From contig NZ_JADDXW010000008.1 in NCBI RefSeq assembly GCF_017183135.1, forward strand, positions 1 through 64,000: a stretch of 64,000 bases of DNA. Direction: 5' to 3'. How positions within the stretch are numbered: position 1 is the stretch's first letter; each line of letters opens with the position of its first letter. The notes below the pieces were generated by a model that was given only the letters and a program-made list of their open reading frames with translations, made no database searches and was not told where the DNA came from. Positions 1 to 64,000 of the stretch are shown here, in pieces. The DNA comes from Aurantimonas marina (GTDB taxonomy: Bacteria > Pseudomonadota > Alphaproteobacteria > Rhizobiales > Rhizobiaceae). A program made the position numbers and the translations under genes.

Positions 1-118
1 GTGCCGCCGTTTCCATCCGGCGCCGCGACGATTCCCCGAACCCTCTTGCGCCCCGGCAAGGGCCTGCCCTGACTGGACAAAGAGCCGTCAGAAACCGCCA
101 GCCGGAGGCATTGCATCC

Positions 119-334
119 ATGCCCGCACCAGACCGTATCGTCCGCCTGAATACCGTCCTCTCCCGGACGGGCCTGTCTCGCTCAACCATCTACCGCAAGA
201 TCGCCGAGGGCACGTTCCCGGCCCAGATCAGGATCAGCATCAACGGAGCCGGGTGGCGGGAGTCCGATATCGATCGCTGGATCGAAGATCCCGTATCGTG
301 GAGGCCGAGGCGAGAAAACGGTGACGTCAGATAG
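119..334 (+). CDS. AlpA-family helix-turn-helix regulator
   Basis: A 71-residue protein of the AlpA/phage regulator family, small MerR-like DNA-binding proteins that often control excisionase or integrase expression. The recognisable parts are an N-terminal helix-turn-helix (around TGLSRSTIYRKIAEGTFP, residues 18-35) and the family tail GWRESDIDRWI (residues 45-55). The length is normal for the family. It lies about 320 bp from the convergent integrase, the common arrangement in integrated elements, so a role in controlling the element is likely. Its direct targets cannot be read from the sequence. Confidence 0.85.
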   Translation: MPAPDRIVRLNTVLSRTGLSRSTIYRKIAEGTFPAQIRISINGAGWRESDIDRWIEDPVSWRPRRENGDVR

Positions 335-651
335 GCCGGATGCGCGAGGTGGCAGGACGATGGTACGGGCTGTATCATGCGATCCAATTTCCTGTGGAAA
401 ACGGAATCGAACCGCCGGTATGATTTTGGATTGGGTAATTTTGCGGGTACCTGACGTTATCCGCAGTGCAATATTTATCAATAAAATCAAATTGATAGAC
501 TATAAGTTCGACTCCGATTCTGGCGTCGAGATGCCTGTGATTGTCCCTCGTCAGAACGTTTGGCGCAGATTTCGGCGTCGAATTGAGGAGACGACCTCGT
601 CTGGGGATTGATGTTAATCGGTGTTACTATGCAGAGGTCCCGTGGGACGGT
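335..651. other. Gap without a recognised gene; AT-rich with one palindrome
   Basis: I see no convincing gene here. The middle is much richer in AT than the flanks and holds an exact inverted repeat, TATCAAT-N8-ATTGATA, at 476-497. Its place between the AlpA-like regulator and the integrase makes an operator or a recombinase/excisionase binding site plausible, but this is inference from position only. Confidence 0.5.
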
Positions 652-1926
652 TCAGGCAGCAGCTTTGAGCCCCCCCGGAGCGACCGCATCCTCTTGTCTC
701 GATCGGCGCAACCAAGCGATTTCTGCCCCGTTGCCCGCGGCATCGAGAATGACTTGCGAAATTCGTGCCTGTTGCTTTCGCAGGTGGTCGCCAAGCAATC
801 CATCACGCGTAATGTACCCGGCGTTCACTCCTGGCAACGAGTGGTTCATGAGGAGATGAATGTCGAGCTGCGGTATGCCGGCAGCCTGCGCGAGCGTCCG
901 ATACGTCTGGCGGAGTTCGTTGCCCCACTTGGAAAGATCGTCGCGGTCCTCCTTGTGTTCAACCAGGTGGCCTGACTTGCTGTCGGCCGGGAAAAGCCAG
1001 AAGCCCGCCTGGTCTGGGTAGGCAACCCGACCCACGCGCAGTGCCCGGATCACGCAACGGATCATCGGCCGTGACAGTGGGATGTCGAACGCTCTCTCTT
1101 CACCACCCTTGGGCTTCGGGATGTGAAGGAGCCGGCGCCGCAAGTCGATATGCTCAATCCTGATGCTCTTCAAAGCGGTCGGACGGGACCCGCTCAACAA
1201 GGTCAGCAGGTGAAACTCCCGCCGGACGGCATTTTCGAGCTTGGAGAGTTCGACAAACCACCCGGCCAACGGACCCGCGCCCATACCGGTATCGCGGCGG
1301 CGCTCGGCGTTCCAGTCGACCGCCGTCACCGGGTTCACCTTCGAAAGATCGAGATTGGTCTTGCAGGCGTGATTATAGACGGCCCGAAGGCTCCGCATCG
1401 CGCCGTTGGCGATGTAAGCGCCATGTTCCTTCGTGATCTTCTCGTGCCGTTCGGCGACAAGATTTGGTTGGCGTCCGAGGCGAGCCAACGGCTTGTCCAG
1501 CCAGTCCTTGAACAGCCGTTCCATGTGGTCGCGATAGTTCTCAATCGTCCCGGCGCTCCGGCCCTTACGAATCATGTGTCCGTCGCGATAGCGCTCCCAG
1601 GCGGTTCGCAGCGCGATAGCGCCACGCTTAACTGAACGCTCATCATCGGGGCGTTCGCCACGCGCGATCTTGGCCAGAATTTCCTTCGCCTTGCAGCGGG
1701 CGTCTCGGGAGGTGATTTCGCCTGCTTCACCAATCTTCTTTCGGGCGGCGAACTCCCTCATCCCATCGCGCCAAAAGGCTCCTTGGGCGGCAAAGGTCTT
1801 TGTGCGTTTTCCAACCACAAGAACAAAGCCCTTCAGCTCCGTATCGTTGACTTTGTATTGACCGGAAGAGGCGTAGGGCAGCTTGGCCAGCGCCTTGTCC
1901 GTGATCAGCATCGACCGCTCTGTCAT
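652..1926 (-). CDS. Tyrosine recombinase / integrase
   Basis: A 424-residue site-specific recombinase that would integrate and excise the element at tRNA-Arg. The first 90 residues resemble the arm-binding domain of P4-type integrases (DUF4102-like), a core-binding segment follows (about 105-195), and the catalytic domain covers 230-400. Visible active-site residues are Arg248 (SGSRPTAL), the box II arginine Arg339 in NELRQ (the usual His of HxLR is Asn336 here), His362 in MNHS, and the nucleophile Tyr371 in AGYIT. It reads away from the tRNA fragment 175 bp to its right. The His-to-Asn change is tolerated in part of the family, so it need not be inactive. Confidence 0.93.
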   Translation of the reverse strand: MTERSMLITDKALAKLPYASSGQYKVNDTELKGFVLVVGKRTKTFAAQGAFWRDGMREFAARKKIGEAGEITSRDARCKAKEILAKIARGERPDDERSVKRGAIALRTAWERYRDGHMIRKGRSAGTIENYRDHMERLFKDWLDKPLARLGRQPNLVAERHEKITKEHGAYIANGAMRSLRAVYNHACKTNLDLSKVNPVTAVDWNAERRRDTGMGAGPLAGWFVELSKLENAVRREFHLLTLLSGSRPTALKSIRIEHIDLRRRLLHIPKPKGGEERAFDIPLSRPMIRCVIRALRVGRVAYPDQAGFWLFPADSKSGHLVEHKEDRDDLSKWGNELRQTYRTLAQAAGIPQLDIHLLMNHSLPGVNAGYITRDGLLGDHLRKQQARISQVILDAAGNGAEIAWLRRSRQEDAVAPGGLKAAA

Positions 1927-2101
1927 GACCGCACCGAGAATTAGTCTGCGATTAGTCTGCGGAACTTTGCTGTGAAAGTCTGCGAGGTCGACTACGCAAA
2001 ATCCCGAAATTGTACGAATATAATATAGAAATCAGGTGTTTATGTCAAACGTAAGATCGATTATCGAACGATAGCGGTGCGCCGAAAGACCGGACACCCT
2101 T

Positions 2102-2147
2102 ACTACGAATCTGGGGGTCAGAGGTTCGAATCCTTTCGGGCGCGCCA
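2102..2147 (+). other. 3' fragment of tRNA-Arg(ACG); probable attachment site
   Basis: The stretch starts in an anticodon loop (CTACGAA, anticodon ACG), continues through the variable loop, a T-arm with TTCGAAT, and an acceptor strand ending in CGGGCGCG-CCA. The matching 5' half (D-arm and 5' acceptor strand) is absent upstream, so this is not a functional tRNA gene. It fits the duplicated target left at the distal end of an element integrated into tRNA-Arg. Confidence 0.85.
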
Positions 2148-2159
2148 CTCTTTTCTGGG

Positions 2160-2450
2160 TCCATTCTCATCAGATGGTTTACATTTGATACCGGAGAGAT
2201 TGTTTACAGTTTCTCCGGGGCGAATGGGTTTTTGACGGGCTCGACGCAGTCCTCCTTATTGTCGAAGAAGCCGAGATCGTAGTGCATGAAGCTGACGATC
2301 CAAATGCCGTCGTCGACTTCTTTGATGCCGAGCCTTTGGGCCGCCATATCGGTTGAGATGTTGATTTTCTTTCGGTGCATGCGGATGCGGCCGCATGCAG
2401 TCACGAGGATGTCCTTGTCGTGGAACCGGTATTCTAGCGCCGCCAATTGC
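2160..2450 (-). mobile_element. Remnant of an insertion sequence (transposase-end side)
   Basis: The downstream end of an insertion sequence survives. Read on the minus strand, the transposase stop is followed by two TGTAAAC-containing repeats about 29 bp apart, typical of the terminal region of integrase-core elements. The other end is missing; the homology stops near 2450, directly against the neighbouring DUF2793 gene. The remnant lies immediately outside the tRNA fragment. Confidence 0.55.
2204..2446 (-). pseudogene. Truncated DDE (integrase-core) transposase, C-terminal part only
   Basis: The 80 residues match the C-terminal tail shared by a group of rve/DDE transposases: FHDKDILVTACGRI, then RKKINIS, then WIVSFMHYDLGFFD and a terminal NPF motif. 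The catalytic DDE core and the N-terminal helix-turn-helix are absent, so no active enzyme can be made. The apparent Met start is probably fortuitous and the gene is broken at its 5' side near 2450. I cannot fix the IS family from this tail alone; IS481-like is my best guess. Confidence 0.75.
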
Positions 2451-2484
2451 GTAACGGCAGGCTGCGGCGCGGTGTAGGACCGGG

Positions 2485-3819
2485 TTATGCGGTCCAGGCG
2501 TTGAACGCGGCGACAACGCCGACATCGTCGTCGATTTTGGTGATTCCGCCCATCAGCGCCGGGCAGGCAAGCAGCCAGCGATTGCCCTGTGCCTGAGCAT
2601 ACACGCCGAAGGTCGCGGGCATGTAACCATAGGAGGTGCGCGGGTCGACGGCGTCCTGCACGGTCACCGACACCCAGCCGTCGGCTGGCGAAATGGCGAT
2701 CGACGCGGTGTTCGCCTCGCCGTTCTTGTAAAGCGTCTGTCCGTCAAAACGGTGCAGAAGAATGTCGGCGTCCACGGCCCGCAAATAGGCGTGGAAAGTC
2801 AATTTTGGCGGCCGTGCCATCTGTGCGCTGAAACAGTTGAGATAGCCGGTCGTCGCCCCGACCGTGAGCGAGCCCTCCGTTCCCGCGCCGTGGGTGATCT
2901 CGGCCACCCAGAACTCGACGCCGTAGCGGCGATAGGCGGCATCGCGGATCATGTCGAGGAGGTCCTTCACCTGCGGAGCGAGCAGGCCGGCCGGCCCGCC
3001 ATAGTCGGTGTTGTTATGGACGAACTTGCCGAGCCCTGCCGCCGCCGCGCCGTTGTAAAGGCTGAGATAGGCCGGGAAGGCGAAGGCGCCGACGGTCGTC
3101 GCCGAAACCGCGTTGCCGGCGAAGCGCCCGCTGTCCTGCAACAGATTGACGGCGTAGTCCTCGAGAAAATTGGCCTGGGGGAAGGAGGGCTTGCCTGTCA
3201 GGCCGTCGAGGCTCATCGCCTCGACGAAAGCGAGACCGTCCGCACTCGTTTTGAAGGACAGACGGTCGTCGCCCGCCAATCCGATTTCGGCCCGGCCGGA
3301 AAAGCCGGTTTGAAGCACGAGGCTGGCCGTGTCGGCCTCGGTCTGCTTGTTGATCACCAGCCGGTGGTCCCCACCGGCGTGGCTCAGCAGCGTCGCGTCG
3401 GCGGCGACGGCCAGCCGGTTCGTCGCATCTGCTTCGGTGTTCACGCCCAGCAGCATGATGTTCTGAAATTCGCTGGCGGTGGCGCCTGTCGAAACCCACG
3501 TATCGGCCGTGTAAACCAGTAGATCGGCCTCGTCCGCGCACCACGCGAGCCATCCGTCGCGCGGAGTGAAGAAAACCCAGGCACCGTCCTGAAACGCGGC
3601 GACGGCGCCGTCCCGCCCGATCCAGGCGCCGGTTCCGCCGGTGGCGACGATGTGGCGCTCGCCTTCGGCGGAAGTGGCGGGCGGAGCGGACAATGTGCGG
3701 CTCGTGACAGCAAGCATCACCAGCGCGTCGAGGGCGCGCAGCGCCTCGTTGTGGGTAACGTGCTTTTGTGCCTGCGAAGGCAGGATGAAGGGCAAAGAGA
3801 GATTGGCGCTGTTTTCCAT
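2485..3819 (-). CDS. DUF2793 domain-containing protein
   Basis: A 444-residue protein whose first 110 residues match DUF2793: LPFILPSQAQKHVTHNEAL at residues 10-28, then a beta-rich segment with GAWIGRDG and DGAWVFF. The domain occurs in alphaproteobacterial proteins often linked to phage tails, gene transfer agents or surface structures, and is thought to mediate attachment. The remainder (about 130-444) is glycine/alanine-rich without a motif I recognise. No signal peptide or membrane segment is visible. It stands alone, divergent from the sugar cassette on its right. Its function is unknown and the phage connection is inference. Confidence 0.8.
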   Translation of the reverse strand: MENSANLSLPFILPSQAQKHVTHNEALRALDALVMLAVTSRTLSAPPATSAEGERHIVATGGTGAWIGRDGAVAAFQDGAWVFFTPRDGWLAWCADEADLLVYTADTWVSTGATASEFQNIMLLGVNTEADATNRLAVAADATLLSHAGGDHRLVINKQTEADTASLVLQTGFSGRAEIGLAGDDRLSFKTSADGLAFVEAMSLDGLTGKPSFPQANFLEDYAVNLLQDSGRFAGNAVSATTVGAFAFPAYLSLYNGAAAAGLGKFVHNNTDYGGPAGLLAPQVKDLLDMIRDAAYRRYGVEFWVAEITHGAGTEGSLTVGATTGYLNCFSAQMARPPKLTFHAYLRAVDADILLHRFDGQTLYKNGEANTASIAISPADGWVSVTVQDAVDPRTSYGYMPATFGVYAQAQGNRWLLACPALMGGITKIDDDVGVVAAFNAWTA

Positions 3820-3910
3820 GATGGCGTCCCGCGTGATCGTTGCGGCATCAGTCTAATCGCGCTCCCGCGACCGGGGAGAAAATGGCGGGCGGCTCGCCAT
3901 GCGCCTAAGT

Positions 3911-4028
3911 GGCGTTTCCTGAAAAGAGGTGAGCAATTCGAATGGTTGTGGTTCCGTCGAATTGCCGGGATCTGACGAAGATCAAAGATGCCCTCCAGCG
4001 AAATCACTCACCTCTTTTTGAAATCGCC
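3911..4028. repeat. Nested inverted repeats in the DUF2793 / pglC intergenic region
   Basis: A 22-23 bp imperfect inverted repeat (arms 3911-3933 and 4007-4028, core AAAAGAGGTGAG and its complement) encloses an exact 8-bp inverted repeat (CAATTCGA 3934-3941, TCGAATTG 3957-3964). It lies between two divergently transcribed units. Either regulation of both promoters or a fossil insertion end is possible. Confidence 0.6.
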
Positions 4029-4083
4029 ATTAGGGGTTAAACAACCGCCGGAATACGTCACCGGCGAATGCGATAGAGAGACG

Positions 4084-4689
4084 ATGAAGCGGCTTTTCGA
4101 CATCCTGGTATCGGCGCTCGCTCTGGCGATGCTTTCGCCCGTCCTCGCGCTGGTGGCCCTGCTCGTGCGGCTGAAGCTCGGTGCGCCGGTCCTGTTCCGG
4201 CAGATGCGGCCGGGCCTCGGCGGTGAGCCGTTCGAGATGGTGAAGTTTCGCACGATGCTGGACGCGGTCGGACCAGATGGGCGCGCTCTGCCCGACGCCG
4301 AGCGGCTGACGCCCTTTGGCCGGTTTCTGCGAGCCGCGAGTCTCGACGAATTGCCGGAACTGTGGAACGTGCTGAAGGGTGAGATGAGCCTCGTCGGGCC
4401 CCGCCCGCTTCTGATGGCCTATCTTCCGCTGTATTCGCCCGAGCAGGCGCGCCGCCATGAGGTCCGGCCGGGAATTACCGGCTGGGCGCAGGTCAACGGT
4501 CGCAATGCTTTGTCCTGGGAGCAGAAATTCGAATACGACGTGTGGTATGTCGACCACCGCTCCTTGCCGCTCGATCTCAGGATTCTCTGGATGACCGTGC
4601 TCAAGGTCTTTGGCGGATCGGGAGTTTCCGCTCCGGGCGAGGCGACGATGCCGCTCTTCCGTGGCGAGGCCGGAAGGGATTCGAAGTGA
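4084..4689 (+). CDS. Sugar phosphotransferase, PglC-like (phosphoglycosyl transferase)
   Basis: A 201-residue monotopic phosphoglycosyl transferase that moves a sugar-1-phosphate from UDP-sugar to undecaprenyl phosphate at the inner membrane, the first committed step of a surface glycan. One hydrophobic helix (about 6-27) precedes family motifs FEMVKFRTM, LDELPELWNVLKGEMSLVGP and RPGITGWAQVNGR. The size matches short PglC-type enzymes, not the longer WbaP type. I chose ATG 4084, preceded by AGAGAG, because homologous sequence begins there. It overlaps the next gene by 4 bp. With the acetyltransferase and aminotransferase that follow, a bacillosamine-like acetamido sugar is the likely substrate. 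Confidence 0.88.
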   Translation: MKRLFDILVSALALAMLSPVLALVALLVRLKLGAPVLFRQMRPGLGGEPFEMVKFRTMLDAVGPDGRALPDAERLTPFGRFLRAASLDELPELWNVLKGEMSLVGPRPLLMAYLPLYSPEQARRHEVRPGITGWAQVNGRNALSWEQKFEYDVWYVDHRSLPLDLRILWMTVLKVFGGSGVSAPGEATMPLFRGEAGRDSK

Positions 4690-5333
4690 ATCGCACGCTG
4701 CTCGTTCTGGGCGCCGGAGGACATGGCCGTGTGGTGGCCGACGCGGCGCTGGTCATGGGATTCGAGCGCGTCGCCTTCCTCGACGACCGCGTGGTGACGG
4801 TGCAAGCCGATCTGTTCCCGGTCCTCGGTCCTTTGGACGCGCTCGAATCGACGAAGGACGAGTGGCCAGCCGCGATCGCCGCTGTTGGCGACAACCGGGT
4901 TCGCCTTGCTTTGTTTCACCGGTTGCTGCAGGCCGGCTTCGAGACACCTTCCGTCCTTCACCCGTCCGCCGTCGTCAGCCGCAATGCGGTGATCGCGCAA
5001 GGTGTTTTTGCCGCGGCCGGTGTCGTGGTCAATATCGGCGCGCGAATTGGTGATGCCGCGATCCTCAATACCGGAGCGACCATCGATCATGACTGCGCGA
5101 TCGAGGCTGGCGCGCATATCTCACCGGGGGCACATCTGGCAGGCAACGTCACGGTGGAACAGTGCGCGTGGGTGGGCATTGGGTCTGCCTTGAAAAATGG
5201 CGTTCGAATCGGCGCGGGCGCAATAATCGGTGCCGGTTCAGCGGTTGTTCGGGACGTTCCGGCTGATATAACGGTGGCCGGTTCGCCGGCGCGTGCCCTG
5301 GCCAAACGAATGGATGATAGCGGACATTGCTGA
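4686..5333 (+). CDS. PglD/NeuD-family sugar O/N-acetyltransferase
   Basis: A 215-residue left-handed beta-helix acyltransferase. An N-terminal Rossmann-like domain with LGAGGHGRVVAD (about residues 6-17) is followed by hexapeptide repeats (about 95-190) containing the family signature around TIDHDCAIEAGAHISPG, where the His is the expected general base. The start is GTG 4686, overlapping the upstream stop as GTGA, so translation is probably coupled. In the Pgl pathway PglD acetylates UDP-4-amino-sugar made by PglE; the neighbours support that role here. The acyl donor (acetyl-CoA) is inferred from the family. Confidence 0.87.
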   Translation: MNRTLLVLGAGGHGRVVADAALVMGFERVAFLDDRVVTVQADLFPVLGPLDALESTKDEWPAAIAAVGDNRVRLALFHRLLQAGFETPSVLHPSAVVSRNAVIAQGVFAAAGVVVNIGARIGDAAILNTGATIDHDCAIEAGAHISPGAHLAGNVTVEQCAWVGIGSALKNGVRIGAGAIIGAGSAVVRDVPADITVAGSPARALAKRMDDSGHC

Positions 5334-6502
5334 ACACTCCTTTTTCTCCCTGGCCATGCTTCACCGACGAGGAGGCCGACGCCGTCACCCGCGTGCTCAA
5401 ATCGAATCGGGTCAATTACTGGACCGGCGACGAGGGGCGGGAATTCGAGCGGGAATTCGCCGGTTGGGCCGGGACGAGCCATGCCGTTGCCATGGCCAAC
5501 GGCACCCTGGCGCTCGACGCCATCTGGCCGGCACTCGGGATCGGCGCGGGCGACGAGGTCATCTGTACGCCGCGGACCTATCTCGCCTCCGCCTCCACCA
5601 TCGCGATGGCGGGCGCCCGGCCGGTCTTCGCCGACATCGACCGCAACTCGCAGAACATCACGCCCGACACAGTGGCGCCGCTGATCACCGACCGCACCAA
5701 GGCGATCCTGTGCGTTCATCTCGCCGGCTGGCCGTGCGACATGGACGGTTTCCGCGCCCTTGCCGATGCGCACGACCTCGCGCTGGTCGAAGATTGCGCG
5801 CAGGCGCACGGCGCCAGCATCGACGGCCGCCCGGTCGGTTCGTTCGGGGACGTCAACGCGTGGTCCTTCTGCCAGGACAAGATCATGACCACGGGCGGCG
5901 AGGGCGGCATGGTCACCGTCGATGACGACACGTTGTGGGAAAAGATCTGGTCGCTCAAGGACCATGGCAAGAGCTATGACGCGGTCCATCGTCGCCAGCA
6001 CCCGCCGGGGTTCCGCTGGCTGCATGAAAGTTGGGGCACGAACTGGCGCATGACGGAAATGCAGGCCGCGATCGGCCGCATCCAGCTTTCGCGCATGCAA
6101 GATTGGCATGCGGCCCGCAAGCGCAATGCCGAAATTCTCTCGTCCGCGTTCGGGGAAATCGGTGCGTTGCGGACTCCCGCCGTGCCCGACGGCGTCGAGC
6201 ATGCGTGGTACAAATTCTATTCGTTTATCCGCCCTGAGGCGTTGAAGAGCGATTGGTCCCGCGACCGTGCCATGAACGCCATCGTCGCATCCGGGGTCCC
6301 CTGCTATTCGGGAAGCTGCCCGGAAGTCTACCGGGAAAAAGTGTTCGTCGACGCGGGCCTGGCACCGGCGCAACGGCTCCCGAATGCCGTCGAACTGGGC
6401 GAAACCAGCCTGATGTTCCTTGTTCATCCGACCTTGACGGAGGACGAGATGGCTAAGACATGCGACACGGTGCGAACCGTTTTCCGCCAAGCGATGCGCT
6501 GA
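5327..6502 (+). CDS. DegT/DnrJ/EryC1 aminotransferase, PglE-like
   Basis: A 391-residue PLP-dependent sugar aminotransferase that would convert a UDP-4-keto-6-deoxy-sugar to the 4-amino form. Family features are GDEVICTPRTYLASAS (about 75-90), VEDCAQAHGA (about 154-163) and the PLP lysine Lys185 in CQDKIMTTGGEGG. It starts at TTG 5327 and overlaps the acetyltransferase by 7 bp, making a tightly coupled three-gene unit. The dehydratase that should supply its substrate (PglF type) is not in the window. A hairpin at 6649-6673 lies in the downstream gap. Confidence 0.9.
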   Translation: MLNTPFSPWPCFTDEEADAVTRVLKSNRVNYWTGDEGREFEREFAGWAGTSHAVAMANGTLALDAIWPALGIGAGDEVICTPRTYLASASTIAMAGARPVFADIDRNSQNITPDTVAPLITDRTKAILCVHLAGWPCDMDGFRALADAHDLALVEDCAQAHGASIDGRPVGSFGDVNAWSFCQDKIMTTGGEGGMVTVDDDTLWEKIWSLKDHGKSYDAVHRRQHPPGFRWLHESWGTNWRMTEMQAAIGRIQLSRMQDWHAARKRNAEILSSAFGEIGALRTPAVPDGVEHAWYKFYSFIRPEALKSDWSRDRAMNAIVASGVPCYSGSCPEVYREKVFVDAGLAPAQRLPNAVELGETSLMFLVHPTLTEDEMAKTCDTVRTVFRQAMR

Positions 6503-6648
6503 TCGGTCCGGTCGCCTGGACGTGGCTGTGACGGCTTGCCGCCCGTTTGATGAAGGACACCCCTGGCACAGCGTCTTTCCGCGCTGGTGGCGCGAACGGT
6601 TCTGACTTCGGTCGTGCTTCTCCATACTCGCTGCGCAAGGCGCGAAGA

Positions 6649-6673
6649 GCGGAGCCGCGATTTTCGGCTCTGC
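6649..6673. terminator. Hairpin between the sugar cassette and frmA
   Basis: A 9-bp stem, GCGGAGCCG-N7-CGGCTCTGC with one G-T pair, sits in the 236-bp gap between two plus-strand units. There is no clear U-run after it, so termination by this hairpin alone is uncertain. Confidence 0.35.
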
Positions 6674-6738
6674 CGGATTTCCATCGCGGCGCGAAACGTC
6701 TAGCAGGGACGCGGCACCGACAGTTTGGAGATTCGCAG

Positions 6739-7848
6739 ATGAAAACTCGCGCCGCCGTTGCGTTCGAAGCCAAAAAGCCGCTGGAAATCGTCGAACTCGA
6801 TCTCGAAGGCCCGAAGGCCGGCGAAGTCCTCGTCGAAATCATGGCGACGGGAATCTGCCACACCGATGCCTACACGCTGGACGGGCTGGATAGCGAGGGG
6901 CTGTTTCCGTCCGTTCTCGGCCACGAGGGAGCGGGCGTGGTGCGGGAAGTCGGCGCCGGGGTGACGTCTGTGAAGCCGGGCGATCACGTCATCCCGCTCT
7001 ACACTCCGGAATGCCGCCAGTGTAAGTCCTGCCTGTCGGGCAAGACCAATCTGTGTACCGCGATCCGCGCGACCCAGGGTAAGGGCCTCATGCCGGACGG
7101 CACGACACGTTTCAGCTACAAGGGCCAGCCGATCCATCATTACATGGGCTGCTCGACCTTCTCCAACTTCACCGTGCTGCCGGAGATCGCGGTCGCCAAG
7201 ATCCGCGACGATGCGCCGTTCAAGACCGCCTGCTATTGCGGCTGCGGGGTGACGACGGGCGTCGGCGCCGTGGTCAATACGGCGAAGGTGGAGCCGGGCG
7301 CCAACGTCGTCGTCTTCGGCCTCGGCGGCATCGGGCTCAACGTCATCCAGGGCGCGCGGCTGGTCGGCGCCGACAAGATCATCGGCGTCGACATCAACAA
7401 CGACAAGAAGGAGTGGGGGACACGCTTCGGCATGACCCACTTCGTCAATCCGAACGAGATCGAAGGCGATATCGTTCAGCACCTTGTCGAACTGACCGAG
7501 GGCGGCGCCGACTACACCTTCGACTGCACCGGCAACACGATGGTGATGCGCCAGGCGCTCGAAGCCTGTCACCGCGGCTGGGGCGTGTCGGTGGTGATCG
7601 GCGTCGCCGAATCCGGCAAGGAAATCTCGACCCGGCCATTCCAACTGGTCACCGGCCGGGTCTGGAAGGGTTCGGCATTCGGTGGCGCGCGGGGCCGCAC
7701 CGATACGCCGAAGATCGTTGACTGGTACATGAACGGCAAGATCCAGATCGATCCGATGATCACCCATACGCTGAGCCTCGACGAGATCAACAAGGGCTTC
7801 GACCTGATGCACGAGGGCAAGTCGATCCGCTCTGTCGTGGTGTTCTGA
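6739..7848 (+). CDS. frmA: S-(hydroxymethyl)glutathione dehydrogenase (class III alcohol dehydrogenase)
   Basis: A 369-residue zinc alcohol dehydrogenase that oxidises S-hydroxymethylglutathione to S-formylglutathione with NAD, clearing formaldehyde. Catalytic zinc ligands are Cys40 (GICHTD) and His62 (GHEGAG); the structural zinc is held by Cys92, Cys95, Cys98 and Cys106 (CRQCKSC). The NAD-binding loop is GLGGIGL. The CGCGVTTG and [19 protein letters not shown] segments are typical of class III enzymes. I chose ATG 6739 because homology starts there, although the frame is open further upstream. fghA follows after 3 bp, so the two detoxification steps are co-transcribed. Confidence 0.96.
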
Positions 7849-7851
7849 GCC

Positions 7852-8688
7852 ATGGAAACCGTTTCGACGAGCAAGGCCCATGGCGGAATACAGGGCGTTT
7901 ACCGCCATGCTTCCAAGACAACCGGCACAGATATGACCTTCGCCGTCTTCGTGCCCGAGCACGAGGTCGGAACGAAGCTCCCGGTTGTCTGGTATCTGTC
8001 CGGCCTGACCTGCACCCATGCCAATGTCATGGACAAGGGCGAGTATCGCCGCGCTTGCGCGGAACTCGGCCTGATCTTCGTCGCGCCGGACACGAGCCCG
8101 CGCGGCGAAGACGTGCCGGACGACCCGGACGGGGCCTATGACGCGGGCCTGGGGGCGGGCTTCTACGTCGACGCGACGCGCGAGCCCTTCGCCAAGCACT
8201 ATCGCATGTGGAGCTATGTGACGGAGGAACTGCCAGCGCTGATCGCCGCCGAATTTCCGGCCAATCCAGCACGGCAGTCGATCATGGGGCACTCGATGGG
8301 CGGCCACGGCGCGCTCACCATCGGCTTGACCTATCCGGATCGCTACAGGGCCGTCTCGGCCTTCGCGCCGATCGGAGCGCCGAGCCAGGTGCCCTGGGGC
8401 CACAAAGCGCTGGCGATGTATCTCGGCGACGATCGCGCGGGCTGGCGCAAGCACGATGCCGTCGCGCTGATCGAGGAGGGCGCGCGGGTTGAGGAACTGT
8501 TCATCGACCAGGGCATGACCGATAATTTCCTCACCGAGCAGCTCCGGCCGGAACTGCTGGAAGCAGCTTGCGCGAAGGCCGGGATCGGGCTGACGCTGCG
8601 GCGGCAGCCCGGCTACGATCACAGCTACAATTTCATCTCGACCTTCATGGAAGACCATCTGCGCTGGCACGCCGCCAGGCTGGGGTGA
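7852..8688 (+). CDS. fghA: S-formylglutathione hydrolase
   Basis: A 278-residue esterase-D family serine hydrolase that splits S-formylglutathione to formate and glutathione. The nucleophile is Ser148 in MGHSMGGHGAL; YLSGLTCTHANVM (about 48-60) forms the oxyanion region, and the catalytic His is in GYDHSYNFI near the C-terminus. The length is standard. It starts 3 bp after frmA and completes the glutathione-dependent formaldehyde pathway, which here could also serve methylated-compound breakdown, although no such genes are visible. Confidence 0.96.
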   Translation: METVSTSKAHGGIQGVYRHASKTTGTDMTFAVFVPEHEVGTKLPVVWYLSGLTCTHANVMDKGEYRRACAELGLIFVAPDTSPRGEDVPDDPDGAYDAGLGAGFYVDATREPFAKHYRMWSYVTEELPALIAAEFPANPARQSIMGHSMGGHGALTIGLTYPDRYRAVSAFAPIGAPSQVPWGHKALAMYLGDDRAGWRKHDAVALIEEGARVEELFIDQGMTDNFLTEQLRPELLEAACAKAGIGLTLRRQPGYDHSYNFISTFMEDHLRWHAARLG

Positions 8689-8697
8689 GGCGGTCCG

Positions 8698-9510
8698 GTG
8701 CCGGAGACCATCGCGATCGACGACCCGGCAGATCCGCGCATCGCGGTGTTTCGCGACATCCGCGATCGGGATCTGACCGGCCGGGGCGGATTCATCGCCG
8801 AGGGCACGGTCGTCCTCGACCAGCTCTTGAGCTCGCGTCAATTCCGGCCGACCGCGCTGCTTGTCCTTCGCAACCGTCTGGCCGGGCTGAGCGACCTCTT
8901 GTCACGCGTGCCGCGGGGAGTTCCGATCCATGTCGCGGAGCGCGAAGTTCTCGACCGGATCGCCGGCTTTCCCATGCATCGCGGCGTTCTCGCCCATGGC
9001 GAGGAAGAAGGCGTCAGGTCAACGCCCGCCGAGCTGGCAGCCTCCGCCGCGGCGCTTGGCCGCCCAGTCGTGGTGGCGGTCGGTATCGCCAATCACGACA
9101 ATGTCGGCGCGATCTTTCGCAACGCCGCCGCCTTCGGCGCAGGCGCCGTCCTGCTCGACACAACCTCTTGCCACCCGCTCTACCGCAAGGCGATCCGGGT
9201 TTCGGTCGGGACGGTGTTGACGATACCGTGGTCGCGGGTGGGCGCCGGCACGGATCTCGTGAGCTTATGCCGTGACGCCGGGTACCGCACCATTGCGCTC
9301 TCGCCCGCAGAGGGGATCACGCTTCGCGAGTTCGTTTCCGATGGCCCGATGGCGCTATTCCTTGGTGCCGAGGGAAGGGGGCTTTCAGCGGAGCTGATGG
9401 AAAGGATGGAGACGGTCCGCATCGAAATGGAGCCTGACGTCGATAGCCTCAACGTGGCCACCGCCGCCGCGATCGTGCTGTCCGGCCTGTATGGCAATCG
9501 CCAACGATAG
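8698..9510 (+). CDS. SpoU/TrmH-family RNA 2'-O-methyltransferase
   Basis: A 270-residue SPOUT methyltransferase that would 2'-O-methylate a ribose in tRNA or rRNA using S-adenosylmethionine. An N-terminal L30e-like substrate domain (about 1-100) precedes the knot domain with motif 1 NHDNVGAIFRNAAAFGA, motif 2 LFLGAEGRGLS and motif 3 DSLNVATAAAI. It begins with GTG 8698 behind a GAGG ribosome-binding site, 10 bp after fghA, so it may be read from the same transcript. The exact nucleotide modified cannot be told from the sequence. A repeat unit starts right at its stop codon. Confidence 0.9.
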   Translation: MPETIAIDDPADPRIAVFRDIRDRDLTGRGGFIAEGTVVLDQLLSSRQFRPTALLVLRNRLAGLSDLLSRVPRGVPIHVAEREVLDRIAGFPMHRGVLAHGEEEGVRSTPAELAASAAALGRPVVVAVGIANHDNVGAIFRNAAAFGAGAVLLDTTSCHPLYRKAIRVSVGTVLTIPWSRVGAGTDLVSLCRDAGYRTIALSPAEGITLREFVSDGPMALFLGAEGRGLSAELMERMETVRIEMEPDVDSLNVATAAAIVLSGLYGNRQR

Positions 9511-9612
9511 AGCGCTGTGCGTCCATCCGGACGCACAAGACAGGCGCCAACATTCTTGGTCTGGCATCAAAATGATCCAAAAGCCAGTTTCGACTTTTCG
9601 GTCCGAGGCTCC
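9509..9612 (+). repeat. Hairpin-bearing intergenic repeat, copy 1
   Basis: About 100 bp that are closely related to 10906-11012 in the same orientation. It contains the stem GTGCGTCC-ATCC-GGACGCAC, a shared AAATGATCCAAAA block and a CTTTTCGG block. Similar hairpin elements are common at gene ends in Rhizobiales; here the hairpin directly follows the methyltransferase stop codon and could act as a transcript end. Confidence 0.75.
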
Positions 9613-9635
9613 CGGATGCCGATCGTGGCCGGGGC

Positions 9636-10787
9636 CTATCCGGTCGCTTGGTCGCTGGCGCGCAGACGGCGGACCCGGTCGGCCAGTGTGACCTGTTTCG
9701 TTTCGGGCTCCGTGGAGGACGACGGCACTTTCCCGGCGTCGAGAATTGTGTCGATCGGCGAGCCGGCTCCCTCGGCCTTGGCGGTCAAATGAACGACGCG
9801 CGCCGCAATGTCACTGATACGCTGGCGCAAGTCCTCCTCTTCGAGATTCTCCTCGCCGAGCGGGTGCTCGGGCAGATCGAGCGCATCACGGACGTTTTGG
9901 CCGATCGTCGGCTGGGACGAAGCCACCGTCGCCTCGCGGGCTTCGGGTTCGGTGGTGACAGACAGCCCCCCATTCAGGGGGCCATCCTTGGCATCCGGCG
10001 AATCCTGGGCCGCTAGGCCGATCACGCGCACTTCAGGGAGAAAACCGAACGGGCGCGGACCGCCGGCCGAGGTCTGCTCCTCCAGATCGGCCAGGCGTGC
10101 CGTCAGGCGGATTACTTTTTCCTCCAGTTTGCGCGCGGCGACTTTTTCCCTTTGGAGATGGCCCTCGAGCGTATTCAACTCGCCCCGAAGCCGCTCGATG
10201 ACGCTCTGCTTTTCGCTCTCGCGCCGTTCGGTCGACCGCAAATCGTCGGATACCCTCTCCAGCTTGCTGTCGAGCGTCAGGATGTCGATCTTTCGTTCTT
10301 CAGCGATCTGGCTCAGTTCGCGGAAGCGTTCGGCAAGATCGTCCGCTTCGTCCGTGCTTCGTTCGAGGTCCAGTCTCGTTTCACGCAACTGCCCTTCCAG
10401 ACGGCCGTATTCTTCCTCACGCGACTCCAGCGCCGCCGCGAGCTCCTTGAGGTCGGCCTCTTGCTGCGCCACCGTCTCGGCGAGACCGCGATTGCGTGCG
10501 CGCAATTCCGCGTTCTCGCGCGCCACGCGTCCCGCGTCCGCCCGCTCCAGCGCGGCCTTGTCGCGCATCGCCAGCGCATCCATCTCCCGTTGCCGGGACC
10601 GGAGCGCCGCTTCGGCACGAACATGATCGAAGCTGGCGCGAATTTCGTTCACGCTGGACGGGATCGTTGCCTCAAACTCGCGCCGCGCGAGCCGTTTGGC
10701 GCGACGCCAGATCACCGGAGCAACGAGAAGCGCGAACAGCGTCGCGGCGAAAAAGCCGAGGAGAAAGGTCAGGCCGGTGGCGATCAT
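9636..10787 (-). CDS. Membrane-anchored coiled-coil protein of unknown function
   Basis: A 383-residue protein with one N-terminal membrane helix (about 4-27, GLTFLLGFFAATLFALLVAP) followed by a positively charged WRRAKRLARR stretch, so it should be anchored with the rest in the cytoplasm. Residues 55-255 form one long, highly charged coiled coil rich in Glu, Arg, Leu and Ala. The C-terminal third is low-complexity with IADI-type short helices. The layout recalls RmuC-like or divisome scaffold proteins, but no nuclease or other catalytic motif is present. It stands alone between two copies of a repeat. Its function is unknown. Confidence 0.75.
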   Translation of the reverse strand: MIATGLTFLLGFFAATLFALLVAPVIWRRAKRLARREFEATIPSSVNEIRASFDHVRAEAALRSRQREMDALAMRDKAALERADAGRVARENAELRARNRGLAETVAQQEADLKELAAALESREEEYGRLEGQLRETRLDLERSTDEADDLAERFRELSQIAEERKIDILTLDSKLERVSDDLRSTERRESEKQSVIERLRGELNTLEGHLQREKVAARKLEEKVIRLTARLADLEEQTSAGGPRPFGFLPEVRVIGLAAQDSPDAKDGPLNGGLSVTTEPEAREATVASSQPTIGQNVRDALDLPEHPLGEENLEEEDLRQRISDIAARVVHLTAKAEGAGSPIDTILDAGKVPSSSTEPETKQVTLADRVRRLRASDQATG

Positions 10788-10905
10788 GGGGTCCTTCGCA
10801 TGGAACTGCCGAAAGAACCTATAACGCAGAAGTCGCTATTGGTGCCGCCTCCGCGGATTTTTTTGGCGGCTTTTGCCACCCCGGTATGCTCTTCAGGCAA
10901 CGACT

Positions 10906-11012
10906 TTAGAGCGCCGTGCGCCTATCCGGACGCACAAAGGACGCTCTAACACTTTGATTGAGCATCGAAATGATCCAAAAATCGGATCCACTTTTCGGAC
11001 AGATGCTCTGCG
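10906..11012 (+). repeat. Hairpin-bearing intergenic repeat, copy 2
   Basis: The second copy of the 9509-9612 element. It shares the hairpin (GTGCGCCT-ATCC-GGACGCAC), the AAATGATCCAAAA block and the CTTTTCGG block, and is followed by eipA reading towards it. The two copies bracket the coiled-coil gene as direct repeats about 1.4 kb apart. Confidence 0.75.
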
Positions 11013-11018
11013 CGCCGG

Positions 11019-11606
11019 TCAGAACGGGTTCCAGGTCGGCATCGGCGTCAGCTTCAGATAACCCAGATTGACCCCGAGCCGCGCGCCGACACCGGTCTTG
11101 ACCGGCACAAGCACAATATTGTCGCGCGTCAGTACCGTCATGCCCAGTCCGCCGATCAGATAGGCGCTGCCGGACACTCCGCCGAAACGGCCGTACACCG
11201 CTTCGACTGACGGCAGGTCGTAGACCAGCATCATCGTGCGCGCGCCGTCGCCGCCGACGTCGAAGCCGAGGGAGGGGCCCTGCCAGAAGATGCGGTGCTG
11301 GCCGGCATTCTTGGTGAAGAGCGTGCCCTCGCCAAATCGCAGCCCGCCGAAAAAGGCGCCTGCCGCTTCCTCTCCAAGGATATAGCCGTTGGGCAGACCG
11401 TAACTCTGGAAGGCCCGCTCGATGAGCTGGGCAAGGCTCCCCGACGTCGTGCCAAAGAATTGATGCCCGGTCTGGATGACCTCGTCCATGCTGTAGCCGG
11501 CCGGATTCGCCTGAGCCAGAGCGGGGGCGGCCGGAACGAGGCCCGACGCCAGCACCACGGCCGTGGCGAAGACGAAATTGCGGACCGTCCGGATAAGACC
11601 GTTCAT
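11019..11606 (-). CDS. eipA: EipA-like periplasmic envelope-integrity protein (DUF1134)
   Basis: A 195-residue exported protein of the DUF1134 family. Residues 1-32 form a signal peptide ending near APALAQA. The mature domain has the family's glycine-rich small beta-barrel with GPSLGFDVGGDGAR and YGRFGGVSGSAYLIGG. In Brucella the homologue EipA supports envelope integrity and virulence and is tied to the CtrA regulon. The start at 11606 is set by a strong AAGGAG site; the frame is open upstream but has no signal there. It is divergent from chpT, and two GANTC methylation sites (11782 and 11825) lie in the gap. Confidence 0.88.
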   Translation of the reverse strand: MNGLIRTVRNFVFATAVVLASGLVPAAPALAQANPAGYSMDEVIQTGHQFFGTTSGSLAQLIERAFQSYGLPNGYILGEEAAGAFFGGLRFGEGTLFTKNAGQHRIFWQGPSLGFDVGGDGARTMMLVYDLPSVEAVYGRFGGVSGSAYLIGGLGMTVLTRDNIVLVPVKTGVGARLGVNLGYLKLTPMPTWNPF

Positions 11607-11871
11607 GATCGGCTCCTTTCGAGTAAGCGGGTGCTCCCGGCGATGTGGGCCAGGTCCGCATGGCGCCCCTTGCGGGCGACTTCCCCGGCATTTGAACAAA
11701 ACATGCTTTTCAATTGCCTAACGCCCAGGCGCCCCCATCAAATTTCTCTTCGCGGATTGGCGAGCCGCCATCGGTTGACGGGAGTCTCGCTTGAAATCAT
11801 GCTTCGTATCGAAATGGGACGGGTGATTCGCCGTGATCGCGTCCCCCTGTCTCGATCGAAACGGACCTTGA

Positions 11872-12498
11872 ATGACGACCCTCCCAGAACTCTCCGCCGC
11901 TGATCTCGCCGCACTTCTGTCCAGCAAGCTTTGCCACGATATCATCTCGCCGGTGTTCGGTATTCAGAGCGGGCTGGAACTTTTGGACGACATGCCCGAC
12001 GACCGCGAGTCGATGGAGCTGGTTCGTCACTCGCTCAAATCGGCCGTGGCCAAACTCCAGTTCGCGCGGATTGCTTTCGGGTCTGCGGGTTCGCCGACCG
12101 CGACCATCGATCTCAACGAAGCCAGGACAGCGGCGATGGGATATATGGACCACGAGAAGGCGACCCTCGTCTGGGAAGGCGAGGGAGGATATGCGGCGAA
12201 GAACTTCGCCAAGATCATCCTCAATCTCGTGGTGCTGGCCAGTGCATCGATCAGTCGCGGCGGCGAGGTCCGGGTGGACATCGAGGCGATCGATCCGCCC
12301 CGGGCCAGTGTCCGCGCATCCGGCGAGCGAATTCGCATCCAGCCGCGCCTGCTCGCGCTCCTCAATGGCGATGCCGCCCAGGAGGCTGTGGATGCCCAGG
12401 CGATACAGCCCTATTACACGCTGTTTCTGGCGAAGGAGACGGGTCTGACGGTCGTCCATGAAAAGAACGATGCCTCGGTGGTGTTTCGCGTCTCCTAA
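11872..12498 (+). CDS. chpT: Histidine phosphotransferase ChpT
   Basis: A 208-residue dimeric phosphotransferase that passes phosphate from the hybrid kinase CckA to CtrA and CpdR. The phosphorylated His22 is visible in LCHDIISPVFG, in the N-terminal helical hairpin (about 10-80); the rest is the degenerate ATPase-like domain with KIILNLVVLA. The length and layout are those of alphaproteobacterial ChpT. It lies next to eipA and just before an odd receiver protein, with ctrA 0.8 kb away, a cell-cycle gene cluster known in Hyphomicrobiales. The GANTC sites upstream suggest possible CcrM-dependent control. Confidence 0.93.
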   Translation: MTTLPELSAADLAALLSSKLCHDIISPVFGIQSGLELLDDMPDDRESMELVRHSLKSAVAKLQFARIAFGSAGSPTATIDLNEARTAAMGYMDHEKATLVWEGEGGYAAKNFAKIILNLVVLASASISRGGEVRVDIEAIDPPRASVRASGERIRIQPRLLALLNGDAAQEAVDAQAIQPYYTLFLAKETGLTVVHEKNDASVVFRVS

Positions 12499-12627
12499 AA
12501 TTGCGTGATCGGCTTCATGCATTTTTACCCTTGTTTCTGAACGAAACGGCAAACACGCTGGGCTACAACTCCGTCACGATCGACCTCGACACATCGCTCG
12601 AGGCGAGCCAAGCGGAGTTGTCAGGCT

Positions 12628-13008
12628 ATGCAAACCTGTCTCATCGTCGACGACGCGCCGGTCATCCGGAAGATCGCCTCCCGTATCCTCCTGCAGTTCG
12701 GCCTCGCTGTCGAAAGCGTCGCGAACGCCGATGAAGCGCGCGAATGGATCAAGCAGAACGGACTGCCGGACATCGCCATCGTCGCGGCTTGTCCCAGTGA
12801 CAGTGCCGGCCCCGAACTCGTTGACGAGATGCGTCGGATGGCGAAGGGCACGAATCTCGTCATCCTTGCCTCGATCGTCGACGCCAACCTCGGGTTGATG
12901 ACCCGTCTCAAGCGCGCCGGGGCGACGGACTACATCTACAAGCCGTTCGAGCGCGATGCGCTTCATTCATGGATTGAGCCGTATCTCGAGTCGTCTGCCG
13001 CGGCGTGA
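12628..13008 (+). CDS. Receiver-only protein lacking the phosphoacceptor aspartate
   Basis: A 126-residue single-domain receiver related to the CheY-like proteins that begin CLIVDDxxVIRK. The acidic pair (Asp8, Asp9) and the conserved Lys105 (YIYKPF) are present. At the position of the phosphorylated Asp (CtrA Asp51) the residue is Ala53 (PDIAIVAACP), and the switch Thr/Ser is Ala81. It therefore should not take a phosphoryl group by the usual route. It lies between chpT and ctrA, so it could act as a non-phosphorylated binding partner in the CckA-ChpT-CtrA relay; that role is inference. Confidence 0.88.
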   Translation: MQTCLIVDDAPVIRKIASRILLQFGLAVESVANADEAREWIKQNGLPDIAIVAACPSDSAGPELVDEMRRMAKGTNLVILASIVDANLGLMTRLKRAGATDYIYKPFERDALHSWIEPYLESSAAA

Positions 13009-13196
13009 TGCCGGCATAAGTATTAGCGGCATGATGAGATGACGATGACACAGGATCGATGCGACGCCGTTTAATGAAGGTGATCGATCGCCGTCATTCG
13101 GCGCGGAACGCGAGCGGCGATCCGTTTCCCGCTGTTCCTCATTCCGCGCAAAGCGCGAGGCGGGCGCTGGCCGGCGAGATGCCATCTATAATGAAT

Positions 13197-13224
13197 GACC
13201 CGCCGCGGAAGATCCGGGCGGGTC
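13197..13224. terminator. Perfect hairpin between the convergent receiver gene and ctrA
   Basis: An exact 8-bp stem, GACCCGCC-N12-GGCGGGTC, sits between two genes that read towards each other. It lacks a U-run on either side, so it may be a weak or factor-assisted bidirectional terminator. The rest of the 246-bp gap shows nothing I can name. Confidence 0.45.
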
Positions 13225-13254
13225 GTCCGGCTTGCCAACTGGAATTCGTTGCGT

Positions 13255-13950
<696 letters not shown>

Positions 13951-14034
13951 CAGAAATTCCTCTCAGCCAGCCGCGCCGAACTTGGATATTCGGTAAGCTC
14001 TCGTTGTCTAAATTCGGCCAAAAAATGGCAGGCA

Positions 14035-14042
14035 ATGGTTAA
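14035..14042 (-). promoter_or_regulatory. CtrA half-site (TTAACCAT) upstream of ctrA
   Basis: On the minus strand the 8-mer TTAACCAT, a recognised CtrA half-site, lies about 85 bp upstream of the ctrA start codon. A GANTC site follows at 14103. An 8-mer alone can occur by chance; the location is what makes it interesting. Confidence 0.5.
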
Positions 14043-14315
14043 CAAATACTCTTGATCCTTCATGGATCGGACCGCAGTGCATCTGCGGATTGGTTCGAGG
14101 CAGAGTCTTTTCCGTGAACCCATTTTTGCGATCCCCGCAGGGTGCCGCGAAATGGGTCATTCCGGTTTACCCGGCCTTAAATCCTCACCCCTATGATTAA
14201 CGGTGCGCGTAAACAGACGGTTAAGACGCATAGCTCCCGAGGCTTGCCTGAAACCCGTCGAGTGCATTGTTCATGGGTGTTCCGTCAGGCGGAGCCGTCA
14301 GCTAGGGATTTGAGT

Positions 14316-14684
14316 ATGAAGCGTGACAACCTGGTGCGACTGGCGCGTTTCAAGGTCGCGGAAAAGCGCCGCCAACTCGAGCAACTCGAACTGATGATGG
14401 GCGAATTCGCCCGCATGGCGGCTGAACTCGACAATCAGATCGTCAACGAGGAGAAGAAAGCCGGCATCAGTGACGTCCAACACTTCGCCTATCCCACCTT
14501 CGCCAAGGCGGCCCGAGCCCGTCGCGACAACTTGACCAATTCGGTCAAGGATCTGAAGGTCCAGACGAACGCCGCGCGGCTGGCGCTGGAGGAGGCCGAG
14601 GCCGAGCTGCTGCATTCGGAAAAGCTGGAGCAGCGCGACGGGAGCCGGGAGGAGCTAGAAGCGCGGCGCGAGGCCGTCGGCTAG
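14316..14684 (+). CDS. FliJ-like coiled-coil protein
   Basis: A 122-residue, almost wholly helical, highly charged protein that resembles FliJ, the soluble flagellar export component, in length and in its N-terminal pattern (LVRLARFKVAEKRRQLEQLE). The body is two long helices broken near residues 55-65 (QHFAYPTFAKAA). I chose ATG 14316; the frame is open further upstream but without a start signal. No other flagellar genes are in the window. The position divergent from ctrA matches the usual ctrA-fliJ neighbourhood in Hyphomicrobiales, which supports the name more than the low-complexity sequence does. Confidence 0.7.
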   Translation: MKRDNLVRLARFKVAEKRRQLEQLELMMGEFARMAAELDNQIVNEEKKAGISDVQHFAYPTFAKAARARRDNLTNSVKDLKVQTNAARLALEEAEAELLHSEKLEQRDGSREELEARREAVG

Positions 14685-14989
14685 GGCACCTGACCACCTC
14701 GCGGACACCGGCGTCCGCTCGGTTGCGCCTTGCCTAATGCCGTTGCAGCCGTCGCATTGTTCGACGGGGGAGCCGTTTTCACATCGCGTCCGACCATCCC
14801 GCCGTCCGCGCGCGTCCCGTCGCCCGCGAGATTCGAGCCGCAATACGCCCGGCGGACGCTCGCGCGAGCCGGGCAGACTGCCCTGTGGCACGTTTCGCGC
14901 CGCCAATGCGGCTTTGAAAACATATTCGATTGTGAGAATATACGGTCCCGGCCATTGTCCTGGCCCATCGGAAACGTGGAAGAGAGCCA
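14685..14989 (+). other. Intergenic region before the metallo-hydrolase
   Basis: No gene is apparent in these 305 bp. Apart from the ATATTC/GAATAT palindrome (14922-14941) and an AT-rich promoter-like patch around it, I see nothing. Confidence 0.6.
14922..14941. promoter_or_regulatory. Candidate SoxR operator, exact palindrome
   Basis: ATATTC-N8-GAATAT, 49 bp before the metallo-hydrolase start. The same arms and the same 8-bp spacing recur upstream of soxC at 23639-23658. The sox-linked ArsR-type repressor (17117-17485) is the obvious candidate to bind it. Confidence 0.7.
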
Positions 14990-15901
14990 ATGATCAGCCG
15001 TCGAACCTTCAATCGGGCATTGCTCGCGGGGCTCGCGGCACCGCTGCTGCCAACCGTCGCGGGAAATGCCTTCGCGTCGACAGACGGTGGAACGCTGACG
15101 ACGGTCAGCGACGGCAATCTCGTCCTGCCGCTCAACTTCGTCCTGCCCGATATTCCCAAGGCCGAACTCGAGGCTTTGGAGGGAGCGGCTTTCATCCAGT
15201 CCGGTGAATTGACGCCACCCTGCAATCTGACCCTCGTGCGTCTGCAGGATCGCCTCGTCCTTTTCGATGCCGGGTCGGGGCCGAATTTCATGCCATCGGC
15301 GGGTCGCCTGATCGAAAGCCTGGCGGCCGCGGACCTCGATCCCGGTGCGATCACCGACGTTGTCTTCACCCATGCTCATCCCGACCACATCTGGGGCGTC
15401 GTCGACGATTTCGACGAAGTGGTCTTCCCGCAGGCGGCGTTTCACATCTCCGGCACGGAATGGGACTTCTGGCGCGCCGAGGAAACGCTTGCTGCCGCGC
15501 CGGACGATCGCAAGAGCTTCGTCGTCGGCGCCCGCAGCCGCTTCGACGCGATCGAGGAACGGTCCGAGCGGTTCCAGCCCGGCACGGAAATCATCCCGGG
15601 AATCGAGGCGATGGGGACGCCCGGCCATACACCTGGGCACACGGCCTTCGTGATTCACGCTCTCGACGAGCCGGCAGTGGTCGTCGGCGATGCCATCTCG
15701 AACGACCCGGTGTCCTTCGCCCGTCCAGACTGGCATTGGGGTGCGGATCAGGACCCAGAGGAGGGGGCGTCGACACGGCGCAGGCTGCTCGACCGGCTGG
15801 CGGCGGAGAAACTGCAATTCGTCGGCTTCCATCTGCCCGACGGCGGGATCGGACGTGTCGAGGTGGACGGGGCAGCCTTCCGGTTCGTTCCGGCGGTCTA
15901 A
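14990..15901 (+). CDS. Tat-exported metallo-beta-lactamase-fold hydrolase, sox-associated
   Basis: A 303-residue MBL-fold protein with a twin-arginine signal (ISRRTFNRALLAG, cleavage after about residue 29). The metal site is complete: His128, His130, Asp132 and His133 in THAHPDHIWG, His in TPGHTPGHT, and Asp in VVVGDAIS. It acts in the periplasm. SoxH of some sox clusters is a periplasmic protein of this fold with no settled role in thiosulfate oxidation; this gene may be its counterpart. An exact copy of the candidate SoxR operator precedes it, supporting membership of the sox regulon. The substrate is unknown. Confidence 0.82.
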   Translation: MISRRTFNRALLAGLAAPLLPTVAGNAFASTDGGTLTTVSDGNLVLPLNFVLPDIPKAELEALEGAAFIQSGELTPPCNLTLVRLQDRLVLFDAGSGPNFMPSAGRLIESLAAADLDPGAITDVVFTHAHPDHIWGVVDDFDEVVFPQAAFHISGTEWDFWRAEETLAAAPDDRKSFVVGARSRFDAIEERSERFQPGTEIIPGIEAMGTPGHTPGHTAFVIHALDEPAVVVGDAISNDPVSFARPDWHWGADQDPEEGASTRRRLLDRLAAEKLQFVGFHLPDGGIGRVEVDGAAFRFVPAV

Positions 15902-15902
15902 T

Positions 15903-17000
15903 TCACTCCGCCGGCCCGCGCTCGATGGGCATGAACGCATAGCGGATGGAACCTTCCAGGATGTAGGCAAGACCCAGCCGCGCGCCGATCGCGATCGAGA
16001 TCAGCACGACCGGCGCCGAAATCGTCAGAAGCGAAGCGGCCGAAATGCCTTGGCCGATCGTGCAGCCGAGCGAGAACACACCGCCGACGCCCATCAGCGC
16101 AGCCCCAGCCAGATGCCGCGAGAGTTCCCGCGCATCGTCGCAGGCTTCCCAGCGCACGTCGCGACGTTGCACTGCGGCGGCCGCGGCACCCACCACAACT
16201 CCGAGGACGAGGCCGACGCCATAGTCCGGCAGGCTGCCTGTCACGGCGATGATCTGCAGGATGAGATCGCCCGGCGGCACCACGAAGGATGCGCTTTCGA
16301 TCTGCACGGGATCAAATGACCGGGCCGCGATCCAGGAGGTCGCCGCCCAGCCGAACGCGACAACCGTGCCGATCCCCACGCCGGCGATGATCTTACCATG
16401 ATCGTAGCGAAACGCGGACGATCTGAAAATCCAGTGACCGAGCAATGCGACCACCAGGGCCGTCACCGGCAGCGTCATATCACGGCCGGTGAGGGCGCTG
16501 ACGAGCGAGCCGAGCGACTGGTCGGGTGCTCCCAACGCGGACAGATCGTAAGCTTGGGAATCGACCAGGGCGACGCGACCGGCCGCGACGAGACCTCGCT
16601 GCGCAGCGAGAGCCGAAAGCCCCAAAATGACGACCACGATGAGGCCGCGCAGCGAACCGCCGCCAAGCCTCACCAAGGCACCGAAGCCACATGTGCCGAC
16701 GAGTGCCATTCCGAAGCCGAAGGCGACGCCGCCGAGGATCGCGCCCGTCCAGCCGAAAGCGGGGCTCATGTAAAAGCTGTGGCTCGGCTCGAAGACACCG
16801 GCGACGGCAAGAGCCTGGCTCAGCACGATCGCTACCAGAATCGCCAAGCCCCAGGCGCGCAATCCATTGTCGTCACCAGCATACCAGCGCCGTTCGAGCG
16901 CCGACATCGTACAGAAATGATAGCGCCTCGCGACGTAGCCCATCGCCGTACCGGCGATCAATCCCGCCAGCGGCAGCGCGAAGCCGCTTTCCACGAGCAT
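15903..17000 (-). CDS. soxT: YeeE/YedE-family sulfur-compound transporter SoxT
   Basis: A 365-residue membrane protein with about nine to ten hydrophobic helices, of the YeeE/TsuA family that imports thiosulfate or related sulfur compounds. The conserved cysteines lining the path are visible in YHFCTMSALERRW (start), GTCGFGALVRLGGGSLRG (middle) and LGCTIGQGIS (end), the last two forming the repeat typical of the family. It lies downstream of soxS-soxR on the same strand, 116 bp after soxR, and converges with the metallo-hydrolase. Gene linkage makes uptake of a sulfur substrate for the Sox system the likely role. Confidence 0.88.
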   Translation of the reverse strand: MLVESGFALPLAGLIAGTAMGYVARRYHFCTMSALERRWYAGDDNGLRAWGLAILVAIVLSQALAVAGVFEPSHSFYMSPAFGWTGAILGGVAFGFGMALVGTCGFGALVRLGGGSLRGLIVVVILGLSALAAQRGLVAAGRVALVDSQAYDLSALGAPDQSLGSLVSALTGRDMTLPVTALVVALLGHWIFRSSAFRYDHGKIIAGVGIGTVVAFGWAATSWIAARSFDPVQIESASFVVPPGDLILQIIAVTGSLPDYGVGLVLGVVVGAAAAAVQRRDVRWEACDDARELSRHLAGAALMGVGGVFSLGCTIGQGISAASLLTISAPVVLISIAIGARLGLAYILEGSIRYAFMPIERGPAE

Positions 17001-17116
17001 GTCTGTGCTCTCCCAATGCGCATCCGATGCGCTTCCGCGTCAAAGGCTAAGGCTTACCATGCCCACCCGCAAGCGTCCCCTGTTCACGAAGGTGCGGACT
17101 TCACGCCGGCGGCAAC

Positions 17117-17485
17117 TTATCGTGTTTTCCCGCGGACGCGGGCGCAAAACAGGTCGTAAAGCGTTCCGATCAGCGGCATAACCTCGTCATCGGCGAGGTT
17201 GTAATAGATCGTGCGACCTTCGCGACGCGTCGTTACCAGCCGGTCGAGACGGAGCCGCGCCAATTGTTGCGAAACCGCCGCCTGCGGCATCGACAAGATC
17301 GCCTCGATGTCACCGACGGAGCGTTCGCCTTCCGCGAGCAGGCACAGAATCATCAGGCGGGTTTCGTGCGACATCGCCTTCAAAAGGTCGCTGGCCTTCT
17401 TGGCCTGCTCGAAGAAGGCGTCGGTCTCCTCGCTCGACGTCTGGTTGTCGAAGCCCGGTACGGCCCAGCTCGTTATCTCGACCAA
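17117..17485 (-). CDS. soxR: ArsR-family repressor SoxR (BigR/SqrR type)
   Basis: A 122-residue winged-helix regulator with HETRLMILCLLAEGE, the recognition helix region SMPQAAVSQQLARLRLDRLV and the wing RREGRTIYYNL. Cys48 and Cys114 sit where SqrR/BigR proteins have the cysteine pair that forms a polysulfide link on exposure to reactive sulfur, releasing DNA; arsenic-type metal motifs are missing. It lies 18 bp downstream of soxS. In Pseudaminobacter salicylatoxidans the corresponding SoxR binds in the soxS-soxV and soxW-soxX gaps; weak matches to a shared palindrome occur at both places here. Confidence 0.93.
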   Translation of the reverse strand: MVEITSWAVPGFDNQTSSEETDAFFEQAKKASDLLKAMSHETRLMILCLLAEGERSVGDIEAILSMPQAAVSQQLARLRLDRLVTTRREGRTIYYNLADDEVMPLIGTLYDLFCARVRGKTR

Positions 17486-17503
17486 TTCAGTCGTCCGCCT
17501 CGG

Positions 17504-17926
17504 TTATTGTACAGACGCAGCCATGTCGTCATCGGGCAGCTTTGCCAGCATGTCGTTCAAGAGCCCCCAGAAGAACACATCCCCGGGATACCCGACCATG
17601 CGATCAATCTCCACCCCGTTGTCGAGGAGAATAAAGGTCGGGGTCAGACGCTCCGAGCGAATGTTCTTCAAGTCGTCCGGCCAATCCTCGGTGATGTCGA
17701 TGCGGCGGAGCGGCGCGCGTTGACCTTCCGCGGTCTTGGCATAGGCCGGAGCGATCTCCTCGTTGAAGCGCTTGCACCAGACGCATCCGGGTTGCTCCAA
17801 CATCAAGAGCGTGGCGGCCTGACCGCCGATCGTCGCCGAGCCAAGCAAGGCGAGAACAATTCCGGCGACAAGCGGCAGCCGCCGAAGCCACAAGCCGAAA
17901 GGGACATTTACAACAGATGGAAACAT
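17504..17926 (-). CDS. soxS: Periplasmic thioredoxin-like protein SoxS
   Basis: A 140-residue secreted thioredoxin-fold protein. An N-terminal hydrophobic helix (about 16-37) is followed by the redox motif Cys48-Val-Trp-Cys51 (PGCVWCKRFNEE) and the cis-Pro segment LTPTFILLDNG. SoxS proteins reduce SoxYZ or keep its cysteine arm active in the periplasm. I start at 17926 because the GAAGG site stands 6 bp before it; an ATG two codons earlier overlaps that site. It is divergent from soxV with 93 bp between and is followed by soxR on the same strand. Confidence 0.88.
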   Translation of the reverse strand: MFPSVVNVPFGLWLRRLPLVAGIVLALLGSATIGGQAATLLMLEQPGCVWCKRFNEEIAPAYAKTAEGQRAPLRRIDITEDWPDDLKNIRSERLTPTFILLDNGVEIDRMVGYPGDVFFWGLLNDMLAKLPDDDMAASVQ

Positions 17927-17942
17927 ATGCATCCTTCTATCT

Positions 17943-17962
17943 ATAAATAAGGTTCCAAATAT
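17943..17962. promoter_or_regulatory. Degenerate SoxR-type operator in the soxS/soxV gap
   Basis: ATAAAT-N8-AAATAT keeps the 8-bp spacing and 8 of 12 arm positions of the exact palindromes found elsewhere in the region. It overlaps the divergent soxS and soxV promoters. Taken alone it would be weak; its location agrees with the operator known from a related sox cluster. Confidence 0.45.
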
Positions 17963-18019
17963 GGCGCAGACGACCGCCTTCGGATACCCGAACATACGAT
18001 CGTCCTTGGAAACGCCCAA

Positions 18020-18754
18020 ATGCTCGATGTCGGATTCAGCGCAGCCCTCTTGGCGGGGCTCCTGTCCTTTATCTCGCCCTGCGTGCTGCCGATCGTTCCC
18101 CCTTATCTTGCGTATCTGGCGGGTCTCAGCTTCGATCAGGTGCGCGAACGCGGCGCCGAGCCGGCAGTGGCGCGCCAGATCATGCTGGCATCCACCGCCT
18201 TCGTCGCAGGCTTTACGACCGTCTTCGTCGCACTTGGTGCGACCGCAAGCATCGTCGGCCAAGCCGTCGCGCAATGGTTCGATATCCTGTCCGTCATCGC
18301 AGGGGTGATCATCATCGTGATGGGACTGCATTTCCTCGGCGTGCTCCGGCTGGGATTACTGTATCGCGAGGCGAGGGTCCAGGTTGCCAGGAAGCCGGCC
18401 GGGCCGATCGGGGCCTATGTCATGGGCCTTGCGTTCGCGTTCGGTTGGACGCCCTGCGTCGGCCCCGTGCTCGCGGCGATCTTGTTCGTCGCCAGTTCTC
18501 AGGACACCGCGCTGCGCGGTGCCGCGTTGCTTGCGACCTATTCGGTCGGGATCGGTGTGCCGTTTTTGATCGCCGCGGCGTTCGCGACGCGATTTCTGGA
18601 TTTCGCCGCGCGTATGCGCCCTCACATGGCCACGGTCGAAAAGGTGATGGGAGGCCTGCTAGTGTTCACAGGAATCCTGTTCGCGACGGGGCAGATGTCG
18701 ACGATATCCTATTGGCTTTTGGAAACCTTTCCGGGCTTTGCGACGATCGGTTGA
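18020..18754 (+). CDS. soxV: CcdA/DsbD-type thiol-disulfide transporter SoxV
   Basis: A 244-residue membrane protein with six predicted helices that carries electrons from cytoplasmic thioredoxin to periplasmic partners such as SoxW. The two redox cysteines are in the symmetrical motifs SPCVLPIVPPYLAYLAG (helix 1) and GWTPCVGPVLAAILF (helix 4). The length fits CcdA. It is the first plus-strand gene of the sox cluster and is followed 30 bp later by soxW, its expected partner. Confidence 0.93.
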   Translation: MLDVGFSAALLAGLLSFISPCVLPIVPPYLAYLAGLSFDQVRERGAEPAVARQIMLASTAFVAGFTTVFVALGATASIVGQAVAQWFDILSVIAGVIIIVMGLHFLGVLRLGLLYREARVQVARKPAGPIGAYVMGLAFAFGWTPCVGPVLAAILFVASSQDTALRGAALLATYSVGIGVPFLIAAAFATRFLDFAARMRPHMATVEKVMGGLLVFTGILFATGQMSTISYWLLETFPGFATIG

Positions 18755-18784
18755 TCGACGGCCCCGCTAACAGAGGAGGATAGC

Positions 18785-19372
18785 ATGTTCAGGCAATTGC
18801 TTATCATCGGCGTCTTCGCCGGTGTTCTCGCCGGCAGCGCGAACGCGGTGGAGATGGGTGACGACGGTCTCCACAAGGAGGATTGGTTCTCTCTCACCTT
18901 CAAGGACGTCGCCGACGACATCCAGGCCGCCAAGGACGAGGGCAAACGCCTTGTGCTGGTCTTCGAGCAGCGCGGTTGCATCTACTGCAAGAAGATGCAT
19001 GAGGAGCTGCTGACCGACCCTGAGGTCCGCGACTACATCAAGACGAATTTCAAGGTCGTCCAGTACAACCTGTTCGGCGACGAGGAAGTGACCGACCTCG
19101 ACGGCGAAACGCTGACGGAAAAGAGTGCGGGCCGCCGTTGGTCGGTCGTGTTCACGCCAACTATTCTCTTTATGCCGGAGGAAGTGCCAGAAGAGGGGAC
19201 GGCCGGCGAGGCCGCGGTGGCAATAATGCCAGGCCTGTTCGGTAAGCAGACCTTTCTCAACATGTTCGAGTGGGTTAGGACCAAGGGCTATGACACCGAT
19301 GAGCACTTCCAAAAGTACCATGCACGCAGGCTGGTAGAGAAAGGCATTGTCGATGCTCAGCCGGCCAATTGA
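18785..19372 (+). CDS. soxW: Periplasmic thioredoxin SoxW
   Basis: A 195-residue exported thioredoxin-fold protein with a signal peptide (about 1-21, cleavage near ANA) and the active-site pair Cys65-Ile-Tyr-Cys68 (RGCIYCKKMHEEL). Reduced through SoxV, it is thought to supply reducing power to periplasmic Sox proteins. An AGAGGAGG-type site precedes ATG 18785. A 142-bp gap follows before soxX and contains a degenerate candidate operator, so soxVW and soxX onwards may have separate promoters. Confidence 0.92.
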   Translation: MFRQLLIIGVFAGVLAGSANAVEMGDDGLHKEDWFSLTFKDVADDIQAAKDEGKRLVLVFEQRGCIYCKKMHEELLTDPEVRDYIKTNFKVVQYNLFGDEEVTDLDGETLTEKSAGRRWSVVFTPTILFMPEEVPEEGTAGEAAVAIMPGLFGKQTFLNMFEWVRTKGYDTDEHFQKYHARRLVEKGIVDAQPAN

Positions 19373-19411
19373 TTGCTGCGGTGCAGCAAGTCTGGTTGAG
19401 CAATCGCAAAA

Positions 19412-19431
19412 ATATTCAAAAAAAACAATTC
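19412..19431. promoter_or_regulatory. Degenerate SoxR-type operator in the soxW/soxX gap
   Basis: A perfect left arm ATATTC, an 8-bp A-tract spacer, then CAATTC in place of GAATAT (three of six right-arm positions kept). It sits about 84 bp before soxX, matching the soxW-soxX operator described in Pseudaminobacter. Confidence 0.5.
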
Positions 19432-19514
19432 TTGCATTCTTCCAACGGGATCGCCTAAGCTGATCTCCAGAATCGCAGCAGATCGGCCGGAAAGGCCGGC
19501 AATCGGAGGAAGCC

Positions 19515-19982
19515 TTGTTCATGACGCGTTCTCTCGCGCTAAGTCTCGCCTTGATCGTAACGGCCGCACCGCTGGCCAATGCCGCAGAGACGGCGCCCAC
19601 CGACGTGGCCTTCACGGATATGGCGGTCACGGAATCTTTGGCCGGGCAGCCCGGTGACCCGGAGAAAGGGCGCGAGATTTTCGCGGATCGCAGTCTTGGC
19701 AATTGCCTGGCCTGCCACGCGAACAAGGATCTTTCGGGGCAGCTTTTCCACGGCACCGTGGGTCCGGCGATGGATGGCGTGGCGACGCGCTGGGAGCCGG
19801 CACAGATTCGGGCGATCGTCGCCAATGCCAAGCAGGTGTTTGGCGAGCAAACCGTCATGCCGGGCTTTTACACGCTCGATGTCGGCGTGAACGTCGCTGA
19901 AAAATTTAAGGGCAAAACGATCCTGACGGCGCAAGAGGTCGAGGACGTCGTTGCCTATCTGGGTACGCTGAACGGCGAATAG
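19515..19982 (+). CDS. soxX: Cytochrome c subunit SoxX
   Basis: A 155-residue periplasmic monoheme cytochrome c, the small subunit of SoxAX, which joins thiosulfate to the SoxY cysteine. A signal peptide covers about the first 24 residues. Counted from the ATG at 19521, the heme motif is Cys62-Leu-Ala-Cys65-His66 and the Met ligand is Met113 (TVMPGFY). Two starts are possible: TTG 19515, 5 bp after GGAGG, and ATG 19521, 11 bp after it; the TTG has the better spacing. Confidence 0.93.
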   Translation: MFMTRSLALSLALIVTAAPLANAAETAPTDVAFTDMAVTESLAGQPGDPEKGREIFADRSLGNCLACHANKDLSGQLFHGTVGPAMDGVATRWEPAQIRAIVANAKQVFGEQTVMPGFYTLDVGVNVAEKFKGKTILTAQEVEDVVAYLGTLNGE

Positions 19983-19998
19983 TGAAAGGTTGAAAAAG

Positions 19999-20454
19999 AT
20001 GAATGTTACGAGACGACACATGTTCGCGCTGTCCGCTGGCGCGGCGGCGGCCGGTTTGGTCGCGTTTGCGCCCGGGCGGGCATTCGCCACTCCCGAGGAG
20101 ACGGAAAAGGCCCTGGCGACCCTGACGGGCGGCACCGAGCCGCAGACCGGAAAGATTTCGCTGACCGCCCCCGAAATTGCCGAGAACGGCAACACCGTGC
20201 CGATCTCGGTTGAGGTTGAGAGTCCGATGACAGAAGGCGAGTACGTGGAATCCGTCACGATCTTCGCCGACGGAAACCCTGATCCCGAGGTTGCGACCTT
20301 CCGTTTCACGCCGATGAGTGGTTCGGCGGTGGCGACGACGCGCATTCGGCTCGCCAAGACGCAAAATATCATCGCGGTTGCGAAGTTGAGCGATGGCTCG
20401 ACTTACTCCGATCGCAAGGAAGTCAAGGTGACGATCGGCGGTTGCGGCGGCTGA
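19999..20454 (+). CDS. soxY: Sulfur-carrier subunit SoxY
   Basis: A 151-residue carrier that holds the sulfur chain on a C-terminal cysteine during thiosulfate oxidation. It carries a twin-arginine signal (TRRHMFALSAGAAAAG) and the diagnostic swinging arm GGCGG at residues 147-151, with Cys149 as carrier. I prefer ATG 19999 (AAAGG about 8-10 bp upstream) to the TTG nine bases earlier. It starts 16 bp after soxX and precedes soxZ, its partner subunit. It probably carries SoxZ through the Tat system because SoxZ has no signal peptide. Confidence 0.95.
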   Translation: MNVTRRHMFALSAGAAAAGLVAFAPGRAFATPEETEKALATLTGGTEPQTGKISLTAPEIAENGNTVPISVEVESPMTEGEYVESVTIFADGNPDPEVATFRFTPMSGSAVATTRIRLAKTQNIIAVAKLSDGSTYSDRKEVKVTIGGCGG

Positions 20455-20547
20455 CCGCCTGATAAGGCGAACTCACCGAATCAGAAATCGAACGAGGCGC
20501 GGCCGGGCGAAGACCCAGAGAGCCGCTAGCGTCGGAGGAGAGAGAAC

Positions 20548-20871
20548 ATGGCATCAAAGCCCCGAGTGAAGGTCCCGAAAAGCGCCGAGGCCGGCGAGGT
20601 CGTAACGATCAAGACACTGATCAGTCATGATATGGAATCTGGCCAGCGCAAGGACAAAGAAGGCAACGTGATCCCGCGTCAGATCATCAATAAGTTCACC
20701 GCCGAATTCAACGGAGCGAAGGTCTTCGAGACCGATATCAAGCCCGCGGTCTCGGCGAACCCCTATTTCGAGTTCACCTCCAAGGTGCCGGAGAGCGGAA
20801 CGTTCAAGTTCACTTGGGTCGACGACAATGGTGAGACCTACACGGACGAGCAGAAGATCGAGGTCAAATAA
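20548..20871 (+). CDS. soxZ: Sulfur-carrier partner subunit SoxZ
   Basis: A 107-residue immunoglobulin-like beta-sandwich protein that forms the SoxYZ heterodimer. Family features are RVKVPKSAEAGEVVTIKTLI, then HDMESGQRKD, and near the end GTFKFTWVDDNGETYTDEQ. It has no signal peptide, as expected for a subunit exported with SoxY. A GGAGGAG ribosome-binding site lies before ATG 20548. The 93-bp gap after soxY is the widest inside soxXYZA but shows no terminator. Confidence 0.95.
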   Translation: MASKPRVKVPKSAEAGEVVTIKTLISHDMESGQRKDKEGNVIPRQIINKFTAEFNGAKVFETDIKPAVSANPYFEFTSKVPESGTFKFTWVDDNGETYTDEQKIEVK

Positions 20872-20937
20872 GGACCGGGCCGGCTTGTTGAAGCCGGCCG
20901 GCCGCCCATCGATCACTGTAATCGGGAGGAGAATCGC

Positions 20938-21804
20938 GTGAAAAAAACTGCCATCGCACTGATGAGTGTCGTCTCTTTCGGTAGCCTCGCGTTGGTCTCG
21001 GGCGCCGTGGCCGAGCCGGTCGACGAGAAACTAAGTATCGACGGTAAGGAAATGACCGTTGTCGCACCGGCACCGGCCGAGCCCGAAGGGCATCCGTTCG
21101 AGCAGGTGAAATCCGGCTGGCTCTATCGTGAGGCTGAGACCCGTCAGGTCGAATCGGACAGTTTCGAGAATCCAGGCATGCTCAATGTGGAGCGGGGCGC
21201 GGAGATATGGAATACCGTTGAGGGCGCCGCCGGCAAGTCGTGTGCCTCCTGTCATGACGATGCCGCCGAGTCGATGAAGGGCGTCGGTGCCAACTATCCG
21301 AAATGGAACGCCGACGCCGGCAAGCCCTTCGATATCGAACTTCAGATCAACGCCTGCCGGACCGAGCGGATGGAGGCGGAGCCCTATAAGTTCGACGTTC
21401 AGGACCAGAAGGATCTGACGGCTTACATCAAGCATCAATCGCTCGGCATCCCGGTCGAGATCGATCTGGCCGCCGGTGAAATGATGGATTGGTGGCAGAA
21501 GGGCAAGGATCGGTATTATCTGCGTACGGGCCAGTTGAACCTCTCCTGCGCGTCCTGCCATGAAGCCAATAGCGGCCAGTACATTCGGGCCGACCATCTG
21601 AGCCAGGGGCAGACCAACGGCTTCCCGACCTATCGTTTGAAGCAGTCCAATCTGGTTTCCATTCAGAACCGGTTCCGCGGCTGTATCCGCGACACCCGTG
21701 CCGAGCAGCCGAAGGCGTTCTCCGACGAGCTGATGGCGCTGGAAGTCTACACCGCCTGGCGTGGTAGCGGCCTATCGGTCGAAACGCCCGCGGTTCGGCA
21801 GTAA
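20938..21804 (+). CDS. soxA: Diheme cytochrome c subunit SoxA
   Basis: A 288-residue periplasmic cytochrome, the catalytic subunit of SoxAX. It starts with GTG 20938 behind GGGAGGAG and has a signal peptide (about 1-25). Both heme motifs are CASCH: Cys102-His106 and Cys204-His208, so this is the diheme form. Cys249 in NRFRGCIRD is the cysteine that ligates the active-site heme and carries the persulfide; Cys140 (NACRTERM) is the probable ligand of the other heme. A hairpin terminator follows. Confidence 0.95.
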   Translation: MKKTAIALMSVVSFGSLALVSGAVAEPVDEKLSIDGKEMTVVAPAPAEPEGHPFEQVKSGWLYREAETRQVESDSFENPGMLNVERGAEIWNTVEGAAGKSCASCHDDAAESMKGVGANYPKWNADAGKPFDIELQINACRTERMEAEPYKFDVQDQKDLTAYIKHQSLGIPVEIDLAAGEMMDWWQKGKDRYYLRTGQLNLSCASCHEANSGQYIRADHLSQGQTNGFPTYRLKQSNLVSIQNRFRGCIRDTRAEQPKAFSDELMALEVYTAWRGSGLSVETPAVRQ

Positions 21805-21828
21805 CAATAAAGAGTAGCGGGGGCGTCC

Positions 21829-21855
21829 AAGGGGCGCCCTTCGCGCCTTCTTTTT
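21829..21855 (+). terminator. Rho-independent terminator after soxA
   Basis: A GC stem, GGGGCGC with GCGCC(TT) around a CCTTC loop (21831-21849), followed by CTTTTT. It divides soxXYZA from soxB and would lower, not abolish, read-through into soxB. Confidence 0.6.
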
Positions 21856-21910
21856 CCGATATGAGTTGACGAGTCTGGATCGCCTGCGCGGTTCGGAATG
21901 AGGACAAGCT

Positions 21911-23605
21911 ATGTTTTCACGACGCGAGTTTTTGACGGCCACGGTGGCCTTGGCGGCGCTGACCGGCTCAGGATTATCGGGCCGCTGGTCCCGCGCGGCC
22001 GCGCAGCAGCTGATGAGCGAGGACGACCTACTCGGGGCGCCCGATTTCGGCAATCTCACCATCCTTCACATCACGGACATTCACGCCCAGCTCAAGCCGG
22101 TGTTCTTTCGCGAGCCAGCCGTCAACATCGGCGTTGGCGAGGCCGTGGGGCAGCCTCCGCATGTTACGGGCGCTGATTTCCTCAAGCTCTACAATATCGA
22201 TCCCAGCACGCCCGAGGCCTATGCGCTGACGGCGGAAGACTTCGCGGCGCTGGCAGGGCGCTACGGCAAGATGGGCGGACTCGATCGCACGGCCACGATC
22301 GTCAAGCGCGCGCGCGCCGAGCGCGGCGAGGACAACGTTCTTCTGCTCGACGGCGGCGATACCTGGCAGGGCAGCTATACAGCGAACAAGACCTCCGGCG
22401 CCGACATGATCACCGCCATGAACGCGCTGAAGCCCGACGCGATGACCGGCCATTGGGAATTCACCTATGGCACTGAGCGGGTGAACGACGCCATCGAGGG
22501 GTTGCCGTTCGCGTTCCTCGGCTCGAATATTTTCGACAATGAATGGGACGAGCCGGCCTTCGAGGCTTGGAAGATGTTCGAGCGGGGCGGGTCAAAGATC
22601 GCCGTCATCGGACAGGCTTTCCCCTATACGCCGATCGCCAATCCGTCATGGCTGATTCCCGGTTGGTCCTTCGGCATTCGCGACGAGGAGATCGTCAAGC
22701 ACGTCGCGGCGGCGAGGGCGGCGGGCGCCGATCTCGTCGTGCTGTTGTCGCACAACGGCTTCGACGTCGACCGAAAGCTGGCCTCCCGCGTCGAGGGTAT
22801 CGACATTATCCTGACGGGCCATACGCATGACGCGCTGCCGGAGCCCTTCATGGTCGGCAAGACGATGCTCATCGCCTCGGGCTCGAACGGCAAATTCCTC
22901 AGTCGCCTGGATCTGGACATTTCGGATGGGCGCTTGAAGGATTTCCGCTACCGCCTGATTCCGGTCTTTTCGGATGTCATCACGCCAGATCTCGAGATGG
23001 CCTCCATCATCGATTCGGTGCGTGAGCCCTACGAGGCGGAACTGAAACGCGTCGTCGGCAGGACCGAAAGCCTGCTCTACCGCCGCGGCAATTTCAACGG
23101 CACATGGGATGATCTGATCTGCGAGGCGCTGCTCGAGGAGCGGGATGCGGAAATCGCCCTGTCGCCGGGCTTCCGGTGGGGCACCTCCCTCCCGGCTGGA
23201 AGCGACATCACCATGGAAGACGTCCACAACGTCTGCGCCATGACCTATCCCGCCGTCTACCGGAGCAATATGACCGGCGAGACGCTGAAGACCATCCTCG
23301 AGGATGTTGCCGACAATCTCTTCAACAGCGATCCCTATTACCAGCAGGGTGGCGACATGGTGCGCGTCGGCGGAATGGGATTTGGCATCGACCCGACCAA
23401 AGAGATTGGCTCGCGCATTTCGGACATGACGATCCTCAAGACCGACACGCCGATCGAGGCGAGCCGGGAATACGTGGTCGCCGGATGGGCGTCGGTCAAC
23501 GAGGGAACGGAGGGTCCGCCGATCTGGGATGTCGTCGAGGGCTATCTGACGAAGAACCCCACGGTTTCGCTTGAACCGAACCGAAGCGTTCAACTGAAAG
23601 GTTGA
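21911..23605 (+). CDS. soxB: Thiosulfohydrolase SoxB
   Basis: A 564-residue dimanganese hydrolase of the 5'-nucleotidase superfamily that releases sulfate from SoxY-bound thiosulfonate. A twin-arginine signal (FSRREFLTATVALAALTG) leads the protein to the periplasm. The metal-binding loops are visible: ILHITDIHAQ (about 50-59), LLDGGDTWQGS, GHWEFTYG, LLSHNGFD and GHTHDALPEP. The length is usual. It stands between a terminator and the soxC operator, so it may be transcribed partly by read-through from soxXYZA. Confidence 0.96.
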   Translation: MFSRREFLTATVALAALTGSGLSGRWSRAAAQQLMSEDDLLGAPDFGNLTILHITDIHAQLKPVFFREPAVNIGVGEAVGQPPHVTGADFLKLYNIDPSTPEAYALTAEDFAALAGRYGKMGGLDRTATIVKRARAERGEDNVLLLDGGDTWQGSYTANKTSGADMITAMNALKPDAMTGHWEFTYGTERVNDAIEGLPFAFLGSNIFDNEWDEPAFEAWKMFERGGSKIAVIGQAFPYTPIANPSWLIPGWSFGIRDEEIVKHVAAARAAGADLVVLLSHNGFDVDRKLASRVEGIDIILTGHTHDALPEPFMVGKTMLIASGSNGKFLSRLDLDISDGRLKDFRYRLIPVFSDVITPDLEMASIIDSVREPYEAELKRVVGRTESLLYRRGNFNGTWDDLICEALLEERDAEIALSPGFRWGTSLPAGSDITMEDVHNVCAMTYPAVYRSNMTGETLKTILEDVADNLFNSDPYYQQGGDMVRVGGMGFGIDPTKEIGSRISDMTILKTDTPIEASREYVVAGWASVNEGTEGPPIWDVVEGYLTKNPTVSLEPNRSVQLKG

Positions 23606-23638
23606 ACTCGCTTATCGACAGGCAAGGTCTGCGCTGAT

Positions 23639-23658
23639 ATATTCTAATTATTGAATAT
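23639..23658. promoter_or_regulatory. Candidate SoxR operator upstream of soxC, exact palindrome
   Basis: ATATTC-N8-GAATAT; the arms extend to an exact 9-bp inverted repeat (GATATATTC-N8-GAATATATC, 23636-23661). It ends about 20 bp before the soxC start. A further ATATTC half-site follows at 23663. Confidence 0.75.
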
Positions 23659-23679
23659 ATCGATATTCGGAGAAAAATC

Positions 23680-24972
23680 ATGATCGACGGTCCCGAAAGG
23701 GCAGGAGACGGGGCCTCCCGTCGAAGCTTTCTGAAGCGAAGCCTGGCGCTCGGCGGCGCTGCGGCGCTGGCTGGTATCGGAGGCCGTCGTGCCTCTGCCG
23801 CCGAGGGTGGCGACCCAGCGATTACCGAAGTGCAGGACTGGAACCGGTATCTCGGCGATGGCGTCGATGCGCGGCCCTACGGCATGCCTTCGCAGTACGA
23901 ATCCGAGGTTGTGCGGCGTGATGTTTCGTGGCTGACGGCGGACGCGACGAGTTCGGTCAATTTCACGCCGCTGCATGAACTCGACGGGATCATCACGCCG
24001 AATGGCCTTTGCTTCGAGCGCCACCATGCGGGCATCGCCGAGATCGCGCCCAAAGAGCATCGGTTGATGATCAACGGACTGGTCGATCGCCCGCTGGTCT
24101 TCACGATGGAGGATCTGAAGCGCTTCCCGCGTGAGAACCGGATCTACTTCCTCGAATGCGCCGCCAATACCGGTATGGAATGGCGCGGCTCGCAGTTGAA
24201 TGGCTGTCAATTCACCCACGGCATGGTGCATTGCGTCATGTATACGGGAACCCCGCTCCGCTACCTCCTGGAGGAAGCCGGGGTGAAGGCCGCGGGTTCC
24301 TGGCTGCTCGCGGAGGGCGCGGACGCCTCGGGGATGACCCGCTCGATCCCGATGGAGAAAGCGCTCGACGACTGCCTCGTCGCCTGGAAGATGAACGGCG
24401 AGGCGCTGCGTCCCGAGCAGGGCTATCCGGTTCGTCTCGTGGTGCCCGGCTGGGAGGGCAACATGTGGGTCAAGTGGCTGCGCCGCCTCGAGGTCGGAGA
24501 TGCTCCCTGGCAGCAGCGCGAGGAAACTTCGAAATATACCGACCTTCTCGCCAATGGCGAGGCGCGACGTTTTACCTGGGCGATGGACGTGAAATCCGTC
24601 ATCACCAATCCCAGCCCGCAGGCGCCGATCACGCATGGTCGAGGCCGTACCGTCGTGACCGGCCTCGCCTGGTCGGGGAACGGCCGGATCAAGCGTGTCG
24701 ACGTGTCGCTCGACGGCGGTCGGAACTGGATCGAAGCGCGGATCGACGGGCCGAGCCTGCCGATGGCCGTGCATCGGTTCTATCTCGATTTCGACTGGGA
24801 CGGTTCGGAGCTGTTCCTGCAGTCGCGCGCGATCGACGAGAAGGGCTTCGTGCAGCCAACCAAGGACGAGCTGCGCTCCGCGCGCGGCGAAAACTCGATC
24901 TATCATAACAATGGCATCCAGACCTGGTGGCTGCAAACCGACGGAGCGCTCGAAAATGTCGAAGTTTCCTAA
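23680..24972 (+). CDS. soxC: Sulfane dehydrogenase molybdopterin subunit SoxC
   Basis: A 430-residue member of the sulfite-oxidase fold family that, with SoxD, oxidises the sulfane sulfur left on SoxY so that all electrons are harvested and no sulfur globules are formed. A twin-arginine signal (SRRSFLKRSLALGGAAALAG, about 9-28) is followed by the molybdenum-cofactor domain (FLECAANTGMEW, Cys is the Mo ligand candidate; then GMVHCVMYTG) and a C-terminal dimerisation domain. It has its own candidate operator and overlaps soxD by 17 bp. Confidence 0.95.
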   Translation: MIDGPERAGDGASRRSFLKRSLALGGAAALAGIGGRRASAAEGGDPAITEVQDWNRYLGDGVDARPYGMPSQYESEVVRRDVSWLTADATSSVNFTPLHELDGIITPNGLCFERHHAGIAEIAPKEHRLMINGLVDRPLVFTMEDLKRFPRENRIYFLECAANTGMEWRGSQLNGCQFTHGMVHCVMYTGTPLRYLLEEAGVKAAGSWLLAEGADASGMTRSIPMEKALDDCLVAWKMNGEALRPEQGYPVRLVVPGWEGNMWVKWLRRLEVGDAPWQQREETSKYTDLLANGEARRFTWAMDVKSVITNPSPQAPITHGRGRTVVTGLAWSGNGRIKRVDVSLDGGRNWIEARIDGPSLPMAVHRFYLDFDWDGSELFLQSRAIDEKGFVQPTKDELRSARGENSIYHNNGIQTWWLQTDGALENVEVS

Positions 24973-26116
24973 GCGCCTGCTTTTGGCCGGCACAATCGTT
25001 GGCGTGCTGGCGGCTCCGGCCTTCGCCGCCGGCGATGCCGATGCTGGCAAGAAAGTCTTCAACAAATGCCGGGCATGTCATGCCGTCGGGGAGGGGGCCG
25101 CGAACAAAATCGGTCCCGAGTTGAACGAGCTGTTCGGGCGGACCGCCGGCGGTCTTTCCGACTACAAATATTCCGCAGCGATGACGAAGGCCGGAGAAGG
25201 CGGTGTCCTCTGGGAGGAAGCGACCCTGTCGGAGTTTCTCGCTGACCCCAAGGGCTTCGTGAGCGGAACCAAGATGGGTTTCGCCGGCCTCAAGAAGGAA
25301 GATGACCGCGACAACGTGATCGCCTATCTGGCGACGTTCTCGAACGAAACCGCCGCAGCTGCTGATGCCGGGAATCCTGATGGTGGCGAAGCTGTCGCCG
25401 AGGCGGAGGTTTCGACGCCCGAGCCTGCCCAGCCGGAGACAAAATCGGCCGGGGACGAGGCGGACAAGGCGGCGATGGCGGCATCCGCCGACGCCGCGCC
25501 GTCCGGCGGACCACTCAGCCTCGGCCGACCGGCTACGGAGGCGGAGGTCGCCGCGTGGAATATCGACATCAGGCCCGATGGTAAGGGGCTGCCTGTCGGT
25601 CGGGGCACGGTTGCCGAGGGCGAACCGATCTTCACGGAGCAATGTGCGTCCTGCCACGGTGACTTTGGCGAGGGACGCGGTCGCTGGCCGGTGCTCGCAG
25701 GCGGGTACGATACCTTGACCCGGCAACGGCCGGAAAAGACGGTCGGCTCCTACTGGCCCTACCTTTCGACGGTTTATGATTACGTCCGTCGGGCGATGCC
25801 GTTCGGCAATGCGCGTTCGCTTAGCGACGACGAGGTTTATGCGCTGACCGCCTATGTGCTCTATCTTAACGACATCGTCACGGATGAAGAGTTCGAGCTG
25901 TCGAACGAGAATTTCACCACGATCGAGATGCCGAATGTGGACGGGTTCATCCCCGATACCCGTGAGGCGGAAGCGCACTATCAGCAAAGCGACCCTTGCG
26001 TCAGCGACTGCAAGCCGGAGCCAGCAAAAGTGACGATGCGAGCCCAGGTCCTCAATGTAACGCCGGACACAGCCGACGGCGAGAGCGAGGGGCCGGCCGG
26101 CGGCAACGTCGACTGA
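24956..26116 (+). CDS. soxD: Diheme cytochrome c subunit SoxD
   Basis: A 386-residue exported diheme cytochrome c that accepts electrons from SoxC. A signal peptide ends near residue 25 (APAFAAG). The first cytochrome domain has Cys38-Arg-Ala-Cys41-His42; a low-complexity Ala/Glu/Pro linker (about 132-190) leads to the second domain with Cys230-Ala-Ser-Cys233-His234. The C-terminus has a CVSDC pair. I chose ATG 24956 inside the soxC end because the signal peptide starts there; the frame is open earlier in soxC. Presence of soxCD means complete thiosulfate oxidation to sulfate. Confidence 0.95.
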   Translation: MSKFPKRLLLAGTIVGVLAAPAFAAGDADAGKKVFNKCRACHAVGEGAANKIGPELNELFGRTAGGLSDYKYSAAMTKAGEGGVLWEEATLSEFLADPKGFVSGTKMGFAGLKKEDDRDNVIAYLATFSNETAAAADAGNPDGGEAVAEAEVSTPEPAQPETKSAGDEADKAAMAASADAAPSGGPLSLGRPATEAEVAAWNIDIRPDGKGLPVGRGTVAEGEPIFTEQCASCHGDFGEGRGRWPVLAGGYDTLTRQRPEKTVGSYWPYLSTVYDYVRRAMPFGNARSLSDDEVYALTAYVLYLNDIVTDEEFELSNENFTTIEMPNVDGFIPDTREAEAHYQQSDPCVSDCKPEPAKVTMRAQVLNVTPDTADGESEGPAGGNVD

Positions 26117-26235
26117 CCGCCGCGGCCAAGGGGCGCGGCAAGCGTGGAATATCTCGCGGTGCAGGGATAGATGGTGCGGCCATCGTCATCGCGAGGTATC
26201 GTCGGCTGAAACCGACCCAGCCGGAGGAGGCCGTC

Positions 26236-26754
26236 ATGCGCTGTCGCCGCCTGTTGTATTCCGCCCCAATCCTGTCCGCCATCAAGGTGATCGCGGTGGG
26301 GCTCTGCCTCACCCTGATGCCGATGCTGGCGGGCGGCTGGACAATGCCGGCGAGGGCCCAGGGAGCGGAAGACGAGATCAGTTTCGCCACGCAAAGACTG
26401 GCCCTTCAGGTGTCCGTTGGCGATGAGGCGGTGATGCGCTCGGCCCTCGACATTGCGGCCAACGTCTCCCGCTTCTTTTCGGATCAAGCGGAAGAGGTCG
26501 ATATCCGGATCGTCGTTTTCGGGCCGGGCATGACGATGCTGCGCCCTGGAATGTCCCCGGTCCTCGATCGCCTGAAGGCGTTCGATCAGAGCATGCCCAA
26601 TGTCAGCTTCGCGGCCTGCGGCAACACGCTGGACTCGCTGGAGCGGGCGGAAGGCGTCCGGCCGGAGATCGTCGAATATGCGGATATCGTGGTGGCCGGG
26701 GTCGCCGAACTCATGCGTCTCGACCAGGCGGGCTATACGATCGTAAAGCCTTAG
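26236..26754 (+). CDS. Secreted DsrE-like protein at the end of the sox cluster
   Basis: A 172-residue protein with an N-terminal signal (about 1-40, ending near PARAQG) and a DsrE/DsrF-like fold: RLALQVSVGDEAVMRSALDIAANVSRFF, IRIVVFGPGM and VSFAACGNTLDSL. The single cysteine in FAACGNT is where DsrE proteins place the sulfur-carrying residue. It lies 119 bp after soxD, with GGAGGAGG before ATG 26236. A periplasmic sulfur relay role next to SoxYZ is plausible, yet the function is inferred only from fold and neighbours. Confidence 0.8.
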   Translation: MRCRRLLYSAPILSAIKVIAVGLCLTLMPMLAGGWTMPARAQGAEDEISFATQRLALQVSVGDEAVMRSALDIAANVSRFFSDQAEEVDIRIVVFGPGMTMLRPGMSPVLDRLKAFDQSMPNVSFAACGNTLDSLERAEGVRPEIVEYADIVVAGVAELMRLDQAGYTIVKP

Positions 26755-26820
26755 GCGACCATGGGAAGGGCGCACCGCCGGAGCGCGCGCTACAGCGATA
26801 GAACCAAGTCCTTCTGGGTT

Positions 26821-27459
26821 TCACCAGCGCAAGACCCGTTGCCCCGCGATCGTCCCGGCGGTGACGAGGATCAGCGAAGCGGAGGGATACCAGACCGCGA
26901 CAAAGAGCGGAGAATCGTTGGGGCACTGGGCGGTATAGAAGAGGGCGGCGACCGAGGCTGCGGCGAGCCCCCCTATCGCGCCGGCGAGGGCCGGCCGTGT
27001 CGGTGCCTGTCGGCGCAGCGCCCACAGGAACATGATCAGTAGCGGCGTACCCAGCGAAACGATCGCGATGACGCACATCACATAATTCGTTCCGAACAGG
27101 TTGGCCGCCCACAGATTCGGCGGCAGCGCGGCCAATTCCGCCGCAACGGAAAGCGCCAGAAGACTGCCGGGAAGCAACAGCCACTCCAGCGACCGCCGCA
27201 TCGACACGCCTGGACGCGCCGACGCCCGCATGGCCAGGAAGGCAGTGGCCGCCAGAGTGCCGGTGATGGTGAATTTGGACAGAAATCGCGCGGTTTCCAA
27301 TGCATGCGCCAGGTCCGGACGTAATCCGATCACGGCGAAGAAGAGGACTCCGGTCGTTCCGACCGCGAGCACCGCAAGGAACAACCACGACGGCCCTTGC
27401 TGGCGCGCTTTGCGTTTATGGTCGGATGCAAGTGTTTCGATAAGCGTCTGCGTGTCCAT
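26821..27459 (-). CDS. nrsF: NrsF-type anti-sigma factor (DUF1109)
   Basis: A 212-residue protein with six hydrophobic helices (the first about 30-48) and a short cytoplasmic N-terminus, matching the DUF1109/NrsF family. In Caulobacter NrsF holds the ECF factor SigF at the membrane and releases it on metal or oxidative stress. The start 27459 is chosen since homology begins at MDTQTLIETL; it lies 2 bp after the sigma gene, so both are co-transcribed. Confidence 0.88.
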   Translation of the reverse strand: MDTQTLIETLASDHKRKARQQGPSWLFLAVLAVGTTGVLFFAVIGLRPDLAHALETARFLSKFTITGTLAATAFLAMRASARPGVSMRRSLEWLLLPGSLLALSVAAELAALPPNLWAANLFGTNYVMCVIAIVSLGTPLLIMFLWALRRQAPTRPALAGAIGGLAAASVAALFYTAQCPNDSPLFVAVWYPSASLILVTAGTIAGQRVLRW

Positions 27460-27461
27460 GG

Positions 27462-28013
27462 TCAGGCCTGTCCAAATTTCGCGGCGATCGATGCCAGGCC
27501 GCGATGGAATGCCACCCGGACCGCACCCTCCGTCACACCCAGCCGGTTCGCGGTTTCGCCGACCGAACGTCCCTCGAGCGACAGTGCGGCGACGACCTCT
27601 TTCTGACGCCCGGCGAGCAGCCGCAAAGCCTTGGTGACATCGAGCCTGTTTGCGGTCGGGCCGGCCGCCGGATCCTCGAGCTTGTCGGCAAAGTCCGCGA
27701 TGTCGAGATTCATCCTGCGGCCGTGCCGCCGATAGGCGTCGATCGCCTTGTAACGGGCGATCGCGAATAGCCACGGAGCCACCGGTTCACCCTCTCGCCA
27801 GGTGTGGCGCTTGATATGGACGGCCATCAAGATTTCCTGCACGAGGTCCTCCGGGTCGAAGCCGCTGGCACTTGCCGGTGCCTGACGCCTGGCAAACCCG
27901 CGCAGGATTTTCGCGGCCTCATCGAGAAACCGGCGATACGCTTTTTCATCACCCGCATTCGCGGAGGTCAAAAGCGTGTCCAGTCGTCCGAAATCGGCTG
28001 GCGGGACTGGCAT
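27462..28013 (-). CDS. ECF sigma factor (SigF-like, NrsF-linked)
   Basis: A 183-residue ECF sigma factor. Region 2 contains DPEDLVQEILMAVH and APWLFAIARYKAIDAYRR; region 4 contains LEGRSVGETANRLGVTEGAVRVAFHRGL. The start 28013 has GAAGGA 8 bp upstream; a start six codons earlier has no such site. It would direct RNA polymerase to stress promoters when NrsF lets go. The usual target genes (DUF2282, DUF692, DUF2063, DoxX) are represented only by fragments on the other strand next to it. Confidence 0.92.
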   Translation of the reverse strand: MPVPPADFGRLDTLLTSANAGDEKAYRRFLDEAAKILRGFARRQAPASASGFDPEDLVQEILMAVHIKRHTWREGEPVAPWLFAIARYKAIDAYRRHGRRMNLDIADFADKLEDPAAGPTANRLDVTKALRLLAGRQKEVVAALSLEGRSVGETANRLGVTEGAVRVAFHRGLASIAAKFGQA

Positions 28014-28261
28014 CGTGTTGGTCCTTCGCATGGGACGGTGCTGACGTTTCGTAGCATTGCAAAGTTTTCGCCCGCCCGCTCTCAAGCCTATTCACATCAT
28101 GGTGACAGCCGAGGACGCGTAACACGCGATGACAGGGGCGCGAAAAGCAGGAGGCGAGGCGAGGCCTTCCCACGAAGGGTAGTTCCGCAGGGAGGCCGGG
28201 ATGGTCCTCCAACGTGACGGTGAAATGAGAGGCAGGCGCCATCCGTGCCTTGAGGCCTGAC

Positions 28262-28614
28262 AACGCCGCGGGGCGCGCCCGATGCGAGACGTTTCGCCGT
28301 CTATCGCAACAACTGCATGTTTCGCTGATCGAGGCGCTCGGCAAGCGATTCCCGGGCCCCAGGCAACTCGTCGGAGACGACTTTTTTCGCGGCATGGCGC
28401 CGGAGTTCGTTCAGGCGGTGAAGCCGGGCTCGCCGGTGTTGCTGGAATACGGGGGCGAATTTCCGGCATTCGTCGCCTCGTTCGCGCCAGCGGACACCGT
28501 TCCTTACCTCGCCGACCGTCACACGGATCGAGGTCGCGGTCTCGGAGGCTTATCACACCGCGAAAGCGCCGGTGCTCGACATCGCGGTGATGGCCGCGCT
28601 CGATCCCGAACGTG
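28262..28614 (+). pseudogene. Decayed DUF2063 (BufC/HvfC-like) gene
   Basis: Translation in three frames in turn recovers a DUF2063 protein: ARRFAVYRNN in one frame, HVSLIEALGKRFPGP through LLEYGGEFPAFVASF to VPYLAD in a second, then TRIEVAVSEAYHTAKAP and MAALDPER in a third. At least two frameshifts break it, and the C-terminal half is missing. In intact loci this gene follows DUF692 and serves the metal-linked peptide (bufferin) pathway. Here neither DUF2282 nor DUF692 is recognisable upstream. Confidence 0.82.
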
Positions 28615-28878
28615 AGTGCCCATCTTTCCGGTCTCGCCGAGATCGTCCTGCCGATTCTGCTGGTGCTGGGTCTCGGCACCCGTTTTGCGGCACTCGGGCT
28701 GCTGGTGATGACCGCGGTCATCCAGTTGACGATCCCGGACGGTTGGGCGAATTTTCATCTGCCCTGGGCGGCGATGTCTCTGGCGCTTGTCGTCTTCGGT
28801 GGCGGACGACTCGCCGTCGACGCTGTTTTGACGCCGCGCTCGCATGCCGGCCGGCCAAGGCGACCCCGACGGTCTTAA
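28612..28878 (+). pseudogene. Truncated DoxX-family membrane protein
   Basis: Only the C-terminal half of a DoxX protein remains (about 88 residues): HLSGLAEIVLPILLVLGLGTRF, a second helix LGLLVMTAVIQLTIPDGW, and FHLPWAAMSLALV. The N-terminal helix and the preceding loop are gone; the sequence is joined directly to the broken DUF2063 gene, as expected from a deletion. Three hydrophobic segments could still be made if it is translated from the ATG/GTG at its start, but a working protein is unlikely. Confidence 0.8.
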
Positions 28879-28970
28879 TCGGCTATTGTCTCCCTCACCT
28901 TTCCGGATGACGGTCATCGCCCGAGCATGTTAGCAGGTAGCATGTCCATCCCGTCAGCCAGTATGGTCGC

Positions 28971-29345
28971 ATGAGGGCGCTGCGCCGAGAGCGGAGCGGT
29001 TTTGCCGCGCTCGGGCTGTTGGTCCTGCTGATCCAGCTGCTCGTCGGCGGTATGGCGCAGGGTGCGATGGCGGCGCCAGGCGCTGGATCCGGCGTGATCA
29101 TCTGTACGGAACAGGGGACGGCCGGACATTCCTCCAGTGGCGCTGCCGGCATGGTCGACTGTCCGTGCCTCGCGGCCGCCTGCTGCCATACCTGGATCGC
29201 CGGCGACGCCCGGATCCCGCTCGCGGCGCATCCCGTTTTCCGTGACACCGCCTCCGTCGATCTGCCGGGCTCCCCCGTCGCGACGGATCGCAGACCGCTG
29301 GCCCTGTTCGCGCGCGCCGGACAAAGTCCTCCTACCACCTCCTGA
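28971..29345 (+). CDS. Small exported cysteine/histidine-containing protein (DUF2946-like)
   Basis: A 124-residue protein with a hydrophobic N-terminal segment (about 11-34, GFAALGLLVLLIQLLVGG) that serves as signal or anchor. The rest has a cluster CPCLAAACCHTW (about residues 64-75) and an earlier IICTEQG, a pattern typical of small periplasmic proteins around copper genes, including DUF2946. It is followed 58 bp later by a PCu(A)C copper chaperone in the same direction. Metal binding is inference. Confidence 0.6.
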   Translation: MRALRRERSGFAALGLLVLLIQLLVGGMAQGAMAAPGAGSGVIICTEQGTAGHSSSGAAGMVDCPCLAAACCHTWIAGDARIPLAAHPVFRDTASVDLPGSPVATDRRPLALFARAGQSPPTTS

Positions 29346-29403
29346 AGCCGATCCGCACTTTGTCGCGCGTTGACTCGCGCTCACCTGATTTCAGGAGACT
29401 ATC

Positions 29404-30084
29404 ATGACCATTCTCATCAGCCGCGTGTTCGCGGCGGCGGCATTCGTCGTCTGCCTCCCATTGTCCAACGCCCATGCCGATGTCGCGCCTGTCGATGCCA
29501 CGGCCTGGGGCGGCGTCGCCGTCACGGCGGTCCCCGCTACCGAACCAGGCCAGCCCGCGCCGACGCTTGTCGCGGAAACCGGCGGTTCCGCCGAAGCCGC
29601 GAAGCAGGGGATGCACGGCGGAGTGGACCACGGGGCGATGCGGGAGAGCGCCGGGACGGCAAAGCCCATGTCGTCGGCGTCGTCGCAGGCGGTCGGCGGC
29701 CTTGTCGTCAACGGCGGCTTTACCCGCGCCATGCTGCCCGGTGCCAAGGTCGCTGGCGGCTATCTGACGATCGTCAATTCGGGTACGGACGTCGATCGGC
29801 TCGTCTCGGTGTCGTCACCCGCGGCGGGCCGGGTCGAGCTCCACGAAATGGCGATGGAGGGCGAGGTGATGCGAATGCGCGCCCTGACGGACGGTTTGAC
29901 GATCGCGCCGGGAGAGGCGGTTTCGTTGAGGCCGGGAGGAAACCACCTGATGTTCTTCGATGTCGCCGAGCCGTTCGAGGAAGGCGCGAATATCCCCGTG
30001 ACCTTGAGCTTCGAGCGCGCTGGTACGGTCGACGTCTCGTTGCCGGTGCTGAGCGCCGGCGCGACGCAAGCCAAACAGAAGTAG
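29404..30084 (+). CDS. PCu(A)C-domain periplasmic copper chaperone
   Basis: A 226-residue protein with a signal peptide (about 1-25), a low-complexity linker containing MHGGVDHGAM (about 64-73), and a PCu(A)C domain from about 100 to 215. The copper ligands of the family are visible: HEMAMEGEVMRM (His and Met) and NHLMFF (His and Met). Such proteins deliver Cu(I) to cytochrome oxidase. The extra His/Met-rich stretch before the domain may be another copper site. It ends the small copper-type unit beside the ECF factor. Confidence 0.88.
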   Translation: MTILISRVFAAAAFVVCLPLSNAHADVAPVDATAWGGVAVTAVPATEPGQPAPTLVAETGGSAEAAKQGMHGGVDHGAMRESAGTAKPMSSASSQAVGGLVVNGGFTRAMLPGAKVAGGYLTIVNSGTDVDRLVSVSSPAAGRVELHEMAMEGEVMRMRALTDGLTIAPGEAVSLRPGGNHLMFFDVAEPFEEGANIPVTLSFERAGTVDVSLPVLSAGATQAKQK

Positions 30085-30192
30085 CGGTCCCGGGCATCCG
30101 GGCTTCGGCCGAGACATCAGCATTGCCGAGAGTCTTAGCGGCTCCCGGCAATGCGTTATCGCGCAGCCCGGAGCAGTGAACGACTCTCAAGC

Positions 30193-30222
30193 CGCGACAA
30201 ACGAAAAAGCCGCCTGGATTTC
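30193..30222 (-). terminator. Rho-independent terminator on the minus strand
   Basis: Read on the minus strand: AGCCGCC-N12-GGCGGCT followed by TTTTCG. The U-run is on the left only, so it ends a leftward transcript although no leftward gene is present to its right until brnA at 32050. Confidence 0.65.
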
Positions 30223-30256
30223 TCCCGGCGGCTCCGCGTCTCTTGCGAGACTGTGC

Positions 30257-30440
30257 GGCCCTTGCCTCCCGACTCGCCAGTACATCCGTGGTCGGACGGG
30301 AAGCTAAAGGCCTTAGGCGCATCGACCTGAGTGTCAGGGACGCGTTGCACCATTCCTAGATGGGTAGCCCTCGTAGCTTGCGCAAGGCTGACCATTCGCT
30401 CGGTCACCGATATCCCGACTTGCGACCGGTGGCCCCAGAA
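30257..30440 (-). ncRNA. Candidate structured small RNA
   Basis: The stretch just before the minus-strand terminator folds into an interrupted stem: GGCCCTT-GCCTC-CCGAC (30257-30273) pairs with GTCGG, then GAAGC, then AAAGGCC (30291-30312) with a 4-nt bulge and a 1-nt bulge, 17 pairs in all. Further pairing is possible on the right side (for example TTGCGCAA self-complementary). It does not contain the signatures of SRP RNA, RNase P RNA or tmRNA that I know; 6S RNA cannot be ruled out. The 5' end is a guess. Confidence 0.35.
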
Positions 30441-30448
30441 TTTTCGTA

Positions 30449-30462
30449 TGGTCGGTTGACCA
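30449..30462. promoter_or_regulatory. Palindrome TGGTC-N4-GACCA upstream of the aminotransferase
   Basis: An exact 5-bp-arm palindrome about 95 bp before the aminotransferase start. The TGGTC/GACCA arms resemble operators of GntR-family regulators. No GntR gene is adjacent, so the regulator would act from elsewhere. Confidence 0.4.
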
Positions 30463-30557
30463 AAGGCCTTGCGGCGGCGCACCACAGCGAACGAGCGTTC
30501 CCATGCCGGATCGAGAGCCGGCATCGACGAACCGTTGTTCAACCGGAGTGATGCCCC

Positions 30558-31922
30558 ATGACCGTCCAGCCAAACTCGATCGAGGCGCGCGACATCGCAT
30601 TCCACCTGCACAGCTACACCAATGCCCGCAAGCACGAGGCGAACGGCCCGGTGGTGATCGACAAGGGCGATGGGGTCTACGTCACCGACACCGACGGCAA
30701 CCGCTATATCGAGGCGATGGCAGGGCTGTGGAGTGTCGCCGTCGGCTTCGGCGAAAAGCGCCTGGTCGACGCCGCGGCGCAGCAGATGGGCAAGCTGCCC
30801 TACTACCACACCTTCACCCACAAATCGCACACGCCGGCGATCGAACTCGCCGAGAAGCTGGTGGCCATGGCGCCGGTGCCGATGTCGAAGGCCTATTTCA
30901 CCAATTCCGGCTCCGAAGCCAACGACACGATGATGAAGCTGGTGCGCTATCGAGCCAACGCGCTCGGCCAGCCGCGGAAGAAGAAGTTCATCAGCCGGAT
31001 GCGCGGCTATCACGGCGTCACGCTGGCTTCAGCCAGCCTCACCGGTCTCGTCAACAACCACCGCGATTTCGACCTGCCGATCGAGGGCGTACTGCACACG
31101 ACCTGTCCGCATTACTGGCGCGAGGGCCGCGACGGGGAGAGCGAAGAGGATTTCGCCACCCGCTGCGCCGAGGACCTCGAAGCAATGATCCAGGCGGAGG
31201 GGCCGGAGACCATAGCCGCCTTCATCGGCGAGCCGGTGATGGGCGCGGGCGGCGTCGTGGTGCCGCCGGCCACCTATTGGGAGAAGATCCAGGCCGTGCT
31301 CAAGCGGCACGATATCCTGCTGGTCGCCGACGAGGTGATCTGCGGGTTCGGCCGCACGGGCGAGATGTTCGGCTCGCAGACCTATGGGATCGAGCCGGAC
31401 ATCATGACGTTGTCGAAGGCTCTGTCCTCCTCCTATCTGCCGATCTCCGCGCTGCTGATCAACGAAAAGGTCTATGGGCCGATCGCCGACCGGTCGGCCG
31501 AGATCGGCACGCTCGGTACCGGCTTTACGGCGTCCGGTCACCCGGTGGCGGCGGCGGTGGCTCTGGAAAACCTCAAGATCATTGAGGAGCGCGATCTTGT
31601 CGGCAACGCCCGCGAGATGGGAACGCTCATGCAGCGCCGGCTGCGCGAACTGGAGGATCACCCGCTGGTCGGCGAGGTTCGCGGCGTCGGGCTGATCGCG
31701 GCGATCGAACTCGTGACCGACAAGCAGGCCAAGACCGCGCTGCAGCCGCCGGGAGACCTCGCAGCACGTGGCTTCGCCATCCTGCAGAAGAACGGCGTCA
31801 TCTCGCGCGCCATTGGCGATGCCTTGGCCTTCTGCCCGCCGCTGATCATCGAGGCGGCGCATATCGACATGATCGTCGAGACGACGCGCCGCAGTCTTGA
31901 CGAGTTGCAGGCGAGCCTGTGA
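30558..31922 (+). CDS. Class III (omega) aminotransferase
   Basis: A 454-residue PLP enzyme of the subgroup-III aminotransferases (beta-alanine/4-aminobutyrate/diamine to pyruvate type). Family features are YTNSGSEANDTMMKLVRY (as FTNSGSEANDT, about 115), MRGYHGVTLAS, the PLP-Asp in LLVADEVICGFGRTG, and the PLP lysine in MTLSKALSSSY (about residue 287). It has the GYHG and GTGFTASGHPVA segments common in pyruvate-dependent amine transaminases. It stands alone. The amino donor cannot be set from the sequence. Confidence 0.9.
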   Translation: MTVQPNSIEARDIAFHLHSYTNARKHEANGPVVIDKGDGVYVTDTDGNRYIEAMAGLWSVAVGFGEKRLVDAAAQQMGKLPYYHTFTHKSHTPAIELAEKLVAMAPVPMSKAYFTNSGSEANDTMMKLVRYRANALGQPRKKKFISRMRGYHGVTLASASLTGLVNNHRDFDLPIEGVLHTTCPHYWREGRDGESEEDFATRCAEDLEAMIQAEGPETIAAFIGEPVMGAGGVVVPPATYWEKIQAVLKRHDILLVADEVICGFGRTGEMFGSQTYGIEPDIMTLSKALSSSYLPISALLINEKVYGPIADRSAEIGTLGTGFTASGHPVAAAVALENLKIIEERDLVGNAREMGTLMQRRLRELEDHPLVGEVRGVGLIAAIELVTDKQAKTALQPPGDLAARGFAILQKNGVISRAIGDALAFCPPLIIEAAHIDMIVETTRRSLDELQASL

Positions 31923-31977
31923 AGGGGAGGCGCGGAGAGGTCACCGGCGATCTCCCCGCGTCGTCATCCTCCATTTC

Positions 31978-32042
31978 GCGTGTCATCCCGGCCGTGGGTG
32001 GGTACCCATTCCGGCCCGTGCGAGCTACCATCGCGGGGTCGG
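31978..32042. repeat. Degenerate palindromic repeat sharing the GTCATCCCGGCC end
   Basis: The stretch begins GTCATCCCGGCC, the same end sequence as the inverted-repeat element found inside cobN, and contains the internal inverted repeat TGGGTACCCA. It lies in the short gap between the convergent aminotransferase and brnA. It may be a decayed member of the same family. Confidence 0.4.
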
Positions 32043-32049
32043 CGCGCGC

Positions 32050-32325
32050 TTATCTCTCGACATACTCATGCAGGATCGAGTTGATCAGCGTCTGATAGGG
32101 CATGCCTTTTTCGGCCGCCCGGGTCTTGAGCCGAGCGAGATCGCGCTCGGGGATGGCGATGGAAATGCGCCGTCGCTTGCCGTCGAGCGTGGCCCGCGCC
32201 ATGTCGACCCAAAACGCCCGTTGTGTCTCGATATCGCCAACGGACACCCACTCGCCATTTTCGCTCGCCTCGTAGTCCTCGCGCTCGTCGTCGCTGATGA
32301 TCGGCTTCGGCTCGGGTCGCTTCAT
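32050..32325 (-). CDS. brnA: BrnA-like antitoxin
   Basis: A 91-residue antitoxin with the BrnA layout: an acidic N-terminal toxin-binding half (ISDDEREDYEASE) and a C-terminal ribbon-helix-helix-like region (RRRISIAIPERDLARLKTRAAEKGMPYQTLINSILHEY). It overlaps the toxin stop by 4 bp (ATGA), so it is translated after the toxin, the order typical for BrnTA. The start 32325 is set by that overlap; an upstream extension in the same frame lies wholly inside the toxin gene. It probably represses its own operon. Confidence 0.85.
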   Translation of the reverse strand: MKRPEPKPIISDDEREDYEASENGEWVSVGDIETQRAFWVDMARATLDGKRRRISIAIPERDLARLKTRAAEKGMPYQTLINSILHEYVER

Positions 32326-32597
32326 GATTTTTTCCTCATAAAGATACGGGTTGCCTTGCGGCTCGGAAACATCGTTTTCAGAAAGATGCCGCCGTCCTGC
32401 TCCACGAAGGGCACTACCCATATGTAGTCATCGATCAGAACCAGCAGTTGCTGTTGATGCGCATAGCGCGTGCGGCTTGGATGGGCACGTCTTTCGACAA
32501 GCGCCCCTTCGCTGAGCGCCACCAAGACACGCTCGAACCCAAAGCCGTAGCGGGCCTTGAGCGCCGCATTCTTTTCCGGATTCCACTCGATTGTCAT
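32322..32597 (-). CDS. brnT: BrnT-like ribonuclease toxin
   Basis: A 91-residue protein of the BrnT/RelE-like fold: it starts IEWNPEKNAALKARYGFGFERV, matching the family's opening WDPxK...KHG.xFE pattern, and ends KTMFPSRKATRIFMRKK. BrnT toxins cut RNA and are held inactive by BrnA. It is the first gene of the pair, with metH divergent 190 bp away. The fit to the family is moderate in the middle, so a related RelE-superfamily toxin is possible. Confidence 0.78.
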   Translation of the reverse strand: MTIEWNPEKNAALKARYGFGFERVLVALSEGALVERRAHPSRTRYAHQQQLLVLIDDYIWVVPFVEQDGGIFLKTMFPSRKATRIFMRKKS

Positions 32598-32732
32598 ACC
32601 GCAAATATGCTTGGAATATATATTCTCTTGCAAGACGCCGCAGAAAGACTCCTCTCCGTTCCTCCTCTTCATGATGGTCCCAGCGCCAGCTCTTCGTGAT
32701 CCAGGCGAAGGGACGGCCGCGATGATTTGTTG

Positions 32733-32752
32733 ACATAAGCATATCTTTATGT
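32733..32752. promoter_or_regulatory. Palindromic operator upstream of metH
   Basis: An exact palindrome ACATAA-N8-TTATGT with central ATATCT, 35 bp before the metH start. ArsR-type methionine regulators (SahR) of Proteobacteria use AT-rich palindromes of this kind before methionine genes; assigning it to such a regulator is inference, as none is in the window. Confidence 0.5.
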
Positions 32753-32787
32753 GATCTGCGGGGCGAGAAACCGGGATCAACGACGCC

Positions 32788-36573
<3,786 letters not shown>

Positions 36574-36685
36574 GCGGGACAATCCGGATACATGACGATC
36601 GCCGTGGAGACCCAACCCACCTTTGCAGCGTACCCAGCGCGAAAATTTCTCACAAGCGAGCGGGAATTTGGAACGCACGACGCTG

Positions 36686-36698
36686 CGATACGGTATCG
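36686..36698. promoter_or_regulatory. Palindrome CGATAC-G-GTATCG in the fpr leader
   Basis: An exact 6-bp-arm palindrome about 185 bp before fpr, followed by TATATACT, which would suit a -10 element. A regulator binding at this promoter is possible. I do not recognise the motif. Confidence 0.35.
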
Positions 36699-36882
36699 TA
36701 GGGACTATATACTGTCGTGACGATCAGTGAGGCGGCGAGGTCGCGGGCGGTGCGGCAACCGTTTCTCCCGACAAACGGGATGGAAGAGCCGGCGGCAGAC
36801 GGGCGCGAGCGCTTACGCCGGATGGGCGGATCGCTGTGAGTGGTGCAACGCGCCGATTGCGAATGGAAAAGGACGAAACCCG

Positions 36883-37707
36883 ATGAGTTCTCTCGCTCTC
36901 CAGATGGAACGTGCGCCGGAAACCGCCTTTCCCATTCCGGCAGGCGTCTTCGCTGAGACCGTTACGTCGGTGACGCACTACACGGACAGCTTGTTCTCGT
37001 TCCGCATCTCCCGGCCGCAGAGCTTCCGGTTCCGCTCGGGCGAATTCGTCATGATCGGTCTGCCCAATGCGGAAAAGCCGGTTTTTCGCGCCTATTCGAT
37101 CGCCAGTCCGTCTTGGGACGAGGAACTGGAGTTTTTCTCGATCAAGGTGCCGGATGGTCCCTTAACCGAGCATCTGCAGAAGGTTGCCGTCGGCGATACC
37201 GTGCTGATGCGCAAGAAATCGACCGGCACGCTGGTGCTCGACGCGCTGAAGCCCGGCAAGCGGCTGTTCCTGTTCTCGACCGGCACGGGGATCGCGCCGT
37301 TTGCGGGCGTCGTCCGCGATCCCGAAACCTACGAGAAGCTCGATCAGGTGATCCTGACCCAGACCTGCCGGTTCGAGGCCGAGCTGGCTTACGGGCGGGA
37401 TCTGGTCGCGGCGGCCCGATCGGACGAATTGATGAGCGAGTTCATCGGCGACAAGCTGCTGTTTCATGCGAGCGCGACGCGGGAGGGCGAAACCCGCCGC
37501 CACCGGATCACCACGTTGATCGAGACCGGTCGTCTGTTCGACCAACTCGGCATTCCGCCGCTCGATCCGACCGATGACCGGGCGATGATCTGCGGCTCCA
37601 TGGCGATGCTGAAGGATACCGAGAAGCTGCTCGACGCGCGCGGCTTCGAGGAAGGCGCCAACAGCAAGCCGGCGACCTATGTCGTGGAGCGCGCTTTCGT
37701 CGATTGA
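36883..37707 (+). CDS. fpr: Ferredoxin--NADP+ reductase
   Basis: A 274-residue flavoenzyme of the bacterial FNR class. The FAD-binding barrel has FRAYSIASPSWDEELEFFSI (RxYS motif, about residue 67) and the NADP domain has FSTGTGIAPFAGVVRD and MICGSMAMLKD. It ends in FVD, close to the FVE/aromatic terminus of subclass I enzymes. I chose ATG 36883, with AAGGA upstream, because the N-terminus of the family starts there. It shuttles electrons between NADPH and ferredoxin or flavodoxin and could supply MetH reactivation; that link is by position only. Confidence 0.93.
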   Translation: MSSLALQMERAPETAFPIPAGVFAETVTSVTHYTDSLFSFRISRPQSFRFRSGEFVMIGLPNAEKPVFRAYSIASPSWDEELEFFSIKVPDGPLTEHLQKVAVGDTVLMRKKSTGTLVLDALKPGKRLFLFSTGTGIAPFAGVVRDPETYEKLDQVILTQTCRFEAELAYGRDLVAAARSDELMSEFIGDKLLFHASATREGETRRHRITTLIETGRLFDQLGIPPLDPTDDRAMICGSMAMLKDTEKLLDARGFEEGANSKPATYVVERAFVD

Positions 37708-37755
37708 GGCTACACATTCGCGGGCTGCCAACGCCAATCGCTTGACAGGAGAGAT

Positions 37756-38934
37756 GTGCAGAGGCACGGCGGCTGCATGAGCCAATCTCCCCACACAGGC
37801 CTGAAGGTCCTGGAACTCGCGCGCATCCTGGCCGGACCGTGGATCGGTCAGACGCTGGCCGATCTTGGTGCCGACGTCATCAAGGTCGAGAGTCCGGCGG
37901 GTGACGATACGCGTGGCTGGGGACCTCCTTTCATCGACCGGCACGGCGAGCGGACGGCGGCCTATTTCCACGCCTGCAACCGCGGCAAACGCTCGGTGGT
38001 GGCGGATTTTTCCACCGAGGCGGGGCGGGCGCTGGTCCGCGAATTGGCGTCCGAGGCGGACGTTCTGATCGAAAATTTCAAGGTCGGCGGCCTGAAGAAA
38101 TATGGCCTCGACTACGACAGCCTCAATTCCGTCAATCCGGGCCTCGTCTATTGCTCGGTCACCGGATTCGGCCAGGACGGCCCCTATGCGGGCAGGGCCG
38201 GCTACGATTTCATGATCCAGGGCATGGGCGGAATCATGAGCCTGACCGGAGCGCCGGACGGCGAGCCGCAGAAGATCGGCGTCGCCTTCGCCGACATCTT
38301 TACCGGGCTGTACGGGACGATCGCGATCCAGGCGGCGCTGGCCGCTCGCGAGCGGACCGGCCGCGGCCAGTTCGTCGACATGGCGCTCTATGACTGCATG
38401 GCCGGAGTCCTCGCCAACCAGGCGCTGAACTACTTCGCGACCGGGGTCGCGCCGCGGCGGCTCGGCAACGCCCATCCTAATATCGTGCCCTACCAGGTCT
38501 TTCCGGTCGCCGACGGCCACCTCATCGTCGCCTGCGGCAATGACCGCCAGTTCGATCGGTTCTGCGGCGTGCTCGGATTGGGCGATCTGGCCACGGACGA
38601 ACGCTATCGGACCAACGAGGCGCGGGTCGCGAACCGCGACGCGCTCACGCTGATCCTGACGGCGGCGATCGGCGCGTGGACGCGCGACGACCTCCTGGCG
38701 AAACTCGAGGCGGTCGGGGTGCCGGCCGGACCGATCAACGATGTCGCGGACGTTTTCGCCGACCCGCAAATCCTGCATCGAAACATGAAGGTCGCGCCAC
38801 AAGGCGTTGCCGGTGTTCGCACTCCGATTGTTTTTGGGAACGCCGATCTTTCCTTGGGCCGGCCGGCGCCGAAGCTCGGCGAGCATCAGAGCGCGCGCTT
38901 CGGCCTCACGGCGCGAAATAAGCTGGCAGATTAG
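37756..38934 (+). CDS. CaiB/BaiF family (class III) CoA-transferase
   Basis: A 392-residue CoA-transferase. The family signature LELARILAGPWIGQTLADLGADVIKVE opens the protein, and the catalytic Asp lies in GRGQFVDMALYD (about residue 210). HPNIVPYQVF and VPAGPINDVADVFADPQ are typical of the subgroup that uses succinyl-CoA with dicarboxylic acids. The start is either GTG 37756, with GGAG 5 bp upstream, or ATG 37777 where homology begins. It stands alone 48 bp after fpr. The acceptor acid is unknown. Confidence 0.9.
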   Translation: MQRHGGCMSQSPHTGLKVLELARILAGPWIGQTLADLGADVIKVESPAGDDTRGWGPPFIDRHGERTAAYFHACNRGKRSVVADFSTEAGRALVRELASEADVLIENFKVGGLKKYGLDYDSLNSVNPGLVYCSVTGFGQDGPYAGRAGYDFMIQGMGGIMSLTGAPDGEPQKIGVAFADIFTGLYGTIAIQAALAARERTGRGQFVDMALYDCMAGVLANQALNYFATGVAPRRLGNAHPNIVPYQVFPVADGHLIVACGNDRQFDRFCGVLGLGDLATDERYRTNEARVANRDALTLILTAAIGAWTRDDLLAKLEAVGVPAGPINDVADVFADPQILHRNMKVAPQGVAGVRTPIVFGNADLSLGRPAPKLGEHQSARFGLTARNKLAD

Positions 38935-39078
38935 GCAAGGTGGCCGTCGCGAGGAAGGTGCCGGTCGTGGCGCGCACTCCAGCTGCATGCTTCGGCTAGG
39001 CCATGTAGCGATCTCGTGATCGACACATTTGGTCTCCACGACGGGCGGCCCGGGTCAGCCCTGCGCAGGCTCCGCGCG

Positions 39079-39093
39079 TTAAGCACTGGTTAA
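39079..39093. promoter_or_regulatory. CtrA-binding site upstream of minC
   Basis: TTAA-GCACTGG-TTAA is an exact match to the full CtrA consensus TTAA-N7-TTAA, 44 bp before the minC start. A TTAACC half-site follows at 39129. Control of the Min system by CtrA has been proposed in Sinorhizobium, which supports the reading. Confidence 0.7.
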
Positions 39094-39137
39094 CCCCATC
39101 CCGCTTAGATCGCCGTAGCAACCGAAAATTAACCGAG

Positions 39138-39899
39138 ATGACCAAGACCCTGACTGACACCCGTCCGATTCGCCTGAAGGGCCGCTCGTTCCTCGCCCTC
39201 GTTCTCGCGCCGGAACTTCCGTTCGACGCCTGGTTGGCCCGGCTCGACGATCTTGCGGCCCGCTCCACCGGCTTTTTTCTGGGGCGGCCGATCGTGCTCG
39301 ACGTCGAGGGGCTCGATATCGACCAGGCGCAGTTGAAGGAACTGATCGGCGAACTCGGCGAGCGCAGTGTGCGGATTATGGGAATCGAGGGGGCGCGCGC
39401 GTCACTGCTTGGCTTCGGCATGCCGCCTGCGATGAAGGGCGGCAGGCCCGCTGCTGATTTCGAACCACCGGTGGCAGAGTCCGCGCCGAAAAAGACGGAA
39501 TCGACGAAATCCAAGGCGGCGAGCAAACCGGCAACCGCGCAGACCGCTGAACCGCAGCCGGCCAAGGCGATGCCTTCGATCATTATCACGGAACCGGTGC
39601 GTTCCGGCCAGTCGGTGATCTTTCCCGAGGGCGACGTCACCATTCTGGGATCGGTGGCGTCGGGGTCGGAGGTTGTCGCCGGCGGTTCGATCCACGTCTA
39701 CGGAACACTTCGGGGCAGGGCGATGGCGGGATCCGTCGGCAACGGTTCGGCGCGGATCTTTTGCCGCAAGCTCGAAGCTGAGCTGGTGGCGATCGACGGC
39801 CTCTACAAAACGGCCGAGGACATGGAGCCGAAGTACCGTGGCCAGGCCGTCCAGGTCTGGCTCGAAGGCGATACGATCAAGGCGGAAATTCTGGGCTGA
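39138..39899 (+). CDS. minC: Septum-site inhibitor MinC
   Basis: A 253-residue division inhibitor that blocks FtsZ ring formation away from midcell. The N-terminal FtsZ-binding domain (about 10-105) is followed by a Lys/Pro/Ala linker (about 115-150) and the C-terminal beta-helix that binds MinD, with FPEGDVTILGSVASGSEV and GGSIHVYGTLRGRAMAG. It is first in minCDE, 32 bp before minD, and carries a CtrA-type site upstream. Confidence 0.95.
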   Translation: MTKTLTDTRPIRLKGRSFLALVLAPELPFDAWLARLDDLAARSTGFFLGRPIVLDVEGLDIDQAQLKELIGELGERSVRIMGIEGARASLLGFGMPPAMKGGRPAADFEPPVAESAPKKTESTKSKAASKPATAQTAEPQPAKAMPSIIITEPVRSGQSVIFPEGDVTILGSVASGSEVVAGGSIHVYGTLRGRAMAGSVGNGSARIFCRKLEAELVAIDGLYKTAEDMEPKYRGQAVQVWLEGDTIKAEILG

Positions 39900-39931
39900 G
39901 GCTGCAAGCGGCCGGGAAGCAGGAGAGCGAG

Positions 39932-40747
39932 ATGGCGAAAGTAATCGTGGTGACCTCTGGCAAGGGAGGCGTCGGCAAGACGACTTCCACCGCCGCGCTG
40001 GGCGCGGCGTTGGCGCAGCGTGGCGAGAAGACGGTGGTCGTCGATTTCGATGTTGGCCTGCGCAATCTCGATCTCGTCATGGGAGCCGAGCGGCGTGTGG
40101 TCTACGACCTCATCAACGTTGTCCAGGGCGACGCCAAGCTGACGCAGGCGCTGATCCGCGACAAGCGACTCGAGACGCTCTACCTGCTGCCGGCCTCGCA
40201 GACGCGCGACAAGGATAACCTCACGGCCGAAGGCGTCGAGCAGGTGATGGAAGAGTTGAAAAAGACCTTCGACTGGGTGATCTGCGACAGCCCGGCCGGC
40301 ATCGAGCGGGGCGCAACGCTCGCCATGCGTCATGCCGACGTCGCGGTCGTCGTCACCAATCCGGAAGTGTCGTCGGTGCGTGACTCGGACCGGATCATCG
40401 GGCTGCTCGATTCCAAGACCGCCAAGGCGGAGCGTGGCGAGCGGATTGAGAAACATCTGCTTTTGACCCGCTACGACCCCGCCCGTGCCGAGCGTGGCGA
40501 CATGCTGAAGGTCGAGGACGTTCTCGACATCCTGTCGATCCCGCTCCTCGGTATCATCCCCGAGAGCATGGACGTGTTGCGGGCGTCGAATCTCGGAACG
40601 CCGGTGACACTCGGCGAAAATCACAGCGCGCCGGCTCTCGCCTACAGAGACGCCGCTCGCCGCCTTGCCGGCGAACAGGTGCCGATGACGGTACCGGGCG
40701 AAAGGCGTGGCCTGTTCGGCAAACTCTTCGGGCGGAGGGCGGCATGA
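39932..40747 (+). CDS. minD: Septum-site ATPase MinD
   Basis: A 271-residue membrane-binding ATPase that recruits MinC and oscillates with MinE. The deviant Walker A is [11 protein letters not shown] (about 10-20); the switch segments are [13 protein letters not shown] and [12 protein letters not shown]. The C-terminus ends in an amphipathic, basic helix ([12 protein letters not shown]) that inserts in the membrane. The ribosome-binding site is GCAGGAGAG before ATG 39932. It overlaps minE by 4 bp (ATGA). Confidence 0.97.
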
Positions 40748-41007
40748 GTCTTTTCAGTTTCTTCAGCAAACAGACATCGGCGCCGATGGCGCGCGAACGA
40801 CTGCAGGTCCTGCTTGCGCATGAGCGGGCGTCGGTCGGGCACTCCGATCTCGTCGCCCAGCTTCGGGAGGAAATTCTCGCCGTCATCGCAAAACATGTGC
40901 AGCTCGACGGCGACATGGTGAGCGTCAAGATGGATCGTGGCGAACAGGTCTCGACCCTCGAGGTCGACATCGAGATCCCCACGACCGCAAGCGTGCGGGC
41001 GGCCTGA
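40744..41007 (+). CDS. minE: Topological specificity factor MinE
   Basis: An 87-residue protein: an N-terminal membrane-targeting and anti-MinCD helix ([24 protein letters not shown], split by the usual short loop) and a C-terminal dimerisation domain ([24 protein letters not shown]). The length and order are standard. It starts inside the last codon of minD, so production is coupled. It restores division at midcell by displacing MinCD. Confidence 0.96.
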
Positions 41008-41074
41008 CGGCATCTCGCCCAATGAGTCCGCCGCCCCTGATCGCGGCGACTCCCGACAGGAAAAGGAGACCAGC

Positions 41075-41224
41075 ATGAGCCGAGTAACCCTCCTGGAGCG
41101 GTTGAAGGAACTGCAGCAGACGCCGAAGTTCCAGAACCGCGACATTCGCACGATCAGCGCCATTCTCTCGACCGAGGCGTTGGCCAAGCACGTCGAAGCC
41201 TGCGAGCAGGCCGCCGCGCGCTGA
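41075..41224 (+). CDS. Small protein of unknown function after minE
   Basis: A 49-residue reading frame with a strong AAAAGGAGA site 7 bp before its ATG. The sequence is mostly helical and charged (LLERLKELQQTPKF, then TISAILSTEALAKHVEACEQ). It lies 67 bp after minE in the same direction, so it may be the last gene of the min transcript. I recognise no family. The ribosome-binding site and codon use are the grounds for calling it. Confidence 0.55.
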   Translation: MSRVTLLERLKELQQTPKFQNRDIRTISAILSTEALAKHVEACEQAAAR

Positions 41225-41389
41225 CGCCAGGCTTCCTTCGGTCGAACACGATCGAGCGGTCCGGCTTCGCATTGCGCGGCCGGGCGGCAATGCGTTTCGG
41301 AGACCCTGTTCGGGCGGACGCGAAATCGCTTGCGCCATAGACGCCGATCGCTACTGTGACAAATTGATCGGGAGGGCGCGAGAAACGCC
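41225..41389. other. Gap between the min unit and the B12 leader
   Basis: Nothing was recognised here apart from a probable promoter for the riboswitch transcript close to the right end (AT-rich GTGACAAATTGATC near 41357). Confidence 0.4.
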
Positions 41390-41645
41390 CGATCCGGTCG
41401 AAGGACGGTTCCCCGGCTGCCAAGCGGCTGGGGCGAAGAGGGAATGCGACGGGCCGACCCAAGCAGGGGGCCCTCATCGCAGCCGACCCCGCGACTGTAG
41501 AGCGGCGAGGTCTTCACCGCCGATTCGTGCTGAAAATGCCATGCGCATCGAGGAACGAATCGGAAAGCCACTGAAGCTTAGGCTTCGGGAAGGCGAGGCG
41601 ACGACCGACGACCCGTGAGCCAGGAGACCTGCCGGCCTTGTAACC
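41390..41645 (+). promoter_or_regulatory. Cobalamin riboswitch
   Basis: Conserved blocks appear in order: GGTTCCCC (about 41408), AAGAGGGAATGCGACGGG (from 41437), GCAGCCGACCCCGCGACTGTA (split over 41480-41500), GCCACTG (about 41568), GGGAAGGCGAGGCGACG (from 41587) and the B12 box AGCCAGGAGACC at 41618-41629. It ends about 35 bp before cbtB and should shut off the downstream uptake and synthesis genes when adenosylcobalamin is plentiful. The edges are approximate. Confidence 0.93.
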
Positions 41646-41677
41646 CGCCGCATTTCGCGGCCGTCACGGAGGTTGAT

Positions 41678-41854
41678 ATGACTACCACTACCCACAGCAT
41701 CGCGCATACCGATGCACCGACGCGTATCGCGACCGGACTCGCGGCGCTGGTTCTCGGAGTGTTTTTCGTCTTCGGCATCGGTTTCGCCCATTCGGCGGCG
41801 GTGCATGACACGGCGCACGATGTGCGGCATTCCTACGGATTCCCCTGCCACTAA
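41678..41854 (+). CDS. cbtB: Cobalt transporter subunit CbtB
   Basis: A 58-residue single-helix membrane protein. The hydrophobic segment (about 17-40, IATGLAALVLGVFFVFGIGF) is followed by a His-rich tail HDTAHDVRHSYGFPCH, the metal-binding end typical of CbtB. GGAGG stands 5 bp before ATG 41678. It is directly behind the cobalamin riboswitch and ahead of cbtA, the classic arrangement of the predicted B12-regulated cobalt importer CbtAB. Confidence 0.93.
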   Translation: MTTTTHSIAHTDAPTRIATGLAALVLGVFFVFGIGFAHSAAVHDTAHDVRHSYGFPCH

Positions 41855-41950
41855 GCTTTGTTTGCCCGGCCGCCATGGCGCGGACCGGGCTTTTGCTTTG
41901 TCGTATTGATCGAAGCCGCCCGAGCACCTCGGCGCGGAAGGGATACCGCT

Positions 41951-42718
41951 ATGATTGTCAGATTCCTGTTGGCCGCGCTGGTTGCTGGCCTTTTCGTCGG
42001 TGTCGTGATGACCCCGGTTCAATATGCCGGCGTGGTCCCGCTAATTCTCCAAGCCGAGGAATATGAGAGCGGTGCCCCGGGACACGAGGCGGTTAGTCCC
42101 GATCTCGGCGGTTCGGCGGAACGCCGGCAAATGTCGGCGTTGTTCGGCGGCGAATTGGTGCTCGCCAATTACCACGAGCCGGCAGTCGGGGCGAGCAGCG
42201 AAGAGGCGGGCGCATCTTCGTTCGACGGCAACCGCCTATTTGGCACGCTGTCAGCGAATATCGTGGCGGGTGGTGGCTTCGCGCTGATCCTGGCGGCGGT
42301 CAGCCTGCTCACCGGCCGCGCAATCGCCCGGTCGAATGGCGTTCTATGGGGTTTGGCCGGCTTTGCGACCGTGGGTCTGGCGCCCGCGCTCGGACTGCCG
42401 CCGGAACTGCCGGCGATGCCGGCCGCCGATCTGTTCGAGCGGCAAGTCTGGTGGGCCGCAGTCGTTACGTTGACCGCAGGAGCGCTTTACCTTCTGGTGT
42501 TTAGACGCGAGCTATGGGCAACATTGGCCGCGATCGTGATGCTTGCCGTGCCGCATGTGGTCGGCGCGCCGCACCCGCTTGACCTTGCGAGCCCGGTTCC
42601 GCCAACGCTTGCGGCGGAGTTCGCGGTCATTTCGCTGGCCACTACGGCGGCGTTCTGGGTTCTGCTGGGGCTCAGCGTCGGCTTCGTGATGGACCGATTC
42701 GGGACTCGCGCGGTGTGA
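41951..42718 (+). CDS. cbtA: Cobalt transporter subunit CbtA
   Basis: A 255-residue membrane protein with about five to six helices, the partner of CbtB. The first helix begins [20 protein letters not shown]; later helices include [36 protein letters not shown] and [21 protein letters not shown] 41951 is chosen since homology and the first helix start there. It overlaps cobP by 4 bp. Confidence 0.92.
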
Positions 42719-43245
42719 GTATAGCGCTCGGCGATGGTGTCACTCTCATTATTGGCGGAGCCCGCTCCGGCAAAAGCGCCCTTGCCGAGCGGCTGGCCGA
42801 AGAAAGCAGTCTTGCTCCCGTCTATCTCGCGACGGGCAGGGCTTTCGACGCCGAGATGGAGGCGCGCATCAGCCAGCACCGGGTACGGCGGGGCAACGGC
42901 TGGCGAACGGTTGAAGTGCCGCTCGATCTGGTGACCGCGATCCGGTGCGAAGCCGGGCCGGAGCGGGTGCTCCTCGTCGATTGCCTGACGCTGTGGCTGA
43001 CCAACCTCATGATGGAGGGACGGGCGGTCGCGGTGGAATGTCAGGCGCTGGTCGACTGCCTCGCCGCGATGCTTCCAGGTCCGGTGATCCTCGTTTCCAA
43101 CGAGGTCGGGCTCGGGATCGTGCCGGAGAACGAGATGGCCCGTGATTTTCGAGATCACGCGGGCCGGTTGCACCAAACAGTTGCGGCGGTCGCGGCAAAG
43201 GTCATCTTCGTCGCCGCCGGCCTGCCGATGATATTGAAGGGCTGA
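42715..43245 (+). CDS. cobP: Adenosylcobinamide kinase / adenosylcobinamide-phosphate guanylyltransferase
   Basis: A 176-residue bifunctional enzyme (CobP/CobU) that phosphorylates adenosylcobinamide and adds GMP, activating it for the nucleotide loop. The P-loop is [18 protein letters not shown] (about 10-27); [29 protein letters not shown] holds the guanylate site with the His near residue 45; [12 protein letters not shown] is the Walker B region. It starts with GTG 42715, overlapping the stop of cbtA. Confidence 0.96.
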
Positions 43246-43290
43246 TCGCCGACCGCCAAGAATGAGATGATCGCGACAATGGAGGCACCC

Positions 43291-44367
43291 ATGCAGGGCC
43301 AGAAAATTCCCGCCACCGTCATCACCGGCTTTCTCGGTGCGGGCAAGACGACGCTCGTTCGCAACCTCCTGCAGAATGCCGGGGGTCGGAAAATCGCATT
43401 GGTCATCAACGAGTTCGGTGATCTCGGCGTCGATGGCGACATCCTCAAGGGCTGCGGGATCGAGACCTGCAGCGAGGACGACGTTGTCGAACTGACCAAT
43501 GGCTGCATCTGTTGCACCGTCGCCGACGACTTCATTCCGACCATGACCAAGCTTTTGGAGCGCGATCGCGTGCCCGATCACATCGTCATCGAAACCTCGG
43601 GTCTCGCCTTGCCGCAGCCGCTGGTCGCGGCCTTCAACTGGCCGGAGGTGAAGACGCGGGTGACCGTCGACGGGGTCGTCACGGTCATCGATACGGCGGC
43701 CGTCGCCGACGGCCGCTTTGCCGACGACGAGGAAAAAGTCGCGGCCCAGCGGGTGGCGGATGAGAGCCTCGACCACGATAATCCGTTGGAGGAGCTGTTC
43801 GAGGACCAGATCGCGGCAGCCGACCTCATCGTCCTCAACAAGGCCGATCTGGTTGACGCTCCGACACTGGAGCGGGTGCGGCGCGAGATCCGGCAAAAGA
43901 GCGCGCGCGGGGTGAAGATCGTGACCGCGGAGGGTGGCAAGCTGCCGGCGGACGTGCTGCTCGGCATCGCGGCCGGCACGGAAGACCTCATCGCCGCGCG
44001 CAAGTCGCATCACGAGCAGGAGCATGCGGGCGAGGCGCACGACCACGACGAGTTCGAGAGCTTCGTCGTCGATGCCGGCGCCGTCCCCGACCCAGCGACC
44101 TTCGCGAAGGGACTGTCCAGACTGATCGCGGCCCATGACATTCTGCGGCTGAAGGGTTTTGCCGACGTGCCGGGCAAGCCAATGCGGCTGGTCGTGCAGG
44201 CGGTCGGCCAACGGATCGACACCTATTTCGACCGCGCCTGGGCACCCGGCGAAACCCGGGCCACGCGTCTTGTCGTCATCGGGCTTCACGACGGCCTCGA
44301 CGCGGTGCGGATCGAGGCCGAGATTCGGGCGTTGGCTGAGAGCGCGGCAAAAGAAGCCGCCGAGTAG
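43291..44367 (+). CDS. cobW: Metal-chaperone GTPase CobW
   Basis: A 358-residue G3E-family GTPase thought to deliver cobalt to the CobNST chelatase. The GTPase core has VITGFLGAGKTTLVRNLL (P-loop), the metal motif CICCTVADDF (Cys-x-Cys-Cys), ETSGLALPQPL and NKADLVD. A His-rich stretch HHEQEHAGEAHDHDE (about 240-255) is a further metal site. I chose ATG 43291, 5 bp after GGAGG; two other Met codons upstream lack a site. It lies directly before cobN, its expected client. Confidence 0.95.
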   Translation: MQGQKIPATVITGFLGAGKTTLVRNLLQNAGGRKIALVINEFGDLGVDGDILKGCGIETCSEDDVVELTNGCICCTVADDFIPTMTKLLERDRVPDHIVIETSGLALPQPLVAAFNWPEVKTRVTVDGVVTVIDTAAVADGRFADDEEKVAAQRVADESLDHDNPLEELFEDQIAAADLIVLNKADLVDAPTLERVRREIRQKSARGVKIVTAEGGKLPADVLLGIAAGTEDLIAARKSHHEQEHAGEAHDHDEFESFVVDAGAVPDPATFAKGLSRLIAAHDILRLKGFADVPGKPMRLVVQAVGQRIDTYFDRAWAPGETRATRLVVIGLHDGLDAVRIEAEIRALAESAAKEAAE

Positions 44368-44379
44368 CGGGCGCTTTCC

Positions 44380-47300
44380 TTGCATCTTCTTCTCGCCCAG
44401 AAAGGCACGATCGACGACGGCGGCGAAGCGGTCGACCTCGGCCAGTCGCCGGCCGATATTGTGGTGCTGTCGGCGGCCGACACGGAGATCGCCAGCCTTG
44501 CGGCGGCGGCCCGGCGCCTCGGCGATGCGGCGCCGACGCTGCGCCTCGCCAACCTGCTGCGCCTCAAGCACCCGATGTCGGTCGACGCCTATGTCGAGCG
44601 AACGTTGCGCCACGCCAGGCTCGTCGTGGTGCGGTTGCTCGGCGGCGCGGCGTACTGGCCCTACGGGCTGGACGCGCTGCTTGCCAACGCGCAGGCGGCG
44701 GGAGCCAAGCTCGTGGTGCTGCCCGGCGACGACAAGCCGGATCAGGGGCTCGACCACTACACCACGATCCCGCTCGCCGAGCGCGACCGGCTCTGGCGCT
44801 ATCTGGTCGAGGGCGGGGCGGCGAATGCCGGGAAGTTCCTGGAGGGTTGCGGCGCAATCCTTGGCGGCGGCGAGTGGCCGGCCGAGGCGCAGCCGCTGCT
44901 GAAGGCCGGCGTGCTGGAGGTTGGTGCCGGCGTATCCCGCTTTTCCGACCATTCGTTCCCGAAGGCGCCATCCCTTGGTCATCTCGGCCTTGAGCTGGGA
45001 CCCGTGCCTCAAAATGTGGATACGCATCTGGACCGCGACGGCAGCGAAGACGGCTCGGAATGGATTTCGGCTCAAGGCCGGGATGACGAAGCGGAGGGAA
45101 AGCCTCTCGCGGCGATCGTGTTCTACCGGGCGCTGGTGCAGAGCGGGCAGACCGAGCCGGTGGAGGCGCTGACGCAGGAAATGGCGGAGCGGGGGCTGGA
45201 TGTGCTGCCGGTGTTCGTTTCCAGCCTGAAGGACCCGGTGTCGATCGAGACGGTGCGGGCATTGTTCGCGGACCGGGCTCCCGACGTCGTCGTCAATCTG
45301 ACCGGCTTCGCGGTGTCCTCGCCGGGCGGAGACCGCGTTCCGACGGTGCTGGAGGAACAGGGCGCCGTCGTCTTGCAGGCAGTCTTGGCGAGCGGGTCGG
45401 CGGAAAGCTGGAAGACATCCGCGCAAGGGTTGTCGGCCCGTGATCTGGCGATGAGCGTTGCGTTGCCGGAGGTTGACGGGCGGGTGTTGTCGCGCGCCAT
45501 TGCCTTCAAATCGGCTGGCGAATGGGATGCGCTAACCGAGACGGATATCGTCGCGCACCGCTCGATGGCCGACCGCGTGGCGTTCGTCGCCGAGCTCGCG
45601 GCCCGTTGGGCGCGGCTGCGGCGGAAACCTGTTTCGGAAAAGCGTGTGGCGATCCTGCTCGCCAACTATCCCAACCGGGACGGGCGGCTCGGCAACGGGG
45701 TGGGGCTCGACACGCCGGCCGGGACGATCGAGGTACTCGAGGCGATGGCGGCGGCGGGCTATCCGGTGGCGGATATTCCTGAGAGCGGCAACGCGCTGAT
45801 CGATCATCTGATGGCCGGGCCGACCAATGCCGGAACCGCGATGCGGGAGGTGCGCGAGACGCTGTCGATTGCGGCCTATCGACGGTTTTTCGCGGGACTG
45901 CCCGAGGCCGTGCGGTCGGCGGTGACGGAACGCTGGGGTGCGCCGGAGGGCGATCCATTCGTGGTGACGCATCGCGGCGAGGCGGCCTTCGCACTGCCGC
46001 TGGCGCGGTTCGGCGAGACGCTGATCGGCATCCAGCCGGCGCGCGGCTACAACATCGATCCGAAGGAAACCTACCACTCGCCCGACCTTGTGCCGCCGCA
46101 CAACTACCTGGCGCTCTACGCCTATCTCAGGTCCGCATATGAGGTGGATGCAGTCGTCCATATGGGCAAGCACGGCAATCTCGAATGGCTGCCGGGCAAG
46201 GCGCTGGCGTTGTCGGAGACCTGCTTTCCCGAGGCGGTGTTCGGGCCGTTGCCGCATCTCTACCCGTTCATCGTCAACGATCCGGGCGAGGGCACCCAGG
46301 CCAAGCGGCGGACCAGCGCCGTCATCATCGATCATCTGACGCCGCCGCTGACCCGGGCGGAAACCTACGGGCCGCTGCGGGATCTGGAGGCGCTGGTCGA
46401 CGAATATTACGAGGCGGCCGGCACCGACCCCCGGCGTCTGACGCTCTTGAAAGGGCGCATCCTCGATCTCGTACGCGACATCGGCCTCGACCGCGACGCG
46501 GGGATCGGCGCGACGGACGCCGAGGAGACGGCGCTGGAAAAGCTCGACGCCTATCTCTGCGACCTGAAGGAAATGCAGATCCGCGACGGGTTGCACGTCT
46601 TCGGCCAGGCGCCGGAGGGACGGCTGTTGACCGATCTCGTCGTGGCGCTGGCGCGGCTGCCGCGCGGGACGGAGCCGGGCGATGCGTCGCTGCACCGGGC
46701 GATCGCGGCGGATCTGCTGGGAGCGGGTTCGGCGCCGTTCGACCCGCTCGACTGCGACATGGCGGCGCCGTGGGAGGGACCATGTCCACAGGTTCTCCAC
46801 AGCCTGTCCACAGACTCCTGGCGGACGCAGGGCGACACGGTGGAGCGCATCGAACTGCTGGCGACACAGCTCGCCGGGGGCGAGATCGCGCCGCACCCGG
46901 AATGGCACTCCACAGGCGCGGTGATGGCGGATGTGACGGCGCGGCTGAAGCCTGCGGTGACGGGCTCGGGGCCGGCCGAGATCGCCGGGCTGCTGGCCGG
47001 GCTTTCCGGCCGCTTCGTGCCGCCGGGGCCGTCCGGCGCGCCGACGCGGGGACGGGCGGACGTTTTGCCGACCGGCCGTAACTTCTTTTCCGTCGATACC
47101 CGCGCGGTGCCGACCGAGGCCGCCTGGTATCTCGGAAGCAAATCGGCCGAACTCCTGGTGATCCGTCACCTCCAGGACCATGGCGACTGGCCGCGTTCGA
47201 TCGGGCTCACCGCCTGGGGCACGTCCAACATGCGCACCGGCGGCGACGACATCGCGCAGGCGCTGGCCTTGGTCGGGGCGAAGCCGGTATGGGACCGGGC

Positions 47301-48261
47301 CTCCCGGCGCGTCACCGGCTACGAGATCGTGACGCTGGCCGAACTCGGCCGGCCACGGGTCGACGTGACGCTGCGCATTTCCGGTTTCTTCCGCGACGCT
47401 TTTCCGGACCAGATCGCGCTGTTCGACCGGGCGGTCCGGGCAATCGGCGCGCTGGAGGAGGAGGCCGGCGACAACCCGATTGCCGCGCGGATGGCGGCCG
47501 AGCGGCGGGCGTTCGTGGCGGAGGGGCAGTCGCCGGAGGAGGCGGACAAGCGCGCCGGCTTCCGGATTTTCGGATCGAAGCCCGGTGCCTACGGGGCGGG
47601 GCTGCAGGCGCTGATCGACGAAAAGGGCTGGGAGACACAAGCTGATCTGGCGGAAAGCTATCTCGTCTGGGGCTCTTATGCCTACGGGGCGGATGCCGAA
47701 GGCGAGGCCGAGCGCACGAGTTTCGAGACGCGGCTTGCCGGCATCGAGGCGGTGGTCCAGAATCAGGACAATCGCGAGCACGACCTTCTGGATTCCGACG
47801 ACTACTACCAGTTCGAGGGCGGAATGACGGCGGCGGTGGAGCATGTCTCCGGCACACGGCCGGTCGTCTACCACAACGATCACTCGCGGCCCGAGCGGCC
47901 GGTCGTGCGGACGCTGGAGGAAGAAATCGGCCGGGTCGTCCGAGCCCGTGTCGTCAACCCGAAATGGATCGCCGGGATCATGCGGCACGGCTACAAGGGT
48001 GCTTTCGAGATCGCCGCGACGGTCGACTATCTCTTCGCCTTCTCGGCGACGACGGGGGCGGTGCGCGATCATCACTTCGATGCGGTCTATCAGGCCTTCG
48101 TCGCCGATGACGATTTGCGCGCCTTCATGCTGGAGAACAACCCGAACGCCTATCGCGAGATGAGCGACCGGCTCGCCGAGGCGATCGACCGCGGCTTGTG
48201 GTCGCCCCGCTCCAACTCGGCCCGTGCCCATCTCGGTGGCATCGACGGACGCTCGCCATGA
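44380..48261 (+). CDS. cobN: Cobaltochelatase large subunit CobN
   Basis: A 1293-residue subunit of the aerobic cobaltochelatase that inserts Co(II) into hydrogenobyrinate diamide with CobS and CobT. Typical segments include FYRALVQSGQTEPVEAL, VFVSSLKDP, NYPNRDGRLGNGVGLDTPAG, MGKHGNLEWLPGK and NDPGEGTQAKRR. The start is TTG 44380, homologous to the family start (HLLLAQKGTIDDGGEA). Residues 200-236 are foreign: an inverted-repeat DNA element of 110 bp is read through in frame where normal CobN has a short loop before FYRALVQSG. CobS and CobT are not in the window. Confidence 0.95.
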   Translation: MHLLLAQKGTIDDGGEAVDLGQSPADIVVLSAADTEIASLAAAARRLGDAAPTLRLANLLRLKHPMSVDAYVERTLRHARLVVVRLLGGAAYWPYGLDALLANAQAAGAKLVVLPGDDKPDQGLDHYTTIPLAERDRLWRYLVEGGAANAGKFLEGCGAILGGGEWPAEAQPLLKAGVLEVGAGVSRFSDHSFPKAPSLGHLGLELGPVPQNVDTHLDRDGSEDGSEWISAQGRDDEAEGKPLAAIVFYRALVQSGQTEPVEALTQEMAERGLDVLPVFVSSLKDPVSIETVRALFADRAPDVVVNLTGFAVSSPGGDRVPTVLEEQGAVVLQAVLASGSAESWKTSAQGLSARDLAMSVALPEVDGRVLSRAIAFKSAGEWDALTETDIVAHRSMADRVAFVAELAARWARLRRKPVSEKRVAILLANYPNRDGRLGNGVGLDTPAGTIEVLEAMAAAGYPVADIPESGNALIDHLMAGPTNAGTAMREVRETLSIAAYRRFFAGLPEAVRSAVTERWGAPEGDPFVVTHRGEAAFALPLARFGETLIGIQPARGYNIDPKETYHSPDLVPPHNYLALYAYLRSAYEVDAVVHMGKHGNLEWLPGKALALSETCFPEAVFGPLPHLYPFIVNDPGEGTQAKRRTSAVIIDHLTPPLTRAETYGPLRDLEALVDEYYEAAGTDPRRLTLLKGRILDLVRDIGLDRDAGIGATDAEETALEKLDAYLCDLKEMQIRDGLHVFGQAPEGRLLTDLVVALARLPRGTEPGDASLHRAIAADLLGAGSAPFDPLDCDMAAPWEGPCPQVLHSLSTDSWRTQGDTVERIELLATQLAGGEIAPHPEWHSTGAVMADVTARLKPAVTGSGPAEIAGLLAGLSGRFVPPGPSGAPTRGRADVLPTGRNFFSVDTRAVPTEAAWYLGSKSAELLVIRHLQDHGDWPRSIGLTAWGTSNMRTGGDDIAQALALVGAKPVWDRASRRVTGYEIVTLAELGRPRVDVTLRISGFFRDAFPDQIALFDRAVRAIGALEEEAGDNPIAARMAAERRAFVAEGQSPEEADKRAGFRIFGSKPGAYGAGLQALIDEKGWETQADLAESYLVWGSYAYGADAEGEAERTSFETRLAGIEAVVQNQDNREHDLLDSDDYYQFEGGMTAAVEHVSGTRPVVYHNDHSRPERPVVRTLEEEIGRVVRARVVNPKWIAGIMRHGYKGAFEIAATVDYLFAFSATTGAVRDHHFDAVYQAFVADDDLRAFMLENNPNAYREMSDRLAEAIDRGLWSPRSNSARAHLGGIDGRSP
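44978..45087. repeat. Inverted-repeat element inside cobN
   Basis: The ends are 20-bp inverted repeats: GTCATCTCGGCCTTGAGCTG at the left, and at the right the complement of a copy that differs at two places. The unit resembles the palindromic elements scattered between genes of many Rhizobiales, with CTCAAAATG in the middle and a GGATGACGAAG end. It keeps the cobN frame open across its length. The limits may be wider than given. Confidence 0.75.
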
Positions 48262-48716
48262 CCGGCGTGGTGACGATCGAGCGCATCGAAATGTCGGATA
48301 CGGACGCGCACAGCCGGATCGTGGCGCCGCTCGCCGAACCCGCGACGCGGGGCAAATTCGCTTACGCGCCGCGCTTCGTCATGCTGGCGCTCAGCGATGA
48401 TGAGGGCGTCGACGGCGGCCTGATCGGCAAGCTCTACTGGGACTGGCTGTCGATCGAGACCGTTGCCGTGCCCGAGCGCTGGCGGGGGCGGGGGCTGGGC
48501 CGGCGACTGCTGGAACAGGCCGAGACGATCGCGCTGGCGGAGGGTTGCCACAGCGCCTGGGTGGATACCTATTCCTTCCAGTCGCCGGGGTTCTACGAGG
48601 CGATGGGCTATCGTCCGTTCGGTCGGCTGCCGAACTATCCGGCGGGCGAAGAACGGATCTTTTACGCAAAGAAATTGGCGGGGTCGCCGATGGCAGACGA
48701 TGGGATGGGGAAATGA
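48258..48716 (+). CDS. GNAT-family N-acetyltransferase in the cobalamin operon
   Basis: A 152-residue acetyltransferase with the acetyl-CoA motif VPERWRGRGLGRRLLEQAE (about 72-90) and the C-terminal GFYEAMGYRPFGRLPNYP segment. It overlaps both cobN (ATGA) and cobO (ATGA), so it belongs to the operon. No step of cobalamin synthesis needs a known GNAT enzyme, so its role is unclear; it may modify an operon product or an unrelated small molecule. Confidence 0.88.
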   Translation: MTGVVTIERIEMSDTDAHSRIVAPLAEPATRGKFAYAPRFVMLALSDDEGVDGGLIGKLYWDWLSIETVAVPERWRGRGLGRRLLEQAETIALAEGCHSAWVDTYSFQSPGFYEAMGYRPFGRLPNYPAGEERIFYAKKLAGSPMADDGMGK

Positions 48717-49351
48717 CGGACAAGGCCAAAATCACGGACGGAATGTCGGAGGACGATCTCGACGCCCGCCATGCCGAGAAAATGAAGAAGAAGAAGGCGG
48801 CGCGCGACAAGATCCTCGCCACCAAGACGATCGAGAAGGGCCTGCTGATCGTCCACACCGGCAAGGGCAAGGGCAAGTCGACGGCCGCCTTCGGCCTCGT
48901 CTTCCGGGCGCTCGGCAACGGCATGAAGGTGGCCATCGTGCAGTTCGTCAAGGGCAAGTGGGAGACCGGCGAGCGCAAGGTGCTGGAGCATTTTCCCGAC
49001 CAGGTGACGATGACCGCGATGGGCGACGGCTTCACCTGGGAGACCCAGGACCGCCAGCGCGACATTGCCGCCGCCAAGGCCGCGTGGGAGCGGGCGAAGG
49101 CGCTGATCATGGACGACGAACACCAGCTGGTGCTGCTCGACGAGCTCAACATCGTCCTGCGCTACGACTATCTCGACATCGCCGAGGTGGTGGACTTCCT
49201 CAAGGGCAAGCCGGCGATGAAGCATGTCGTCGTCACTGGCCGCAACGCCAAGGACGAACTGATCGAGATCGCCGATCTGGTCACCGAGATGGAGATGATC
49301 AAGCACCCGTTCCGATCCGGCGTGAAGGCGCAGGTCGGGATCGAGTTTTAG
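48713..49351 (+). CDS. cobO: Cob(I)yrinic acid a,c-diamide adenosyltransferase
   Basis: A 212-residue BtuR/CobO-type enzyme that attaches the upper adenosyl ligand to the reduced corrinoid using ATP. The P-loop is VHTGKGKGKSTAAFGLVFRAL (from about residue 47), FVKGKWETGE binds the corrinoid side, and VLLDELNIVLRYDYLD holds the Asp and Glu of Walker B. It ends the operon and is followed by a hairpin terminator. Confidence 0.95.
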   Translation: MTDKAKITDGMSEDDLDARHAEKMKKKKAARDKILATKTIEKGLLIVHTGKGKGKSTAAFGLVFRALGNGMKVAIVQFVKGKWETGERKVLEHFPDQVTMTAMGDGFTWETQDRQRDIAAAKAAWERAKALIMDDEHQLVLLDELNIVLRYDYLDIAEVVDFLKGKPAMKHVVVTGRNAKDELIEIADLVTEMEMIKHPFRSGVKAQVGIEF

Positions 49352-49439
49352 GGGGTTAAGGGTCGGCTTTTGGTATACAGGTGTCCGCTTTGAATTACGG
49401 CTTTGGGTGGAAACCAGCCGGACGGCTTTCCAGCCAACA

Positions 49440-49459
49440 GGCCGCATAGCGGCCGTTTT
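49440..49459 (+). terminator. Terminator after cobO
   Basis: The perfect stem GGCCGC-ATA-GCGGCC is followed by GTTTTG, 89 bp after the cobO stop and just before the 3' end of the convergent amidase. Confidence 0.6.
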
Positions 49460-49486
49460 GCAAAGGTTATCCTGACTACGGCAGGC

Positions 49487-50917
49487 TCACAGAGGTGGGC
49501 CAGGCCAGCGGTCATGCTGAAAGAGCGTCTCGATCACAGCAGACAAGGAAAGCACTCCCCTGTCGTCCAGATGTCGTCCCATGATCTGGAGCCCGATTGG
49601 GCGGCCATCGGCGGTAAAGCCAATGGGAACCGAGGCAGCCGGGAGGCCAGTGAAGTTTGCGAGGGCCGAAAAAGGAACCCATGCGGACGGCGGAAGCGAT
49701 TGCCCCGCAATTTCCGCAGGGCCGTATGTGTCCGCGGCGAAAGCGGCAATGGCGGTAGTGGGGGTCAGGAGGAAGTCGAACTCGCCCATGAACTGAGCGG
49801 TAATGTTGGCGACGCGCTTCCTCTCCATGAGCGCCGCAGTGAACTGATCTGCACTCCAGGTGCGGTCGAGAATACTTCCGATCCAGCCATCCAGTTTGAT
49901 ACCTCGATCAGATTCCATGCCCTTCAGTCCGGCGCGGTCCGTTTCGAGAGCAACGAGCGTGTCGAGAAGGCCTTCGGTATTACCAACGGCGGGATAGGCG
50001 CATTCAACAGAGCCTATCACTGACTTCAATTGCGCGATGGCATCCTCGAATGCACCGAGTATCTCGAGATCGACGACGGCAAAGCCAAGATCGCTGGAAT
50101 AGGCAATGCGAGCGCCCTGCATCGCCCCGAGCTCTTTCAAAATCCAATCCTCAGCCTGAGACGGAATTGAATGCCTGTCGAGAGAAGATGGGCCGCTGAG
50201 GACTGAGAGGGCAAACGCCGCGTCGGCGGCCGTGCGTGTAAGCGGGCCAACATGTTCAAGCGACTCCCAGCCAGACTGACCGGGATACTGTTCGTCCCTG
50301 CACCCCGGAAACAGTGGGACACGTCCCCAGGACGGCTTCATTCCGAATACGCCAGATAAGGACGCTGGGATGCGTATCGACCCGCCACCGTCGCTTCCCA
50401 AGGCCAGAGGAACCATCCGCGCTGCGACCGCAACTGCCGAACCCGCACTGGAGCCGCCAGGCGTCAGTGCCGTATTCCAGGGATTCCGCGTCGTGGGAAA
50501 AACGTGGTTGTGACCGATGCCGCCGTAGCCGAACTCTGACGTGTTCGTCTTGCCAACAATGATTGCTCCCGCCGCCTTGAGACGCTCGACCACGATGTCG
50601 TCTTGCTCGGGAACAAAGTCGGCGTAGAGGCGCGAACCGAAAGTCGTTCGCAAGCCCCGAGTGGAAATCAGGTCTTTCACGGCAACGGGAACGCCGGCCA
50701 AGGGGCCTACGGGCAACCCATCGGCGAGGCGGCGATCGGTCTCTTCTGCCTGTTCGATGGCCGTATCATCCAGTGTACAAAAGGCATGCAGATCGCGATC
50801 AACCGCTTCTACACGAGATATCGAGGCCTCGACAACTTCGCGGGCACTCCACTGCCTGTTGATGATTGCTTGCGATATCTGCTTTAGATCAAGTTCCAAT
50901 GGCGACGTCTTGGACAC
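49487..50917 (-). CDS. Amidase-signature family hydrolase
   Basis: A 476-residue serine amidase. The Ser-cisSer-Lys triad is complete: Lys81 (PVAVKDLIS), Ser156 in TPGGSSAGSAVA and nucleophile Ser180 in SDGGGSIRIPASLSG. The length fits AtzF/GatA-like enzymes, but it is not part of a gatCAB unit. Its base composition is lower in GC than its neighbours, and codon choice differs (many A/T-ending codons), so recent transfer is likely. The substrate is unknown. Confidence 0.9.
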   Translation of the reverse strand: MSKTSPLELDLKQISQAIINRQWSAREVVEASISRVEAVDRDLHAFCTLDDTAIEQAEETDRRLADGLPVGPLAGVPVAVKDLISTRGLRTTFGSRLYADFVPEQDDIVVERLKAAGAIIVGKTNTSEFGYGGIGHNHVFPTTRNPWNTALTPGGSSAGSAVAVAARMVPLALGSDGGGSIRIPASLSGVFGMKPSWGRVPLFPGCRDEQYPGQSGWESLEHVGPLTRTAADAAFALSVLSGPSSLDRHSIPSQAEDWILKELGAMQGARIAYSSDLGFAVVDLEILGAFEDAIAQLKSVIGSVECAYPAVGNTEGLLDTLVALETDRAGLKGMESDRGIKLDGWIGSILDRTWSADQFTAALMERKRVANITAQFMGEFDFLLTPTTAIAAFAADTYGPAEIAGQSLPPSAWVPFSALANFTGLPAASVPIGFTADGRPIGLQIMGRHLDDRGVLSLSAVIETLFQHDRWPGPPL

Positions 50918-51167
50918 GGTCTAACTCCTGCAATCTGACACTGCATTTTCGCGTGGCAGCACTCTGACGCCGCTATCATCCTGATTTAGCGACAGGCATC
51001 TCTGATTCCCGTGGCACTTTACAAGGTCTGGTTTCGGGAGTGTCCAACACCAACGCTTATGGCAGACATGGGTCGGATTGAGACGCTCCGATAAGATGCC
51101 GAATGCCTGATGTCCCACGATCCGGCCTGCGCCGTTCGCCAACATGAGGCCCCGACCGCAACCAGCC
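50918..51167. other. Low-GC gap after the amidase, no gene recognised
   Basis: The 250 bp share the lower GC of the amidase. Short open segments occur on the minus strand but I recognise no protein. It may be the left-over flank of the transferred amidase segment. Confidence 0.4.
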
Positions 51168-51833
51168 CTAAAAATTCGCCACCACGAAATCCGCCGACAC
51201 GCTTTTCTCCAGTACCAGCCGCATGTTGGGCAGGTCGTTGCCGTTGAGCTTGTCGCGAAGCGCGGCGCCTTCGAGGCCATAACCACCCCAGCGCTCGGCC
51301 AGGCGGGCTTCCAGAACCGCCTCCGGCACGGCGAGCATCACCGTCATGTCTAAGCGCTGCCGCAGCGGTGCCCAGGCGGGATCGTCGAGGAGAAGATAAT
51401 TGCCCTCGACGAGGATGATGGGCGTGGACGCGGCGATGATCCGCGCCCCGGCGCGAGCGATCTCGATCGACCGGTCGAACACCGGGACCGCGACGTCGCG
51501 GCCGTCGCCGGCCCGCAGCCGGTCGAGCATGACGGCCAGCCCATCGACATCGAAAGTGTGCGGCGCGCCCTTGCGCGGCCGGTCGCCGCGCGCCGCGAGA
51601 ACGGCGTCGTCGAAATGGAAGCCGTCCATCGGCAGAATGTCGGTCGACCCCGGCGATGCGGCGTTCAGGCGGTCGCGAAGCCGTTCGGCAAAAGTGCTCT
51701 TGCCCGAGCCGGGCGAGCCGGCAATGGCGACGATCAGGCGGCCGGGCTTTTGCCGTGCCGCGATCACGTCCGCGAGAGCATCCGGCGTGATCGGCTTCGG
51801 ATCTCCGGGGGTGGTGCAATCGGAGGAAGTCAC
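51168..51833 (-). CDS. Nucleoside/sugar kinase-like P-loop protein
   Basis: A 221-residue P-loop kinase of the uridine kinase/phosphoribulokinase/PanK-like superfamily. The Walker A is [15 protein letters not shown] (about 36-50); [15 protein letters not shown] carries the Asp of the substrate region; [18 protein letters not shown] is the Walker B-like strand. Close relatives are often called nucleoside triphosphate hydrolase or fructose-linked kinase (FrcK). No sugar transporter is adjacent. The substrate is unassigned. Confidence 0.85.
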
Positions 51834-51974
51834 GTCGTCGCTCCGCTATTCGTTCGGGATGTGAAAACGGCCGTTCACTATATGAAGACGATTCGTTACG
51901 AACCGGGCTCTTTTCATCGGGGGCGTGAAGCCGCTTATTTCGTCGAGGAATTTGAACCGCACGGAGCAACGGCC

Positions 51975-52922
51975 ATGAGCATCGCGTTGAAGGGCATCCA
52001 CCATCTGACCGCCATTACCGCCGACGCCCCCGGCAATCTGCGCTTTTATACCGACGTGCTCGGGCTGCGTCTGGTCAAGAAGACGGTGAACCAAGACGAC
52101 ACCAGCGCCTACCATCTGTTCTATGCCGACGGAAAGGCCAGTCCGGGCACCGACATCACCTTCTTCGATTTTCCGGCGGCGCCGGAGCGGCGCGGCACCA
52201 ATGCGATTTCGCGCACCGGACTGCGCGTCGCCGGCCGCGACAGCCTCGAATTCTGGCGTGATCGCCTGACCGAGGCGGGCGTCGCCGTGGGCGACACCCG
52301 TGAACTCGATGGCCGGGCCTCGCTCGACTTCGAGGACCCGGAAGGCCAGCGCCTGCGGCTCATCGACGATGGCGGCAAGGGCGACGCCAACCCGTGCGAT
52401 GGCAGCAGCGTGCCCGAGGCGCACCAGATCCGCGGCCTCGGCCCGATCGTCATGTCGGTTCCCGATCTCGGCCGGACGGAACCGATCCTCACCGAGATCA
52501 TGAACATGCGCAAAACGCGGACCTACGAGGCGGACGGCGCAAGCGTCCATGCCTTCGAGATGGGCGAGGGCGGTCCGGCGGCGGAGCTGCATGTCGCGGT
52601 CGAGCCGAACCTGTCACGGGCCGGGCAGGGCGCCGGCGGCGTGCATCACGTGGCGTTCCGGGCGGCCGATATCGAGGAGTTGCACGAATGGACCGAACGG
52701 GTGCAGGGATTCCGCGTGCCGTCGAGCGGCGAGGTCGAGCGCTATTATTTCCGCTCGCTCTATTTCCGCGAGCCGAACGGCATCCTCTTCGAGATCGCGA
52801 CGGACGGGCCGGGCTTCGCGGTGGACGAGCCGATGGAAAGCCTCGGGCAAAGCCTGTCGCTGCCGCCATTCCTGGAGCCGAGGCGGGAGCAGATCGAGGC
52901 CAATTTGAAGCCGCTCGGCTGA
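51975..52922 (+). CDS. Ring-cleaving dioxygenase of the glyoxalase fold (MhqO-like)
   Basis: A 315-residue protein with two vicinal-oxygen-chelate modules: the first begins [34 protein letters not shown], the second contains [19 protein letters not shown]. Metal ligands expected in the family are His (GIHH, GVHH) and the Glu in [12 protein letters not shown]. MhqO-type enzymes split quinol/hydroquinone rings. I chose ATG 51975, where the family starts. The next gene is the usual hydrolase partner (MhqD-like), here internally deleted. Confidence 0.9.
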
Positions 52923-52942
52923 GCCAGGAGAGGGAACCGGCC

Positions 52943-53380
52943 ATGACAGAACGGGACGAACCGGCGCTTCTCGCCGAACACGGGCTCAAACATACCGGCG
53001 CGTCCCTCGCCGAAGCGACGCGCGCCATGCTGTGCCTGCACGGGCGCGGCGCCACCGCCGAGGACATCCTCAGCCTCGGCGAGGCGATCGCCCTGCCGGG
53101 CATTGCCTATCTTGCGCCTCAGGCTGAGGGCGGTGCCTGGTATCCGCGCCCGTTCATGGAGCCGATCGCGGCGAACGAGCCGTTTCTGTCGGCCGCGCTT
53201 GACCGGATCGGCACGATCCTCGCCGCACTCGCCGAGGCCGGCTTCGACAGGGAGACGGCGGAGCATCTACGCAGCCGGCGTGCCAAGGTCACGGCAAAGC
53301 TCTATCCGGAGCCCGGACACGCGATCAACATGGGCGAGGTCGCGGAAGCCCGGCGGCTTATCGCGGCGCTGCGAGGTTGA
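52943..53380 (+). pseudogene. Alpha/beta hydrolase (MhqD/carboxylesterase-like) with the catalytic middle deleted
   Basis: The 145-residue frame matches both ends of phospholipase/carboxylesterase-type hydrolases of about 210-220 residues: an N-terminal part with MLCLHGRGATAEDILSL, YLAPQAEGGAWYP and RIGTILAALAEAGFD, and a C-terminal part with AKLYPEPGHAINMGEVAEARRLI. The segment between, with the GFSQGA nucleophile and the catalytic Asp, is missing; only the His in PGHAINM remains. The frame is kept, so a stable but inactive protein is possible. It directly follows the dioxygenase in the same direction. Confidence 0.82.
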
Positions 53381-53467
53381 GGGAGGCTGCCCCTGCGGAA
53401 TCCTCTGGCAAGGCGCCCCGCTCCGTCATAAGCTTCGTGTCGGAGCATTGCGGAGCGGAGCCAAACC

Positions 53468-56400
53468 ATGCGCATGGCCGGCATTCTTCAGGGATTTTTC
53501 GCTGCGACCACGTTGAGTGTGATCGCCCTCCTGGCGCAGCCAGCGCTCGCCCAGGATAGTGGTGAGCGCCGCATCATCACGACCGAAGGCGCCGATTATT
53601 TCGGCCGCGACTACGACATATTGAAGGATGTCGATCTCGACCGTTGCACGGCTGCTTGTCTCGGCGACGATCGCTGCAAGGCGTTCACGCTGAATACCAA
53701 GAGCCAGTGGTGCTTCCTGAAAGAGGAGATCGGCGAACTCAGGACCGTCGCGGGCGCCGTTTCCGGTAAGGTGGTCGTCGCGGCCGTGCCCGACGAGAAC
53801 AGCCTCGAGCAACGCGCCGCGGGGCTGGATTTCCTGCCGCGCGCGGCGATCGACGAGGCGAAGCGTCTGCGCCTCGAACTCGCTGACGAGGAACGCGATG
53901 CGGCCTATGACGATCAAACGGTCGACGATCTCGCCAGAAGCGCCAGGGCGGCGCTGACCTATCCCGAAGCCATTCGTCTTTGGCGCGAGGCGCTGAGGCG
54001 CGAGCCGCTCGCCTATCGCGCCTGGCAGGGTATCGCCGAGGCGGCGCTGGCCTATAGTCCGGAACAATATGGCGATCGGCCGACCAATGACCGGCTGCGC
54101 GAGTTCGGCGCAATCAACGCCTATTTGACGGCGGCGAGCGATGACGAACGGGCGGAGGCGCTGCGAGCGCTCGGCCAAGCCTATGAGGCGGCGGAGAACT
54201 GGAAACTTTCGATCAAGACCTACCGGCGGAGCCTCGATGCCGGGGAAACAAGCGCTGCCCGTACCCGTCTCGATGCCGTTGTGGCGGAGCATGGCTTCCG
54301 GATCGTCGACAATGCCGTCGACAACGATGCCGCCAACCCGCGGATCTGCCTGAATTTCTCCGATGCCCTGTCGGCCGCGCTGACGAGCTCGGAGAATGTC
54401 GGCGATTATGTGCGCGTGGAGAATGGCGAGACGCTGCCGGTATCGGCGAGCGGCTCGCAGATCTGTGTCGACGGGGTGAAGCATGGGGAACGCTATCGCA
54501 TCGTCGCGCGTCCGGGGATCCGTTCGGCCGATGGCGAGGCGCTGACCAAATCGGTCGAAACCGTCGTCTATGTGCGTGATCGCGATCCGTCGGTGCGCTT
54601 TGCCACCAACGCCTACGTTCTGCCGGCGGGCGGCGAGGCGACGATACCGGTGACGACGATCAACACCGACGAAATCGAGGCGCGGCTGCAGCGGATCGGC
54701 GACCGGGCCTTGTCGCGGGCGATCCGCGACGAACGCTTCCTGCGCCAGCTCTCCGACTGGCAGATCGACGAGGTCGCAAGCAGCAGCGGCGAGGACGTCT
54801 GGACGGGAACCGTGACGGTTGCCCGCGAGACGAACCAGGAAGTGACGACGGCAATCCCGGTGTCGGCGATCGCGCCCGATATCAAGCCGGGTGTCTACAT
54901 CTTGTCCGCCAAGGCGAAGAACGGCCCGCAATATCAGGACAGTTTCGCCACCCAGTGGTTCGTGGTCAGCGACATCGGGCTGACCAGCTTCGCCGCGGCT
55001 GACGGTTTTCACGTCTTCGCCCGCTCCCTCGGAAGCGCCGAACCGATCGACGGCGTCGAACTCGAGCTCGTCGCCGCGAACAATCAGATTCTCGGCTCCG
55101 CCAAAACCGATGCGGCCGGCCATGCGCGGCTGCCGGCGGGGCTGTTGCGTGGTACCGGCGGCGACCGACCGGCGGTGCTGACCGCGGAAAACGGCAGTTC
55201 CGACTTCGTCTTTCTCGATCTCACCCAGTCGCCTTTCGATCTGACAGACCGAGGCGTCGATGGCCGGCCGCCTGCCGGTCCGCTCGATGTGTTCCTGACA
55301 TCCGAGCGCGGCATCTACCGGACCGGCGAGACCGCATTCTTTACCGGACTGGTGCGTGACGCCAAAGGCGAGGCCGTCACGGAGCTGACGCTCACGGAAA
55401 TCGTCACCCGCCCGGATGGCGTCGAATACCGTCGCCGGCAGGTCGCTGACGAAGGCGCGGGCGGGTTCGCCTTCGGGCTCGAGTTGCCCGGGAACGCCAT
55501 GCGCGGGATCTGGAAGGTGGCGCTGCATACCGATCCCAAGCAGCCGGCGCTCGCGGAAGAAAGCCTTATTGTCGAGGATTTCGAGCCAGAGAAGATCGAC
55601 TTCGCGCTGACCGCGTCCGCCGAAATTCTCGACCCTGCCGCGCCGCCGGCGATCGACGTCGCGGCGCGCTATCTGTTCGGCGCGCTGGCCGGCGAATTGG
55701 AGGTCAATGGCGAGGCGGTGCTGAGTGCCGGGACAAGTATCGTGGGCTTCGATGGTTATCGGTTCGGCCTCGCCGAGGACGACACGACGGCCATGCGCCA
55801 GCCCTTCGACGGCGCCACGACAGACGCCGACGGAAATGCCACGATCGCGCTCGCCCCCTTCGCGCCGCCGGCGACCACGAAGCCGCTCGAGGCCTCGCTG
55901 CAGGTTCGCGTCGTCGATACCAGCGGCCGTCCCGTCGAGCGGACGCTGACCTTGCCGCTAGCCGGGGCGCAGCCGCGTCTTGGCATCAAGCCGCGCTTCG
56001 ACCGGTCGGTCGGCGAGGGAGGCGACGCGGGATTCGACCTGATCGCGATCAATGCGGACCGGGCGCGGACGCCGCTTGCCGGCGCTGAGTGGGTGCTCAA
56101 CAAGGTCACGACGCGGTTCCAGTGGTATGCGAGCAGCGGTAGCTGGAATTACGAGCCGGTGCGGACCTTGGCGCGGGTCGCCAGCGGGTCGATCGACATC
56201 GGGGCGGAAAAGCCAGCGGCATTGTCGCTGCCGGTGGAATGGGGCGAATACGAGTTTGTCCTGCGCGATCCCGCCAGAGCGGCGGTTCCGGCGAGCGTTA
56301 CCTTCGAGGCGGGCTGGTATGTCGCGGCGTCGTCGCTCGACACGCCAGACATGGCCAAGATCTCGCTCGACAAGCCGCGTTATCGCATCGGCGACACGGC

Positions 56401-58966
56401 GACCGTTCATATCGAACCGCGCTTTGCCGGAACGGCTGAAGTGCTGGTGATGGACGAGCGCGTCATCGCCACCAAGACCGCTGAAATCGACGCCGATGGC
56501 GGCGAGGTGACGCTCGAAGTCACCCGTGAATGGGGGCCAGGCGCCTATATCGCCGCCATCGTCTACCGGCCGATGGATATCGACGCCAAGCGGATGCCCG
56601 GCCGAGCGATCGGCCTTGCCCATGCCAGCGTCGATCCGGGCAATCGTGCTCTGACGGTCTCGCTAGAGGCGCCGGACAAGATCAGGCCGCGCCAAAGCGT
56701 CGACGTTTCGATTGCGGTCGACGGCGTCGAGCCGGGCGAGACGGCCTATGTGACGCTGGCCGCGGTCGACGCCGGCATTCTCAACATCACCGGTTTCGAG
56801 CCGCCGTCACTGTCGGGCCATTACTTCGGCAAGCGCCGGCTCGGCGTCGAAATCCGCGATCTTTATTCCAAGCTCATCGACCGCATGCAGGGCGCGCCCG
56901 GCACCGTGCGCTCGGGCGGCGACGCGGGCGCGAGCTATCAGAGCCCGCCGCCAATGGAGGACTTGGTGGCGCTGTTCTCCGGCCTCGTGGCCGTCGAAGA
57001 CGGCGGCAAGACGACGATCACGCTCGACGTTCCCGACTTCAACGGCACGCTGAAGCTGATGGCGCTGGCCTGGACGAAGACCGGCGTCGGCGAGGCGAAT
57101 GCCGAGATAGTGGTGCGCGATCCGGTCGTCCTGGCGGTCAGCCAGCCGCGCTTCCTCGCGCCGGGCGATAGCTCCCGCGTCGCGATCGACGTGACGCATG
57201 TGGAAGGGACGACCGGGGAAGTGACGCTGGTTCTGTCCGGTGGAGGCGGCATCATCTCGCTCGGCGAAGAGGCGAGCGAGCGCTTCGATCTTGCCGAGGG
57301 CGCAAGGGAGCGGCTTCTGGTGCCGGTCACGGCCGAAGCCGTGGGCGACGCCAGCCTCGAGCTTGCCTTGACCCTGCCGGGGGGCGAGATCCTGGCGAAA
57401 AGCTTCGCGCTGCCGGTTCGCTCGATCGCGCCGGAAACCGTCGACAAGAGCACCGTGACGCTGGCGGCCAGCGGCGGCCGGCTCGATCTCGGCGCGAATC
57501 TCTTCGACGACTTCCTTCCGGGCACTGCGGCCGCGACCGTCAGCGTCACCGGCGCGGCGCGCTTCGACGTGGCCGGAGTGGTGCGGGCGCTCGACCTCTA
57601 CCCCTATGGCTGCACCGAGCAGATCACCAGCCGCGCGATGCCGCTGGTTTATCTGGATCGGACCATCCTAGCCGCCGGCCTTGCCGGTTTCACCGGCACG
57701 GAAGACATTACAAAGCGCGTCGACGACGCGATCGCCGGCGTCCTCGCCAACCAATCGTCGAACGGCGGCTTCGGCCTGTGGCGGCCGGACTACGGGGATC
57801 TGTGGCTCGACGCCTATGTCACCGATTTCCTGACCCGCGCCCGCGAGGCCGGCTATACGGTGCCGGAGGAGCGCTTTGCGCAGGCGATCGACAATCTGCG
57901 CAACAGCCTCGCCTATCTGCCGGACGCACCGGACTGGGGGCCGGTCGCCTATGCCACCTACGTGCTGGCGCGCAACGGCCGGGCCGCGATCGGCGACCTG
58001 CGCTACTATTCGGACAACGAGCTGTCGAATTTCCCGACGCCGCTAGCCAAGGGGCAAATCGCGGCGGCGCTGGCGCTCTATGGCGACCGGGTGCGGGCGG
58101 AGCGGGTGTTCCGCGCGGCGATTACAGACGCGCTCGCGGGACTTGCCGTGAATTCTGGCCGCACCGACTACGGGACGCAATTACGGGATGATGCCGCAGT
58201 CCTGACGCTGGGGCTGGAGACCGACGTGGAGGGGCTGTCGTTCGACGATCTCGTGCAACAGGTCAACGCCGCGCGCCAGCGCCAGGGCTACACCAGCACC
58301 CAAGAGGACGCCTGGTCGCTGCTTGCCGCGCACGCGCTGCTGGCCAGCAATCCGCCGAAGCTGACGGTCGCCGGCCGCAATGTGGATGGACCCTATTCCG
58401 CCGTCTTCGACGCCAAGGACTTGGGGTCGGGTCTGGATGTCGCCAACCGCGGCATGGCGCCGGCTGAGGCTGACATCACATTGCGCGGGGTGCCGAAGAT
58501 CGCGCCGCCCGCGTCCACCGACGGCTACGCCATTGCTCGCAGCTACTACACGCTGGACGGCGAGCCGTTGGATATTGCCGAAATCGCCCAGGGGGAACGG
58601 TTCGTTGCAGTCGTGGAGATGACACCGATCGACGGCGGTCCGGCGCGGCTGATGATCGACGATCCGCTTCCGGCCGGCTTCGAGATCGACAACCCGGCGA
58701 TCCTGCGGGGCGGCGATGTGGCGGCGCTCGACTGGCTGGAACTGACCGGCGAGGCGGCCCATACCGAGTTCCGCGCCGACCGCTTCCTCGCGGCGGTCGA
58801 TCAGCGCGGCGGCGATACCGCGACTCAGCGCTTCGCCTATGTCGTGCGCGCGGTTTCGCCGGGAACCTTCGTCCACCCCGCCGCCCTCATCCAGAACATG
58901 TACGATCCCAGCCGGCGCGGCCGGACCGACGAAGGCCGGGTTTCCGTCGTCGGCCCACTACGGTGA
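53468..58966 (+). CDS. Bacterial alpha-2-macroglobulin with N-terminal PAN domain
   Basis: An 1832-residue exported protease trap. A signal peptide (about 1-28, LAQPALAQ) is followed by a PAN/apple domain (about 45-95) with Cys pairs in LDRCTAACLGDDRCKAF and SQWCFLKE, then the macroglobulin domains. The thioester is intact: Cys1382 in YPYGCTEQ, with the complementary region around GGFGLWRPDYGDLWLDAYVTDF. It lacks the lipobox of YfhM-type proteins, so it is probably soluble or anchored another way. It is followed 29 bp later by pbpC, the familiar pairing of protease trap and wall-repair enzyme. Confidence 0.93.
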   Translation: MRMAGILQGFFAATTLSVIALLAQPALAQDSGERRIITTEGADYFGRDYDILKDVDLDRCTAACLGDDRCKAFTLNTKSQWCFLKEEIGELRTVAGAVSGKVVVAAVPDENSLEQRAAGLDFLPRAAIDEAKRLRLELADEERDAAYDDQTVDDLARSARAALTYPEAIRLWREALRREPLAYRAWQGIAEAALAYSPEQYGDRPTNDRLREFGAINAYLTAASDDERAEALRALGQAYEAAENWKLSIKTYRRSLDAGETSAARTRLDAVVAEHGFRIVDNAVDNDAANPRICLNFSDALSAALTSSENVGDYVRVENGETLPVSASGSQICVDGVKHGERYRIVARPGIRSADGEALTKSVETVVYVRDRDPSVRFATNAYVLPAGGEATIPVTTINTDEIEARLQRIGDRALSRAIRDERFLRQLSDWQIDEVASSSGEDVWTGTVTVARETNQEVTTAIPVSAIAPDIKPGVYILSAKAKNGPQYQDSFATQWFVVSDIGLTSFAAADGFHVFARSLGSAEPIDGVELELVAANNQILGSAKTDAAGHARLPAGLLRGTGGDRPAVLTAENGSSDFVFLDLTQSPFDLTDRGVDGRPPAGPLDVFLTSERGIYRTGETAFFTGLVRDAKGEAVTELTLTEIVTRPDGVEYRRRQVADEGAGGFAFGLELPGNAMRGIWKVALHTDPKQPALAEESLIVEDFEPEKIDFALTASAEILDPAAPPAIDVAARYLFGALAGELEVNGEAVLSAGTSIVGFDGYRFGLAEDDTTAMRQPFDGATTDADGNATIALAPFAPPATTKPLEASLQVRVVDTSGRPVERTLTLPLAGAQPRLGIKPRFDRSVGEGGDAGFDLIAINADRARTPLAGAEWVLNKVTTRFQWYASSGSWNYEPVRTLARVASGSIDIGAEKPAALSLPVEWGEYEFVLRDPARAAVPASVTFEAGWYVAASSLDTPDMAKISLDKPRYRIGDTATVHIEPRFAGTAEVLVMDERVIATKTAEIDADGGEVTLEVTREWGPGAYIAAIVYRPMDIDAKRMPGRAIGLAHASVDPGNRALTVSLEAPDKIRPRQSVDVSIAVDGVEPGETAYVTLAAVDAGILNITGFEPPSLSGHYFGKRRLGVEIRDLYSKLIDRMQGAPGTVRSGGDAGASYQSPPPMEDLVALFSGLVAVEDGGKTTITLDVPDFNGTLKLMALAWTKTGVGEANAEIVVRDPVVLAVSQPRFLAPGDSSRVAIDVTHVEGTTGEVTLVLSGGGGIISLGEEASERFDLAEGARERLLVPVTAEAVGDASLELALTLPGGEILAKSFALPVRSIAPETVDKSTVTLAASGGRLDLGANLFDDFLPGTAAATVSVTGAARFDVAGVVRALDLYPYGCTEQITSRAMPLVYLDRTILAAGLAGFTGTEDITKRVDDAIAGVLANQSSNGGFGLWRPDYGDLWLDAYVTDFLTRAREAGYTVPEERFAQAIDNLRNSLAYLPDAPDWGPVAYATYVLARNGRAAIGDLRYYSDNELSNFPTPLAKGQIAAALALYGDRVRAERVFRAAITDALAGLAVNSGRTDYGTQLRDDAAVLTLGLETDVEGLSFDDLVQQVNAARQRQGYTSTQEDAWSLLAAHALLASNPPKLTVAGRNVDGPYSAVFDAKDLGSGLDVANRGMAPAEADITLRGVPKIAPPASTDGYAIARSYYTLDGEPLDIAEIAQGERFVAVVEMTPIDGGPARLMIDDPLPAGFEIDNPAILRGGDVAALDWLELTGEAAHTEFRADRFLAAVDQRGGDTATQRFAYVVRAVSPGTFVHPAALIQNMYDPSRRGRTDEGRVSVVGPLR

Positions 58967-58995
58967 TGGCCTTGGCGCTGCCCGGAGGCTGAGCA

Positions 58996-61065
58996 ATGTC
59001 GCCGCAACGCCGCTTGGCGCAGACCGGGATCATTCTCTTGCTATGCGCGATCGTCGCGATCGGCTGGGGTCTCGCGGCTTTCGAACGCGCGGTCGCGGCG
59101 CGGATCGCGGCCTTCGCGGCGCCGCAAACCGGAGTCGAGGTGGTCGACCGGAACGGCGCCCTGCTGCGCGCATTCGCGAGTGACGACGGAAGGTGGCGGC
59201 TCGAAGCGGGGGCCGACGATGTCGATCCGCGCTATCTCGCCATGTTGCTCGCTTGGGAGGACAAGCGCTTCGCCGACCATGGCGGGGTTGATCCGCGTGC
59301 CTTCCTCCGGGCGGCATGGGAAACGCTGATCCATCGCCACGTCGTCTCTGGCGGCTCCACCCTGACCATGCAGGTCGCGCGGATGCTCGGCCGCCTGCCG
59401 ACGGGAAGTCTCGCGGCCAAGGGCGAGCAGGTGCTCGTCGCGGTCGCGCTGGAACGGACGCGGAGCAAGGCGGAGATCCTGTCGCTCTATCTGCAACTCG
59501 CGCCCTATGGCGGCAATCTGGAAGGCGTGCGGGCGGCGAGTCTGTCCTTCTTCGGCAAGGAGCCGAAGCGGCTGACGGCGGCGGAGGCGGCGCTGCTCGT
59601 GGCGCTGCCGCAATCGCCCGAGCGTTACCGGCCGGATCGTTATCCCGAGCGGGCGAAAGCGGCGCGCGACCGTGTGCTGAACCGGATGGAGACGCTCGGG
59701 GTTCTCGACGCAAGGGAGACAGCCAGGGCGGAGCACGAGGCGATGCCGGTCGGGCGGCGCGCCCTGCCGATGCTCGCCGCGCACGCGGCGGTGCGTCTGT
59801 ATGGCGAAGAGCCGGAGAGGCCGCGCATTCGCCTGACCATCGACAAGGGCGTGCAGGAGCGGCTGGAAGCCTATGCGCGGGACAAGGCGAAGACGCTGAA
59901 AAAACCGGTCAGCCTTGCGATTCTGGTCTCCGATCCGGCGACGGGCGAGGTGCTGGCGCAGGTCGGCTCACCCGATCTCTTCGACCGCGAGCGGCAGGGC
60001 TTCGTGGATCTGACACGCGCGCTTCGCTCGCCGGGCTCGACCCTGAAGCCACTGATCTACGGGCTCGCCTTCGAGCGCGGACTGGCACATCCCGAGAGTC
60101 TCGTGGACGATTCGCCGGGCGGCTTTGCGGGCTATACGCCGCAGAATTTCGACCGCGTCTTCGAGGGGGTCATCACGGCGCGGCGGGCGCTGCAATTGTC
60201 GCGCAACCTGCCGGCTGTCGAACTGCTCAGCGCAGTCGGCCCGGCCCGGCTCGTTCATCGCATGAAGCGGGCTGGCGCGCGGCCGGAACTCGGCGATCGC
60301 TCGCTGCCGGGCCTCGCCATCGGGCTCGGCGGGCTGGGACTGACGCTGGAGGATCTGGTGCGGATCTATGGCGCAATCGCCAATGGCGGTGTGGCGATGC
60401 CGCTGCATATCGAGCAAGACGCGGTGGTCGGGCAGGGCAAGCGCATCCTGTCGCCGCAGGCGGCGTGGTATGTGACATCGATCCTCGCCGGTGCGACGAC
60501 GACGACCAAGGGCTCCCCCGGCGAGGTGGCCTACAAGACCGGTACGTCCTACGGTTACCGCGACGCCTGGACGGTCGGCTATGACGAGAAGCATGTGGTC
60601 GGGGTGTGGCTCGGCCGGCCGGACGGGGCGCCGGTGGCGGGGCTGGTCGGCCAGGACAGCGCCGCGCCGGTGATGCGCGACGTCTTCGCCCGGCTCGGGC
60701 CGGTGACGCGGCTGCTGGGTCCGCCGCCAGGCATTCTCGCCTCGGCCGGCGGCGGGCTGCCGCCGCCGATGCGGCGGGTCGGGCGCGCGGCCGAACTGGC
60801 GCAAGCCGGACTGCAGCCGGAGATCGTGTTTCCGCCGAACGCGGCGCGGGTCGAAATCGGTCTCGGCCGCGGGCAGGGCGGAGACCTGTTCCTCAAGGTG
60901 CGCAACGGCAAGCCGCCCTTCACCTGGTATGTCGACGGGCGCCCGGTCATCCGCCACGCGCTTGAGCGCCAGTCGAACTGGCGGGCAAACGAGCTCGGTT
61001 TCGTCGATATCGCCGTGGTGGACGCGGCGGGTGCCGCCGCGCACAGCCAGGTGTTCGTGGAATAG
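58996..61065 (+). CDS. pbpC: Penicillin-binding protein 1C
   Basis: A 689-residue bifunctional peptidoglycan synthase. One membrane helix (about 9-30) leads to the GT51 glycosyltransferase domain (EDKRFADHGGVDPRAFLRA, GGSTLTMQVARML), then the transpeptidase with SPGSTLKPLIYG (active Ser), SRNLPAVELL and KTGTSYGYRDAW, and a C-terminal BiPBP_C domain (PPNAARVEIGLGRGQGGDLFLKV). All active sites are intact. It follows the macroglobulin gene closely. Confidence 0.95.
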   Translation: MSPQRRLAQTGIILLLCAIVAIGWGLAAFERAVAARIAAFAAPQTGVEVVDRNGALLRAFASDDGRWRLEAGADDVDPRYLAMLLAWEDKRFADHGGVDPRAFLRAAWETLIHRHVVSGGSTLTMQVARMLGRLPTGSLAAKGEQVLVAVALERTRSKAEILSLYLQLAPYGGNLEGVRAASLSFFGKEPKRLTAAEAALLVALPQSPERYRPDRYPERAKAARDRVLNRMETLGVLDARETARAEHEAMPVGRRALPMLAAHAAVRLYGEEPERPRIRLTIDKGVQERLEAYARDKAKTLKKPVSLAILVSDPATGEVLAQVGSPDLFDRERQGFVDLTRALRSPGSTLKPLIYGLAFERGLAHPESLVDDSPGGFAGYTPQNFDRVFEGVITARRALQLSRNLPAVELLSAVGPARLVHRMKRAGARPELGDRSLPGLAIGLGGLGLTLEDLVRIYGAIANGGVAMPLHIEQDAVVGQGKRILSPQAAWYVTSILAGATTTTKGSPGEVAYKTGTSYGYRDAWTVGYDEKHVVGVWLGRPDGAPVAGLVGQDSAAPVMRDVFARLGPVTRLLGPPPGILASAGGGLPPPMRRVGRAAELAQAGLQPEIVFPPNAARVEIGLGRGQGGDLFLKVRNGKPPFTWYVDGRPVIRHALERQSNWRANELGFVDIAVVDAAGAAAHSQVFVE

Positions 61066-61104
61066 CCCGCCTCGCCGAGTGCTCCGGCTTGGGAGCTTGC
61101 TGCT

Positions 61105-62121
61105 TTACCGTCGCAGCAGCCGGATCGCCTCGCCGATGATGCCGCGCCGGAACAGGAGGACGCAGAGCACGAAGATGATCCCAATGATGACGGTGACCGG
61201 GAAATCAGAGGTGGCGAAGTAGTTCTGCATGGTGACGACGAGCGCCGCGCCGATGGTCGGGCCGAAGATCGTTCCCATGCCGCCGAGCAGCGTCATCAGC
61301 ACGACCTCGCCGGACATCTGCCAGGCGACGTCGGTGAGTGTTGCGATCTGGAAGACGATGGCCTTGGTCGAGCCGGCCAGCCCGGCAATCGCCGCCGACA
61401 TGACAAAGGCGCCGAGCTTGTAGCGATCCACCCGATAGCCGAGGGAGATCGCGCGGTTCTCGTTTTCGCGGATCGCCTTGAGGATGTGGCCAAAGGGCGA
61501 GTTGACGATGCGCCAGACGGCGAAGAAGCCGAACAGGAAGATCGCCAGCACGAAATAGTAGATGTTCAAGGGGTCGTTGAGGTCGATCAGGCCGAGGAGA
61601 TGGCCGCGCGGCACGCCCTGGATGCCATCCTCGCCGTGGGTGAAGGGCGCCTGCAGGAAGATGAAGAAGATCATCTGCGACAGCGCCAGCGTCACCATGG
61701 CGAAATAGATTCCCTGCCTGCGGATGGCGAGGAAGCCGACGATGAGGCCGATCACACCAGCGCCGACGGCGCCGAGCAGGATCGCCGACAGGGGCTCCCA
61801 GCCCCAGACTTTGGCGGCATGGGCGGTGAAATAGGCGGCGCCGCCGAAGAAGGCGGCGTGGCCGAAGGACAAAAGGCCGACATAGCCGAGCAGGAGGTTG
61901 AAGGCGGTGGCGAAGAGCGCGAAGCACAAGACGCTCATGAGGAATACGGGATAGACGAAGAACGGCGCGGCAATCAGCCCGGCAAGGGCAATGGCGGCGA
62001 CGATCAGGCCGACGGTCGACAGGTCGCGCTGTCCAGCCCGGCGTGCCGGTGACCCCTCAGCCGAGCCTTCGCCGTCGCGGATCGCGTTGGCTTCAACGCT
62101 GGTGACTTGCGAATTGGTCAT
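61105..62121 (-). CDS. livM: Branched-chain amino acid ABC transporter permease LivM
   Basis: A 338-residue inner-membrane permease with about nine to ten helices. It has the LivM signature FNLLLGYVGLLSFGHAAFFGGAAY (about 90-113) and the EAA-type loop FGHILKAIRENENRAISLGY (about 205-224). The N-terminal 35 residues are a polar cytoplasmic extension. It is the last gene of the operon, 1 bp after livH, and converges with pbpC. Confidence 0.94.
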   Translation of the reverse strand: MTNSQVTSVEANAIRDGEGSAEGSPARRAGQRDLSTVGLIVAAIALAGLIAAPFFVYPVFLMSVLCFALFATAFNLLLGYVGLLSFGHAAFFGGAAYFTAHAAKVWGWEPLSAILLGAVGAGVIGLIVGFLAIRRQGIYFAMVTLALSQMIFFIFLQAPFTHGEDGIQGVPRGHLLGLIDLNDPLNIYYFVLAIFLFGFFAVWRIVNSPFGHILKAIRENENRAISLGYRVDRYKLGAFVMSAAIAGLAGSTKAIVFQIATLTDVAWQMSGEVVLMTLLGGMGTIFGPTIGAALVVTMQNYFATSDFPVTVIIGIIFVLCVLLFRRGIIGEAIRLLRR

Positions 62122-62122
62122 A

Positions 62123-63010
62123 TCAGGCTTCCTTCCCGAATAACCCGGCCGGGCGGACCATCAACACGATCGCCATGATGACGAAGACGACGATGTTCGA
62201 GGCCTCGGGATAGAAGACCTTGGTCAGGCCCTCGAGAATGCCGAGGAGATAGCCGGAAACGATCGCCCCGAGGATCGACCCCATGCCGCCGATGACGACG
62301 ACGGCGAAGACGATGATGATCAGGTTCGAGCCCATCAGCGGGCTGACCTGATAGACCGGCGCGGCGAGGACACCGGCCAGACCGGCGAGGCCCGCCCCGA
62401 GGGCGTAGGTCAACGTCAAGAGCAGCGGCACGTTGACGCCGAACGCCTGGACGAGCTGGGGGTTTTCCGTCGCGGCCCTCAGATAGGCGCCAAGCTTGGT
62501 CTTTTCGATCAACAGCCAGGTAGTGATGCAGATGACCAGCGAGGCGACGACGACGAAGCCGCGATAGTTCGGCAGGAACATGAAGCCGAGATTGGTGCCG
62601 CCGGACAGCAGTGCCGGCGTCGCGTAGGGCTGGCCCGCCGCGCCGAAATAATAACGGAAAGTGCCTTCGATGATCAGCGCGAGGCCGAAGGTGAAGAGCA
62701 GGCCGTAGAGATGGTCGAGATCATAAAGGCGCGACAGCATGGTGCGCTCGACGATGGCCGAGAGCAGCGCGACGATCAGCGGCGCCAGGATCAACGCCGG
62801 CCAGAAGCCGAGGCCGGTGTAGAACAGGATCAGATAGGCGGTGAAGGCGCCGAGCATGTACTGGGCGCCATGGGCGAAGTTGATGACCCGCAGCAGCCCG
62901 AAGATCACCGCGAGGCCGAGGCTGAGCAGGGCGTAGAACGAGCCGTTGATGAAGCCGATCAGGAGCTGGCCGAGCAAGGCTGGGAGCGCAATGCCGAAGA
63001 TCATGGTCAT
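62123..63010 (-). CDS. livH: Branched-chain amino acid ABC transporter permease LivH
   Basis: A 295-residue permease with eight or so helices; the family start LLGQLLIGFINGSFYALLSLGLAVIFGLLRVINFAHGAQYMLGAF is present, as is the loop LGAYLRAATENPQLVQAFGVN. It pairs with LivM to form the membrane channel. It follows livF by 6 bp. The substrate may be amino acids, urea or other small amides; the operon lacks its binding protein in this window. Confidence 0.94.
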   Translation of the reverse strand: MTMIFGIALPALLGQLLIGFINGSFYALLSLGLAVIFGLLRVINFAHGAQYMLGAFTAYLILFYTGLGFWPALILAPLIVALLSAIVERTMLSRLYDLDHLYGLLFTFGLALIIEGTFRYYFGAAGQPYATPALLSGGTNLGFMFLPNYRGFVVVASLVICITTWLLIEKTKLGAYLRAATENPQLVQAFGVNVPLLLTLTYALGAGLAGLAGVLAAPVYQVSPLMGSNLIIIVFAVVVIGGMGSILGAIVSGYLLGILEGLTKVFYPEASNIVVFVIMAIVLMVRPAGLFGKEA

Positions 63011-63016
63011 TTGGCG

Positions 63017-63736
63017 TTATACCCCCACCACTTCATGCAGCCGGTCCATCTTGGAATCGAGTTCCGACGTCGGGAAACTCTCGAGGATATGGCCGTCCTC
63101 CATCAGAAAGAAGCGGTCGGCGACCTTCCTGGCAAAGCGGAAATTCTGCTCGACCAGAAGCAGCGTCATGCCCTGCTTCTTCAGTTCCATGAGGACGTCT
63201 CCGATGCGCTGGATGATAACCGGCGCCAGACCCTCGGTCGGTTCGTCGAGAAGAATGATCCTCACGCCGGTACGCAGGATGCGGGCGATCGCGAGCATCT
63301 GCTGCTCGCCGCCCGACAGCTTGGTGCCGGGAGAATTGCGCCGTTCGGCGAGATTGGGAAAGATCTCGTAGATCTCTTCGACACTCATGCCGCCGTCGGC
63401 GACGCGCGGAGGCAGCATGAGGTTTTCCGAGACCGACAGGGTCGCAAAGATGCCGCGTTCCTCCGGGACGTAACCGATGCCGGCATAGGCGGTCTTGTGA
63501 ACCGACACCTTCATCATGTCCTTGCCGGCGATGCGGATCGTGCCTTCCCGCTTCGGCAGAAGGTTCATGATCGCGCGCAGCGTGGTGGTCTTGCCGGCGC
63601 CGTTACGGCCGAGCAACGTGATCGTCTCGCCTTGGTGGAGATCGAGAGAGACGCCATGCAGGACATGGCTTTCACCGTACCAGCCGTGGAGGTTTTCGAC
63701 CTCGAGCAGGGGGGAGGCGCCGGACGGCTCACTCAT
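63017..63736 (-). CDS. livF: Branched-chain amino acid ABC transporter ATPase LivF
   Basis: A 239-residue ABC ATPase. Walker A is GRNGAGKTTTLRAIM (about 38-52), the signature is LSGGEQQMLAIARIL, Walker B is IILLDEPTEGLAP and the switch His is in VEQNFRFA (Gln-Asn at the switch, as usual in LivF). It overlaps the end of livG by 8 bp. It forms the nucleotide-binding pair with LivG. Confidence 0.95.
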   Translation of the reverse strand: MSEPSGASPLLEVENLHGWYGESHVLHGVSLDLHQGETITLLGRNGAGKTTTLRAIMNLLPKREGTIRIAGKDMMKVSVHKTAYAGIGYVPEERGIFATLSVSENLMLPPRVADGGMSVEEIYEIFPNLAERRNSPGTKLSGGEQQMLAIARILRTGVRIILLDEPTEGLAPVIIQRIGDVLMELKKQGMTLLLVEQNFRFARKVADRFFLMEDGHILESFPTSELDSKMDRLHEVVGV

Positions 63737-64000
63737 CTTCGGTTCCCATATAGGCTTCGCGCACGCGCGGGTCGGAACTGACTGCCTCGTAGTCGCCCTC
63801 GGCGAGGGTTTCGCCGCGCGCCAGCACCGTGACGCGATCGCAGAGGTCGGCGACGACGTTGAGATTGTGCTCGACCATCAGGACCGTGCGGTCCGTGGCG
63901 ATGCGTCGGATCAGGTCGGAGATGCGGCCGATGTCCTCGACGCCCATGCCGGCCATCGGCTCGTCGAACAGAAGCACCGGCGGGTCGAGGGCAAGCGTGG
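63729..64000 (-). CDS. livG: ABC transporter ATPase LivG, 3' part only (cut by the window edge)
   Basis: Only about the last 90 codons are present. Reading starts at the window edge with TLALDPPVLLFDEPMAGM (Walker B), then VLMVEHNLNVVADLCDRVTVL with the switch His, and a LivG-like tail DPRVREAYMGT. The 5' part with Walker A lies beyond position 64000. It is the upstream gene of livF and overlaps it. Confidence 0.92.
   Translation of the reverse strand, partial: TLALDPPVLLFDEPMAGMGVEDIGRISDLIRRIATDRTVLMVEHNLNVVADLCDRVTVLARGETLAEGDYEAVSSDPRVREAYMGTEDE

Follow-up and report, generated by a model that had tools for sequence, protein, structure and literature searches.

A putative CGTC-type REP pair in frame in cobN of Aurantimonas marina, and repeat-filled linkers at the same joints of related CobN proteins

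How a palindromic repeat of the kind normally found between genes comes to encode part of a large enzyme is the question raised by cobN in the stretch of Aurantimonas marina DNA analysed here (64,000 nucleotides, hereafter the window). The features needed to follow the argument, in window coordinates, are these:

44380..48261, forward strand: cobN, large subunit of aerobic cobaltochelatase, 1293 aa, intact, TTG start as listed (ORF, profile and structure matches)
44911..45120, forward strand: CobN linker site 1, residues 178–247, variable and repeat-filled in many relatives
44978..45087, forward strand: putative inverted pair of CGTC-type REP units, 110 bp, CobN residues 200–236
44977..45004, forward strand: left REP unit; tag GGTC, stem 8, loop CTTGA, stem 8 (7/8 pairs), tail CCG
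45005..45060, forward strand: spacer, the remainder between the left and right REP units
45061..45088, reverse strand: right REP unit; tag CGTC, stem ATCCCGGC, loop CTTGA, stem 8 (6/8 pairs), tail CCA
45952..45957, forward strand: position of site 3, about residue 525
46714..46737, forward strand: CobN linker site 2, residues 779–786, 8 residues in the window

The palindromic unit and its family in the genome

The cobN ORF is open throughout, and its product matches the profile TIGR02257 with 1661 bits over residues 1–1286. The solved CobN structure 9uk9 aligns to residues 1–188 and 240–1287, and the gap in this alignment is the insert. Arms of 35 nt (44974–45008 and 45057–45091) form an inverted repeat that is 77% complementary. 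The RNA fold calculated for the unit has -58.9 kcal/mol, compared with a mean of -36.1 for shuffled sequences (z -6.1; none of 200 shuffles was as good). These values agree with the initial annotation, which described a 110-bp inverted-repeat unit coding for about 37 residues with the frame kept and CobN intact. The length of the unit, 110 bp, is no multiple of three. Alignment with relatives disclosed that the segment is no fixed part of the family: in L023, an uncultured Aurantimonas and the nearest named relative (87% in the best segment), the site 1 linker has 24 residues versus 70 in the window. The excess of 46 codons (138 bp) is larger than the unit, which leaves a further 28 bp or so of linker that is different as well.

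The 5′ part of the window linker (44908–44977) has no second match in the genome better than E 0.245. No match was obtained for three insert peptides in a Pfam search at E up to 10, or for the in-frame insert piece in NCBIfam at E 0.01. We infer that the segment is translated and adds little to CobN. Elsewhere in the window, a cobalamin riboswitch (RF00174, 78.5 bits) lies at 41389–41650, upstream of the cobalamin genes, and Rfam at gathering scores gave nothing else over the whole window; the names cobP, cobW, and cobO used below for neighbouring genes were assigned in this analysis.

The genome itself (G000; 4.03 Mb, 99% complete) was searched by BLAST and by patterns, and seven further full or partial copies were found. 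Five are full pairs (C23, C34, C13, C1, and C64) and two are partial, namely C14 and one within the window at 31982–32036, a decayed copy of the CGTC-type REP family outside recognisable genes. All seven adjoin long ORFs or sit between them, and one or two stop-to-stop frames of 102–254 aa run across each copy. These frames, ten in all, gave no Pfam match at E 0.01, and nine of them gave none in NCBIfam; the seven copies were consequently taken as intergenic, in line with the earlier statement that the repeat normally lies between genes. Hence the family occupies eight places in G000, six as full pairs, and only the cobN copy sits in a recognisable gene. Neither of the two findings that the initial annotation named as grounds for refutation, a segment conserved throughout the CobN family or a lack of further copies, was obtained.

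A typical unit end reads CGTC, ATCCCGGC, CTTGA, GCCGGGAT or GCCGGGAC, and CCA. The CGTC tag is present at 12 of 13 unit ends in the genome, the exception being the left end in cobN (GGTC); the stem starts with AT at 12 and the tail is CCA at 11 of the 13. Among four geometries tried, the best was a stem of 8 with a loop of 5 at 11 ends and a stem of 9 with a loop of 5 at two. The cobN copy appears decayed in this comparison, with its altered left tag and with stems paired at 7/8 and 6/8 positions. In tag, stem, loop, and tail, the geometry of the window unit fits an inverted pair of CGTC-tagged REPs.

A REPIN mobilised by a RAYT transposase was considered and rejected, since PF01797 (Y1_Tnp/RAYT) gave 0 matches at E 0.001 in this 99% complete genome; among the seven genomes searched with this profile, a match was found only in G020, with an internal stop. 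The CGTC family was matched at E 1e-5 in at least 5 of 151 genomes, including that of the window. Five candidates were scored per genome, so the per-genome match counts for this family and for the 157-bp element described below are lower bounds. At E 0.001, the window element was not matched in plasmid records.

CGTC REPs were described by Di Nocera, De Gregorio, and Rocco (2013; PMC3733652). In the available text of that paper, in-frame intragenic copies are reported from several species, including one in recB of two Xanthomonas species at about one site, and the elements seem to be without a dedicated transposase, with which the missing PF01797 match in G000 agrees. The same text assigns an 8-bp stem that begins with AT, with a 5-base loop, to family CGTC-2 and a stem of 9 to families 3 and 4. 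The A. marina units share with CGTC-2, as described there, the CGTC tag, a stem of 8–9 bp with a loop of 5, the tail CCA, a dispersed and mostly intergenic occurrence, often as pairs, and an alphaproteobacterial host; in both, some copies are in frame in genes and a dedicated transposase seems to be missing. They differ from it in the cobN copy, with its GGTC left tag and the loss of some stem pairs. The earlier remark that no such case was known for this element type is therefore contradicted by the in-frame copies in the published text. The main text of PMC3733652 contains no word starting with "cob".

The parallel drawn by the initial annotation to the palindromic elements of Rickettsia holds insofar as a dispersed palindromic repeat lies in frame in an intact cobN. 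RPE-1, RPE-4, and RPE-6 are likewise short palindromes read in frame within proteins that probably function, and RPE-4 and RPE-6 are placed in the CGTC superfamily, in families CGTC-4 and CGTC-1, in the available text of PMC3733652. The likeness is one of behaviour. A difference is that the Rickettsia elements are spread over unrelated genes, according to the accessible part of PMC10969869, whereas here the same linkers of one enzyme are concerned. Enterobacterial RU elements (Delihas 2007; PMC2759123) and Coxiella QMITEs (PMC5896051) are, as far as the accessible text goes, similar in that small intergenic repeats became in-frame protein segments, and they differ in repeat family and host; in the accessible text of these two papers, we noticed no report of one enzyme hit repeatedly at one place.

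Recurrent long linkers in CobN relatives

The closest genomes differ strongly at site 1. Within the genus, G137 has a linker of 41 residues from which the element is absent, and G041 has one of 147 residues that contains pieces of the 157-bp family. In CobN of G020 (L121), the right arm of the repeat family found in the window was located at the same place. The insertion may therefore predate the divergence from G020, with loss in L129 and L131, or two insertions may have taken place. No target-site duplication, such as a MITE would leave, is visible against relatives at this divergence, the linkers of close pairs being too diverged to show either edges or duplications. Separately, the site 1 linker of L023 holds a small palindrome, CCTCCCC-ACCA-GGGGGAGG, which is perhaps a remnant of another element.

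To place these linkers in a wider frame, we sampled 151 genomes evenly from the same family-level group and obtained a CobN match in 124 of them. The comparison covered 80 proteins of the long type (the window's own included) and 31 of a divergent type (37–42% identity), and the remaining 13 were left out. In the long type, the median length is 28.5 residues at site 1, where 20 of 80 have 44 or more, and 7 residues at site 2, where 18 of 80 have 44 or more; both sites are this long in 13 of the 80 genomes. Inserts of at least 20 aa all fall at site 1 or site 2 (after residue 781), except one of 25 aa in L214. On a quick CobN tree, at least 12 changes are required at site 1 and 13 at site 2, counts that do not tell gain from loss. 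The divergent type has 59–85 residues at site 1 in 11 of 31 (29 or fewer in the others) and 40–80 residues at site 3 in 7 of 31 (12 or fewer in the others).

A second set of 80 named loci, which overlaps in species with the 80 long-type genomes, again showed long linkers at sites 1 and 2, with 20 cobN inserts of at least 20 aa in 15 of the 80. Inserts of at least 10 aa occurred here also after residue 531 (one locus) and residue 809 (three loci, one of 32 aa), which weighs against a strict limitation to two sites. As controls, the neighbouring genes in this set had inserts of at least 20 aa in 0/69 (cobO), 1/63 (cobP), and 10/76 (cobW) cases. Nine of the ten cobW inserts were judged to reflect upstream reading of stop-to-stop frames and the tenth is a loop rich in His; on inspection by eye, no repeat peptide was recognised among the ten. 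The control is weak because these genes are short. In the CobN of L085 (Rhodospirillales), the site 1 insert carries YPHPEEARRAVS, a common alphaproteobacterial repeat peptide.

Repeat kinds, linker structure, and selection

The long linkers of the long type have the character of repeats. In 30 of 38, the longest perfect inverted repeat exceeds that of each of 20 control segments taken from the same gene, with arms reaching 41 nt, and the other eight do not surpass their controls in this respect; 32 of 38 fold below all their own control segments. At least one repeat-peptide pattern is matched by 35 and none by three, the patterns having been drawn from the same data. In the divergent type, inverted repeats beyond controls were seen in 7 of 11 linkers at site 1 and 3 of 7 at site 3, where controls for one site could overlap the insert of the other, an arrangement that works against the result.

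Five repeat kinds were distinguished in CobN, each dispersed in its host genome. The commonest, 157 bp in length, carries long terminal inverted repeats and reads "SPLEGEM" in one frame. It sits in 28 CobN linkers of 19 genomes and has matches in at least 88 of the 151 genomes, and in plasmid records it occupies 1074 places in 179 records. Among the best 40 of these 1074, 38 lie over no listed gene, the gene table being incomplete, and two are in unannotated records. All 19 genomes with the element in CobN carry it genome-wide, compared with 24 of 61 others (Fisher P 1.4e-6, lower-bound counts), and with at least five matches required the figures are 19/19 and 18/61. Carrier genomes have 6 to 18 matches each, again as lower bounds; these genome counts include the CobN copies, and palindromes are counted on both strands. 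The window genome has no match to this element. Rhizobium-specific intergenic mosaic elements (RIME) are rhizobial palindromic repeats of similar size, and the 157-bp element may be related to them.

Three further kinds were likewise matched in host genomes, and the counts given here again take in matches on both strands as well as those in CobN itself. The site 2 insert of L203 has 17 matches in G139, 66 in G103, and 25 in G011, and 2 in G046, an insert-free genus mate of G139. The site 1 insert of L145 has 28 matches in G099, and a piece of that of L149 has 45 in G054, 50 in G145, and 23 in G061.

CobN is not the only protein reached. A 52-aa insert peptide searched in eight genomes gave at least 231 matches at E 0.01 or better, and 14 listed matches in stop-free open frames of at least 240 aa were inspected. 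Two of these 14 are clearly within other proteins, where the 157-bp element is in frame: penicillin-binding protein 1C (L276, residues 498–550, TIGR02073) and urea carboxylase (L282, residues 771–827, TIGR02712), the latter insert falling between the domains CT_A_B (487–757) and CT_C_D (851–1073). Four of the matches listed are in CobN (G142 twice, G084, and G045), which makes it the most frequent, though not the sole, target among the matches listed in the eight genomes. In G142, whose CobN (L123) has one copy each at sites 1 and 2, the same peptide has at least 150 matches (150 scored of 590 candidates).

To describe the structural context, AlphaFold models were examined. In the window CobN, pLDDT is below 50 over residues 183–238, between strands 176–178 and 243–249; in a fragment of L023, it is below 50 over 140–190, a stretch that contains the site 2 insert of that protein. 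Both are the longest segments below 50 in their models, which have 131/640 (window) and 134/696 (L023 fragment) such residues in total. The L023 fragment is also of low confidence over 269–312, and no repeats were seen there, so low confidence alone is no predictor of insertion.

Shared inserts were compared in five linkers of four genome pairs, where dN/dS is 0.50–0.78 versus 0.07–0.16 in the rest of the gene: 0.56 (site 1) and 0.78 (site 2) for L125/L171, 0.63 for L121/L129 site 2, 0.50 for L122/L123 site 1, and 0.72 for L149/L181 site 1. Each estimate rests on 47–104 codons, assumes orthology, and includes flanking linker codons. Two further site 1 comparisons, window/L121 (0.30) and L121/L129 (0.61), involve possibly non-orthologous linkers. 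In addition, the same arm serves as coding sequence in two frames, one found in 12 linkers and the other in 11. Together, the high ratios and the two frames suggest that the amino acids are of little weight provided that the frame is open, and the inserts seem to be under weak constraint rather than to have gained a use. As a separate observation, the L125/L171 insert at site 2 has a dS of 0.08 versus 0.51 in the rest of the gene, as if it had been recently replaced, converted between copies, or constrained as DNA.

Probable insertion at a tolerant joint and its alternatives

The explanation we consider quite likely is that, in the lineage leading to this genome, a CGTC-type REP pair was inserted into cobN and then kept at a tolerant, flexible joint. 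The pair would have entered between the N-terminal domain of CobN and the remainder. One reading frame of the pair is stop-free, the net insertion would have left the cobN frame unbroken, and the flexible joint presumably accepts extra residues; in this scheme, retention of the segment follows from these three properties combined. More generally, resident repeats would insert widely and selection would clear the harmful insertions. Survivors in flexible joints would then decay, with in-frame deletion as a possible step, for which L148 offers an example in that it seems to retain only the end of an element that is whole in its genus mate L168.

An alternative is that the inserts are kept for use, either as an mRNA hairpin that holds back the ribosome during folding of the N-terminal domain or as a peptide that spaces or regulates CobN–CobST. 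The position of site 1 directly after the N-terminal domain, within the interval between the two strands named above, would suit such a role, as would the strong hairpin of the window unit and the many linkers with perfect arms of 24–41 nt in coding DNA. Yet site 1 is shorter than 44 residues in 60 of the 80 genomes, various families and frames are used, the shared inserts have the elevated dN/dS given above, and the apparent reduction in L148 of what L168 has whole also speaks against use. We regard this alternative as improbable.

Slightly less probable still is that the CobN linkers are preferred DNA targets, or that a first element draws more, beyond mere tolerance. The few same codons are hit time after time, and the linkers of L181 and L145 hold parts of two repeat kinds, as such a preference would predict; against it, five repeat kinds are involved, the flanking linker DNA varies among lineages, and the copies of the window's family elsewhere lie between genes. 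Finally, an old native part of CobN that is a palindrome by chance, a view with nothing more than the in-frame position in its favour, is refuted by the absence of the segment from L023, the copies elsewhere in the genome, and the fold z of -6.1.

Beyond the insertion of a REP pair at a tolerant joint, a bolder version of the idea is that the CobN linkers are a standing landing site, at which hairpin repeats of any kind that a genome carries turn into in-frame protein in parallel over many lineages; one enzyme would then hold a readable record of non-coding repeats becoming protein, and a share of the inserts would later be kept, for example to pace folding at the domain boundary. This is doubtful, if somewhat less so than the two surviving alternatives. 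The proposal of the initial annotation that non-coding repeats create new protein segments by this route fares in a mixed way, since recurrence in CobN adds weight to it whereas the inserts look weakly constrained.

A single element in cobN is of a known kind, and in-frame repeat capture is so far known as scattered cases. We found no report of repeats inside cobN in the literature searched, which excluded most subscription journals and was judged mainly from titles and the opening lines of abstracts; the repeated filling of CobN joints by several repeat kinds was likewise not found there. In CobN of the B12 pathway, five repeat kinds at the same two or three joints would amount to a replicated natural experiment, in which the insertion and decay of repeats, deletions that keep the frame, and selection acting on new protein segments would be measurable over many lineages, and the cargo-accepting joints of a large enzyme would be mapped as a by-product.
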